Source: Streptobacillus felis (GTDB lineage: Bacteria; Fusobacteriota; Fusobacteriia; Fusobacteriales; Leptotrichiaceae). Taken from it: DNA of 36,691 nucleotides. The notes beneath the pieces are model-generated. The model was not told where the DNA came from, searched no databases, and saw only the letters and a list, made by a program, of their open reading frames with translations. Shown here one piece after another: positions 1-36,691 of the stretch. Within the stretch, counting starts at the first letter, position 1. Each line of letters begins with the position of its first letter. The stretch lies in the NCBI RefSeq assembly GCF_001559775.1, contig NZ_LOHX01000012.1, forward strand, positions 1-36,691, given 5' to 3'. The position numbers and the translations under genes are program-made.

Positions 1-116
1 TTTCAGTATCAGTAGAATTAATTCACCCAATCGCGATTGAAACAGGATTAAGATTCTCAATCAGAGAAGGTGGAAGAACAGTAGCATCAGGAGTAGTTGC
101 TGAAATAGCTGAATAA
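1..116 (+). CDS. tuf: Elongation factor Tu, C-terminal fragment
   Basis: The window opens inside this gene; the frame begins at base 3 and stops with TAA at 114-116. The 37 visible residues end in [20 protein letters not shown], the nearly invariant tail of EF-Tu domain 3, which lies in the part that contacts aminoacyl-tRNA. EF-Tu is the GTPase that delivers aminoacyl-tRNA to the ribosome. Its place directly before rpsJ is the usual end of the str operon running into the S10 operon. The rest of the gene, including its GTPase domain, is outside the window. Confidence 0.97.
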
Positions 117-168
117 TAAAACAATTAACTTAACTGTAAAATAATAAATAAATTGAGGAGGAATTATT

Positions 169-477
169 TTGGATAATAAAAATAAAAGAATTTATCTTCA
201 ATCTTACGATAACAAGTTATTAGATCAAACTTCTGCTAAAATAGTAGAAGTGGTAAAGAAAAATGGTGCTAAAATTGCGGGACCAATGCCTTTACCAACT
301 AAAACTAAAAAATATACAGTTTTAAGATCAGTACATGTTAATAAAGATTCAAGAGAACAATTTGAAATGAGAATACATAGAAGATTCATTGAAATCAAGG
401 AATCAAACAATGATATTTTAACAGCTTTAAGCTCAATAAGCTTACCAGCAGGTGTTTCAATAGAAATAAAGCAATAG
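169..477 (+). CDS. rpsJ: 30S ribosomal protein S10
   Basis: Full-length S10 (102 residues, the family's normal size), a small-subunit head protein that in some bacteria also serves as NusE in antitermination. The family motifs are clear: LKAYD-like YLQSYDNKLLDQ near the N-terminus, GPMPLPTKTKKYTVLRS around residues 38-54, and the basic MRIHRRFIEI stretch at about 67-76. The start is a TTG at 169-171, placed 7 bases after a strong GAGGAGG (155-161); no ATG fits the family length. Only about 50 bases separate it from tuf, so it is probably co-transcribed with the str genes. Confidence 0.96.
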   Translation: MDNKNKRIYLQSYDNKLLDQTSAKIVEVVKKNGAKIAGPMPLPTKTKKYTVLRSVHVNKDSREQFEMRIHRRFIEIKESNNDILTALSSISLPAGVSIEIKQ

Positions 478-490
478 TGCTTTGATACAA

Positions 491-517
491 GTTGGTAGAG
501 CTTCGAGCTCTATCAAC
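491..517 (+). promoter_or_regulatory. Intercistronic hairpin between rpsJ and rplC
   Basis: GTTGGTAGAGC (491-501) pairs with GCTCTATCAAC (507-517), 11 bp with one G-U, around a 5-base loop. No T-run follows, so it is not a normal terminator. It ends 9 bases before the Shine-Dalgarno AAGGAGG (527-533) of rplC. It may be an RNA-stability or processing element, or a site that adjusts rplC translation; the role is inference. Confidence 0.6.
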
Positions 518-539
518 CAATATATTAAGGAGGAAAGAA

Positions 540-1166
540 ATGATATTAGGTAAAAAAATTGGAATGACACAAATTTTTGAAAACGAAAAATTAATACCAG
601 TTACAGTAATTGAAGCTGGACCAAACTTTGTTGTTCAAACTAAAACAGTAGAAAAAGAAGGTTACACTTCAATAACTTTAGCTTATGATGAAAAAAGAGA
701 AAAATTAGTTAACAAACCAGAAATGGGTGTTTTCAAAAAAGCCGGAATCACAGCTAAAAAATTCTTAAAAGAGTTTAAAGTAGAATCAAGTGAAGAATTT
801 GCTTTAGGTCAAGAATTAAAAGTTGATGTATTAGAAGGTATTGAATTCGTTGATATTCAAGGAATCTCAAAAGGTAAAGGAACTGCAGGGGTTATGAAAA
901 GACATAACTTCGGTGGAAACAGAGCTACACACGGGGTTTCAAGAAACCACAGACTTGGAGGGTCAAATGCAGGTGGAGCTGCATCTAACTCAAATGTACC
1001 AAAAGGTAAAAAGATGGCTGGAAGATTAGGAAATGAAAATGTAACAGTTCAAAATCTAAAAGTAATCAAATTCGATGTTGAAAATAACTTATTATTAGTT
1101 AAAGGTGCAGTACCAGGTCCTAAAAATGGTTATTTAGTTATCAAGAAATCAGTAAAAAAATACTAA
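540..1166 (+). CDS. rplC: 50S ribosomal protein L3
   Basis: L3 nucleates assembly of the large subunit, and its long loop reaches toward the peptidyl transferase centre. The ATG at 540 follows AAGGAGG (527-533) and gives 208 residues starting MILGKKIGMTQIFE, the family N-terminus; the frame stays open upstream to 492 but those codons look non-coding. GKGTAGVMKRHNFGGNRATHGVSRNHR and KGKKMAGRLGN... VKGAVPG mark the core and C-terminus. The loop at residues 140-155 is odd: GGSNAGGAASNSNVPKGKK replaces the common GSIG...PG(K/R)V(F/L)KGKK and looks one residue longer. See the separate finding. Confidence 0.96.
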   Translation: MILGKKIGMTQIFENEKLIPVTVIEAGPNFVVQTKTVEKEGYTSITLAYDEKREKLVNKPEMGVFKKAGITAKKFLKEFKVESSEEFALGQELKVDVLEGIEFVDIQGISKGKGTAGVMKRHNFGGNRATHGVSRNHRLGGSNAGGAASNSNVPKGKKMAGRLGNENVTVQNLKVIKFDVENNLLLVKGAVPGPKNGYLVIKKSVKKY

Positions 1167-1186
1167 TATAGAGAGAGGAGGCAAAG

Positions 1187-1831
1187 ATGTCAGATTTTAA
1201 TTTAAAAGTATATAATTTAAATGGTGAAGAAAAAGGAGTAGCTACTATAAGTGGTGAAATCTTTGGATTAGAACCTAATAAATATGTAATGCATGAAGTA
1301 TTAACAGCAGAACTTGCAGCATCACGTGCAGGAACTGCATCAACAAAAACTAGAGGAGAAGTATCTGGAGGAGGAAGAAAACCTTTCAGACAAAAAGGAA
1401 CAGGACGTGCTAGACAAGGATCAACAAGAGCACCTCATATGGTAGGTGGAGGAGTTGTTCACGGACCTAAACCAAGAAATTATGAGAAAAAAGTTAACAA
1501 AAAAGTTAGAAAGTTAGCTTTAAAATCAGCATTAGCTGTTAGAATCCAAAATGGAGATGTAATTGTATTAGAAGACTACATGTTAGATGCTCCTAAAACA
1601 AAAACATTTGTTAATTTTACAGAAAAAGTTAATATGGTAGAAGACAAAAAATTATTTATAGTTAACGATTATTTAGAAGATGCTGATTGGAACTTATACT
1701 TATCAGTTAGAAATATCGAAAAAACTGAAATATTAGACCCAAGAGAGTTATCAGTATATGCTTTATTAAAATACAATAAAGTAGTTATTACTAAAGAAGC
1801 TCTTGCAACTATCGAGGAGGTGCTTGGATAA
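1187..1831 (+). CDS. rplD: 50S ribosomal protein L4
   Basis: L4 (214 residues, about 5-10 longer than typical) lines the polypeptide exit tunnel and binds 23S rRNA early in assembly. The tunnel-loop signature is present at about residues 45-90: [20 protein letters not shown] followed by [22 protein letters not shown]. The ATG follows GAGAGGAGG with normal spacing. The stop codon shares its last A (1831) with the ATG of rplW, so the two are probably translationally coupled. In enterobacteria L4 represses this operon; no L4-binding leader can be judged here because the operon start is outside the window. Confidence 0.96.
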
Positions 1832-2115
1832 TGACAATTTTTGACGTAATCAAAAAACCTGTTTTAAATACAGAAAAAGCAAGAATTTTATTGAATTCAA
1901 ATGAATATGTATTTATAGTAGATAGAAGAGCTAATAAATTACAAATTAAAGAAGCAGTAGAGAAATTATTCAATGTTAAAGTTGCAAATGTTAACACTAT
2001 TAACATGAAACCAACTACGGCTAGAGCAAGAATGACTGTTTACAAAACACCGGCATACAAAAAAGCCATTGTTAAATTAGTAGATGGAGATTCAATAAAA
2101 GCTTATGATATTTAG
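1831..2115 (+). CDS. rplW: 50S ribosomal protein L23
   Basis: L23 (94 residues, normal length) sits at the tunnel exit and docks trigger factor and SRP. Seen motifs: VIKKPVLNTEKA at the N-terminus, NEYVFIVDRRANKLQIKEAV in the middle and VNTINMKPTTARA at about residues 54-66. The Shine-Dalgarno GAGGAGG (1814-1820) lies inside the end of rplD, and start and stop overlap by one base. Oddly, it is followed by a terminator and unrelated genes rather than by rplB, so it is the last gene of a shortened S10 operon here. Confidence 0.96.
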   Translation: MTIFDVIKKPVLNTEKARILLNSNEYVFIVDRRANKLQIKEAVEKLFNVKVANVNTINMKPTTARARMTVYKTPAYKKAIVKLVDGDSIKAYDI

Positions 2116-2116
2116 T

Positions 2117-2160
2117 AAATAGGGGAAAGAGATTAGGGAACTAATCCTTTTCCTATTTTT
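2117..2160 (+). terminator. Hairpin terminator after rplW
   Basis: AAATAGG (2117-2123) pairs with CCTATTT (2152-2158); an inner stem closes GATTAG (2131-2136) on CTAATC (2141-2146) around a GGAA tetraloop, with small A bulges between. It ends in TTTTT (2156-2160). It closes the ribosomal operon, but the next gene's ribosome site starts only 14 bases later and no promoter is visible, so some read-through is likely. Confidence 0.8.
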
Positions 2161-2183
2161 ATATAAAAACTACTGGAGGAATT

Positions 2184-2936
2184 ATGGAATTTAAAAATAA
2201 GACTTGTATTGTTACAGGTGGTGCTAATGGTATAGGGCTTGAAACTGTAAAAGGTATGGTTGCAGGTGGTGCAAAAGTAATAATACTAGATATAAATGAA
2301 GAAGCAGCTAAAAGTGCTATAAATGAATTAGGTGAAGATAGAGTATTCTTTCATTATTTAGACTTATCAAATCAAGAAAGTATAAGAAGTGTTTTTGCAG
2401 AACTTATACAAAAATACAATAAAATTGATGTATTAGTAAACTGTGCTGGAATTATTAGTACTAAGAGATTTGATGATTTAGATGATGCAGAATTTAATAA
2501 AGTAGTAAGTATAAACTTAAATGCAAACTTTACAACTATTTCAGCTATATTTGAACATTTTAAATCAAATGGTGGAGGAAGAATTGTAAATGTTTCATCT
2601 GTTGCTGCAAAGCTTGGCGGAGGTCTTTTAGGGACTGCAGCATATGCATCTTCAAAAGCAGGATTAAATGGTTTAACTAAGGCAGTAGCTAAAGAAGGTG
2701 GAAAATATGGAATAGCATGTAACTGTGTTTGTCCTTCATACACTGAAACTGAAATGACTAATGCATTAAAAGAGGATAAAGAGAAAGAAAGTAAGGTTAT
2801 TTCTATGATACCTTTAGGTAGAAAAGCACAAGCAAGAGAAATTGCACAAATGATACTATTTTTTGCATCTGATCTTGCAAGTTTTGTAACAGGAGAAATA
2901 GGAGATGTAGATGGAGGTATTACATTAGATGGCTGA
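2184..2936 (+). CDS. Short-chain dehydrogenase/reductase, KduD/FabG-like
   Basis: A cytoplasmic NAD(P)-dependent oxidoreductase of the classical SDR family (250 residues, normal length). Seen: the nucleotide-binding TGGANGIG at residues 11-18, NCAG in place of NNAG at 86-89, the Ser pair at 138-139, and the catalytic YASSK with Tyr154 and Lys158; there are two extra residues between Ser and Tyr compared with FabG. The substrate cannot be read from the sequence. The next gene, overlapping by 8 bases, is a 2-keto-3-deoxygluconate permease, which suggests a sugar-acid role such as that of KduD (2-dehydro-3-deoxy-gluconate 5-dehydrogenase). A fatty-acid FabG role is less likely. TGGAGGA at 2174-2180 sets the start. 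Confidence 0.85.
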   Translation: MEFKNKTCIVTGGANGIGLETVKGMVAGGAKVIILDINEEAAKSAINELGEDRVFFHYLDLSNQESIRSVFAELIQKYNKIDVLVNCAGIISTKRFDDLDDAEFNKVVSINLNANFTTISAIFEHFKSNGGGRIVNVSSVAAKLGGGLLGTAAYASSKAGLNGLTKAVAKEGGKYGIACNCVCPSYTETEMTNALKEDKEKESKVISMIPLGRKAQAREIAQMILFFASDLASFVTGEIGDVDGGITLDG

Positions 2937-3879
2937 TAAAAATTTAGATACAATATTCGGTAAATATTTTTCAAAAATACCTGGAAATATGATAGTAGTT
3001 CCTTTAATTATTGGAACTTTAATAAATAGTTTTTTCCCACAAGTTTTACAAATTGGGTCATTCACTACAGCTATAGTTAAAGGTGTAGGTCCACTAGTTG
3101 GTGCATTCTTACTATTTTTAGGGGGAACTATTTCTTTAAAGTCTACTCCTAAATCTATAGTTAGAGGATTTGTAATTATTACTACTAAGGTTTTAGTTGC
3201 AGTAGCATTAGGATTAGTAGTAGCAAAAGTATTTAATAATAACTTTTTAGGTTTAAGTGCAGTTGCTGTTATAGGTGCAATATCTGTTGCAAATAATGCA
3301 CTGTTTGCAGGAATTACATCAGTCTATGGAGATGAAATTGAAAGAGGAGCAGTTGCTATTACATCTTTAAGTGTAGGACCAACTGTTACTATGATAGCTT
3401 TAACTTCAGCAGGACTTGCAAGTATTTCCCCACTTGCTATTTTAGGGTCTATAGTACCTTTAATTTTAGGTATAATACTTTCAAATTATTCACCTTTCCT
3501 TAAGCAGTTATTTACTAAAGGATTAGGTGCAACTACAGTACTTGTTGGTTTTGCTCTAGGTGCAAATATGAGTTTATCTCAAATATTTAAAGGAGGATTA
3601 CCAGGTATCTTATTAGGGTTAATAGCTGTGTTTGTAGTTGGTATTATTACAGTTATTATGGATAAATTAACTGGAGGTAGTGGTATAGCTGGGGCATCAA
3701 TTTCATCAGTTGCAGCTAGTGCAATCGCCAATCCAGAGGCTCTAGCAAAAGCAGATCCTAATCTTGCAATATTCCAAGATGCAGCTACGGCACAAATTGC
3801 TGCAGCAGTTATAATTACAGCATTATTAACACCTGTATTTACCTCACTAGTTAAAAAATATAACGAGAAAAAAGGATAA
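2929..3879 (+). CDS. kdgT: 2-keto-3-deoxygluconate permease family transporter
   Basis: A KdgT-family inner-membrane permease (316 residues, close to the family's 310-330) that would import 2-keto-3-deoxygluconate with protons. It is almost wholly hydrophobic with about ten membrane segments. The run PGNMIVVPLIIGTLINSFFP near the N-terminus and the small-residue-rich centre AISVANNALFAGITSVYGDE are typical. Its ATG lies inside the end of the dehydrogenase gene (8-base overlap), so the two are translationally coupled. No KDG kinase or aldolase is in the window, so the downstream steps must be encoded elsewhere. Confidence 0.85.
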   Translation: MADKNLDTIFGKYFSKIPGNMIVVPLIIGTLINSFFPQVLQIGSFTTAIVKGVGPLVGAFLLFLGGTISLKSTPKSIVRGFVIITTKVLVAVALGLVVAKVFNNNFLGLSAVAVIGAISVANNALFAGITSVYGDEIERGAVAITSLSVGPTVTMIALTSAGLASISPLAILGSIVPLILGIILSNYSPFLKQLFTKGLGATTVLVGFALGANMSLSQIFKGGLPGILLGLIAVFVVGIITVIMDKLTGGSGIAGASISSVAASAIANPEALAKADPNLAIFQDAATAQIAAAVIITALLTPVFTSLVKKYNEKKG

Positions 3880-3882
3880 TGA

Positions 3883-5265
3883 ATGGATAAAATATTAAAA
3901 ATAAATGAAGTAATTAATAATATAGTTTGGGGTTGGCCTAGTTTAGTATTATTAGTTGGTATTGGAATAGTATTGACTTTAAGATTAAGAATGATACAAA
4001 TTTCAAAAATAAAATTAATATTATCAAATACCTTACTTAAAATATTTACAAAAGATACCACTTTAAAAGGTGAAATTACAGCATTCCAATCTGTTGCTAC
4101 AGCCCTTGCAGCAACAGTTGGTACAGGAAATATTTCTGGAGTAGCTATAGCAATTTCAACAGGAGGACCAGGATCTATATTTTGGATGTGGATATCAGCA
4201 TTATTTGGAATGGCAACAAAATTTTCAGAAGTGGTACTTGCTATAGTTTATAGAGAAAGAAAGCAAGAAGGTGGATATAATGGTGGACCTATGTACTATA
4301 TTAAAAATGGACTTAAATTACCATTACTTGCAAAGATATTTGCACTTTTTACAGTACTTGCATCTTTCGGTATAGGTAATATGACTCAGTCTAATTCAAT
4401 TTCTAATGCAATAAGGGCAAATTTTAATGTAGACGTTAAAATAACGAGTATATTAATTACAATTATAGCTGCTATAGTATTATTGGGAGGAATAGAAAGA
4501 ATATCTAAGGTTAGTGAAACTTTAGTTCCAATTATGGCTTTTTTCTATATTATAGGTTCCCTTATAGTTATAGTGTTAAATATTAGTGAAATACCTAATG
4601 CTTTTTATAAAATATTTTCTATGGCTTTTAGTAAACAAGCTGCAATAGGTGGATTTGCAGGTGTGACCTTTAAACAAATAATTAGACAAGGAGTAGCTAG
4701 AGGTGTATTTACAAATGAAGCAGGACTAGGATCTGCTCCTATAGCACATGCATCTGCAAAAACTGATCATCCTGTATTACAAGGTATGTGGGGGGTATTT
4801 GAAGTATTTATGGATACTATGGTAATTTGTACTCTTACAGCTTTAGTGATTTTAGTTACTAACACTTGGAATAGTGGTCTTAGTGGTTCTGAACTTACAT
4901 CATATGCATTTAATCAAGGATTTAATGGAGGTGGATATATAGTTGCTATAGGACTTACTCTATTTGCATTTTCTACAATTCTAGGTTGGTCTTTTTATGG
5001 AGAAAAAGCATTGATATTTCTATTAGGTGAAAAATATGTCTATTTTTATAGGATGATATACATACCAATAATATTTATTGGAGGTATAGGAGGGTTAAAA
5101 GAAGTTTGGGCTATAACAGATACATTAAATGGTCTTATGGCTATACCAAACTTAATAGCAGTATTTATGTTACAAAATGTAGTAATTAAAATGGTTAAAC
5201 ATTATTTTAAAAACCCAGAAAAAGTAATATATTTAGAAGATTATGAAGACATAATTAGTGAATAA
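3883..5265 (+). CDS. Alanine/glycine:cation symporter (AGCS family)
   Basis: A sodium- (or proton-) coupled amino-acid importer of the AGCS (AgcS/DagA) family in the inner membrane, 460 residues with about ten or eleven membrane segments. Family motifs are plain: FQSVATALAATVGTGNISGV at about residues 67-86, GGPMYYIKNGL at about 130-140, and the conserved NEAGLGSAPIAHASAKTDHP. Amino-acid specificity is not visible; alanine and glycine are the usual substrates. It starts 3 bases after kdgT with only a weak ribosome site, so it seems co-translated with that operon. A six-G run at 4790-4795 lies inside the gene. Confidence 0.92.
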   Translation: MDKILKINEVINNIVWGWPSLVLLVGIGIVLTLRLRMIQISKIKLILSNTLLKIFTKDTTLKGEITAFQSVATALAATVGTGNISGVAIAISTGGPGSIFWMWISALFGMATKFSEVVLAIVYRERKQEGGYNGGPMYYIKNGLKLPLLAKIFALFTVLASFGIGNMTQSNSISNAIRANFNVDVKITSILITIIAAIVLLGGIERISKVSETLVPIMAFFYIIGSLIVIVLNISEIPNAFYKIFSMAFSKQAAIGGFAGVTFKQIIRQGVARGVFTNEAGLGSAPIAHASAKTDHPVLQGMWGVFEVFMDTMVICTLTALVILVTNTWNSGLSGSELTSYAFNQGFNGGGYIVAIGLTLFAFSTILGWSFYGEKALIFLLGEKYVYFYRMIYIPIIFIGGIGGLKEVWAITDTLNGLMAIPNLIAVFMLQNVVIKMVKHYFKNPEKVIYLEDYEDIISE

Positions 5266-5319
5266 AAATATACTCTAAATAAAGGTTATAAAAATAACTT
5301 TAAAAGTAAAAAATAAATA

Positions 5320-5348
5320 TTGACAATAATAAAAAAATGTACTAGAAT
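5320..5348 (+). promoter_or_regulatory. Sigma-70-type promoter of the type Va autotransporter
   Basis: TTGACA (5320-5325), a 17-base spacer and TAGAAT (5343-5348) form a near-consensus promoter. The predicted start lies about 30 bases before the ATG at 5382, after which GGAAGGA at 5371-5378 is the ribosome site. Confidence 0.8.
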
Positions 5349-5381
5349 CATATTAATAAATAAAACTGAAAGGAAGGATTT

Positions 5382-8336
5382 ATGGAGAAAATATCAAACA
5401 TAAAAAGATATTTAAAAAGAAAAATTAGTGTTACAAATGCTTTACTTGTAACTTTTCTGATTACAGGAACTTTTTCTACTGCTGGAACAATAGCAGAGGC
5501 ACAAAATCAAATTAATACAGATAATAAAGTAGTTGCAGGGACTTATGAAGGAGAAAATAACTATAATTTTGTTACAACAAAAAATGATACTATATTAGAG
5601 GGAGATATTACTTTTAACATCAAAGAAACTGGAAATGAAGCATTTTTGTCTTTAAATGGGACAGGAGTAACAGGTGATAAAGTTACAATTAATATTACAC
5701 CTAATACAGGGGTTCAACATTCAAGACCTAAGGGTGTAATAATTAGAGGAAATGCAAATGCTGAAATAAAAGAATTAATTTCAAATGTAACTTTAGCTTC
5801 TGAAACAAAAAATTCACCTTCAAATGGTCCAGATTCAAATGCTTCTTATGGTGTTGCAGTTGGATATAATTTTGGTGGTGGAACATCAAGTGATACTTCA
5901 AAATTAACAGTAGATAAGATGACTGTTAATGTAACTAATACAGCAGATACAATAATGGCAAAAAGAACAGCATCAAGAAGTTTTTGGGGTATTAATATAA
6001 CAGCAGAAGTAGATTTTGGACATCAATTATCAGGATTAAAAGTATATAGAAAAGATGGTGCAAAAGCAGAATTTATTGCAAATGATAAAGTAGATATTAC
6101 AGTAACAGACTCATCTACAGCAAAAGTTGGAGATTACTTAGTAGGTGTTTTTATTTCAGGTAATGAAACAAAAGCAGAATTTAATGGAGAAACTAATATT
6201 ACTTTAGTAGGAGATGGAGTAAATTCTGCAGCTATTAAAATAGGAAAACCATTTGATGGAACTATAACATCAGAAGGTCCAAGAGTAACTGTAAATGGAA
6301 AATTAAATGTTGATACAACTGCTAATACATTATCGGGTGCAGTTAGATTATTTGGTGATAAATCTAAGCTTGAAGTTACTGGTGAAGAAGAATCTGTAAT
6401 AAATTCAGGTAATTCTGCTATAGTATATGATACTCAGGATTATATTACTAAATTTAAAACTAATTTAGGTATAAATGGAGAAACTTCACGTAATATTAAT
6501 GGTAATGATCAAGTAGTTAAATTAAATAATACAGTTTTAAAAACTACAAGTAATGATGCTTCTTTAATTAAAGTAAGAGCTGAAAGAGTAAGAGATATTA
6601 CTGCGGGAGAAGCAAGTAGAATGTCAGGAGGTCAATTAAACTCAGGAGAATTCTCAAATAATAATGCAATTTTTGAATTATCTGGAGATAAATCAGTTGC
6701 TAAAGCTGCAAGTGATGGTTGGTTAATTGAAGTTAAAGGAACTAAAACAATTTCATCTTCATTAACTGCAAATATTAAAGATTCAGCTGTTATTGAAGGA
6801 TTAACTGATAAGAAGTTTTCTTCAAAATTAGATATTAATTTAGAAAATGAAGGTAAATGGATACTTGCTAATAAAGGTTCTGAAAATAAAGCAACATTTA
6901 ATAATTTAAATATTACTAATGGTATATTAGATGCAACTAATGCTGATTTTGTATTAAAAGCAACTACAAATGGTGTAGAAGAAAACGGAACTGTTACAAA
7001 TGCAGGAAAGATAACAATAGATAATGATAGATACACTGATAAATTACTATTAAATGGTAATTATACAGGAAATAATGGTAAATTATTAGTAAATACGTTA
7101 TGGAATGAAACTAGTGGTAAAAATGGAGAAAATTCAGAATCTGATTTATTTGAAATAACAGGTGAAGTTAGTGGAACAACTAAAGTAATTACTGTTGCTA
7201 AAGATAAAACAGAAAATAAAATAGATGGAACAGTAGATGGAGAAGAAGGAAATAGAAGTGCTATAGTTGTTAAAACACCTAAAGCAACATCTGCAAATGC
7301 ATTTATTGGAACAGCTGTCACTGAAAATGATGCTGAATTAGAATTAGTTTCAGAAATACAAGATGAACATAGAGTATTCTTCTGGGAAATTACTAAATCA
7401 GGTCCAGACATATTCTTAATAGGACCTAAGGCAAATATGGATCAAGCACATCATGTATTTGGTCGTTTAAATGAAAGACGTATACAAAATACTTTATTTA
7501 ATATAGGTAAAAATACTGAAAAAGGAATGCCATGGGCTAAACTTTATGGTGGAGAATTCATATATGATAATTCTAATAAAACACGTTACATGGATGGAAC
7601 AATAGGAATAAATATAGGTGTAGATCATTATTTTGATAAAAATAAAGAAAATTTAACAGGTATTTATTTTGGTTACTCAAATTCATTTAAAAATGTTGTA
7701 AATAATAGAACAAGTGCATATAGAGGTACTGTGCATACAGATATGGTTTCGTTAGGTTTAACAAATACATATACTAGAGATAAATTTTATGCAGATGCTG
7801 TATTACAATTATCAGGTCTTGAAAATAGATATGTATTAAAAAATGGAGATAAATATAATAATTTTGGTGTGATATTAACTGGATCACTTGAACTTGGTAG
7901 CCCGTTATACTTTGTAAATAATAAAGAAAAGGATGAAAAGTATATAGTTGAACCTCAAGCACAAGTTATTTATCAATTTTCAGCTAATACACCAATAGCA
8001 GAGAAAAATATAAGCTATGATTTAGGACATTCAGTTAAAGGTAGAGCAGGATTAAGAGTTGGATATTCAACTGCAATGAGTACAACAGCTAAAAATGGAA
8101 TGGGATATGCTTTATTTAATGTTTGGGGACAATATACAAATGCCGATAAAGTAAACAAAGGAGAAAAAGTTTATACTGAAACTTATCCAACTATTTGGTT
8201 AGAAGCAGGACTTGGAGCAAATTTACCTGTAACTAAAAATGTAAGTACATACTTTGAAGCTACTTTAGAAAAATCAGTTTATGGAAGTAATAAATATGGT
8301 GGAAAAGGTACATTTGGAATAAATTTTGAAAAATAA
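5382..8336 (+). CDS. Type Va autotransporter with fusobacterial N-terminal domain
   Basis: A secreted surface protein of 984 residues that carries its own outer-membrane pore. Residues 1-41 are an extended signal peptide: a charged lead with RYLKRK, then a hydrophobic core ending near GTIAEA. Residues 42 to about 685 are a Thr/Asn/Ser-rich passenger with short beta-strand-like periodicity, consistent with a beta-helix; I see no protease triad or known enzymatic motif. From about residue 690 (HHVFGRLNERRIQNTLFNIG) to the C-terminus is a 12-strand autotransporter barrel, with GMPWAKLYGGEF at about 715-726 and the end GGKGTFGINFEK. Cysteine is absent, as usual for exported passengers. It has its own promoter and terminator, so it is monocistronic. 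A role in adhesion is inferred from family, not shown. Confidence 0.9.
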   Translation: MEKISNIKRYLKRKISVTNALLVTFLITGTFSTAGTIAEAQNQINTDNKVVAGTYEGENNYNFVTTKNDTILEGDITFNIKETGNEAFLSLNGTGVTGDKVTINITPNTGVQHSRPKGVIIRGNANAEIKELISNVTLASETKNSPSNGPDSNASYGVAVGYNFGGGTSSDTSKLTVDKMTVNVTNTADTIMAKRTASRSFWGINITAEVDFGHQLSGLKVYRKDGAKAEFIANDKVDITVTDSSTAKVGDYLVGVFISGNETKAEFNGETNITLVGDGVNSAAIKIGKPFDGTITSEGPRVTVNGKLNVDTTANTLSGAVRLFGDKSKLEVTGEEESVINSGNSAIVYDTQDYITKFKTNLGINGETSRNINGNDQVVKLNNTVLKTTSNDASLIKVRAERVRDITAGEASRMSGGQLNSGEFSNNNAIFELSGDKSVAKAASDGWLIEVKGTKTISSSLTANIKDSAVIEGLTDKKFSSKLDINLENEGKWILANKGSENKATFNNLNITNGILDATNADFVLKATTNGVEENGTVTNAGKITIDNDRYTDKLLLNGNYTGNNGKLLVNTLWNETSGKNGENSESDLFEITGEVSGTTKVITVAKDKTENKIDGTVDGEEGNRSAIVVKTPKATSANAFIGTAVTENDAELELVSEIQDEHRVFFWEITKSGPDIFLIGPKANMDQAHHVFGRLNERRIQNTLFNIGKNTEKGMPWAKLYGGEFIYDNSNKTRYMDGTIGINIGVDHYFDKNKENLTGIYFGYSNSFKNVVNNRTSAYRGTVHTDMVSLGLTNTYTRDKFYADAVLQLSGLENRYVLKNGDKYNNFGVILTGSLELGSPLYFVNNKEKDEKYIVEPQAQVIYQFSANTPIAEKNISYDLGHSVKGRAGLRVGYSTAMSTTAKNGMGYALFNVWGQYTNADKVNKGEKVYTETYPTIWLEAGLGANLPVTKNVSTYFEATLEKSVYGSNKYGGKGTFGINFEK

Positions 8337-8341
8337 TAATT

Positions 8342-8374
8342 GAAAAAGGTGGAATTATTTCCATCTTTTTCTTT
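8342..8374 (+). terminator. Terminator of the type Va autotransporter gene
   Basis: GAAAAAGGTGGAA (8342-8354) pairs with TTCCATCTTTTTC (8359-8371), 13 bp with one G-U and a 4-base loop; T-rich sequence follows in and after the stem. Confidence 0.82.
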
Positions 8375-8401
8375 TGTAAAATATTTAACTTGTTGAATAT
8401 A

Positions 8402-8432
8402 TTGATAAAAACAGTCGGGGGGGGGGTATAAT
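8402..8432 (+). promoter_or_regulatory. Poly-G promoter of the trimeric adhesin, probably phase-variable
   Basis: TTGATA (8402-8407) and a perfect TATAAT (8427-8432) are separated by 19 bases, of which ten are an unbroken G run touching the -10 box. The best spacing is about 17, so the 10-G form seen here should be weak, and loss of one or two G should strengthen it. The adhesin's ribosome site AGAAAGGA (8453-8460) and ATG (8470) follow directly. The layout matches known promoter-spacer homopolymer switches (opc, porA in Neisseria), but switching here is an inference. Confidence 0.75.
8417..8426 (+). repeat. Homopolymer tract of ten G
   Basis: Ten consecutive G in a region that is otherwise almost all A and T. 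It is the longest G run I found on either strand (the next is six, at 4790-4795). Such tracts change length by slipped-strand mispairing, so the count may differ between cells and may also be uncertain in the assembly. Confidence 0.95.
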
Positions 8433-8469
8433 ATATAGAAATAAAAAAATTTAGAAAGGAATGGTGTGA

Positions 8470-11400
8470 ATGAGTATTTTTGAAAAAATGAGATATTTGA
8501 AATCTCGTTTAAAAACACAAAAAAATATTACTATTGGAGTTGTTATTGCTTACTTAATGCTTGGTTTTGCGGCTTTCGGAGCAACAGCAGATTATGTTTC
8601 TATAAATTCTGATGCAAATGGGAATAGACAAAGTGAGGGAGCAACAGCTACGAATGCAATAGCGATAGGACCATCTGCTACAGCTACTGGTGAAAGTTCT
8701 CTAGCTGTTGGGGATACTGCAAATGCTAGTAAGTATGCAAGTGCATTTGGTTCATTATCAAAAGCTACAGGAGAAGGAGCACTTGCATTAGGTAATACAT
8801 CAAATGCATCAGGCCAAAATGCTACATCTATAGGTGTTCAAGCAAATTCATCAGGAATTCAATCAAATGCTATAGGGGCACTTAGTAATGCAAGTGGCCA
8901 AAATGCAACAGCAATAGGGGTGCAATCAAAGTCTGAAGGTGTTCAATCAAATGCTATAGGTACTCTTAGTAATGCAGCAGGGATTAATGACATAGCGATA
9001 GGTACACAAAGTAATGCAATAGGAAAAAATTCGATTGCAATAGGTTATCAGTCGAACTCAAAAAGTTCTAGTGCAGTTTCAATAGGGAATAAAGCAGTTT
9101 CTCATGCAACTTATTCTACAACTTTAGGTTCTACAGCAAATACTCATGGTGGATATGCTACAGCTGTAGGTTCTTATGCTTCTGGATTATCTGATGGTAC
9201 AACTTCATTTGGTAGTAGAAGTAGAGCAGCTGGATATAGAGCAACTGCCTTAGGTTCATATGCAGATTCTAAAGGTCATGAATCTATAGCTATAGGAGAT
9301 GCAGCAAGGTCAGAAAAAGCAGATTCAATTGCTATAGGTCGTGGTTCAAAATCGGAGGTAATATCTGGTGTTGCCCTAGGTGCAGAATCTGTTGCTAAAG
9401 TTGATTCAGGAATGTTTGGTTTTGATTTAGATAAAGGTGGTGTTTTAACAAGTGTTTCAGATATTTCTACCCTAACAGATGCTGAAAAAGCAAGAGCATT
9501 AGAACTTGAAGCTAATGTGAATAATCTTAAAACAGAATTTGAAACTAAAGATCAAGAATATATGAATAGATTATTTACACTACATGGAGAATTAGTAAAG
9601 GCAAGAAATGCAAATGATACAGCCAAGGTTAGTGAATTATTAGCAGAAAGAGCTTTACTTGAAAGAGCTGTTACGTCTGCTAGAATGAATTACTATTCAA
9701 ATGCAGAGGTAAAAGAATACAATAAATTAGTTGGAACATGGAAATCAACATTATCTGCTGTTTCTATAGGAGATAAAGAAGAAGGATTAACAAGACAGAT
9801 TAATAATTTAGCTGCAGGTACAGAAGATACAGATGCTGTAAATGTAGCACAACTTAAATCAATAAACCTAAAGGTAACAGGAGATAATTTAGCAAATGAT
9901 GCAACTGCAATAGGTAAGGTAAGATTACATGATCAAAAATTAGCTATTAATGGAACTAGTGGTGAAATTACTACTACAGTTGCAAAAGATGGACAAACAG
10001 TAATAATTTCACTTGCAGATGAAATTAAGAATAAAGTAAATGCAATGAAATATTTTTCTGTTAAATCAACTTTAGCAGGAAATAGTCAAAATAATGGTGC
10101 AAGTGGAGAAAATTCTATAGCCATAGGACCAAATGCTAATTCAACTGTAAAAGATGGAGTTGCATTAGGTAATGGAGCAAGTGTTAATAATGCACAAGGT
10201 ACTCCAGGGACTTCAGGTATAGCTATAGGTACAGGTGCACAATCACATCAAATGAGTTCAGCTATGCATGAAGTATTAGTTAGATTTAAGAGAACTAAAG
10301 ATAAAATGACAGGTGGTATAGCAATAGGGACACAAACTCATGCTAGAATTTCAACTATAGATATAGGAAATAGGGACTATGTTGGAAGAATTGGTGATAT
10401 TGAATTTAATAAAAATGGTGTAGATAGTTGGAATAGTATAAGTGGAGTTGGAGCAACAACAGTTGGGGATAATTCAATAAATACTTCTAATTTCTCTACT
10501 ATTAATGGTTCATTTAATACTATAACTAATTCTCAAAGAAATGGGAATCAATTTCATAATTTAGCTAAAGCAATGCAAGGATTTGGAGCATCAATAATAG
10601 GAAGTTTAAATAGTATAGAAGGAAATGAAGATTTAGTAGGAAGTGGTACAGGTAGATTAGATCAAATACTTGTGGCATTAGGATCAAAACATCCAGCAAC
10701 TGGATTGATGTATAGTGGAACAGCATCAAATGCTATAGGATTTGCAAATAAAATAAGTAAAAGTAATGGAGCACTAATTTATGGAGCAGGAAATGAAATA
10801 ACAAATTCATACTTAACTCCATCTGGAGCGAATGAAATTACGAAATTAGTGGGAGCATCATTCTTAGATTCTAATAATACAGGTGTTGAAATAAAAGAAT
10901 TAGCAGATTCATTTAGAAAATACATGGGTAATGCAAGACTTGGTTCTGTAGGAGTTATTGGTGGAGCAAATAAAGTTGACTATGCACTTTTCTCAACTGT
11001 TAATGGTGTAGGAAATGAGTTAAAAGGTAAAGGAAATATTACTTTAAGTGAAACTAATACTACAATGTCTCAAGTTACAAAAAATGGTAGTGCGTTTGCA
11101 ATCTTTAATCAAATAACAGGTTATGAAAATAAGGCAACAAATGTTTCTAATTTAATGTTAACTGGAAGTAAAAATGTTGTAGAACATGCAAGTAATAATA
11201 TAGTTACGGGAAATAACCATTCTATAAAAGGAACTGAAACTGAAATTGCTGAGGGTAATGTAGTAATTGGATTTAATAAAAATAAATCTGATTCTAATTT
11301 TAAAGCATCAGCTAAAAATATTGTAGCTATAGGAAATGATATAGTTGCAACTCAAGATGATTCTGTATACTTAGGAAATGGAAGTAAAGATGCTGCGGCT

Positions 11401-12438
11401 GCAAATACTAAGGCTATGGATACTTATTCAACTGATACAATTAATGGAATTACACTTAATTTTGCAGGTGGAACTCCAACTGGATTAGTTTCAGTAGGTT
11501 CTGAAGGAAAAGAAAGAAGAATACAAAATGTTGCTTCTGGATGGATTTCAGCAACAAGTACAGACGCTATTAATGGGTCACAACTTTATTCTGTAATAGA
11601 TAAATTTAATTCAAAATTATCTGAATCTCCAAAAATAAATGTAGTTGGAAGTGGTAATGTTACAGTTAATCCTGAGGAAAAAGATGGGACTAAGACATTT
11701 ACAGTGGGTATTTCAGAAGGAAGTATAACATCAGCTAAAGGAGGAAATGCAAGTATAAATAAAGATGGTGTAGTTACAGCTACAACAGTTATTAATGCTA
11801 TCAATGCTTTAGGAAATAATACTATTAGTTTTTCAGGAAATACTGGAAATACAGATTCACAAAATTTAAATAAAGAAAATGGAATTACTTTTGGAATTAA
11901 AGGAAAAGGTTTAGTAACAACAGAAGCAAATGGAAATGAAATATTAATAGATTTAACTGATGAAACAAAAGAAAAGATTAATAATATAGAAAAAGGAGCT
12001 AAATCAGCTTCAACTGCAGCTAATGCAGGAGTAGCAAGTGCAGTAGCTATGGCTAACTTACCACAAGTAAGCAATATAGCAGGACATAGACATAATATTG
12101 CAGGAGCATATGGATACTATAACGGAGAACATGCATTTGCATTAGGATTATCAGGATTAAATGAAACAGGAAACTTAGTATATAAGGCAAGTGGATCATT
12201 AAATACTAAAGGACATGTAGCATTAGGAGCAGGACTTGGATATCAATTTGACAAATTAGAATCAAGAAGAAAAGATATGTTAACATTACAAAGAAATGGA
12301 AATATTAACTTACTTGATGAAAAAGTATACGAACTTGATATGGAAGTTAAACAATTAAAAGCTGAAAATAAGGAAAATAAAGAAATGATTAAATTATTAC
12401 TTGAAAGAGTAGAAAAGTTGGAGAAGGGGCAAAAATAG
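8470..12438 (+). CDS. YadA-like trimeric autotransporter adhesin
   Basis: A type Vc surface adhesin of 1322 residues. Residues 1 to about 40 are an extended signal peptide (RYLKSRLK, then a hydrophobic core ending AAFGATA). Residues about 63-317 are a YadA head of many 14-residue repeats built on (N/S)xAIG and AxGLxS-like units. About 335-424 is a charged, heptad-like coiled-coil segment, then a neck (DTDAVNVAQLKSI, about 454). A second, looser head runs from about 548. A HIM/neck motif, RRIQNVASGW...TDAINGSQLYSV, is at about 1016-1043, and the YadA anchor at about 1170-1260 (ANLPQVSNIAGHRHNIAGA ... GAGLGYQF). Unlike YadA it does not end there: 62 more residues form a charged coiled coil. It is a single-gene unit between a poly-G promoter and its own terminator. 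Confidence 0.94.
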   Translation: MSIFEKMRYLKSRLKTQKNITIGVVIAYLMLGFAAFGATADYVSINSDANGNRQSEGATATNAIAIGPSATATGESSLAVGDTANASKYASAFGSLSKATGEGALALGNTSNASGQNATSIGVQANSSGIQSNAIGALSNASGQNATAIGVQSKSEGVQSNAIGTLSNAAGINDIAIGTQSNAIGKNSIAIGYQSNSKSSSAVSIGNKAVSHATYSTTLGSTANTHGGYATAVGSYASGLSDGTTSFGSRSRAAGYRATALGSYADSKGHESIAIGDAARSEKADSIAIGRGSKSEVISGVALGAESVAKVDSGMFGFDLDKGGVLTSVSDISTLTDAEKARALELEANVNNLKTEFETKDQEYMNRLFTLHGELVKARNANDTAKVSELLAERALLERAVTSARMNYYSNAEVKEYNKLVGTWKSTLSAVSIGDKEEGLTRQINNLAAGTEDTDAVNVAQLKSINLKVTGDNLANDATAIGKVRLHDQKLAINGTSGEITTTVAKDGQTVIISLADEIKNKVNAMKYFSVKSTLAGNSQNNGASGENSIAIGPNANSTVKDGVALGNGASVNNAQGTPGTSGIAIGTGAQSHQMSSAMHEVLVRFKRTKDKMTGGIAIGTQTHARISTIDIGNRDYVGRIGDIEFNKNGVDSWNSISGVGATTVGDNSINTSNFSTINGSFNTITNSQRNGNQFHNLAKAMQGFGASIIGSLNSIEGNEDLVGSGTGRLDQILVALGSKHPATGLMYSGTASNAIGFANKISKSNGALIYGAGNEITNSYLTPSGANEITKLVGASFLDSNNTGVEIKELADSFRKYMGNARLGSVGVIGGANKVDYALFSTVNGVGNELKGKGNITLSETNTTMSQVTKNGSAFAIFNQITGYENKATNVSNLMLTGSKNVVEHASNNIVTGNNHSIKGTETEIAEGNVVIGFNKNKSDSNFKASAKNIVAIGNDIVATQDDSVYLGNGSKDAAAANTKAMDTYSTDTINGITLNFAGGTPTGLVSVGSEGKERRIQNVASGWISATSTDAINGSQLYSVIDKFNSKLSESPKINVVGSGNVTVNPEEKDGTKTFTVGISEGSITSAKGGNASINKDGVVTATTVINAINALGNNTISFSGNTGNTDSQNLNKENGITFGIKGKGLVTTEANGNEILIDLTDETKEKINNIEKGAKSASTAANAGVASAVAMANLPQVSNIAGHRHNIAGAYGYYNGEHAFALGLSGLNETGNLVYKASGSLNTKGHVALGAGLGYQFDKLESRRKDMLTLQRNGNINLLDEKVYELDMEVKQLKAENKENKEMIKLLLERVEKLEKGQK

Positions 12439-12441
12439 TTT

Positions 12442-12463
12442 AAAGGATCTTAGGATCCTTTTT
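12442..12463 (+). terminator. Terminator of the trimeric adhesin gene
   Basis: AAAGGATC (12442-12449) and GATCCTTT (12454-12461) form a perfect 8-bp stem with a TTAG loop, ending in a run of five T. Confidence 0.85.
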
Positions 12464-12508
12464 CTATTATGGAAAAACATTTCCGTAATGAAAAGGAAAA
12501 TTTAGTAA

Positions 12509-12536
12509 TTGAAAAAAAATAAAATCAAGGTATAGT
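12509..12536 (+). promoter_or_regulatory. Putative promoter of the beta-glucoside PTS operon
   Basis: TTGAAA (12509-12514), 16 bases, TATAGT (12531-12536), about 20 bases before the ATG at 12557 with AGAAAGGA between. Upstream lies a small inverted repeat, GGAAA-AACA-TTTCC (12471-12484), with another GGAAA at 12495-12499; these could be operator half-sites for the PRD regulator but that is a guess. Confidence 0.55.
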
Positions 12537-12556
12537 AATATTAGAAAGGATTTGTT

Positions 12557-14443
12557 ATGGATAATGAACTGAAACTTATTTATAGAATACTAAGTGATGG
12601 AAGTTTTCATAGTGCAATAGAACTATCAACTCATTTAAAACTCTCTGATAAAACATGTAGAAAATATGTAAAGGAATTAGCAGAGAAACTAAAGTTACAT
12701 AATATTAATATAATTTCTAAAACAAGATTTGGATATATGTTAGAGGGTAATATATTAAAAGAAAATGAGATATTTAATTTAGAAAATACTAAAATACCTA
12801 TAACTGCTGAAGATAGGAAAAATTATCTTATAGATAAATTAATATATACTAATGAATATATTAAATTAGAAGATATTAGTGATAAAATATTCATTAGTAC
12901 AAAGACATTATCTAGTGACATTAAAAATATTGAAAATATATTCAAAACTTATAGTTTAAAAATAGATAGGAAACCACACTATGGTATTAGATTAGTTGGG
13001 AAAGAATTAAATGTACGTAATTTTTTAATAGATAATTTAGAAAAACGTTTAAATGAAAATAAATTTCTAGATCAAGAATATAAATATAGTATTAATGGTA
13101 TTGCTAAATATGTATATACATTTTTGAAATCAAAAAATGTTAAAATATCTGATATATCTTTACAAAATTTAATTGCTGCTATATATGTAACTTTTTTTAG
13201 AGTTGAAAATAATAAGAGAATAAAAGAAATTGTAATTGAAAGAAATGATTGGTTTTTAAATAAGAGATTAAATGTTCTAGAATGTATAAAATATATCTTT
13301 TTAAATTTAAAATTTAATTTAGAATTGGATGATAATGACATTGACTATATTACAATACATTTTTTAACTAATGAAACAATGACGTATAAATCTATAAAAA
13401 GTGAGGATGTAAATGAAGTAAATGATATAATACAAGAATTGCTATATTTTGTTAAACTTACTTTTAAAATTGATTTATATAATGATGAAGATTTATTTAA
13501 AAATTTATATACACATATACTTGCATTATCAATAAGAATAAGATTTGATATAAAAATTAAAAATCCTTTATTAGATGATATTAAAAAAAATATGCCTCTT
13601 GAATATAATGTTGCAACATATGTATCTAATTTAATATCTAAAAGGTATAATGATAAAAAGTTAGCAGAAGAGGAAATTGGATACATTGCGGTAATTTTAC
13701 ATATGAGTAAAGGAATAAATGTCAATATTTTAAGTAAAAAAAATGTATTAATTGTATGTCCTAGTGGAAGAGGAGTATCAAAGTTTTTAATATATACATA
13801 CAATAATTTATTTTCAGAATATACTAACATTATTTCATCATGTGGTGAGAATGAATTAATGGATGTAGATTTAGAAAATGTTGATGTAATATTTACTTTA
13901 ATAGATTTAAATACAAAAGTTAATAAGCCAGTGTATAGGATAAATTATTTCTTAAATGATGAAGATGTTTTAAAAATAAAGAATATACTTAAAGGTGATA
14001 ATAATTACTTAAAAGAGATAATACCTAAATCTTTATTCATATATATTGATGAAGTTAAATCTAAAGCTGAGATAATAAAATTAATGTCTGATAAATTAAA
14101 AAAGATACCTAAGATGAAGTCTAATATTGAAACTTTAATACATAATAGAGAAAAATTAGGTATGACAGAGATATCAACTGAAGTAGCAATCCCGCACTCA
14201 ATAGAAGTAATAGAAGGAGTAAATGTAATAGGAGTATGTATAAGTAAACATCCTATAAAATGGATAAATAATGAAGTTAATATCATACTGTTTTTATGTT
14301 TAGATAATAAGAATAATAAGAATGAGAAAATATATGAAGCATTTACAAAAATTGTTGGAGATAAGGAAATAATAAATAATATATTACTTGTTCCAACTTA
14401 TGAAAATTTTATAAACATTATAGAAAATATAGGAGGAAAATAG
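12557..14443 (+). CDS. PRD-containing PTS-controlled transcriptional activator (LicR/MtlR type)
   Basis: A cytoplasmic regulator whose activity is set by phosphorylation through the PTS (628 residues, normal for the family). In order: an N-terminal helix-turn-helix (about 1-60, ELSTHLKLSDKTCRKYVKEL), a second HTH/Mga-like region (about 75-165), two PRD domains (about 180-285 and 290-395), an EIIB-like domain with the P-loop VCPSGRGVS and Cys401, and an EIIA (fructose/mannitol type) domain with AIPHS, His547. In PRD2 both expected His are seen (LYTHILAL and VILHMSKG). In PRD1 the second is present (ITIHFLT), but at the first I read Ala (Ala208). It heads the operon, 2 bases before the IIA gene, and likely activates it when beta-glucoside is available. 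Confidence 0.9.
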   Translation: MDNELKLIYRILSDGSFHSAIELSTHLKLSDKTCRKYVKELAEKLKLHNINIISKTRFGYMLEGNILKENEIFNLENTKIPITAEDRKNYLIDKLIYTNEYIKLEDISDKIFISTKTLSSDIKNIENIFKTYSLKIDRKPHYGIRLVGKELNVRNFLIDNLEKRLNENKFLDQEYKYSINGIAKYVYTFLKSKNVKISDISLQNLIAAIYVTFFRVENNKRIKEIVIERNDWFLNKRLNVLECIKYIFLNLKFNLELDDNDIDYITIHFLTNETMTYKSIKSEDVNEVNDIIQELLYFVKLTFKIDLYNDEDLFKNLYTHILALSIRIRFDIKIKNPLLDDIKKNMPLEYNVATYVSNLISKRYNDKKLAEEEIGYIAVILHMSKGINVNILSKKNVLIVCPSGRGVSKFLIYTYNNLFSEYTNIISSCGENELMDVDLENVDVIFTLIDLNTKVNKPVYRINYFLNDEDVLKIKNILKGDNNYLKEIIPKSLFIYIDEVKSKAEIIKLMSDKLKKIPKMKSNIETLIHNREKLGMTEISTEVAIPHSIEVIEGVNVIGVCISKHPIKWINNEVNIILFLCLDNKNNKNEKIYEAFTKIVGDKEIINNILLVPTYENFINIIENIGGK

Positions 14444-14445
14444 TA

Positions 14446-14757
14446 ATGACTTATGATGAATTAAGTGAATATGCAATGCAGATTATTGCAAATTCAGGTA
14501 TGTCAAGATCTAGTTCTATGCAGGCTATACAGTTTGCCAAAAAAGGAGATTTTGATAAAGTTGAAGAATGCATGAAAGAGGCAGATAAATACTATTTAGA
14601 AGCACATGAAATTCAAACTGACCTTATAGTTAAGGAAACATCAAGTGAAGAAAAAATAATTTTAAATCTAATTATGGTTCATGCACAAGATCACTTAACT
14701 ATGGCCTTATTAACAAAAGACTTAGCAAAAGAAATTATTGAATTATATAAAAAATAG
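14446..14757 (+). CDS. PTS lactose/cellobiose-type IIA protein
   Basis: The phosphocarrier that passes phosphate from HPr to the IIB partner in uptake of a beta-linked disaccharide. It has 103 residues, normal for the LicA/ChbA family, which forms all-helical trimers. The active-site motif MVHAQDHLT is present: His79 is the expected phosphorylated residue, with Asp82 and His83 nearby. The Shine-Dalgarno AGGAGG (14431-14436) lies in the end of the regulator gene. Confidence 0.93.
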   Translation: MTYDELSEYAMQIIANSGMSRSSSMQAIQFAKKGDFDKVEECMKEADKYYLEAHEIQTDLIVKETSSEEKIILNLIMVHAQDHLTMALLTKDLAKEIIELYKK

Positions 14758-14771
14758 GAAGGATGATTAAA

Positions 14772-15077
14772 ATGCTAAAAATTTTATTAATTTGTACAGC
14801 AGGGATGTCTACAAGTTTTTTAGTAGAAAAAATGAAAAAAGAAGCTGAAGATAGAGGAATGGATGTTCAAATTACAGCAACACCAGAAGCTAGTTCTAGT
14901 GATTTTGTTGGTAATGTTGATGTAGTTTTACTTGGGCCACAAATCAAATATCTAGAAAATGATATTAAAGAAAAATTTAATAATACACCAGTAGGTGTTA
15001 TTAACATGATGGATTATGGTATGATGAAGGGTGATAAGGTATTAGATCAAGCAATTTCAATGTTAGAAAATAAATAA
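14772..15077 (+). CDS. PTS lactose/cellobiose-type IIB protein
   Basis: The cytoplasmic IIB subunit that takes phosphate from IIA and hands it to the sugar entering through IIC. The ATG at 14772 (101 residues) is preferred: AGGAAGGA at 14757-14763 lies 8 bases before it, whereas the in-frame ATG at 14763 overlaps that site. The phosphorylation loop LLICTAGMSTS starts with Cys8, as in ChbB/LicB. VVLLGPQIKYL at about residues 55-65 is also typical. Confidence 0.93.
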   Translation: MLKILLICTAGMSTSFLVEKMKKEAEDRGMDVQITATPEASSSDFVGNVDVVLLGPQIKYLENDIKEKFNNTPVGVINMMDYGMMKGDKVLDQAISMLENK

Positions 15078-15098
15078 TATAAATAAGGAGAGAGACAC

Positions 15099-16418
15099 AT
15101 GAAAAAATTTATGGATTGGATGGAACACAAATTTGTTCCAATGGCGACTAAGCTTTCATCTCAAAGACACTTAGTTGCAATAAGAGATTCATTTATTGCA
15201 ATTTTACCAGTTACTATGGTTGGATCAATTGCAGTATTATTAAACGTTTTATTTAGAAACATTCCTAATGAGTATGGATTCCCAGCAGTAGCTGAATTTA
15301 TGTCACCATTAATCAATATTAATGGTGTTGTATGGTTTGGTTCACTTGCTATTCTTTCATTAGTATTTGTTGTAGCTTTAGGATATAACATTGCTACAGG
15401 TTACAAAGTTAATCCACTTGCTGGTTCTTTAGTAGCAGTTGCATCATTTATCTTATTCTTACCACAAGAAGCAAGATTTATGGCAGAAATTAATGGTGCT
15501 ATGCATGAAGTATCTTCTTGGGGATTCTTGAACTTTAATCAGTACTTAGGTGCAACAGGATTATTCCCTGCAATGGTAATAGGATTCTTCTCAACTATAA
15601 TTTATAGTAAATTAATGATAAGAAAAGTTACTATTAACTTACCAGATTCAGTACCACCTGCAGTTAATAAAGCATTCGCATCTATATTACCTGGTGTTAT
15701 AGCTATATATGCTTCAGCTACTTTAGCTTATCTTGTAACTACATATACAGGACAAACTTTAAATGATTTAATTGCTAAATATATTCAAGCTCCATTATTA
15801 GGATTATCACAAGGTGCATTCTCAGTAATATTATTAGCATTCTTAATTCAATTATTCTGGTTCTTTGGATTACATGGACACAATGTTCTTGCTCCATTTA
15901 TAGATGGTATATATCAACCTGCATTACTTGCAAATGCTGAACACATTGCAAAAGGTGGAACAGTTGAAACATTACCATACTTATGGACAAGAGGATCATT
16001 TGATGCGTATCTTCAAATGGGTGGATCAGGAATAACTATAGCATTAATTATAGCTATATTCTTATTCTCAAAAAGAGAAGAACATAGAGCAGTTGCAAAA
16101 CTTGGATTACCTATGGGTATATTCAATATTAACGAACCTATGATATTTGGTATGCCTATAGTATTAAATCCACTATACTTAATACCATTCTTATCAGTTT
16201 CAACTATATGTGCTATCATAGCATATGTTGCAACAGTTTTAGGAGTAGTACCTCCAGTATTCGTTCAAGTACCTTGGGTATTACCTCCAGGACTATATGC
16301 ATTCTTTGCAACAGGTGGAAGCATTTCAGCAGCATTATTATCATTATTCAACGTATTTGTTGCATTCGTAATATGGACTCCATTTGTAATTATGGCAAAT
16401 AGAATAAAAGAAAATTAA
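15099..16418 (+). CDS. PTS cellobiose/beta-glucoside-type IIC permease
   Basis: The membrane channel of the PTS, which takes up the sugar and releases it as the 6-phosphate. It has 439 residues and about ten membrane segments, as in ChbC/CelB. Typical stretches are RDSFIAILPVTMVGSIAVLL near the N-terminus, WFFGLHGHNVLAPF in the middle and LGLPMGIFNINEPMIFGMPI, which carries the NEP motif of the sugar site. AAGGAGAGAG precedes the ATG. The IIA-IIB-IIC order and the GH1 enzyme downstream point to cellobiose or related beta-glucosides; a lactose or N,N'-diacetylchitobiose role is not excluded. Confidence 0.93.
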   Translation: MKKFMDWMEHKFVPMATKLSSQRHLVAIRDSFIAILPVTMVGSIAVLLNVLFRNIPNEYGFPAVAEFMSPLININGVVWFGSLAILSLVFVVALGYNIATGYKVNPLAGSLVAVASFILFLPQEARFMAEINGAMHEVSSWGFLNFNQYLGATGLFPAMVIGFFSTIIYSKLMIRKVTINLPDSVPPAVNKAFASILPGVIAIYASATLAYLVTTYTGQTLNDLIAKYIQAPLLGLSQGAFSVILLAFLIQLFWFFGLHGHNVLAPFIDGIYQPALLANAEHIAKGGTVETLPYLWTRGSFDAYLQMGGSGITIALIIAIFLFSKREEHRAVAKLGLPMGIFNINEPMIFGMPIVLNPLYLIPFLSVSTICAIIAYVATVLGVVPPVFVQVPWVLPPGLYAFFATGGSISAALLSLFNVFVAFVIWTPFVIMANRIKEN

Positions 16419-16423
16419 TATAA

Positions 16424-16441
16424 GGGGTGGTTTTCCACCCC
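16424..16441 (+). promoter_or_regulatory. GC-rich intercistronic hairpin after the IIC gene
   Basis: GGGGTGG (16424-16430) and CCACCCC (16435-16441) form a perfect 7-bp stem with a TTTT loop, the most GC-rich stretch in the operon. Only an AT-rich tail, not a clean T-run, follows, so it is more likely an mRNA 3'-end stabiliser or a weak terminator than a full stop. It separates the transport genes from the three distal genes. Confidence 0.65.
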
Positions 16442-16465
16442 AATATAATATTTTAGGAGGATAAA

Positions 16466-16612
16466 ATGAAATCATGGCCCATGTTTATAATTACCCTAGG
16501 TACTATAGCTATAGCAACTTATCCTTTGAATAATCAATTAATTAATCTTCTAATGGGTTTAACATTGGTAGTTTTAGGAATAATATTTTTAATTAGAGGT
16601 AATAAAAAATGA
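16466..16612 (+). CDS. Small membrane protein, 48 residues, in the PTS operon
   Basis: A short open frame from ATG 16466 to TGA 16610-16612. It has a strong ribosome site (AGGAGG, 16455-16460) 5 bases before the ATG, and its end overlaps the next ATG in an ATGA arrangement, both signs of a real, coupled gene. The protein is mostly two hydrophobic segments (about residues 5-20 and 27-43) and ends in basic RGNKK, suggesting a small inner-membrane protein. I do not recognise the family. Position suggests a link to the IIC permease or to the DUF3284-like protein, but no function can be read from it. Confidence 0.75.
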   Translation: MKSWPMFIITLGTIAIATYPLNNQLINLLMGLTLVVLGIIFLIRGNKK

Positions 16613-17046
16613 GAGTAGAACAAAAAATTAAAGTAACTCCAAAAGAGTTTTATGATTTTCTAATAGAAAATTTAAAAAAAGAAATGAAAATTACAGGTAA
16701 AGTAAAAGAAGGTATGAAATTTAATGTAAACCTTAAAACTAAAACTAATCAAATTGCTAAAAGTATAGTAGAAATAATATACCTTATTCCTGATACTAGA
16801 TATAGTTTAAAATATATTTCTAGTTTAGGTGAAAATATAGTGGATTATCAAATTGAAAAGATAGGAGAGGAAGAAATAAAGATAATATATGATGAAGTTT
16901 ATTATACTGAATCTCGTTTTCAAAGATATAATCAACTATTTATGGAACTAATATATTCTTTCTTCTTAAAAAGAAAGAAAAAAAAGATGTTAAAAGCAGT
17001 AGAAAATTATTTAATAAATAGAAGAACGGAGGCTAAAAATGATTAA
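16609..17046 (+). CDS. DUF3284-type protein of beta-glucoside operons
   Basis: A 145-residue soluble, basic protein beginning MRVEQKIKVTPKEFYDFL, which resembles the DUF3284 family often found beside cellobiose PTS genes and GH1 enzymes. Its function is not known. The C-terminal part has a Lys-rich stretch (FLKRKKKKMLKAVENYL). It overlaps the small membrane gene by 4 bases and the GH1 gene by 8, so the three are tightly coupled. Family assignment is from recalled pattern and context. Confidence 0.72.
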   Translation: MRVEQKIKVTPKEFYDFLIENLKKEMKITGKVKEGMKFNVNLKTKTNQIAKSIVEIIYLIPDTRYSLKYISSLGENIVDYQIEKIGEEEIKIIYDEVYYTESRFQRYNQLFMELIYSFFLKRKKKKMLKAVENYLINRRTEAKND

Positions 17047-18418
17047 ATTTCCAGAAAAATTTTATTGGGGTAGTTCAATAAGTGCAGAACAAAGTGAAGG
17101 TAGATTTAGTGGAGATGGTAAAGGACTTACTACTTGGGATAAGTTTTTTGAAGTAGAGCCATATAAATTTCATAATGGGATAGGACCTGAAACTACAACT
17201 AGTATGTACAAATACTACGTAGATGATGTTAAATTATTAAAAGAAACAGGACATAATACATTTAGAACTTCTATATCTTGGGCAAGATTAATTCCTAATG
17301 GAGTAGGAGAAGTAAATGAAGAAGCAGTAAAATTTTATAGATCTTACTTTAATGCATTAAAAGAAGAAGGTATACAAGTTTTTGTAAACCTATCACATTT
17401 TGACACGCCACTTGCTTTAGAAGAAGAATTTGGCGGATTTGCAAGTAAGGTAGTAGTAGATGCTTATGCAAAATATGCAAGAACTTGTTTTGAATTATTT
17501 GGAGATACAGTTAAGACTTGGTTTACTTTCAATGAACCTATAGTTTCAGTTGAATGTGGATATTTAAAACAATATCATTACCCAACTGAAGTAGATCCTA
17601 AAAAAGCTGTACAAGTAGCATACAATATAGCGCTTGCATCAGCTAAGGCTACTAAAGAATTTAAAGAAGTAATTAAAGATGGTAATATAGGGATAATTTT
17701 AAACTTAACTCCTGCATATCCAAGAAGTAATCATCCTGCAGATTTAAAAGCAGCTAGAATAGCTGAGTTATTTGCAAACAAATCTTTCTTAGATCCAGCA
17801 GTTAAAGGCAAGTATGATGAAGAGTTAGTAGAACTAGTAAAAAAACATGACTTATTACCTGAATATACAACTGATGAATTAGAAATAATTAGTAATAATA
17901 AGGTAAATATTTTAGGTATTAACTATTATCAACCATTAAGAGTTAAGGCAAGAGAATCAAAACCTAATGACGAAGCTCCATTTATGCCAGAATACTATTA
18001 TGATAATTTTATAATGCCTGGTAGAAGAATGAACCCTCATAGAGGATGGGAAATATATCCTAAAGGACTATATGATATTTCAGTAAACATTAGAGAAAAT
18101 TATGGAAATATACCTTGGTTTGTTGCTGAAAATGGTATGGGTGTAGAAGGTGAAGAAAAATATAAAGTTGGGGATATGATACATGATGATTATAGAATAG
18201 AATTCTTTAAAGAACATCTAGAATGGTTACATAAAGGTATACAAGAAGGATCAAATTGTAAAGGTTACCTAGTTTGGACAGCTATAGATTGTTGGTCATG
18301 GTTAAATGCATATAAGAATAGATATGGATTAATAGAACTAGATTTAAAAACAGCAAAAAGATATATAAAGAAATCAGGTTACTGGTTTAAGAAGTTGAAT
18401 GAAAATAATGGATTTTAA
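17039..18418 (+). CDS. GH1 6-phospho-beta-glucosidase
   Basis: Cytoplasmic glycoside hydrolase family 1 enzyme (459 residues, normal) that would split the 6-phosphorylated disaccharide made by the PTS into glucose and glucose 6-phosphate. The acid/base Glu166 lies in TFNEP and the nucleophile Glu364 in FVAENGMG. The N-terminal FPEKFYWGSSISAEQSEG and RTSISWARLIPNG are family landmarks. The phospho-specific role is inferred from the PTS genes beside it rather than from a single residue. GGAGG at 17028-17032 sets the start; a terminator follows, ending the operon. Confidence 0.93.
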   Translation: MIKFPEKFYWGSSISAEQSEGRFSGDGKGLTTWDKFFEVEPYKFHNGIGPETTTSMYKYYVDDVKLLKETGHNTFRTSISWARLIPNGVGEVNEEAVKFYRSYFNALKEEGIQVFVNLSHFDTPLALEEEFGGFASKVVVDAYAKYARTCFELFGDTVKTWFTFNEPIVSVECGYLKQYHYPTEVDPKKAVQVAYNIALASAKATKEFKEVIKDGNIGIILNLTPAYPRSNHPADLKAARIAELFANKSFLDPAVKGKYDEELVELVKKHDLLPEYTTDELEIISNNKVNILGINYYQPLRVKARESKPNDEAPFMPEYYYDNFIMPGRRMNPHRGWEIYPKGLYDISVNIRENYGNIPWFVAENGMGVEGEEKYKVGDMIHDDYRIEFFKEHLEWLHKGIQEGSNCKGYLVWTAIDCWSWLNAYKNRYGLIELDLKTAKRYIKKSGYWFKKLNENNGF

Positions 18419-18422
18419 TAAT

Positions 18423-18447
18423 AGCCACGGTTTAACTGTGGCTTTTT
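18423..18447 (+). terminator. Terminator of the PTS operon
   Basis: AGCCACGG (18423-18430) pairs with CTGTGGCT (18436-18443), one G-U, 5-base loop, followed by a T-run to 18447. Confidence 0.88.
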
Positions 18448-18449
18448 AC

Positions 18450-18479
18450 TTTACAAAAAAGATATATCTATGTTAAAAT
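18450..18479 (+). promoter_or_regulatory. Putative promoter of the ABC importer operon
   Basis: TTTACA (18450-18455), 18 bases, TAAAAT (18474-18479). A TATAAT at 18491-18496 is closer to the gene but has no good -35. Either would give a short leader before AAGGAGGAG and the ATG at 18515. Confidence 0.4.
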
Positions 18480-18514
18480 TAATGAAATTGTATAATTTTG
18501 AGAAGGAGGAGAAA

Positions 18515-19414
18515 ATGAAAAAAATATTATTAACACTAGCTATATTAGGAGTACTTGTAACTTTTTTCTTATTAAATAAGAAGGAAGGAGTTGATTATAG
18601 AATAGGAATAAGTCAAATAGTTGATCATCCTGCTCTTAATGCTGCAAGAGATGGACTAAAAGATGAATTAAAAGAAAATGGAATCAATGCCCTATATATA
18701 GAAACTAATGCAAATGGTGATATGTCATCACTTGTATTAAATACAAGAAAATTAATAAATCAAAAAGTGGATATGATATATGCAATAGCAACACCTAGTG
18801 CACAGGTTGCACAAAATAGTACTACAGATATACCTATAGTAATATCTGCTGTAACTGATGCAAAAGCAGCAGGTATAGTAAACTCAAATATTACAGGAGT
18901 TTTAGATGCTGTAGATATTGAAAAACAAGTATTATTATTAAAAGAAGTAATGCCTGATGTTAAAAAACTTGGAGTAATATACAGTAGTGGAGAGCAAAAC
19001 TCATTAATACAGGTTGATATATTAAAAGCAGCTACAGCAAAACACGGTATAGAATTAGTTGAAAAATCTATAAGTCAAATAAATGAGGTTGCTATAGCTA
19101 CAGAAGCTATATTAAAAGAAGTTGATGCTCTATATACACCAGCTGATAACTTAATAGCATCTACTATTAATGTAATAGCAGATAAAGCGAAAGAAGCTAA
19201 AAAGGTAACTTTAGGTGCTGAAAAATCACATGTAGATGCAGGTATACTAATGACTTTAGGTATCGATTATTATGAATTAGGAAAAGAAGCAGGGAAAATA
19301 GCTTTAAGTATATTAAAAGGTGAAAAACCAGAAAATATAGAAATAAAAGGTATGGAAAATTTAAAATTTGAATATAATAAAGATACTGCGAGTTTACTAG
19401 GATTGGAGTTTTAA
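18515..19414 (+). CDS. ABC importer substrate-binding protein (COG2984/TrpX-like)
   Basis: The extracytoplasmic binding protein of a three-gene ABC importer; relatives bind tryptophan or other small ligands, so the substrate is unsure. The ATG at 18515 follows AAGGAGGAG directly and starts MKKILLTLAILGVLVTFFLL; the frame continues upstream to 18470 but without a ribosome site. It has 299 residues. The first 20 or so residues are hydrophobic, but there is no lipobox Cys and no clear signal peptidase site, so it may stay anchored by this helix. The mature part starts YRIGISQIVDHPALNAARDG, the normal beginning of the family fold. Confidence 0.85.
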   Translation: MKKILLTLAILGVLVTFFLLNKKEGVDYRIGISQIVDHPALNAARDGLKDELKENGINALYIETNANGDMSSLVLNTRKLINQKVDMIYAIATPSAQVAQNSTTDIPIVISAVTDAKAAGIVNSNITGVLDAVDIEKQVLLLKEVMPDVKKLGVIYSSGEQNSLIQVDILKAATAKHGIELVEKSISQINEVAIATEAILKEVDALYTPADNLIASTINVIADKAKEAKKVTLGAEKSHVDAGILMTLGIDYYELGKEAGKIALSILKGEKPENIEIKGMENLKFEYNKDTASLLGLEF

Positions 19415-19417
19415 AAT

Positions 19418-20509
19418 ATGAATTCTTTATTAATATTTTTAGGATTACTTCCAGAATCAATTAAATTTGGTTTAATTTATTCTATTATGGTAATGGGAGT
19501 ATATATTACATATAAGATACTTGATTTTCCTGATTTAACAGTTGATGGGTCATTTACTTTAGGTGGATTTACTTTTGCAGCAACTATGTTAATATTCCCT
19601 AATCACCCTATTATAGGTCTTTTAGTTGCAGCCATATCAGGAACTTTAGCAGGACTAGTAACTGGATTATTACATGTAAGATATGGTATAAATAAGCTAT
19701 TATCAGGAATAATAACTATGACAGCTCTATATAGTATTAATGCAAGAGTTCTAAATAAGCCTAATGTATTTTTAGAAAATGAACAAAGTTGGTTCTTTAT
19801 AATATCTTATGAAAAATATTTTAGTATATTTACTGTAATTGCAATAGTATTATTAATAATTAAGTTTCTATATGATAGAAGAATAAAACCAGATAAATAT
19901 GTATACAAAAGTCTTTTAATATATATATTAATATATGTATTTTCTATAGCATATATATATTATACTAAAGACATTACTATGTATCTTCTATTATTAATAG
20001 TATTTGTAGTTAAATTAATAATGGACTATATTTTAACATCTAAGTTTGGTTTAATACTAAGAGCTTTAGGAGATAATGAAATATTGGTATCTAACTTAGG
20101 TGTTAGTGTAGATAAAGTAAAAATAATGGGTCTTATGTTATCAAATTTACTTGTAGCAAGTTCAGGAGCCTTATTTGCACAATATATTAAAGTTGTAGAT
20201 TTATCTTCATCTGTTGGTACTATTATCATAGGTCTTGCATCAATAATATTTGGTATGGGTATAATAAAAAGAACGAGATCTATTAATAATATTTCAATAG
20301 TAATCTTAGGTTCTATAATATATTACATAATTATTAACTTTGCACTAAATTCATCTTCTATTACAGATGAAATATTTTATGCATTAGGATTTAATTCTGA
20401 TATTATACAAAAATTATCAGTTAAACCTACTGATGTTAAAATAATTACAGCATTATTCCTTGCAGTAATACTTGGTTTAGGAAAGAAAAGAGGTAAAAGT
20501 AATGCTTAA
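19418..20509 (+). CDS. ABC importer permease (COG4120-like)
   Basis: Membrane subunit paired with the binding protein before and the ATPase after it. At 363 residues it is longer than the roughly 290-310 usual for the family. FPDLTVDGSFTLGG at about residues 34-47 and LRALGDNEILVSNLGVSVDK are family landmarks, the second being the coupling region facing the ATPase. The extra length sits between them, at about residues 128-205: a charged linker (FLYDRRIKPDKYVY) and added hydrophobic segments. It overlaps the ATPase gene by 8 bases. Confidence 0.85.
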   Translation: MNSLLIFLGLLPESIKFGLIYSIMVMGVYITYKILDFPDLTVDGSFTLGGFTFAATMLIFPNHPIIGLLVAAISGTLAGLVTGLLHVRYGINKLLSGIITMTALYSINARVLNKPNVFLENEQSWFFIISYEKYFSIFTVIAIVLLIIKFLYDRRIKPDKYVYKSLLIYILIYVFSIAYIYYTKDITMYLLLLIVFVVKLIMDYILTSKFGLILRALGDNEILVSNLGVSVDKVKIMGLMLSNLLVASSGALFAQYIKVVDLSSSVGTIIIGLASIIFGMGIIKRTRSINNISIVILGSIIYYIIINFALNSSSITDEIFYALGFNSDIIQKLSVKPTDVKIITALFLAVILGLGKKRGKSNA

Positions 20510-21290
20510 AATGGTTAACTTAAAAAAGAAATTCTACAGTGAATTAGGTGAAGTTAAAATTGTATTTGATGATTTGAGTTTTGAAGCAAAACCAGGGGAC
20601 TTTATAACGGTTATAGGATCTAATGGAGCAGGAAAATCAACTTTTTTAAATACTTTAAGCGGAGAAGTAGAATTAGATAGTGGAGAAATAATATTAGATG
20701 GTATTAACATAGAAGGTTTAAAAGCTCATAAAAGAGCGAATATAATATCTAAAGTACATCAAAATGTTTCTAGTGGTACAGCTCCTTCTATGACGGTATT
20801 AGAAAATATGTCTATGGCATATAATAAGGGTAAAAAATTTGGATTAGGGTTTGGTCTTGAAATTTCAAAAATAGAAGAATTTAAAGAAAGTTTAAAGACT
20901 TTAGGACTAGGTATAGAAAATCAACTAGAAACTAATGTAGGATTATTATCTGGTGGGCAAAGACAGTGTTTATCACTTTTAATGTCTACTTTTAATAAGC
21001 CAAAGTTACTATTACTTGATGAACATACCGCAGCACTAGATCCAGAAACAGCTAAAATAATACTTGAAAAAACTAATGAGATAGTTTATTCAAATAAGGA
21101 ATTAATAACATTTATGATAACACATAATATGGAAGATGCTATTAAATATGGTAATAGACTTATAATGCTTCATAAAGGTAATATTATTTTTGATATTAGA
21201 GGAGAAGAAAAAAATAATCTAACTGTAGAAAAATTATTAGAAATGTTTAAGAATAAAGAAATCGTTCCTAGCGATAATGATATATTTTAG
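20502..21290 (+). CDS. ABC importer ATP-binding protein (COG1101-like)
   Basis: Cytoplasmic ATPase that powers the importer, 262 residues. Walker A GSNGAGKST is at residues 39-47, the signature LSGGQ at 149-153, and Walker B LLLLDEH with Asp173 and Glu174, followed by TAALDP. The late switch His is in MITHNMEDAI. The Q-loop region reads HQNVSSGTAPSMTVLENM, which is typical of this subfamily. Its ATG lies in the end of the permease gene. Confidence 0.93.
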   Translation: MLKMVNLKKKFYSELGEVKIVFDDLSFEAKPGDFITVIGSNGAGKSTFLNTLSGEVELDSGEIILDGINIEGLKAHKRANIISKVHQNVSSGTAPSMTVLENMSMAYNKGKKFGLGFGLEISKIEEFKESLKTLGLGIENQLETNVGLLSGGQRQCLSLLMSTFNKPKLLLLDEHTAALDPETAKIILEKTNEIVYSNKELITFMITHNMEDAIKYGNRLIMLHKGNIIFDIRGEEKNNLTVEKLLEMFKNKEIVPSDNDIF

Positions 21291-21299
21291 GGAGGTTTT

Positions 21300-21845
21300 A
21301 TGAAGAAAATATTAGCAATACTTTTAATATTTTTATCTGTCTTAACATTTTCAAGTGATTGGGCGACTTTAATTGATAAAACAACTAATATGTATAGACT
21401 TGATGAAAATGTATATAGAAGTAAACAATTAAGTATAGATGATATGAAACTTTTACAAGAGTATGATATTAAAACAATAATATCTTTAAGATACTTTGGA
21501 AGGAATAAGGATGAAAAAGTTTTTGGAGATACTGAGTTAAACCTAATAAGTAGACCTTTAAAAACTTGGAATATTAGTCCTAAGGAAATAGCTTTAATTC
21601 TTAATGATATACAAAAAGGAAAAGAAAAAGGTAATGTTTTAATTCACTGTTATCATGGATCTGATAGAACAGGTTTAATATCAGCTATGTACAGAATAAT
21701 ATATCAAGGATGGGATAATGCTGAGGCTTTAAAAGAATTAAAAGAAGGGCCTTATGGATATCATAAAATATGGATAAATATACCTAGAATGTTTACTGAT
21801 GAGGTAATAAATGAGATTAAAAATGAACTAAAAGTACTTGATTAG
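21300..21845 (+). CDS. Exported tyrosine/dual-specificity protein phosphatase
   Basis: A 181-residue phosphatase with the CX5R signature HCYHGSDRTG: nucleophile Cys117 and phosphate-binding Arg123. The N-terminus MKKILAILLIFLSVLTFSSD looks like a cleavable signal peptide, so the enzyme should act in the periplasm or outside the cell. The general acid may be an Asp or Asn before the motif, but I cannot place it. AGGGAGG lies just before the ATG, 9 bases after the ABC ATPase gene, so it is probably in the same transcript. Substrates could be phosphoproteins, inositol phosphates or other phosphate esters. Confidence 0.85.
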   Translation: MKKILAILLIFLSVLTFSSDWATLIDKTTNMYRLDENVYRSKQLSIDDMKLLQEYDIKTIISLRYFGRNKDEKVFGDTELNLISRPLKTWNISPKEIALILNDIQKGKEKGNVLIHCYHGSDRTGLISAMYRIIYQGWDNAEALKELKEGPYGYHKIWINIPRMFTDEVINEIKNELKVLD

Positions 21846-21866
21846 TATATTATTTTATGATAAAAT
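21838..21866 (+). promoter_or_regulatory. Promoter of the orphan IIB gene
   Basis: TTGATT (21838-21843), 17 bases, TAAAAT (21861-21866), the latter preceded by TGA as in an extended -10. It overlaps the end of the phosphatase gene. The ribosome site AAGGAGA precedes the ATG at 21900. Confidence 0.65.
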
Positions 21867-21899
21867 AAGGTGTGAAATTCATAACTTAAGGAGAACAGA

Positions 21900-22172
21900 A
21901 TGAAAGTATTAGCAGTATGTGGAAGCGGTACAGGAACAAGCATGATTTTAAAAACAACTATGAAAAAAATTGTTGAAAAAGGATTTAAAATTGAAATAGA
22001 TACTTGTACTATAGATGAAGTTGCAAACAAATTAGATGGAGTAGATTTAGTAATTTGTTCTGATAAATTAGCACCAAAAGTTGATGCTAAAGGTAAAAAA
22101 GTAGTTTCAGTTAAAAACATATTAGATGATGTAGAAGTATTAGAAAAATTAAGTGAAACAGGATTAATATAA
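21900..22172 (+). CDS. Orphan PTS IIB protein (ascorbate/galactitol type)
   Basis: A 90-residue cytoplasmic phosphocarrier-like protein with MKVLAVCGSGTGTSMILK: Cys7 and the P-loop CGSGTGTS are those of SgaB/UlaB- and GatB-type IIB domains. The rest alternates beta strands and helices as expected. No matching IIA or IIC lies nearby, and the gene has its own promoter and terminator. Either it serves a IIC encoded elsewhere or it is a regulatory phosphocarrier. It is a different IIB class from the cellobiose one at 14772. Confidence 0.88.
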   Translation: MKVLAVCGSGTGTSMILKTTMKKIVEKGFKIEIDTCTIDEVANKLDGVDLVICSDKLAPKVDAKGKKVVSVKNILDDVEVLEKLSETGLI

Positions 22173-22196
22173 AAGTGGCAATGCCACTTTTTTTTT
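22171..22196 (+). terminator. Terminator overlapping the orphan IIB stop
   Basis: AAAAGTGGC (22171-22179) pairs with GCCACTTTT (22183-22191) around a 3-base loop, with T to 22196. The stem begins inside the stop codon, and the next gene's GGAG begins right after the T-run. Confidence 0.88.
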
Positions 22197-22206
22197 GGAG
22201 TACTTT

Positions 22207-23949
22207 ATGAGAGAAAATTTTAAATTAATATTTAATAATATATATGAAAATAAGATTACTTATTTTTTAAATAGCTTAATATTACAACTTTTTATACTTA
22301 CTTTTGGTATGGGAATATTGAACTATATATTTAAGTTTTTACTATATGTATCTAATCTTGAAAATCTTACACAAAAGGATATTTTAACTATATTATTAAA
22401 TCCAATAAGTATATTTATTTTAGTAATATATATGCTGTTTTTAGCATTTTTAATATTTTTTGAGTATTCTTTTTTAACTTTAATGATATATGGAAGAATG
22501 AAAAAAAGTATATATTCTATAAGAGAAATATTTAAAATAACTATAAGAAGTATAAAGAAATTGGTAGGTAGGGATTTACTGATATTCATATTATACTTTG
22601 TAACTTTAATACCACTTACAAATTTAGGTTTTTCATTAATTGTTTTAAAAGACCTATATATTCCAAGATTCATAACTGGAGAATTAACTAAAACTAATGT
22701 AGGTAAAATAATATATATAGTATTTATGATAGTAATATTTTTCATAAACATAAGACTATTTCTTACTATACCTTTAAATTTATTAGGTAATTTAGGTATG
22801 GCAGAAAGTATAAAAAAAAGCTGGAAGATTAGTAGAGAAAAAAGTTTACAAATATTTCCTGTAATACTAATATTTCAAGTATTTTTAACGCTAATGTCTT
22901 TAGGTTTATACTTTTTAGTATTACTAATATTTACAAAAATAGACCCTGATGGGAATAGTCTATTTTTCCAAACCTTATCTTATTCAATATTACAAATAGG
23001 TTTACTATTTTATGAGATTATAAGTAAATTAGTAATAATTGCGACATTGGTTACAGTTATAGTCGAAAAAGTAAATATAGATATTGATGTTAATATGCTA
23101 CAAAATATAGAAAGGAAAAAATCAAAAATATTTTTTCCTTTAATAATAGTTGGAATGGTTGTAACTGTTTTTTTTAATGCACTAGATATTTATACAGATG
23201 TTTCTGATAATAAGCAACTCGTAATAGCACATAGAGGAATTGTAAGTCAAGGTGTAGAGAACTCAAAAGAGGCTATAATTGCGGCTGCAAAGGCAGGTGT
23301 AGACTATATAGAAATAGATGTAATACTTACAAAAGATAATAAATTTTTAGTTTTTCACGATTTTAATCTAAAAAGACTTGCAGGACTAGACAAAAAAGTG
23401 TATAATGTAGTTTCTAGAGAATTAATAGAAACTAAAATTACACAGGGAGAATTTGAAAGCACTATTTCAACTTTAGAGGAAATAGTAAAGATAGCAGATG
23501 AATATAATACTAAATTGTTAGTTGAATTAAAACCCCATGGACATGAGCCTTTAAACTATATAGATTTAGTGATAGATGAATTTAAAAGGTTAAATATAGA
23601 TAAAAATCATATTACTATGTCTCTTGATTTAAAACTTATGGAAGAAATAAACAAACGTAATCCTGAAATAAAAACAGGTTATGTAATACCATTTCAATTT
23701 GGGAGTTTTAAAAATGTAGATGTAGATTTCTTTGTTATAGAAGATTTTTCTTTCAGTGAATATTTACTTGATAGTGAAAAAGAAGTATTTGTTTGGACTA
23801 TAAATGATGAAAAGCTTATGCAAAAATATCTTGATTCAAGTGTAGATGGAATAATAACTGATTATCCAGAAAAAATATTTGATTTAAAACAAGAAAGAAA
23901 GACTAATAATACGTATTTTGACAGAATTATTAGAAAGTTAAGCATTTAA
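22207..23949 (+). CDS. Membrane-anchored glycerophosphodiester phosphodiesterase
   Basis: A two-part protein of 580 residues. Residues 1 to about 330 are a membrane domain with several hydrophobic segments (GPDPase membrane-domain type). Residues about 335-565 are a GDPD TIM-barrel that splits glycerophosphodiesters into glycerol 3-phosphate and an alcohol, and in such fusions may act on membrane lipids. Catalytic His342 is in AHRG, the metal ligands Glu369 and Asp371 in EID, and the second His384 in FHDFNL. The ATG at 22207 follows GGAG (22197-22200); an upstream TTG at 22195 is in frame but has no ribosome site. It starts 10 bases after a terminator without a visible promoter. Confidence 0.9.
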   Translation: MRENFKLIFNNIYENKITYFLNSLILQLFILTFGMGILNYIFKFLLYVSNLENLTQKDILTILLNPISIFILVIYMLFLAFLIFFEYSFLTLMIYGRMKKSIYSIREIFKITIRSIKKLVGRDLLIFILYFVTLIPLTNLGFSLIVLKDLYIPRFITGELTKTNVGKIIYIVFMIVIFFINIRLFLTIPLNLLGNLGMAESIKKSWKISREKSLQIFPVILIFQVFLTLMSLGLYFLVLLIFTKIDPDGNSLFFQTLSYSILQIGLLFYEIISKLVIIATLVTVIVEKVNIDIDVNMLQNIERKKSKIFFPLIIVGMVVTVFFNALDIYTDVSDNKQLVIAHRGIVSQGVENSKEAIIAAAKAGVDYIEIDVILTKDNKFLVFHDFNLKRLAGLDKKVYNVVSRELIETKITQGEFESTISTLEEIVKIADEYNTKLLVELKPHGHEPLNYIDLVIDEFKRLNIDKNHITMSLDLKLMEEINKRNPEIKTGYVIPFQFGSFKNVDVDFFVIEDFSFSEYLLDSEKEVFVWTINDEKLMQKYLDSSVDGIITDYPEKIFDLKQERKTNNTYFDRIIRKLSI

Positions 23950-23960
23950 TGTAAAAAAAC

Positions 23961-23989
23961 TAGACAAACTATGTTAAAAGTGATATATT
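23961..23989 (+). promoter_or_regulatory. Promoter of gltX
   Basis: TAGACA (23961-23966), 17 bases, TATATT (23984-23989), about 35 bases before the gltX ATG; GAGAGG (24008-24013) is the ribosome site. Confidence 0.55.
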
Positions 23990-24023
23990 TAAAAAAAGAG
24001 AAATGATGAGAGGTTGAATTATT

Positions 24024-25511
24024 ATGGAAAAAAAATTAAGAGTTAGAATAGCACCATCTCCAACAGGAGATCCACATGTAGGAACTGCATATATAGGATT
24101 ATTTAATTATGCTTTCGCACACCATAATGGAGGAGAATTTATTCTTAGAATTGAAGATACGGATAGAACAAGATTTTCTGCTGATTCAGAGCAACAAATT
24201 TTTGATGCAATGAAATGGTTAGGTCTTAACTATACAGAAGGTCCAGATCTTGGTGGTCCTTTTGGTCCATATAGACAATCTGAAAGATTTGAAATATATA
24301 AAGAATATGCAGTGTCTCTTGTAGAAAAAGGAGAGGCTTATTATTCTTTTGAAACATCTGAAGAATTAGAAATCATGAGGGAAAGACAAAAAGCTATGGG
24401 ACTTCCACCTATGTATGATAGAAGAGCTAGAAATTTAACTAAGGAACAAGTTGAAGAAAACTTAGCTAAAGGATTACCATATGTAATTAGACTTAAAATG
24501 CCACTTGATGGACAAACAGTTGTTGAAGATGGATTAAGAGGTAAAATTTTCTTTGATAATGATAAGATAGATGATCAAATTCTTTTAAAATCTGATGGAT
24601 TTCCTACTTATCATTTAGCGAATATTGTTGATGATCACCTAATGGGTGTAACTCATGTTATACGTGCTGAAGAATGGATAGCTTCAACACCTAAACATAT
24701 ACAACTATATAAGGCTTTTGGATGGGAAGAACCTAAATGGTTCCATATGCCTCTATTAAGAAATGCAGATAAAACAAAAATATCTAAAAGAAAAAATCCT
24801 GTTTCTTTAAACTATTATAAAGAAGAAGGATATTTAAAAGAAGGTATATTAAACTTCCTTGCGCTTATGGGATGGAGTTTAGGTGGAGAAAAAGAAATCT
24901 TTACATTAGATGAAATGATAGAAAACTTTAGTTTTGATAGAATATCTTTAGGCGGACCAGTATTTGATTTAGTAAAACTAGCTTGGGTTAACAATCAACA
25001 TATGAAGTTAAAACCTATATCTGAGTTAACAGATTTAGCTATGCCTTTTATTGAAAAAGAAGGTTATGATTTATCTAAATTCAGTAGGGAAAAACTTGAA
25101 AGAATGGTTGAAATCACAAGAGAAGGTTCTCATACTTTAAAAGAATTAGCTAAAAATTTAGATATATTCTTTATAGATGAGATTACTTTACCAAAAATAA
25201 CTGATGATATGAATAAGAAAGACAGAAAAGCAGTAGAAAGAGTACTTGAAGCACTTTCTTCAATAGAAGGTGAAAAAGCTATTGCTTTATTCCTTGAAAA
25301 ATTAAGTACTTTAGGTGAAGAATTAGATGAAGAACATATTAAAGAAATGCTTCATAAATTACCTGAAGAATTAAATGAAGGAATTGGTAAAGTATTAATG
25401 CCTATAAGAGCTGCTCTAACTGGTAGATCTAAAGGTCCTGATTTATACACTATAATTTCTATAATTGGAAAAGAAAGAACTGTAAACAGAATAAAATCTG
25501 AAAAAAAATAA
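24024..25511 (+). CDS. gltX: Glutamyl-tRNA synthetase
   Basis: Class I aminoacyl-tRNA synthetase that charges tRNA-Glu (495 residues, normal). The HIGH motif is read as PHVGTA at residues 17-22, after IAPSPTGD; the KMSKS motif is KISKR at residues 252-256. RIEDTDRTR and the [16 protein letters not shown] stretch are family landmarks, and the C-terminal half is the helical anticodon-binding domain. Whether it is discriminating or also charges tRNA-Gln cannot be told. A TetR gene follows after about 20 bases. Confidence 0.97.
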
Positions 25512-25532
25512 AATTAGAATTGGAGTCATATT

Positions 25533-26096
25533 ATGAAGGGAAAAATGAAGGCAAAAGATCTAATAAGAGTTACTTTTGGTAAAATGCTAAAAGTAAAACC
25601 TTATTTTAAAATTACTGTAAAAGAAATAACAGAGGAAAGTGGAGTAACGAGACAAATTTTCTATTATTATTTCAAAAATATGACTGATCTATTAAAATAT
25701 TATTTCGAAGTAGAAGTACAAGAAGTAATGAAAGAGAAAAAGAAATTCAAAAGTTTTGAAGATGCATATTTATTATTCTTCAAGTCTATTGCAGAAAGAG
25801 AAGATGTTATAAAGAATATTAATAACTGCGAATCTTGTGGATTATTAAAAGAAACTTTTGAGTATATGAGTAGAAAATTATTTGAAAGATTATTTAACGA
25901 CACTCTAAAAAGTCACAAAATATCTGAAAAAGATAGAAACTTTTTAATTGATTACTACAAAGTTGCTTTTGCATCAACTGCATATGAGTGGTTAAATAAT
26001 GGTATGGAAGAGGAGCCTTTATACTTAGTAAAAAACTTATCTATAATGATAGATCAATCAATAGCACAAACTTTAGAAAAATTTGAAAAAAAATAA
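25533..26096 (+). CDS. TetR-family transcriptional regulator
   Basis: A 187-residue DNA-binding protein. The N-terminal helix-turn-helix lies at about residues 26-50 (ITVKEITEESGVTRQIFYYYF), the tightly conserved TetR pattern. The C-terminal ligand domain has no recognisable ligand. GGAG at 25520-25523 is 9 bases before the ATG. No efflux or enzyme gene is divergent from it, so the target is unknown. It lies just after gltX, probably in the same transcript, and a terminator follows. Confidence 0.88.
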   Translation: MKGKMKAKDLIRVTFGKMLKVKPYFKITVKEITEESGVTRQIFYYYFKNMTDLLKYYFEVEVQEVMKEKKKFKSFEDAYLLFFKSIAEREDVIKNINNCESCGLLKETFEYMSRKLFERLFNDTLKSHKISEKDRNFLIDYYKVAFASTAYEWLNNGMEEEPLYLVKNLSIMIDQSIAQTLEKFEKK

Positions 26097-26098
26097 TG

Positions 26099-26128
26099 AA
26101 AAGTCTAGACTTAGGTTTAGACTTTTTT
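26099..26128 (+). terminator. Terminator of the gltX-tetR unit
   Basis: AAAAGTCTAGA (26099-26109) pairs with TTTAGACTTTT (26116-26126), one G-U, 6-base loop, T-run to 26128. Confidence 0.85.
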
Positions 26129-26129
26129 A

Positions 26130-26158
26130 TTGACATAAACTGTTAATTATGATAGAAT
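26130..26158 (+). promoter_or_regulatory. Strong promoter of rpsB-tsf
   Basis: Consensus TTGACA (26130-26135), 17 bases, TAGAAT (26153-26158) with an extended -10 TG (26150-26151). It starts two bases after the preceding terminator. Confidence 0.85.
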
Positions 26159-26164
26159 AACAAA

Positions 26165-26262
26165 GGACAAACACACTCTGTTTTTTTTATTTGTATGGTG
26201 CCATAAATTGGATTTGCAAATAAAGATGAGTGGATGAATAAACCAAAAAATCAAGGAGGAAA
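26165..26262 (+). promoter_or_regulatory. rpsB 5' leader with possible structure
   Basis: A leader of about 100 bases, the longest in front of a housekeeping gene here. It holds AAACA-CACTC-TGTTT (26169-26183) followed by more T (to 26188), which could be a weak attenuator; ATG-GTGC-CAT (26195-26204); and a perfect palindrome ATTTGCAAAT (26212-26221). The ribosome site is AAGGAGG at 26253-26259. S2 represses its own mRNA in other bacteria, so an S2-binding leader is plausible but not shown. Confidence 0.4.
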
Positions 26263-26267
26263 ATGAA

Positions 26268-27041
26268 ATGTCAGTAATTTCAATGAAAGAATTATTAGAA
26301 GTAGGTGCACACTTTGGTCACCAAGCAAAAAGATGGAACCCTAAAATGAAACCATATATCTATGCAGAAAGAAATGGTTTACACATTTTAGATTTACAAC
26401 AAACTTTAGTATCTACAGAGAAAGCTTATGAATTCATAAGAGAAATCGCAAGCGAAGGTGGAAAAGTATTATTCGTAGGAACTAAAAAACAAGCTCAAGA
26501 AGCTATGAAAGAAGAAGCTGAAAGATGTGGAGGATTCTACGTTAACCAAAGATGGTTAGGTGGATTATTAACTAACTTAGAAACTATCAAAAAAAGAGTT
26601 AAAAAATTAAAAGAATTAGAAGAAATGGATGCAGATGGAACTTTAGATGAAGCATACACTAAAAAAGAAGCAGCTATCTTAAGAAAAGAAATGGAAAAAT
26701 TACAAAAAAACGTTGGTGGAATTAAAGAAATGAATACTTTACCAGCAGCTTTATTCGTAGTTGACATCAAAAAAGAATTCTTAGCTTTAGAAGAAGCAGC
26801 TAAATTAGGAATACCTGTAATAGCTTTAATAGATTCAAATGTAGATCCAGACTTAGTAACTTATAGAATACCTGCAAATGATGATGCTATAAGATCAATT
26901 AAATTATTTGCAAGAGTAATTTCAAATGCAGTAGTAGAAGCTAATGGTGGACTTGAAAATGAATACACTCCAGCAGAACTTGAAACATTAGAAGTATTAG
27001 AAGAAAACTTCGTAGTTGAAAAAGAAGAAATAGAAGAATAA
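26268..27041 (+). CDS. rpsB: 30S ribosomal protein S2
   Basis: Small-subunit protein S2 (257 residues) needed for S1 docking and initiation. It begins [20 protein letters not shown], with [20 protein letters not shown] next, both nearly invariant, and has the [11 protein letters not shown] and RWLGGLLTN motifs. An ATG at 26263 is out of frame; the ATG at 26268 is 8 bases from AAGGAGG. It is followed after 22 bases by tsf, the usual pair. Confidence 0.98.
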
Positions 27042-27063
27042 TAACTATATAGGAGGGAACATT

Positions 27064-27942
27064 ATGGCAAGCGCACAAGATATCAAAGTATTAAGAGAAA
27101 GAACAGGAGCTGGAATGCTTGATTGTAAAAAAGCATTAGAAGCAAATGGTGGAGATATAGAAAAATCAATAGACTGGTTAAGAGAAAAAGGAATAGCTAA
27201 AGCAGCTAAAAAATCAGGAAGAGTAGCAGCTGAAGGATTAGTATTCGGTGGAGAAAAAGAAAACTTAGGAGTAATAATTGAATTCAACTCAGAAACTGAC
27301 TTCGTTGCTAAAAATGATGATTTCAAAAACTTTGGAACTAAATTAGTAGAATTAGCTTTAGAAAACAAAACAGCTACAGTTGAAGAATTAAAAGCAGTAG
27401 CAGTAGATGGTTCAACAGTAGATGCACAATTAACAGAATTAATCGCTAAAATAGGAGAAAACTTAAACATCAGAAGATTAGTATTAGTTGAAGCTAAAGG
27501 ATTTGTAGTTAACTACATTCACTTAGGTGGAAAAATAGGAGTATTAGTTGAAGTTGATGGAGAAAACACTCCTGAAAATCATGAAAAAGCAAAAGGTGTA
27601 GCAATGCATATAGCAGCTATGGATCCTTCATACTTAAACAGAGATCAAGTTACTTCAACTGATTTAGAAAGAGAAAGAGAAATAGCAAGAGTTCAATTAT
27701 TAGAAGAAGGAAAACCTGAAGCAATAGTTGAAAAAATCTTAGAAGGTAAAATGAGAAAATTCTATGAAGAAAACTGCTTATTAGAACAAAAATATGTAAG
27801 AGATGATAAAGTATCAATTAAAGAATTTATGGCTCCTTCAGTAGTTGCAGGATTTGCAAGATACAAAGTTGGAGAAGGAATTGAAAAAGTTGAAACTGAT
27901 TTCGCAGCAGAAGTTGCAGCACAAATAGCAAATACAAAATAA
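27064..27942 (+). CDS. tsf: Elongation factor Ts
   Basis: Guanine-nucleotide exchange factor that recycles EF-Tu-GDP (292 residues, normal). The N-terminal UBA-like domain has [20 protein letters not shown] at residues 10-29, and the core has the EF-Tu-contacting [18 protein letters not shown] precedes the ATG. The gene shares the rpsB promoter; a terminator with a tetraloop follows. Confidence 0.98.
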
Positions 27943-27955
27943 TAAAATATAAGGG

Positions 27956-27982
27956 AGAGTTTAAGAAATTAAACTCTTTTTT
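27956..27982 (+). terminator. Terminator between tsf and pyrH
   Basis: AGAGTTTAA (27956-27964) pairs perfectly with TTAAACTCT (27969-27977) around a GAAA (GNRA) tetraloop, followed by six T. It ends 18 bases before the pyrH ATG, leaving no room for a promoter, so pyrH probably relies on read-through. Confidence 0.87.
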
Positions 27983-28000
27983 ATCAAACGGAGGGAATTT

Positions 28001-28717
28001 ATGCTAAAACATAAGAGAATTTTACTGAAATTAAGTGGAGAAGCTCTTGCAGGAGATAAAGATTTAGGATTTTCAGATGATATACTACATAGTTTTGCAA
28101 AACAAATCAAAGAAATACATGATGAAGGTGTAGAACTTGCTATAGTTATAGGTGGAGGAAATATCTTTAGAGGTAAATTTGGTGAAGAAGTTGGTATGGA
28201 TAGATCAACAGGAGATACTATGGGTATGCTTGCAACTATTATGAATGGATTAGCATTACAAAATGCTATAGAAAAAATTGGTGGAGTATCAACTAGAGTA
28301 TTAACTGCCATATCTATGCCTCAAGTTGCAGAACCATTTATTAGAAGAAGAGCAATAAGACATTTAGAAAAATGTAGAGTAGTAATATTTGCAGGTGGAA
28401 CAGGTAATCCATATTTTACTACAGATTCAGGGGGAGCACTAAGAGCTATAGAAATTGAAGCAGATGTTTTAGCTAAAGGTACTAAAGTAGATGGAATTTA
28501 TGATAAAGATCCTGTAAAATTTCCAGATGCTGTAAAATTTGAAGAAATTACATTTAAAGAAGCATTAAGTAAAGATTTAAAAGTTATGGATGCAACTGCA
28601 CTTTCTTTATGTAGAGAAAATGATATGCCTATAATAGTATTTAATGCTTTAAAAGATGGAAATATGTTAAAACTTGCAAAAGGTGAAAAAATAGGAACTT
28701 TAGTTAAAAATGACTAA
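28001..28717 (+). CDS. pyrH: Uridylate kinase (UMP kinase)
   Basis: Phosphorylates UMP to UDP in pyrimidine synthesis; bacterial enzymes are hexamers under GTP/UTP control. It has 238 residues, normal. Motifs: LLKLSGEALAG near the N-terminus, the nucleotide loop VIGGGNIFRG at about residues 48-57, the GTGNPYFTTD stretch and the ending KGEKIGTLV. The rpsB-tsf-pyrH-frr order is the widespread one. GGAGGG lies before the ATG. Confidence 0.97.
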   Translation: MLKHKRILLKLSGEALAGDKDLGFSDDILHSFAKQIKEIHDEGVELAIVIGGGNIFRGKFGEEVGMDRSTGDTMGMLATIMNGLALQNAIEKIGGVSTRVLTAISMPQVAEPFIRRRAIRHLEKCRVVIFAGGTGNPYFTTDSGGALRAIEIEADVLAKGTKVDGIYDKDPVKFPDAVKFEEITFKEALSKDLKVMDATALSLCRENDMPIIVFNALKDGNMLKLAKGEKIGTLVKND

Positions 28718-28722
28718 TTATG

Positions 28723-28731
28723 TGGTATAAT
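28723..28731 (+). promoter_or_regulatory. Possible extended -10 promoter of frr
   Basis: TGGTATAAT gives a TG-N extended -10 with a perfect TATAAT (28726-28731), just after pyrH. The -35 region (TTAAAA, 28704-28709, 16-base spacer) is poor. It could give frr-mreB transcription independent of pyrH. Confidence 0.4.
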
Positions 28732-28764
28732 ATTAATGAGAATAAAGAATGGAAGGAAGATAAT

Positions 28765-29322
28765 ATGGTAGATGAACTATTATTAGAAATTGAAGAAAAA
28801 ATGGAAAAAACTTTAGAAAGTACAAAAATTCGTTTTTCACATGTAAGAGCAGGACGTGCAAATGTATCTATGGTTGATGGAGTTACAGTTGATTATTATG
28901 GTCAAATATCACCGTTAAATCAAGTAGGATCAGTTACTGCACCAGAACCAAGACTATTAGTAATAGATCCTTGGGATAAATCTTTAATACCTGCTATAGA
29001 AAAAGCAATATTAGCTGCTAACTTAGGATTTAATCCTTCAAATGATGGTAGAATAATTAGACTTGTTGTACCTGAACTTACAGAAGAAAGAAGAAAAGAG
29101 TACGTTAAAGTAGTTAGAAAAGAAGCAGAAGAAGGTAAAGTTGCTGCTAGAAATATTAGAAAAGACTATAATAACAAAGTAAGAAAAATGGAAAAAGATT
29201 CTGAAATTACAGAAGATGATTTAAAACATGTAGAAGATAAAATCCAAAAATTAACTGATGAATGTATTAAACATATAGATGAATTATTAGCTAAAAAAGA
29301 AAAAGAATTATTAAATATTTAG
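28765..29322 (+). CDS. frr: Ribosome recycling factor
   Basis: Works with EF-G to split ribosomes after termination. The ATG at 28765 follows GGAAGGA by 6 bases and gives the exact family length, 185 residues; the frame reaches upstream to 28720 but without a start that fits. The family core is evident: HVRAGRANVSMVDGVTVDYYG at about residues 27-47, and IIRLVVPELTEERRKEYVK. The C-terminal third is helical, completing the tRNA-like shape. Confidence 0.97.
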   Translation: MVDELLLEIEEKMEKTLESTKIRFSHVRAGRANVSMVDGVTVDYYGQISPLNQVGSVTAPEPRLLVIDPWDKSLIPAIEKAILAANLGFNPSNDGRIIRLVVPELTEERRKEYVKVVRKEAEEGKVAARNIRKDYNNKVRKMEKDSEITEDDLKHVEDKIQKLTDECIKHIDELLAKKEKELLNI

Positions 29323-29330
29323 TGATATAG

Positions 29331-30365
29331 ATGTTTAATAAATTAATTAACTTTTTTAGAATAAAAAAACAAATATCTATAGATTTAGGTACATCTAACG
29401 TTTTATTCTACGATAAACAAGCAAAAAAAATAGTTTTAAATGAACCTTCGGTTATAGTTAAAGATAAAAAAACAGATAAGGTAGTTGCTGTAGGTAAAGA
29501 AGCTAGAGAAATGTTAGGTAAGAATCCTAAGAGTATTGAAGTTATTAAACCCTTAAAAGATGGAGTAATATCAGATATAGACTCAACAAGAAAAATGCTT
29601 TCAGCATTTATGAAGCAAGTTTATGGAGTTTCTCCATTTAAACCTGAAGTAATAATATGTGTTCCTATAGAGGTAACTACAGTTGAAAGACGTGCACTTT
29701 TTGATGCCCTTGATGATGCTAAAAGAATATTCTTAATAGAAGAAGGTAGAGCAGCTGTTATGGGTGCTGGTGTAAATATTTCTAATCCAAATGGAAATAT
29801 GGTTATAGATATAGGGGGAGGATCTACAGATATAGCTATACTATCATTAGATGAAATAGTTGTTTCTAAATCTATTAGAATAGCAGGGAATAAGTTTGAT
29901 GATGATATAGTTAAATATGTTAAAGAAAAGCTTTACTTAAATATAGGGGATAGAACTGCTGAAAAAATAAAGAAGGAATTGTCTACTGCACTTACAGTAC
30001 CTAGTTCTGAAAATAAGGAAATGGTAATAAAAGGACTAGGTATTAATAATAAGAAACCTAAGGAATTAACTATTACATCTAATCAAGTATGTGATGCTAT
30101 AAAAGATTCACTTAATGATTTAGTTGGAGCAGTTAAGGAAGTGCTAGGTAAATGCCCACCAGAACTTGCATCAGATATTTTAGATAATGGTATAGTATTA
30201 ACTGGTGGTGGAGCATTAATTTCTAATCTTGATAAATTAATACAAAATGAAATAAAAATAGATGTACATGTTCCAAATGCACCACTTGATTCGGTTGCGG
30301 TAGGAGGAAGCTACGCTTTTGATAATAAACATTTATTGAATACACTTTTAGTAAAGGAAAACTAA
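29331..30365 (+). CDS. mreB: MreB-type rod-shape actin homologue
   Basis: Cytoskeletal ATPase (344 residues) that guides elongation-mode wall synthesis; its presence suggests a rod-shaped cell. The ATPase motifs are phosphate-1 IDLGTSN at about residues 17-23, phosphate-2 VIDIGGGSTDIA and the adenosine motif VLTGGGALISNL near the C-terminus. The N-terminal FNKLINFFRIKK is an amphipathic membrane-binding helix. It could equally be the paralogue Mbl or MreBH. It starts 8 bases after frr with no clear ribosome site, suggesting coupling. mreC/mreD do not follow; instead a transposase-like gene begins one base after the stop. Confidence 0.93.
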   Translation: MFNKLINFFRIKKQISIDLGTSNVLFYDKQAKKIVLNEPSVIVKDKKTDKVVAVGKEAREMLGKNPKSIEVIKPLKDGVISDIDSTRKMLSAFMKQVYGVSPFKPEVIICVPIEVTTVERRALFDALDDAKRIFLIEEGRAAVMGAGVNISNPNGNMVIDIGGGSTDIAILSLDEIVVSKSIRIAGNKFDDDIVKYVKEKLYLNIGDRTAEKIKKELSTALTVPSSENKEMVIKGLGINNKKPKELTITSNQVCDAIKDSLNDLVGAVKEVLGKCPPELASDILDNGIVLTGGGALISNLDKLIQNEIKIDVHVPNAPLDSVAVGGSYAFDNKHLLNTLLVKEN

Positions 30366-30366
30366 T

Positions 30367-30807
30367 ATGGAAATATATGGTAATAATCATTCTGTTTTTG
30401 CTCTATACTATCAATTAGTATTAGTTACAAAAAATAGAAATCAAATATTTAATGAAGAAATAACTAGATATGCTATGGATAAATTTTCTGAATTATCAAA
30501 AAATTATCTAATAGAGCTATATGACTATAGTTATGAAAAAGATCATATTCATATTAAATTTAAAGCTCACCCAAAAAGTGAGATTTCAAAGTTTATAAAT
30601 GCATATAAAAGTGCGACATCAAGATTAATAAAGAAAGAATTTGACTATGTAACACCTCAATTAGATGATGGAGGATTATGGGAAAAAACATACTTCCTGA
30701 TAACAGAAGGAGTTCCTAGTCAAGACATGATTAATCACTATATTAAAACAAAAATTAAATGTAATATTATAGATCACGACTGTAGTTGTTATGGATGTAA
30801 AGAATAA
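30367..30807 (+). CDS. tnpA: IS200/IS605-type Y1 (HUH) transposase-like protein, possibly domesticated
   Basis: A 146-residue protein with the fold signature of single-strand Y1 transposases. The HUH pair is His60-Ile-His62 in DHIHIKF, and the nucleophile would be Tyr125 in HYIKTK. Y1 enzymes usually have a metal-binding Gln four residues after the Tyr (YxxxQ); here that position is Lys129. The last residues form an unusual Cys cluster, DCSCYGCKE. The gene starts one base after the mreB stop, in the same direction, so an IS left end with its hairpin cannot lie between them; a terminator follows. It could be a chromosomal, domesticated relative or the relic of an insertion. Its cleavage activity is doubtful. 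Confidence 0.85.
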   Translation: MEIYGNNHSVFALYYQLVLVTKNRNQIFNEEITRYAMDKFSELSKNYLIELYDYSYEKDHIHIKFKAHPKSEISKFINAYKSATSRLIKKEFDYVTPQLDDGGLWEKTYFLITEGVPSQDMINHYIKTKIKCNIIDHDCSCYGCKE

Positions 30808-30819
30808 ATTAAAATTATG

Positions 30820-30854
30820 AGAATTATTCCTTATATGGAATAATTCTTTTTTTT
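30820..30854 (+). terminator. Terminator after the mreB-tnpA unit
   Basis: AGAATTATTCC (30820-30830) pairs perfectly with GGAATAATTCT (30837-30847), 11 bp, 6-base loop, then a run of T to 30854. Confidence 0.88.
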
Positions 30855-31033
30855 ATAAAAATATATTATGAAAAAGAATTTTAAAAAACAATATAAATTA
30901 AGAAAAAATTTTAAAAATTAATAATCGAATTTAAAATGGGTAATAATTAATAATATTTATGGAAAAGTAGACAAAATATATTTTAAATGAATAATAAATA
31001 TTACAAAATATTTAATACTATTTAAATAAATGA
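30855..31033 (+). other. AT-rich gap upstream of the giant adhesin
   Basis: About 180 bases, almost all A and T, between the terminator and the next promoter. No RNA gene or reliable ORF is seen; an 17-codon Lys-rich frame at 30868-30921 has no ribosome site. A-tracts directly upstream of the -35 could act as UP elements. A weak second promoter-like pair (TAGACA, 30968-30973) has no convincing -10. Confidence 0.6.
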
Positions 31034-31062
31034 TTGACATATATTTTTGATTGTAGTATAAT
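31034..31062 (+). promoter_or_regulatory. Consensus promoter of the giant adhesin
   Basis: Perfect TTGACA (31034-31039), 17 bases, perfect TATAAT (31057-31062), the best promoter in the window. The leader to the ATG at 31153 is about 80 bases. Confidence 0.9.
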
Positions 31063-31105
31063 AAAAATCTAGGAAAAATTTTACAAAAGAAAGTAAAGTA
31101 AAAAG

Positions 31106-31155
31106 AAGGGAGATAGTAATAATAATAAAAACAAGATTATTATTACAAAGTTATG
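31106..31155 (+). promoter_or_regulatory. Ribosome site split from its start codon by a hairpin
   Basis: The only Shine-Dalgarno-like sequence, AAGGGAG (31106-31112), is 40 bases before the ATG (31153-31155). Between them GTAATAATAAT (31116-31126) and ATTATTATTAC (31136-31146) form a perfect 11-bp stem with a 9-base loop. When it is folded, the gap falls to 3 + 6 bases, about 9, a good spacing. The structure is seen in the sequence; its role in translation is inference. Confidence 0.65.
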
Positions 31156-34100
31156 AAAAAAATAAATGATTTAGAAAAAGATTTAAAAAGATACTTAAAG
31201 AGAAAAGTATCAATAACTGGGGCGGTTATGATAGCATTTTTAATAACAGGGGGTGTGACATTTGGATCAATTTTATCAGGACATTATCGTGATAAAGCTG
31301 ATACAACAACAATTTCAATTGGAGAAGGTGATTCTGCAGGAGATGAAGGAGCAGCAAATACAAGTACTACAAATGGTGATGGCTCTGGTACAAGATTAAG
31401 TGAAACAGGGCATAGTATTGCAATAGGTGGATCAACACGTGTTCAAAATTTAGGGTGGACGACAGTGTTGGGATTTGAAGCAAAAGCACTATCTGGACAA
31501 AATATAAATAATGGGGGAGTATCATTAGGTGCGTTTTCAAACTTAGGTAAAGTAAATTCAGGTACAGGGACTCAAATATTAGAAGGTGTTAATTTTAAAT
31601 TTGCAGGTGGTGCAACAGATAAAACATCTGTATTATCAATAGGTTCAGGAGCAGGCACATCAGTAGATGAACCTATAGTAGGTTCAAGAAGAAATGGTGG
31701 AAATGGAAATTATTATGACTATACTCAAAGATCTACAGCATACCAATTTAGACAAATTCAAAATGTTGCAGCAGGTAAAATATCAGAGGATTCAACTGAT
31801 GCAATTAATGGTTCTCAACTTTTTGCAGTATTTAAACATTTAAAAGAAAATGCAACTTTAAATAATGAAATATCATTAGGTGGAGATAATAGTAGTACAA
31901 CTAATACACAAGCTCTAAATAAACAAGGTGGAATTAAATTTAATATATTATCTGCAAATGCAAAATATATTACTACTACTGCAAGTGGAGATAATGTTAG
32001 TATAGATTTAGCACAAGAAACAAAAAATAAGATAGATAATGCAGCTGACAAAAATTTAACTAATGTTAGTAGCACAACTGTTACTAATAAAGTAAATAAA
32101 GGGAGTTTAAATTCTAGTTCTACATATATTACAGTTTCTAATGGTTCAAATAAATTAATAGGTGGAGATGCATCTATAGATTTAAGTACAGAAACAAAAA
32201 ATAAGATAGATAATGCAGCTGATAAGAACTTAAGTAATATTACAACTACAGGGGAAAATAAAATTAAAAATTTAGCTGCTTGGAATTTACAAGCAAATGG
32301 AGCTAATCAATCAATAATAAAAGGTGGGGACACTGTAAACTTTATAAATGGAAAAAATATTTCTATTACAAAAACAGGTAATAACATAACTGTTGCAACT
32401 AATGATGACGTTACATTTAATAAGGTTACAACTAATGAATTAAAATCAGGTCCTGTTACAATTAATAATTCAGGAATTAATGCAGGAAATAAACAAATTA
32501 CCAATGTTGCTTCAGGGGGAGATGTAAATACTAATGTTGCAAATATTTCTGATGTTAAAAAAGCTAAAACAGAAATAAATACTAGTGGTTACTTAACTAA
32601 AACAGAAAATAATGCAACAGATGGACATAAAATATATAATCTTGGAATAACTGAAGGTAGCATAACTGCATCTGAAAATGGAACAGCAACAGCAGGTAAT
32701 ACTCAAGGATTAGTTACAAATACAACTGTTGTAAATGCTATTAATAAATTAGGAGATAATAAAATATTATTAGGTGCAGATGGAAATACTAAAACTAGTG
32801 AAAAAGCATTAAATAGTGCTGATAAAATTCAATTTAATGTTAAAGGTACAAATAATGAAATAGTAACTACTGCAAGTGGAGATTCTATAACAATTAAACT
32901 TGCAGATAAAGTTAAAAATGATATTTCAACTACTAAAGATAAAGTAGATAATCAAGGTATTTCATTTAAAGGAGATAAAGGGACTGCAGTAACTAAAAAA
33001 TTAGGTGAAACTTTAAATGTTAAAGGGTCAACTAATATTGAAACTGAATCAAATGCTGAGAGTGTAGTAATTAAGTTAAAAGATAATATTACAGTGAGTA
33101 ATGTAAATACAACAACATTAACAGCAGGACCGATAAGTATTAATGCAAACGGTTTAAATGCTGGAAATAAATCTATTACAAATTTAGCACCTGGAGTTAA
33201 TGGAACAGATGCAGTAAATGTAAATCAATTAAATGAAGTTAGAAACAATACTTTTAAATTAACTGGAGATAATTCATCTAGTACTGATGTACAAGCATTG
33301 AATAAAAATGGTGGATTAAGTTTTGCTATAGAAAAAGGCTCTGAATTTGTTACTACAAATGCAAGTGGAAGTAAAGTTACAGTTGATTTATCACAAGAAA
33401 CTAAAAATAAGATAAATAATGCTGCTAATATTAACCTTTCAAATATATCAAATGATGGAAAAAAAGTAATTACAGATTTAATTGATATTAAGGGAACTGG
33501 TGCAGCAAAAGTTAGCTCTAAAGTAGATTCTACAGGTAAAAAAATATTTACAGTAAATGTAGAACCTGTTAATGCAACAAGTTATGGATTCAATGTTAAT
33601 TCTGATGCTGTAGATGGAGGGATTAAAAATGGTTCTGCTTCAACTGCAGTTGTAGATGGTGGAGAAGTAAAATTACAAGCGGGTAAAAATATTAAAGTAG
33701 ATCAAAATAGCACTACATTTACATATTCATTACAAGATAACTTAAAAGGAATAACAAGTATAAAAAATACAGAAAATGGACCGACAATAACATTTTCTGG
33801 TGATAAAATAAATGTAACAGGTGGAGATTTAGACTTAGGTGGAAAAAAGGTTACTAACATTGCAGATCCAACAAATGAAACAGATGCGACTAATAAAAAA
33901 TATGTCGATGCAGGAAGAACAACTGTAACATCTTCAGATAAAACAATAACTGTGCAAGATAATGGAACAGCTCCAAATAAAGCATATGATATAAAAGTAA
34001 ATGTTGATGGAACTACAATAAAAGTTGGAAATGAAGGTAAATTAACAGCTAATACAGGAACTATTAATAACAATAATGGAAGTGTTACTACAAATAATGG

Positions 34101-36691
34101 AGATGGTTCAAAATTAACAACAGTAGATACAGTAGTAAATGCAATAAACAATTCAGGATTTAGTGTAGTATCAAATGATGGAACTAAGACATTAATAAAT
34201 CCAGGAGAAGAAGTTAAGTTTATAAATGGAAATGCAACAACATCAACTGTAACACAAGATGGAAATAATGTAACAGTTAAATATGATGTAAATACTGATA
34301 ATTCAACAATAAAAGTAGAAGGTGGTAAATTAAAAGCTATAACTACAACAACTACAACTACAACTGATGGTAAGGCAGAAGTAACAGAAGCAAATAAAAA
34401 TAATTTAGTTACAGCAGATACGTTAGTTAAAGCAGTAAATGAGGCATCACATAAGGTTGCTACTAAAAAAGTTGAAGAAGAAGTAACTACTTCATCAAAT
34501 GAAACAGGAGTAAATGTAAAAGCAGGAGATAAGGTACTTTACCAAGCAGGAAAGAACTTAGAAATAAAACAAAATGACAAGACTATAACATATGGATTAT
34601 CTAAGAGTTTAGAGGGTATAACTAGTATTAAAAATACAGAAAATGGACCTACTATCACATTTACTGGAGATAAAATAAATGTAACAGGTGGAGATTTAGA
34701 TTTAGGTGGTAAAAAGGTTACTAATGTTGGAGCACCAACTGAAAATGGAGATGTAACTAATAAACAATATGTAGATGCAGGAAGAACAACTGTAACGTCT
34801 TCAGATAATTCAATAATTGTTGAAAATAAAGGGACAGATCCAAATAAATCATATGATTTAAAAGTAAATGTTGATGGAGATACTATAGTAATTGAAAATG
34901 GTAAGTTAAAAGCAAATATACCAACAGTTGAAATACCTAAAGGTGAAATAGAAAAAGAAGATAAAGGAACTGTAAAAGCTAAATCTGGAGATGAAACTAA
35001 ATTAACTACAACATTAGAAGTAGCAAAAGCAATAAATAATTCAGGATTTAGTGTAGTATCAAATGATGGAACTAAGACATTAATAAATCCAGGAGAAGAA
35101 GTTAAGTTTATAAATGGAAATGCAACAACATCAACTGTAACACAAGATGGAAATAATGTAACGGTTAAATATGATATTAATACAGATGGAAGTACTATAA
35201 CTATTAATAATGAAGGTAAATTAACAGTAGATAGTGGAAGCATATTAACTACATCTAATAATGGCAAGAAAGAAGCTACAACACCTGATAGTAATAAAGT
35301 AGCTAAAACTGGTGATGTGGTAAATACTGTTAATGCTTTAGGAAATAATACTATTAAATTAGGTGGAGACAATAGTTCTTCAACTAATGCTCAAACATTA
35401 AATAAAGAAAATGGAATTAAGTTTAATGTATTAGGTGATGGAAATATCAATACAGAAGCTACTGGAGATAATATAAATGTTAAATTATCTAAAGATTTAA
35501 AAGGAATAGATTCTATAGGTAAAAGCACTCAAGATGGAGATAATAAACCTAAGATAACATTTACAAATAGTAATATTACAGTAAATGCTCCAATTAGTAT
35601 GGGTAATAAACAAATAACAGATCTTGCAAGTGGATTAGGAAATACTAAATTAGAAGAGGTAACTGGAAATACTTTAACAAATGCAGTAAATGTTGCAGAT
35701 CTTAAAAAAGCAATAGAAGATAATAAATATAGCTTTAAAGTAGAAGCAGCAGCAACTCAAGAAGGAAGTATATCAGGAACACCTGCACAAAAAATTGTAG
35801 AAAAAGATAATGTTGTTAAATTACAAGCAGGTAAGAACCTAAACATAGATCAAAATGATAAAGTATTTACTTATTCATTAAAAGATGATCTTTCAGATTT
35901 ATCAAGTGCTACTTTTAAAAATCAAGACGGTGATACAACTACATTAAATTCAAATGGAATAACAATAAACCCAGTAGTAAAAGAAAATGGTAAAAAAGAA
36001 GTTACTTTAACAAAAGATGGGTTAGATAATGGTGGAAACAAAATCACAAATGTAGCTGATGGAGAAGTAAGTGATACATCTAAAGAGGCAGTAAATGGAT
36101 CACAATTAAATGCAGTTAAGAAAGAAGCATCTAAACATACAACAGTATCAGTAGATGGTGGAGATAAAGATAATAAAGATGGAGATGCTAATGGTAATTT
36201 AGTATTAACAGAAACAGAAAATGCAAATGGTGGAAAACATTTTGATATTAAACTTGCTGATAAAGTTAATTTAGGTAAAGATACTAATAAAATAATATTA
36301 GATGGTACATCTGGACAAATAACTTCAGGACCAATAACAATTAACACAGGATCAAATGGAACTATTAATGGATTAACTAATTTAGATTGGAATCCTATTA
36401 ATCCTGTTGCAGTTTCTGGACAAGCAGCTACAGAAGACCAACTAAAGAAATTAAATGATCATGTAAATACAAGTATATCTAATTACGGATTTATTGTTAC
36501 TGCAAACAAAGCAGGAACAGGGAAAGTAACAGGTAATACTGATCAAAAAATAGGTAATGGAGATAAAATAACATTAAAAGCAGGTAATAACTTAGAAGTA
36601 GAACAAAATGGAAAAGACTTTACTTTTGCTTTAAATAAAGATCTAACAGGACTAGATAGTATAAAAGTAGGAAAAGATGGATTAGATGGAA
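31153..36691 (+). CDS. Giant trimeric autotransporter adhesin, 3'-truncated by the window
   Basis: The frame is open from ATG 31153 to the last base (1846 codons), so the protein is longer than 1846 residues and no C-terminal anchor is seen. Residues 1 to about 40 are an extended signal peptide (DLKRYLKRKVSITG, then a hydrophobic core). Then come a short YadA-like head (HSIAIGG, about 90-180), a HIM/neck QNVAAGKISEDSTDAINGSQ at about residues 203-222, and a long Asn/Thr-rich stalk of repeating neck and ISneck-like units (for example DAVNVNQL at about 683, EAVNGSQLNAV at about 1645). Near-identical blocks occur within it. It is a fibrous surface adhesin by family; the target is unknown. Its N-terminus closely matches that of the type Va protein at 5382. 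Confidence 0.88.
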   Translation, partial: MKKINDLEKDLKRYLKRKVSITGAVMIAFLITGGVTFGSILSGHYRDKADTTTISIGEGDSAGDEGAANTSTTNGDGSGTRLSETGHSIAIGGSTRVQNLGWTTVLGFEAKALSGQNINNGGVSLGAFSNLGKVNSGTGTQILEGVNFKFAGGATDKTSVLSIGSGAGTSVDEPIVGSRRNGGNGNYYDYTQRSTAYQFRQIQNVAAGKISEDSTDAINGSQLFAVFKHLKENATLNNEISLGGDNSSTTNTQALNKQGGIKFNILSANAKYITTTASGDNVSIDLAQETKNKIDNAADKNLTNVSSTTVTNKVNKGSLNSSSTYITVSNGSNKLIGGDASIDLSTETKNKIDNAADKNLSNITTTGENKIKNLAAWNLQANGANQSIIKGGDTVNFINGKNISITKTGNNITVATNDDVTFNKVTTNELKSGPVTINNSGINAGNKQITNVASGGDVNTNVANISDVKKAKTEINTSGYLTKTENNATDGHKIYNLGITEGSITASENGTATAGNTQGLVTNTTVVNAINKLGDNKILLGADGNTKTSEKALNSADKIQFNVKGTNNEIVTTASGDSITIKLADKVKNDISTTKDKVDNQGISFKGDKGTAVTKKLGETLNVKGSTNIETESNAESVVIKLKDNITVSNVNTTTLTAGPISINANGLNAGNKSITNLAPGVNGTDAVNVNQLNEVRNNTFKLTGDNSSSTDVQALNKNGGLSFAIEKGSEFVTTNASGSKVTVDLSQETKNKINNAANINLSNISNDGKKVITDLIDIKGTGAAKVSSKVDSTGKKIFTVNVEPVNATSYGFNVNSDAVDGGIKNGSASTAVVDGGEVKLQAGKNIKVDQNSTTFTYSLQDNLKGITSIKNTENGPTITFSGDKINVTGGDLDLGGKKVTNIADPTNETDATNKKYVDAGRTTVTSSDKTITVQDNGTAPNKAYDIKVNVDGTTIKVGNEGKLTANTGTINNNNGSVTTNNGDGSKLTTVDTVVNAINNSGFSVVSNDGTKTLINPGEEVKFINGNATTSTVTQDGNNVTVKYDVNTDNSTIKVEGGKLKAITTTTTTTTDGKAEVTEANKNNLVTADTLVKAVNEASHKVATKKVEEEVTTSSNETGVNVKAGDKVLYQAGKNLEIKQNDKTITYGLSKSLEGITSIKNTENGPTITFTGDKINVTGGDLDLGGKKVTNVGAPTENGDVTNKQYVDAGRTTVTSSDNSIIVENKGTDPNKSYDLKVNVDGDTIVIENGKLKANIPTVEIPKGEIEKEDKGTVKAKSGDETKLTTTLEVAKAINNSGFSVVSNDGTKTLINPGEEVKFINGNATTSTVTQDGNNVTVKYDINTDGSTITINNEGKLTVDSGSILTTSNNGKKEATTPDSNKVAKTGDVVNTVNALGNNTIKLGGDNSSSTNAQTLNKENGIKFNVLGDGNINTEATGDNINVKLSKDLKGIDSIGKSTQDGDNKPKITFTNSNITVNAPISMGNKQITDLASGLGNTKLEEVTGNTLTNAVNVADLKKAIEDNKYSFKVEAAATQEGSISGTPAQKIVEKDNVVKLQAGKNLNIDQNDKVFTYSLKDDLSDLSSATFKNQDGDTTTLNSNGITINPVVKENGKKEVTLTKDGLDNGGNKITNVADGEVSDTSKEAVNGSQLNAVKKEASKHTTVSVDGGDKDNKDGDANGNLVLTETENANGGKHFDIKLADKVNLGKDTNKIILDGTSGQITSGPITINTGSNGTINGLTNLDWNPINPVAVSGQAATEDQLKKLNDHVNTSISNYGFIVTANKAGTGKVTGNTDQKIGNGDKITLKAGNNLEVEQNGKDFTFALNKDLTGLDSIKVGKDGLDG
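33748..34010 (+). repeat. Adhesin stalk module, copy 1
   Basis: Encodes GITSIKNTENGPTITFSGDKINVTGG-like and DLDLGGKKVTN, then AGRTTVTSSD and VNVDG. It closely matches 34615-34877 at a constant offset of 867 bases, with scattered third-position changes. Confidence 0.85.
34153..34287 (+). repeat. Near-perfect 135-base repeat, copy A
   Basis: Encodes SGFSVVSNDGTKTLINPG and EEVKFINGNATTSTVTQDG with its continuation. Matches 35041-35175 except one base (A at 34275, G at 35163). Confidence 0.92.
34615..34877 (+). repeat. Adhesin stalk module, copy 2
   Basis: Partner of 33748-34010. Protein order is kept (GITSIKNTENGPTITF, DLDLGGKKVTN, AGRTTVTSSD, VNVDG), so this is an in-frame duplication of a stalk segment. 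Confidence 0.85.
35041..35175 (+). repeat. Near-perfect 135-base repeat, copy B
   Basis: Second copy of 34153-34287, 888 bases later and in the same frame; a single silent difference. Such identity suggests recent duplication or gene conversion and gives a substrate for recombination. Confidence 0.92.

Follow-up and report, generated by a model that had tools for sequence, protein, structure and literature searches.

RNA polymerase has its optimum near a 17-nt spacer between the -35 and -10 boxes, and in Mycoplasma hyorhinis the Vlp surface proteins form a family in which each promoter spacer carries a homopolymer. In Treponema pallidum, the promoter of tp0126, which encodes an OmpW homologue, has a poly-G tract between -35 and -10 whose length varies within isolates, with an optimum at 17 nt, and tprE, tprG, tprJ, and tprL likewise have varying poly-G tracts in outer-membrane-protein promoters (PMC7864442). 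The porA promoter of Neisseria meningitidis, as summarized from van der Ende 1995 in PMC7864442, also has poly-G between -35 and -10, and the spacing sets transcription. Two other neisserial genes share control of surface-protein transcription by repeat length but do not use spacer poly-G: the poly-C of opc overlaps the -35 box (PMC7864442), and nadA has a TAAA repeat that acts with a repressor and distal promoter elements.

The window analyzed here is the whole stretch of 36,691 nucleotides that makes up positions 1 to 36,691 of Streptobacillus felis contig NZ_LOHX01000012.1. Members of the genus Streptobacillus are agents of rat-bite fever and colonize the mouths of rodents and cats; to our knowledge, their persistence and surface variation have been little studied. 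An earlier note on this DNA had reported TTGATA and TATAAT 19 bases apart with ten G between them, and had called the gene behind them a large trimeric adhesin. Direct reading of positions 8402-8432 confirmed the promoter layout, and YadA head, stalk, and anchor domains bore out the identity of the gene. The features of the locus are as follows:

5320..5348, + strand: promoter of the upstream gene, for comparison, with TTGACA, a 17-nt spacer without a G run, and TAGAAT (found by eye)
5382..8336, + strand: upstream surface-protein-like gene, 984 aa, with its own promoter without a G run (ORF list, domain search)
8342..8371, + strand: intrinsic terminator of the upstream gene, with a 13-bp stem, 4-nt loop, and T-rich tail
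8402..8407, + strand: -35 hexamer TTGATA, a single mismatch from TTGACA (direct reading, genus comparison)
8408..8426, + strand: promoter spacer, 19 nt, nine non-G bases followed by the G tract (direct reading)
8417..8426, + strand: G10 homopolymer on the coding strand, adjoining the -10 box, the proposed slippage tract (sequence reading, run counts)
8427..8432, + strand: -10 hexamer TATAAT (sequence reading; identical in 55 of 74 genus sites)
8453..8460, + strand: Shine-Dalgarno-like AGAAAGGA (found by eye)
8470..12438, + strand: trimeric autotransporter adhesin, 1322 aa, with YadA head repeats, stalk, and anchor (ORF and domain search)

The adhesin ATG was read at 8470, downstream of AGAAAGGA, and transcription is predicted to start, probably, near 8439. 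Domain searches matched the YadA head (E-value 9.5e-31), stalk (6.1e-15), and anchor (2.3e-10), with PF03895 at 40.8 bits against a cut-off of 22.7 and PF05658 and PF05662 also matched; the protein thus combines a C-terminal anchor with head and stalk repeats, as type Vc (YadA-type) proteins do. The 984-aa upstream protein had a weak, below-cut-off match to a fusobacterial autotransporter-associated N-terminal domain. The terminator between the two genes was the one found there against 0.0 in shuffles (-19 kcal/mol, z -7.15), indicating that the adhesin is isolated from the upstream gene and relies on its own promoter. As sequenced, with TTGATA and a 19-nt spacer, that promoter should be weak.

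The adhesin is flanked by genes for a symporter and a PRD regulator, which in S. moniliformis are neighbors with no adhesin between them; the adhesin is therefore a lineage-specific insertion. No ortholog of the window promoter was present at the corresponding S. moniliformis position, and none was found in the sister genomes. Elsewhere in the window (169-2115, 2184-3879), metabolic and surface genes come immediately after the ribosomal S10 cluster (S10, L3, L4, L23). Compared with S. moniliformis, in which L23 has the symporter gene as its immediate downstream neighbor, the region contains an inserted SDR dehydrogenase gene and an inserted KdgT permease gene. DNA identity between the two species was about 80-82% over long blocks, with one block at 87% and the ribosomal genes at 95%; the published ANI is 82% (PMC4529157).

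The earlier note had held a ten-G run to be very unlikely by chance. On length alone this did not stand: first-order base statistics of the window give about 0.24 expected runs of at least 10 and about 5 runs of at least 8 per genome, so that some G10 in the S. felis genome is only moderately unlikely. Position and recurrence did uphold it. Within the window, no G/C run of at least 8 was present besides the G10 (three overlapping matches; shuffle mean 0.14). A genome-wide scan for such runs in promoters, which the note had proposed, was then run on the S. felis draft (1,598,094 bases, 349 contigs), and exactly two runs of at least 8 were recovered, both G10. The second is again a promoter spacer, TTGACA-N8-G10-TATAAT with 18 nt between the boxes (C302:14823; L007:4824-4833), before a gene of 857 aa that weakly matches the YadA anchor and appears trimeric-autotransporter-like. 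Both runs abut TATAAT and both precede YadA-type surface genes, and with the genus-wide recurrence described below this makes chance alone an insufficient explanation.

We compared four Streptobacillus genomes: S. felis, S. moniliformis (type strain chromosome of 1,662,578 bp, complete; PMC3035246), S. notomytis AHL 370-1, and a fourth, G003. In this order, G7-TATAAT matched 2, 19, 19, and 11 times (51 in total), as against 0, 1, 0, and 0 times for the reversed control pattern. The fuller pattern TTGACA-N(4-12)-G7-TATA[AC]T matched 1, 23, 18, and 14 times and was found in only 6 of 94 other Fusobacteriota genomes, with one to three matches each; controls were zero everywhere. When all 38 S. 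moniliformis G runs of at least 9 were read, 34 proved to be promoter spacers with at most one mismatch per box. Genus-wide, 74 of the 82 G runs examined in the four genomes qualified, a count in which the G003 set is biased by having been picked partly via the TATAAT match, while those of S. felis, S. moniliformis, and nearly all of S. notomytis are not. In the drafts, many poly-G promoters were situated no more than about 1.2 kb from a contig end (S. notomytis C64, C236, C255, C265, and C422), so counts in draft genomes, including that of S. felis, may be too low. Over 400 kb sampled from S. moniliformis, the longest ordinary runs were 7 for G/C and 10 for A/T, despite a GC content of 27%. 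All 38 long S. moniliformis runs pointed along replication, compared to 85% of genes (p=0.003, with the origin assumed near base 1 and clustered loci treated as independent). Deposited homopolymer lengths can deviate from those in culture (PMC9187656), which raises the question of an assembly or sequencing artefact; with the same module at dozens of loci in four independent assemblies, one of them a finished chromosome, and the reversed control nearly absent, we give that explanation practically no weight and rejected it, confining the uncertainty to exact tract lengths.

The 74 poly-G promoters were uniform in design. The -35 box was an exact TTGACA in 73, the exception being the TTGATA of the window; 55 of the -10 boxes were TATAAT and 15 were TATACT. 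G number ranged from 7 to 13 and the spacer from 15 to 22 nt, with a mode of 18-19. The tract was always on the coding strand and contacted the -10 box in 68 of 74 sites, a strictness that would suit a static element in which the G run serves as a regulator site, a supercoiling-sensitive spacer, or a G-rich structure rather than as an unstable length. We find such a fixed role very improbable, as length covers the range 7-13, G runs are absent from ordinary promoters, and G number is the fast-changing part where the flanks are 96-99% identical.

The genes downstream belong to six secreted or outer-membrane families: trimeric autotransporters (26 genes), GPRYRLEG proteins of about 180 aa (22), classical autotransporters of about 860 aa with PF03797 (8), DYYDLIINQRLSVITG proteins of about 180 aa (7), AEYYV proteins of about 680 aa (6), and a pair of proteins of about 480 aa. 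A hydrophobic N-terminal segment was present in 63 of 71 downstream genes, compared to 99 of 282 background ORFs (p=7e-17). At three other S. moniliformis or S. notomytis loci (L199, L219, L220), long G runs apparently fall within the beginning of the sequence that encodes the signal peptide of surface proteins rather than in spacers; these are probably translational frameshift switches, some of them in the GPRYRLEG family. At a further locus (L231), a G9 immediately precedes the start codon.

Tract length differed between related promoters. Among 13 pairs in which both 60-nt flanks were at least 80% identical, mostly pairs between sister species, G number differed in nine. In such related promoters with nearly identical flanks, the -35 and -10 hexamers were both conserved. 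At one set of related sites in S. moniliformis (L188), S. notomytis (L212), and G003 (L237), the tracts had 11, 10, and 10 G while 59-60 of 60 flank bases were equal, and two paralogues in one genome (L189 and L195) had 9 and 11. Poly-G spacers also averaged longer (18.4 against 16.9 nt) and were more widely spread than the spacers of G-free promoters from the same genome (p=4e-5), although the G-free set, TTGAC[AT]...TATA[AC]T promoters clustering at 16-18 nt, was small (n=17). A tendency of the non-G spacer bases to offset differences in G number was no more than a trend (permutation p=0.06). Should the active range be 16-18 nt, roughly half of the promoters would have been in a strong state when sequenced and the other half would have had spacers of 19 nt or more, which would fit random switches. 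MutS was present in all four genomes; loss of mismatch repair as the source of instability was thus not supported, and any slippage must escape repair.

Several promoters were mosaic, with one flank in common, the other not, and the break at the tract. The clearest was in G003 (L244:3343), where the 150 nt before the break had 99% identity to the region upstream of one S. moniliformis adhesin and the 150 nt after it had 100% identity to the downstream region belonging to the adhesin that comes next in the S. moniliformis array, a pattern consistent with loss of the intervening gene by recombination at the promoter modules. Other mosaics were L177/L183, L200/L201, and L225/L228. These breaks would be expected if TTGACA...G(n)TATAAT acts mainly as a short homology through which surface genes are swapped, deleted, or duplicated, with length switching secondary. 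That account leaves unexplained both the differences in G number where the two flanks are conserved and the -10/-35 geometry; we consider it quite unlikely as the primary explanation, and it is compatible with phase variation rather than exclusive of it.

The position of S. felis within the genus requires separate consideration. This genome retains two long tracts and two G7 tracts, compared to 11-23 or more in its sisters. Its other adhesin promoters include the two with G7 (C101) and several in which the tract is interrupted (such as GGTGGGAGAGGG, C289:1474 region) or missing, and these interrupted or absent tracts indicate that the system is eroding or shrinking in S. felis, where most tracts have been lost. 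Alone among the 74 in lacking a consensus -35, the window promoter may be less active than related ones and is perhaps itself eroding. Taken further, the genus-wide system would be real while S. felis is losing it, leaving the window copy as a permanently weak or dead relic. We regard this as unlikely, if still the most plausible of the alternatives: an unselected tract would be expected to be interrupted, like that at C289, but the window tract is a pure G10 like those of the sister species, and the full 1322-aa reading frame of the adhesin is preserved, in a transcription unit of its own that the terminator sets apart. A different YadA-type gene, behind a G7 promoter on the - strand (C101 of S. 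felis, about 24000, L298), is cut short by an in-frame stop codon close to its beginning and is a probable pseudogene in this assembly.

The promoter anatomy, its recurrence, the classes of gene downstream, the G-number differences between conserved flanks, and the mosaic promoters were all read directly from the genomes. Given the recurrence and the differences among related promoters, the proposal of the earlier note, phase variation at the promoter level through spacer length, is the best-supported reading, and we infer the switching itself from these patterns. We judge it highly probable that the window promoter belongs to a Streptobacillus-wide poly-G set subject to spacing-dependent transcriptional phase variation by slipped-strand mispairing. 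Under this mechanism, the G10 would be the variable part of a sigma-70-type promoter, and slipped-strand mispairing during replication would add or remove single Gs at the tract. Each change would shift the distance and the helical phase between -35 and -10, raising or lowering transcription of the trimeric adhesin reversibly, randomly, and cell by cell. A tract of 8 or 9 G (spacer of 17-18 nt) would be expected to be stronger than the sequenced 19-nt state. In S. moniliformis, about 34-36 poly-G promoters would each control one secreted or outer-membrane protein, and a population would show many random surface combinations. Slippage in culture, an effect on transcription, and a benefit in the form of surface bet-hedging are what the sequence patterns would predict.

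Among the analogues that the earlier note had named (opc, porA, and nadA), only porA, with its spacer poly-G, proved apt; the -35 overlap of opc and the TAAA repeat and repressor of nadA set those two apart. Like porA and tp0126, the Streptobacillus promoters have a homopolymer between recognizable boxes, a surface-exposed product, and a length that differs among related copies. The set thus fits the structural pattern of these two systems, and by analogy its transcription would depend on spacer length. porA is nonetheless one gene of an unrelated protein class and lineage. The M. hyorhinis Vlp system differs in using poly-A rather than poly-G, in encoding lipoproteins, and in having far fewer genes. 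The T. pallidum set is also smaller, compared to about 34-36 Streptobacillus promoters of uniform design, with near-perfect TTGACA and TATAAT boxes, that serve six multigene families. It is the number of promoters, their uniform design, the six surface families, and the signs of recombination that distinguish the Streptobacillus set from known systems. A search of the non-subscription literature for Streptobacillus phase variation, poly-G tracts, or repeats found no description of this system, which may be new. An MLVA paper on S. moniliformis describes three VNTRs with units of 3-36 nt and mentions neither phase variation nor homopolymers (PMC5093955).

If true, genus-wide poly-G promoters would explain surface diversity within a culture, would allow that diversity to be measured directly from existing reads, and would advise caution against reliance on single surface antigens in serology. 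The set would also offer a clean natural series, with identical boxes and spacers of 15-22 nt at dozens of promoters, for relating spacer length to promoter strength, and the architecture recurs in unrelated gut bacteria. We lean slightly toward a broader proposal, that of a single-design promoter phasome: about 35 TTGACA-N(6-9)-G(9-13)-TATAAT promoters, which account for almost all long G runs of the genome, would make much of the variable surface proteome stochastic and would also act as a recombination joint that moves or deletes surface genes, with comparable promoters ahead of secreted proteins having emerged in many Bacilli and Clostridia of the gut that are unrelated.

Some observations were made outside Streptobacillus. 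In genomes of another genus of the same family (G011-G019; L250-L260), there were a few G7+-TATAAT sites, mostly with a different AT-rich upstream motif and often without TTGACA; some lay before small secreted-looking proteins. Promoters of the form TTGA...G8+...TATAAT were seen in many unrelated gut- or host-associated bacteria (L054-L171), including Anaeroplasmataceae and other Bacilli MAGs, Clostridia, Borkfalkia, Saccharibacteria, Faecalibacterium, and Streptococcus suis. In 14 genomes chosen from those matches, G8-TATAAT occurred 1-15 times and the reversed control almost never, and many of the ORFs behind G8+ promoters in the unrelated bacteria start with signal-peptide-like sequences.
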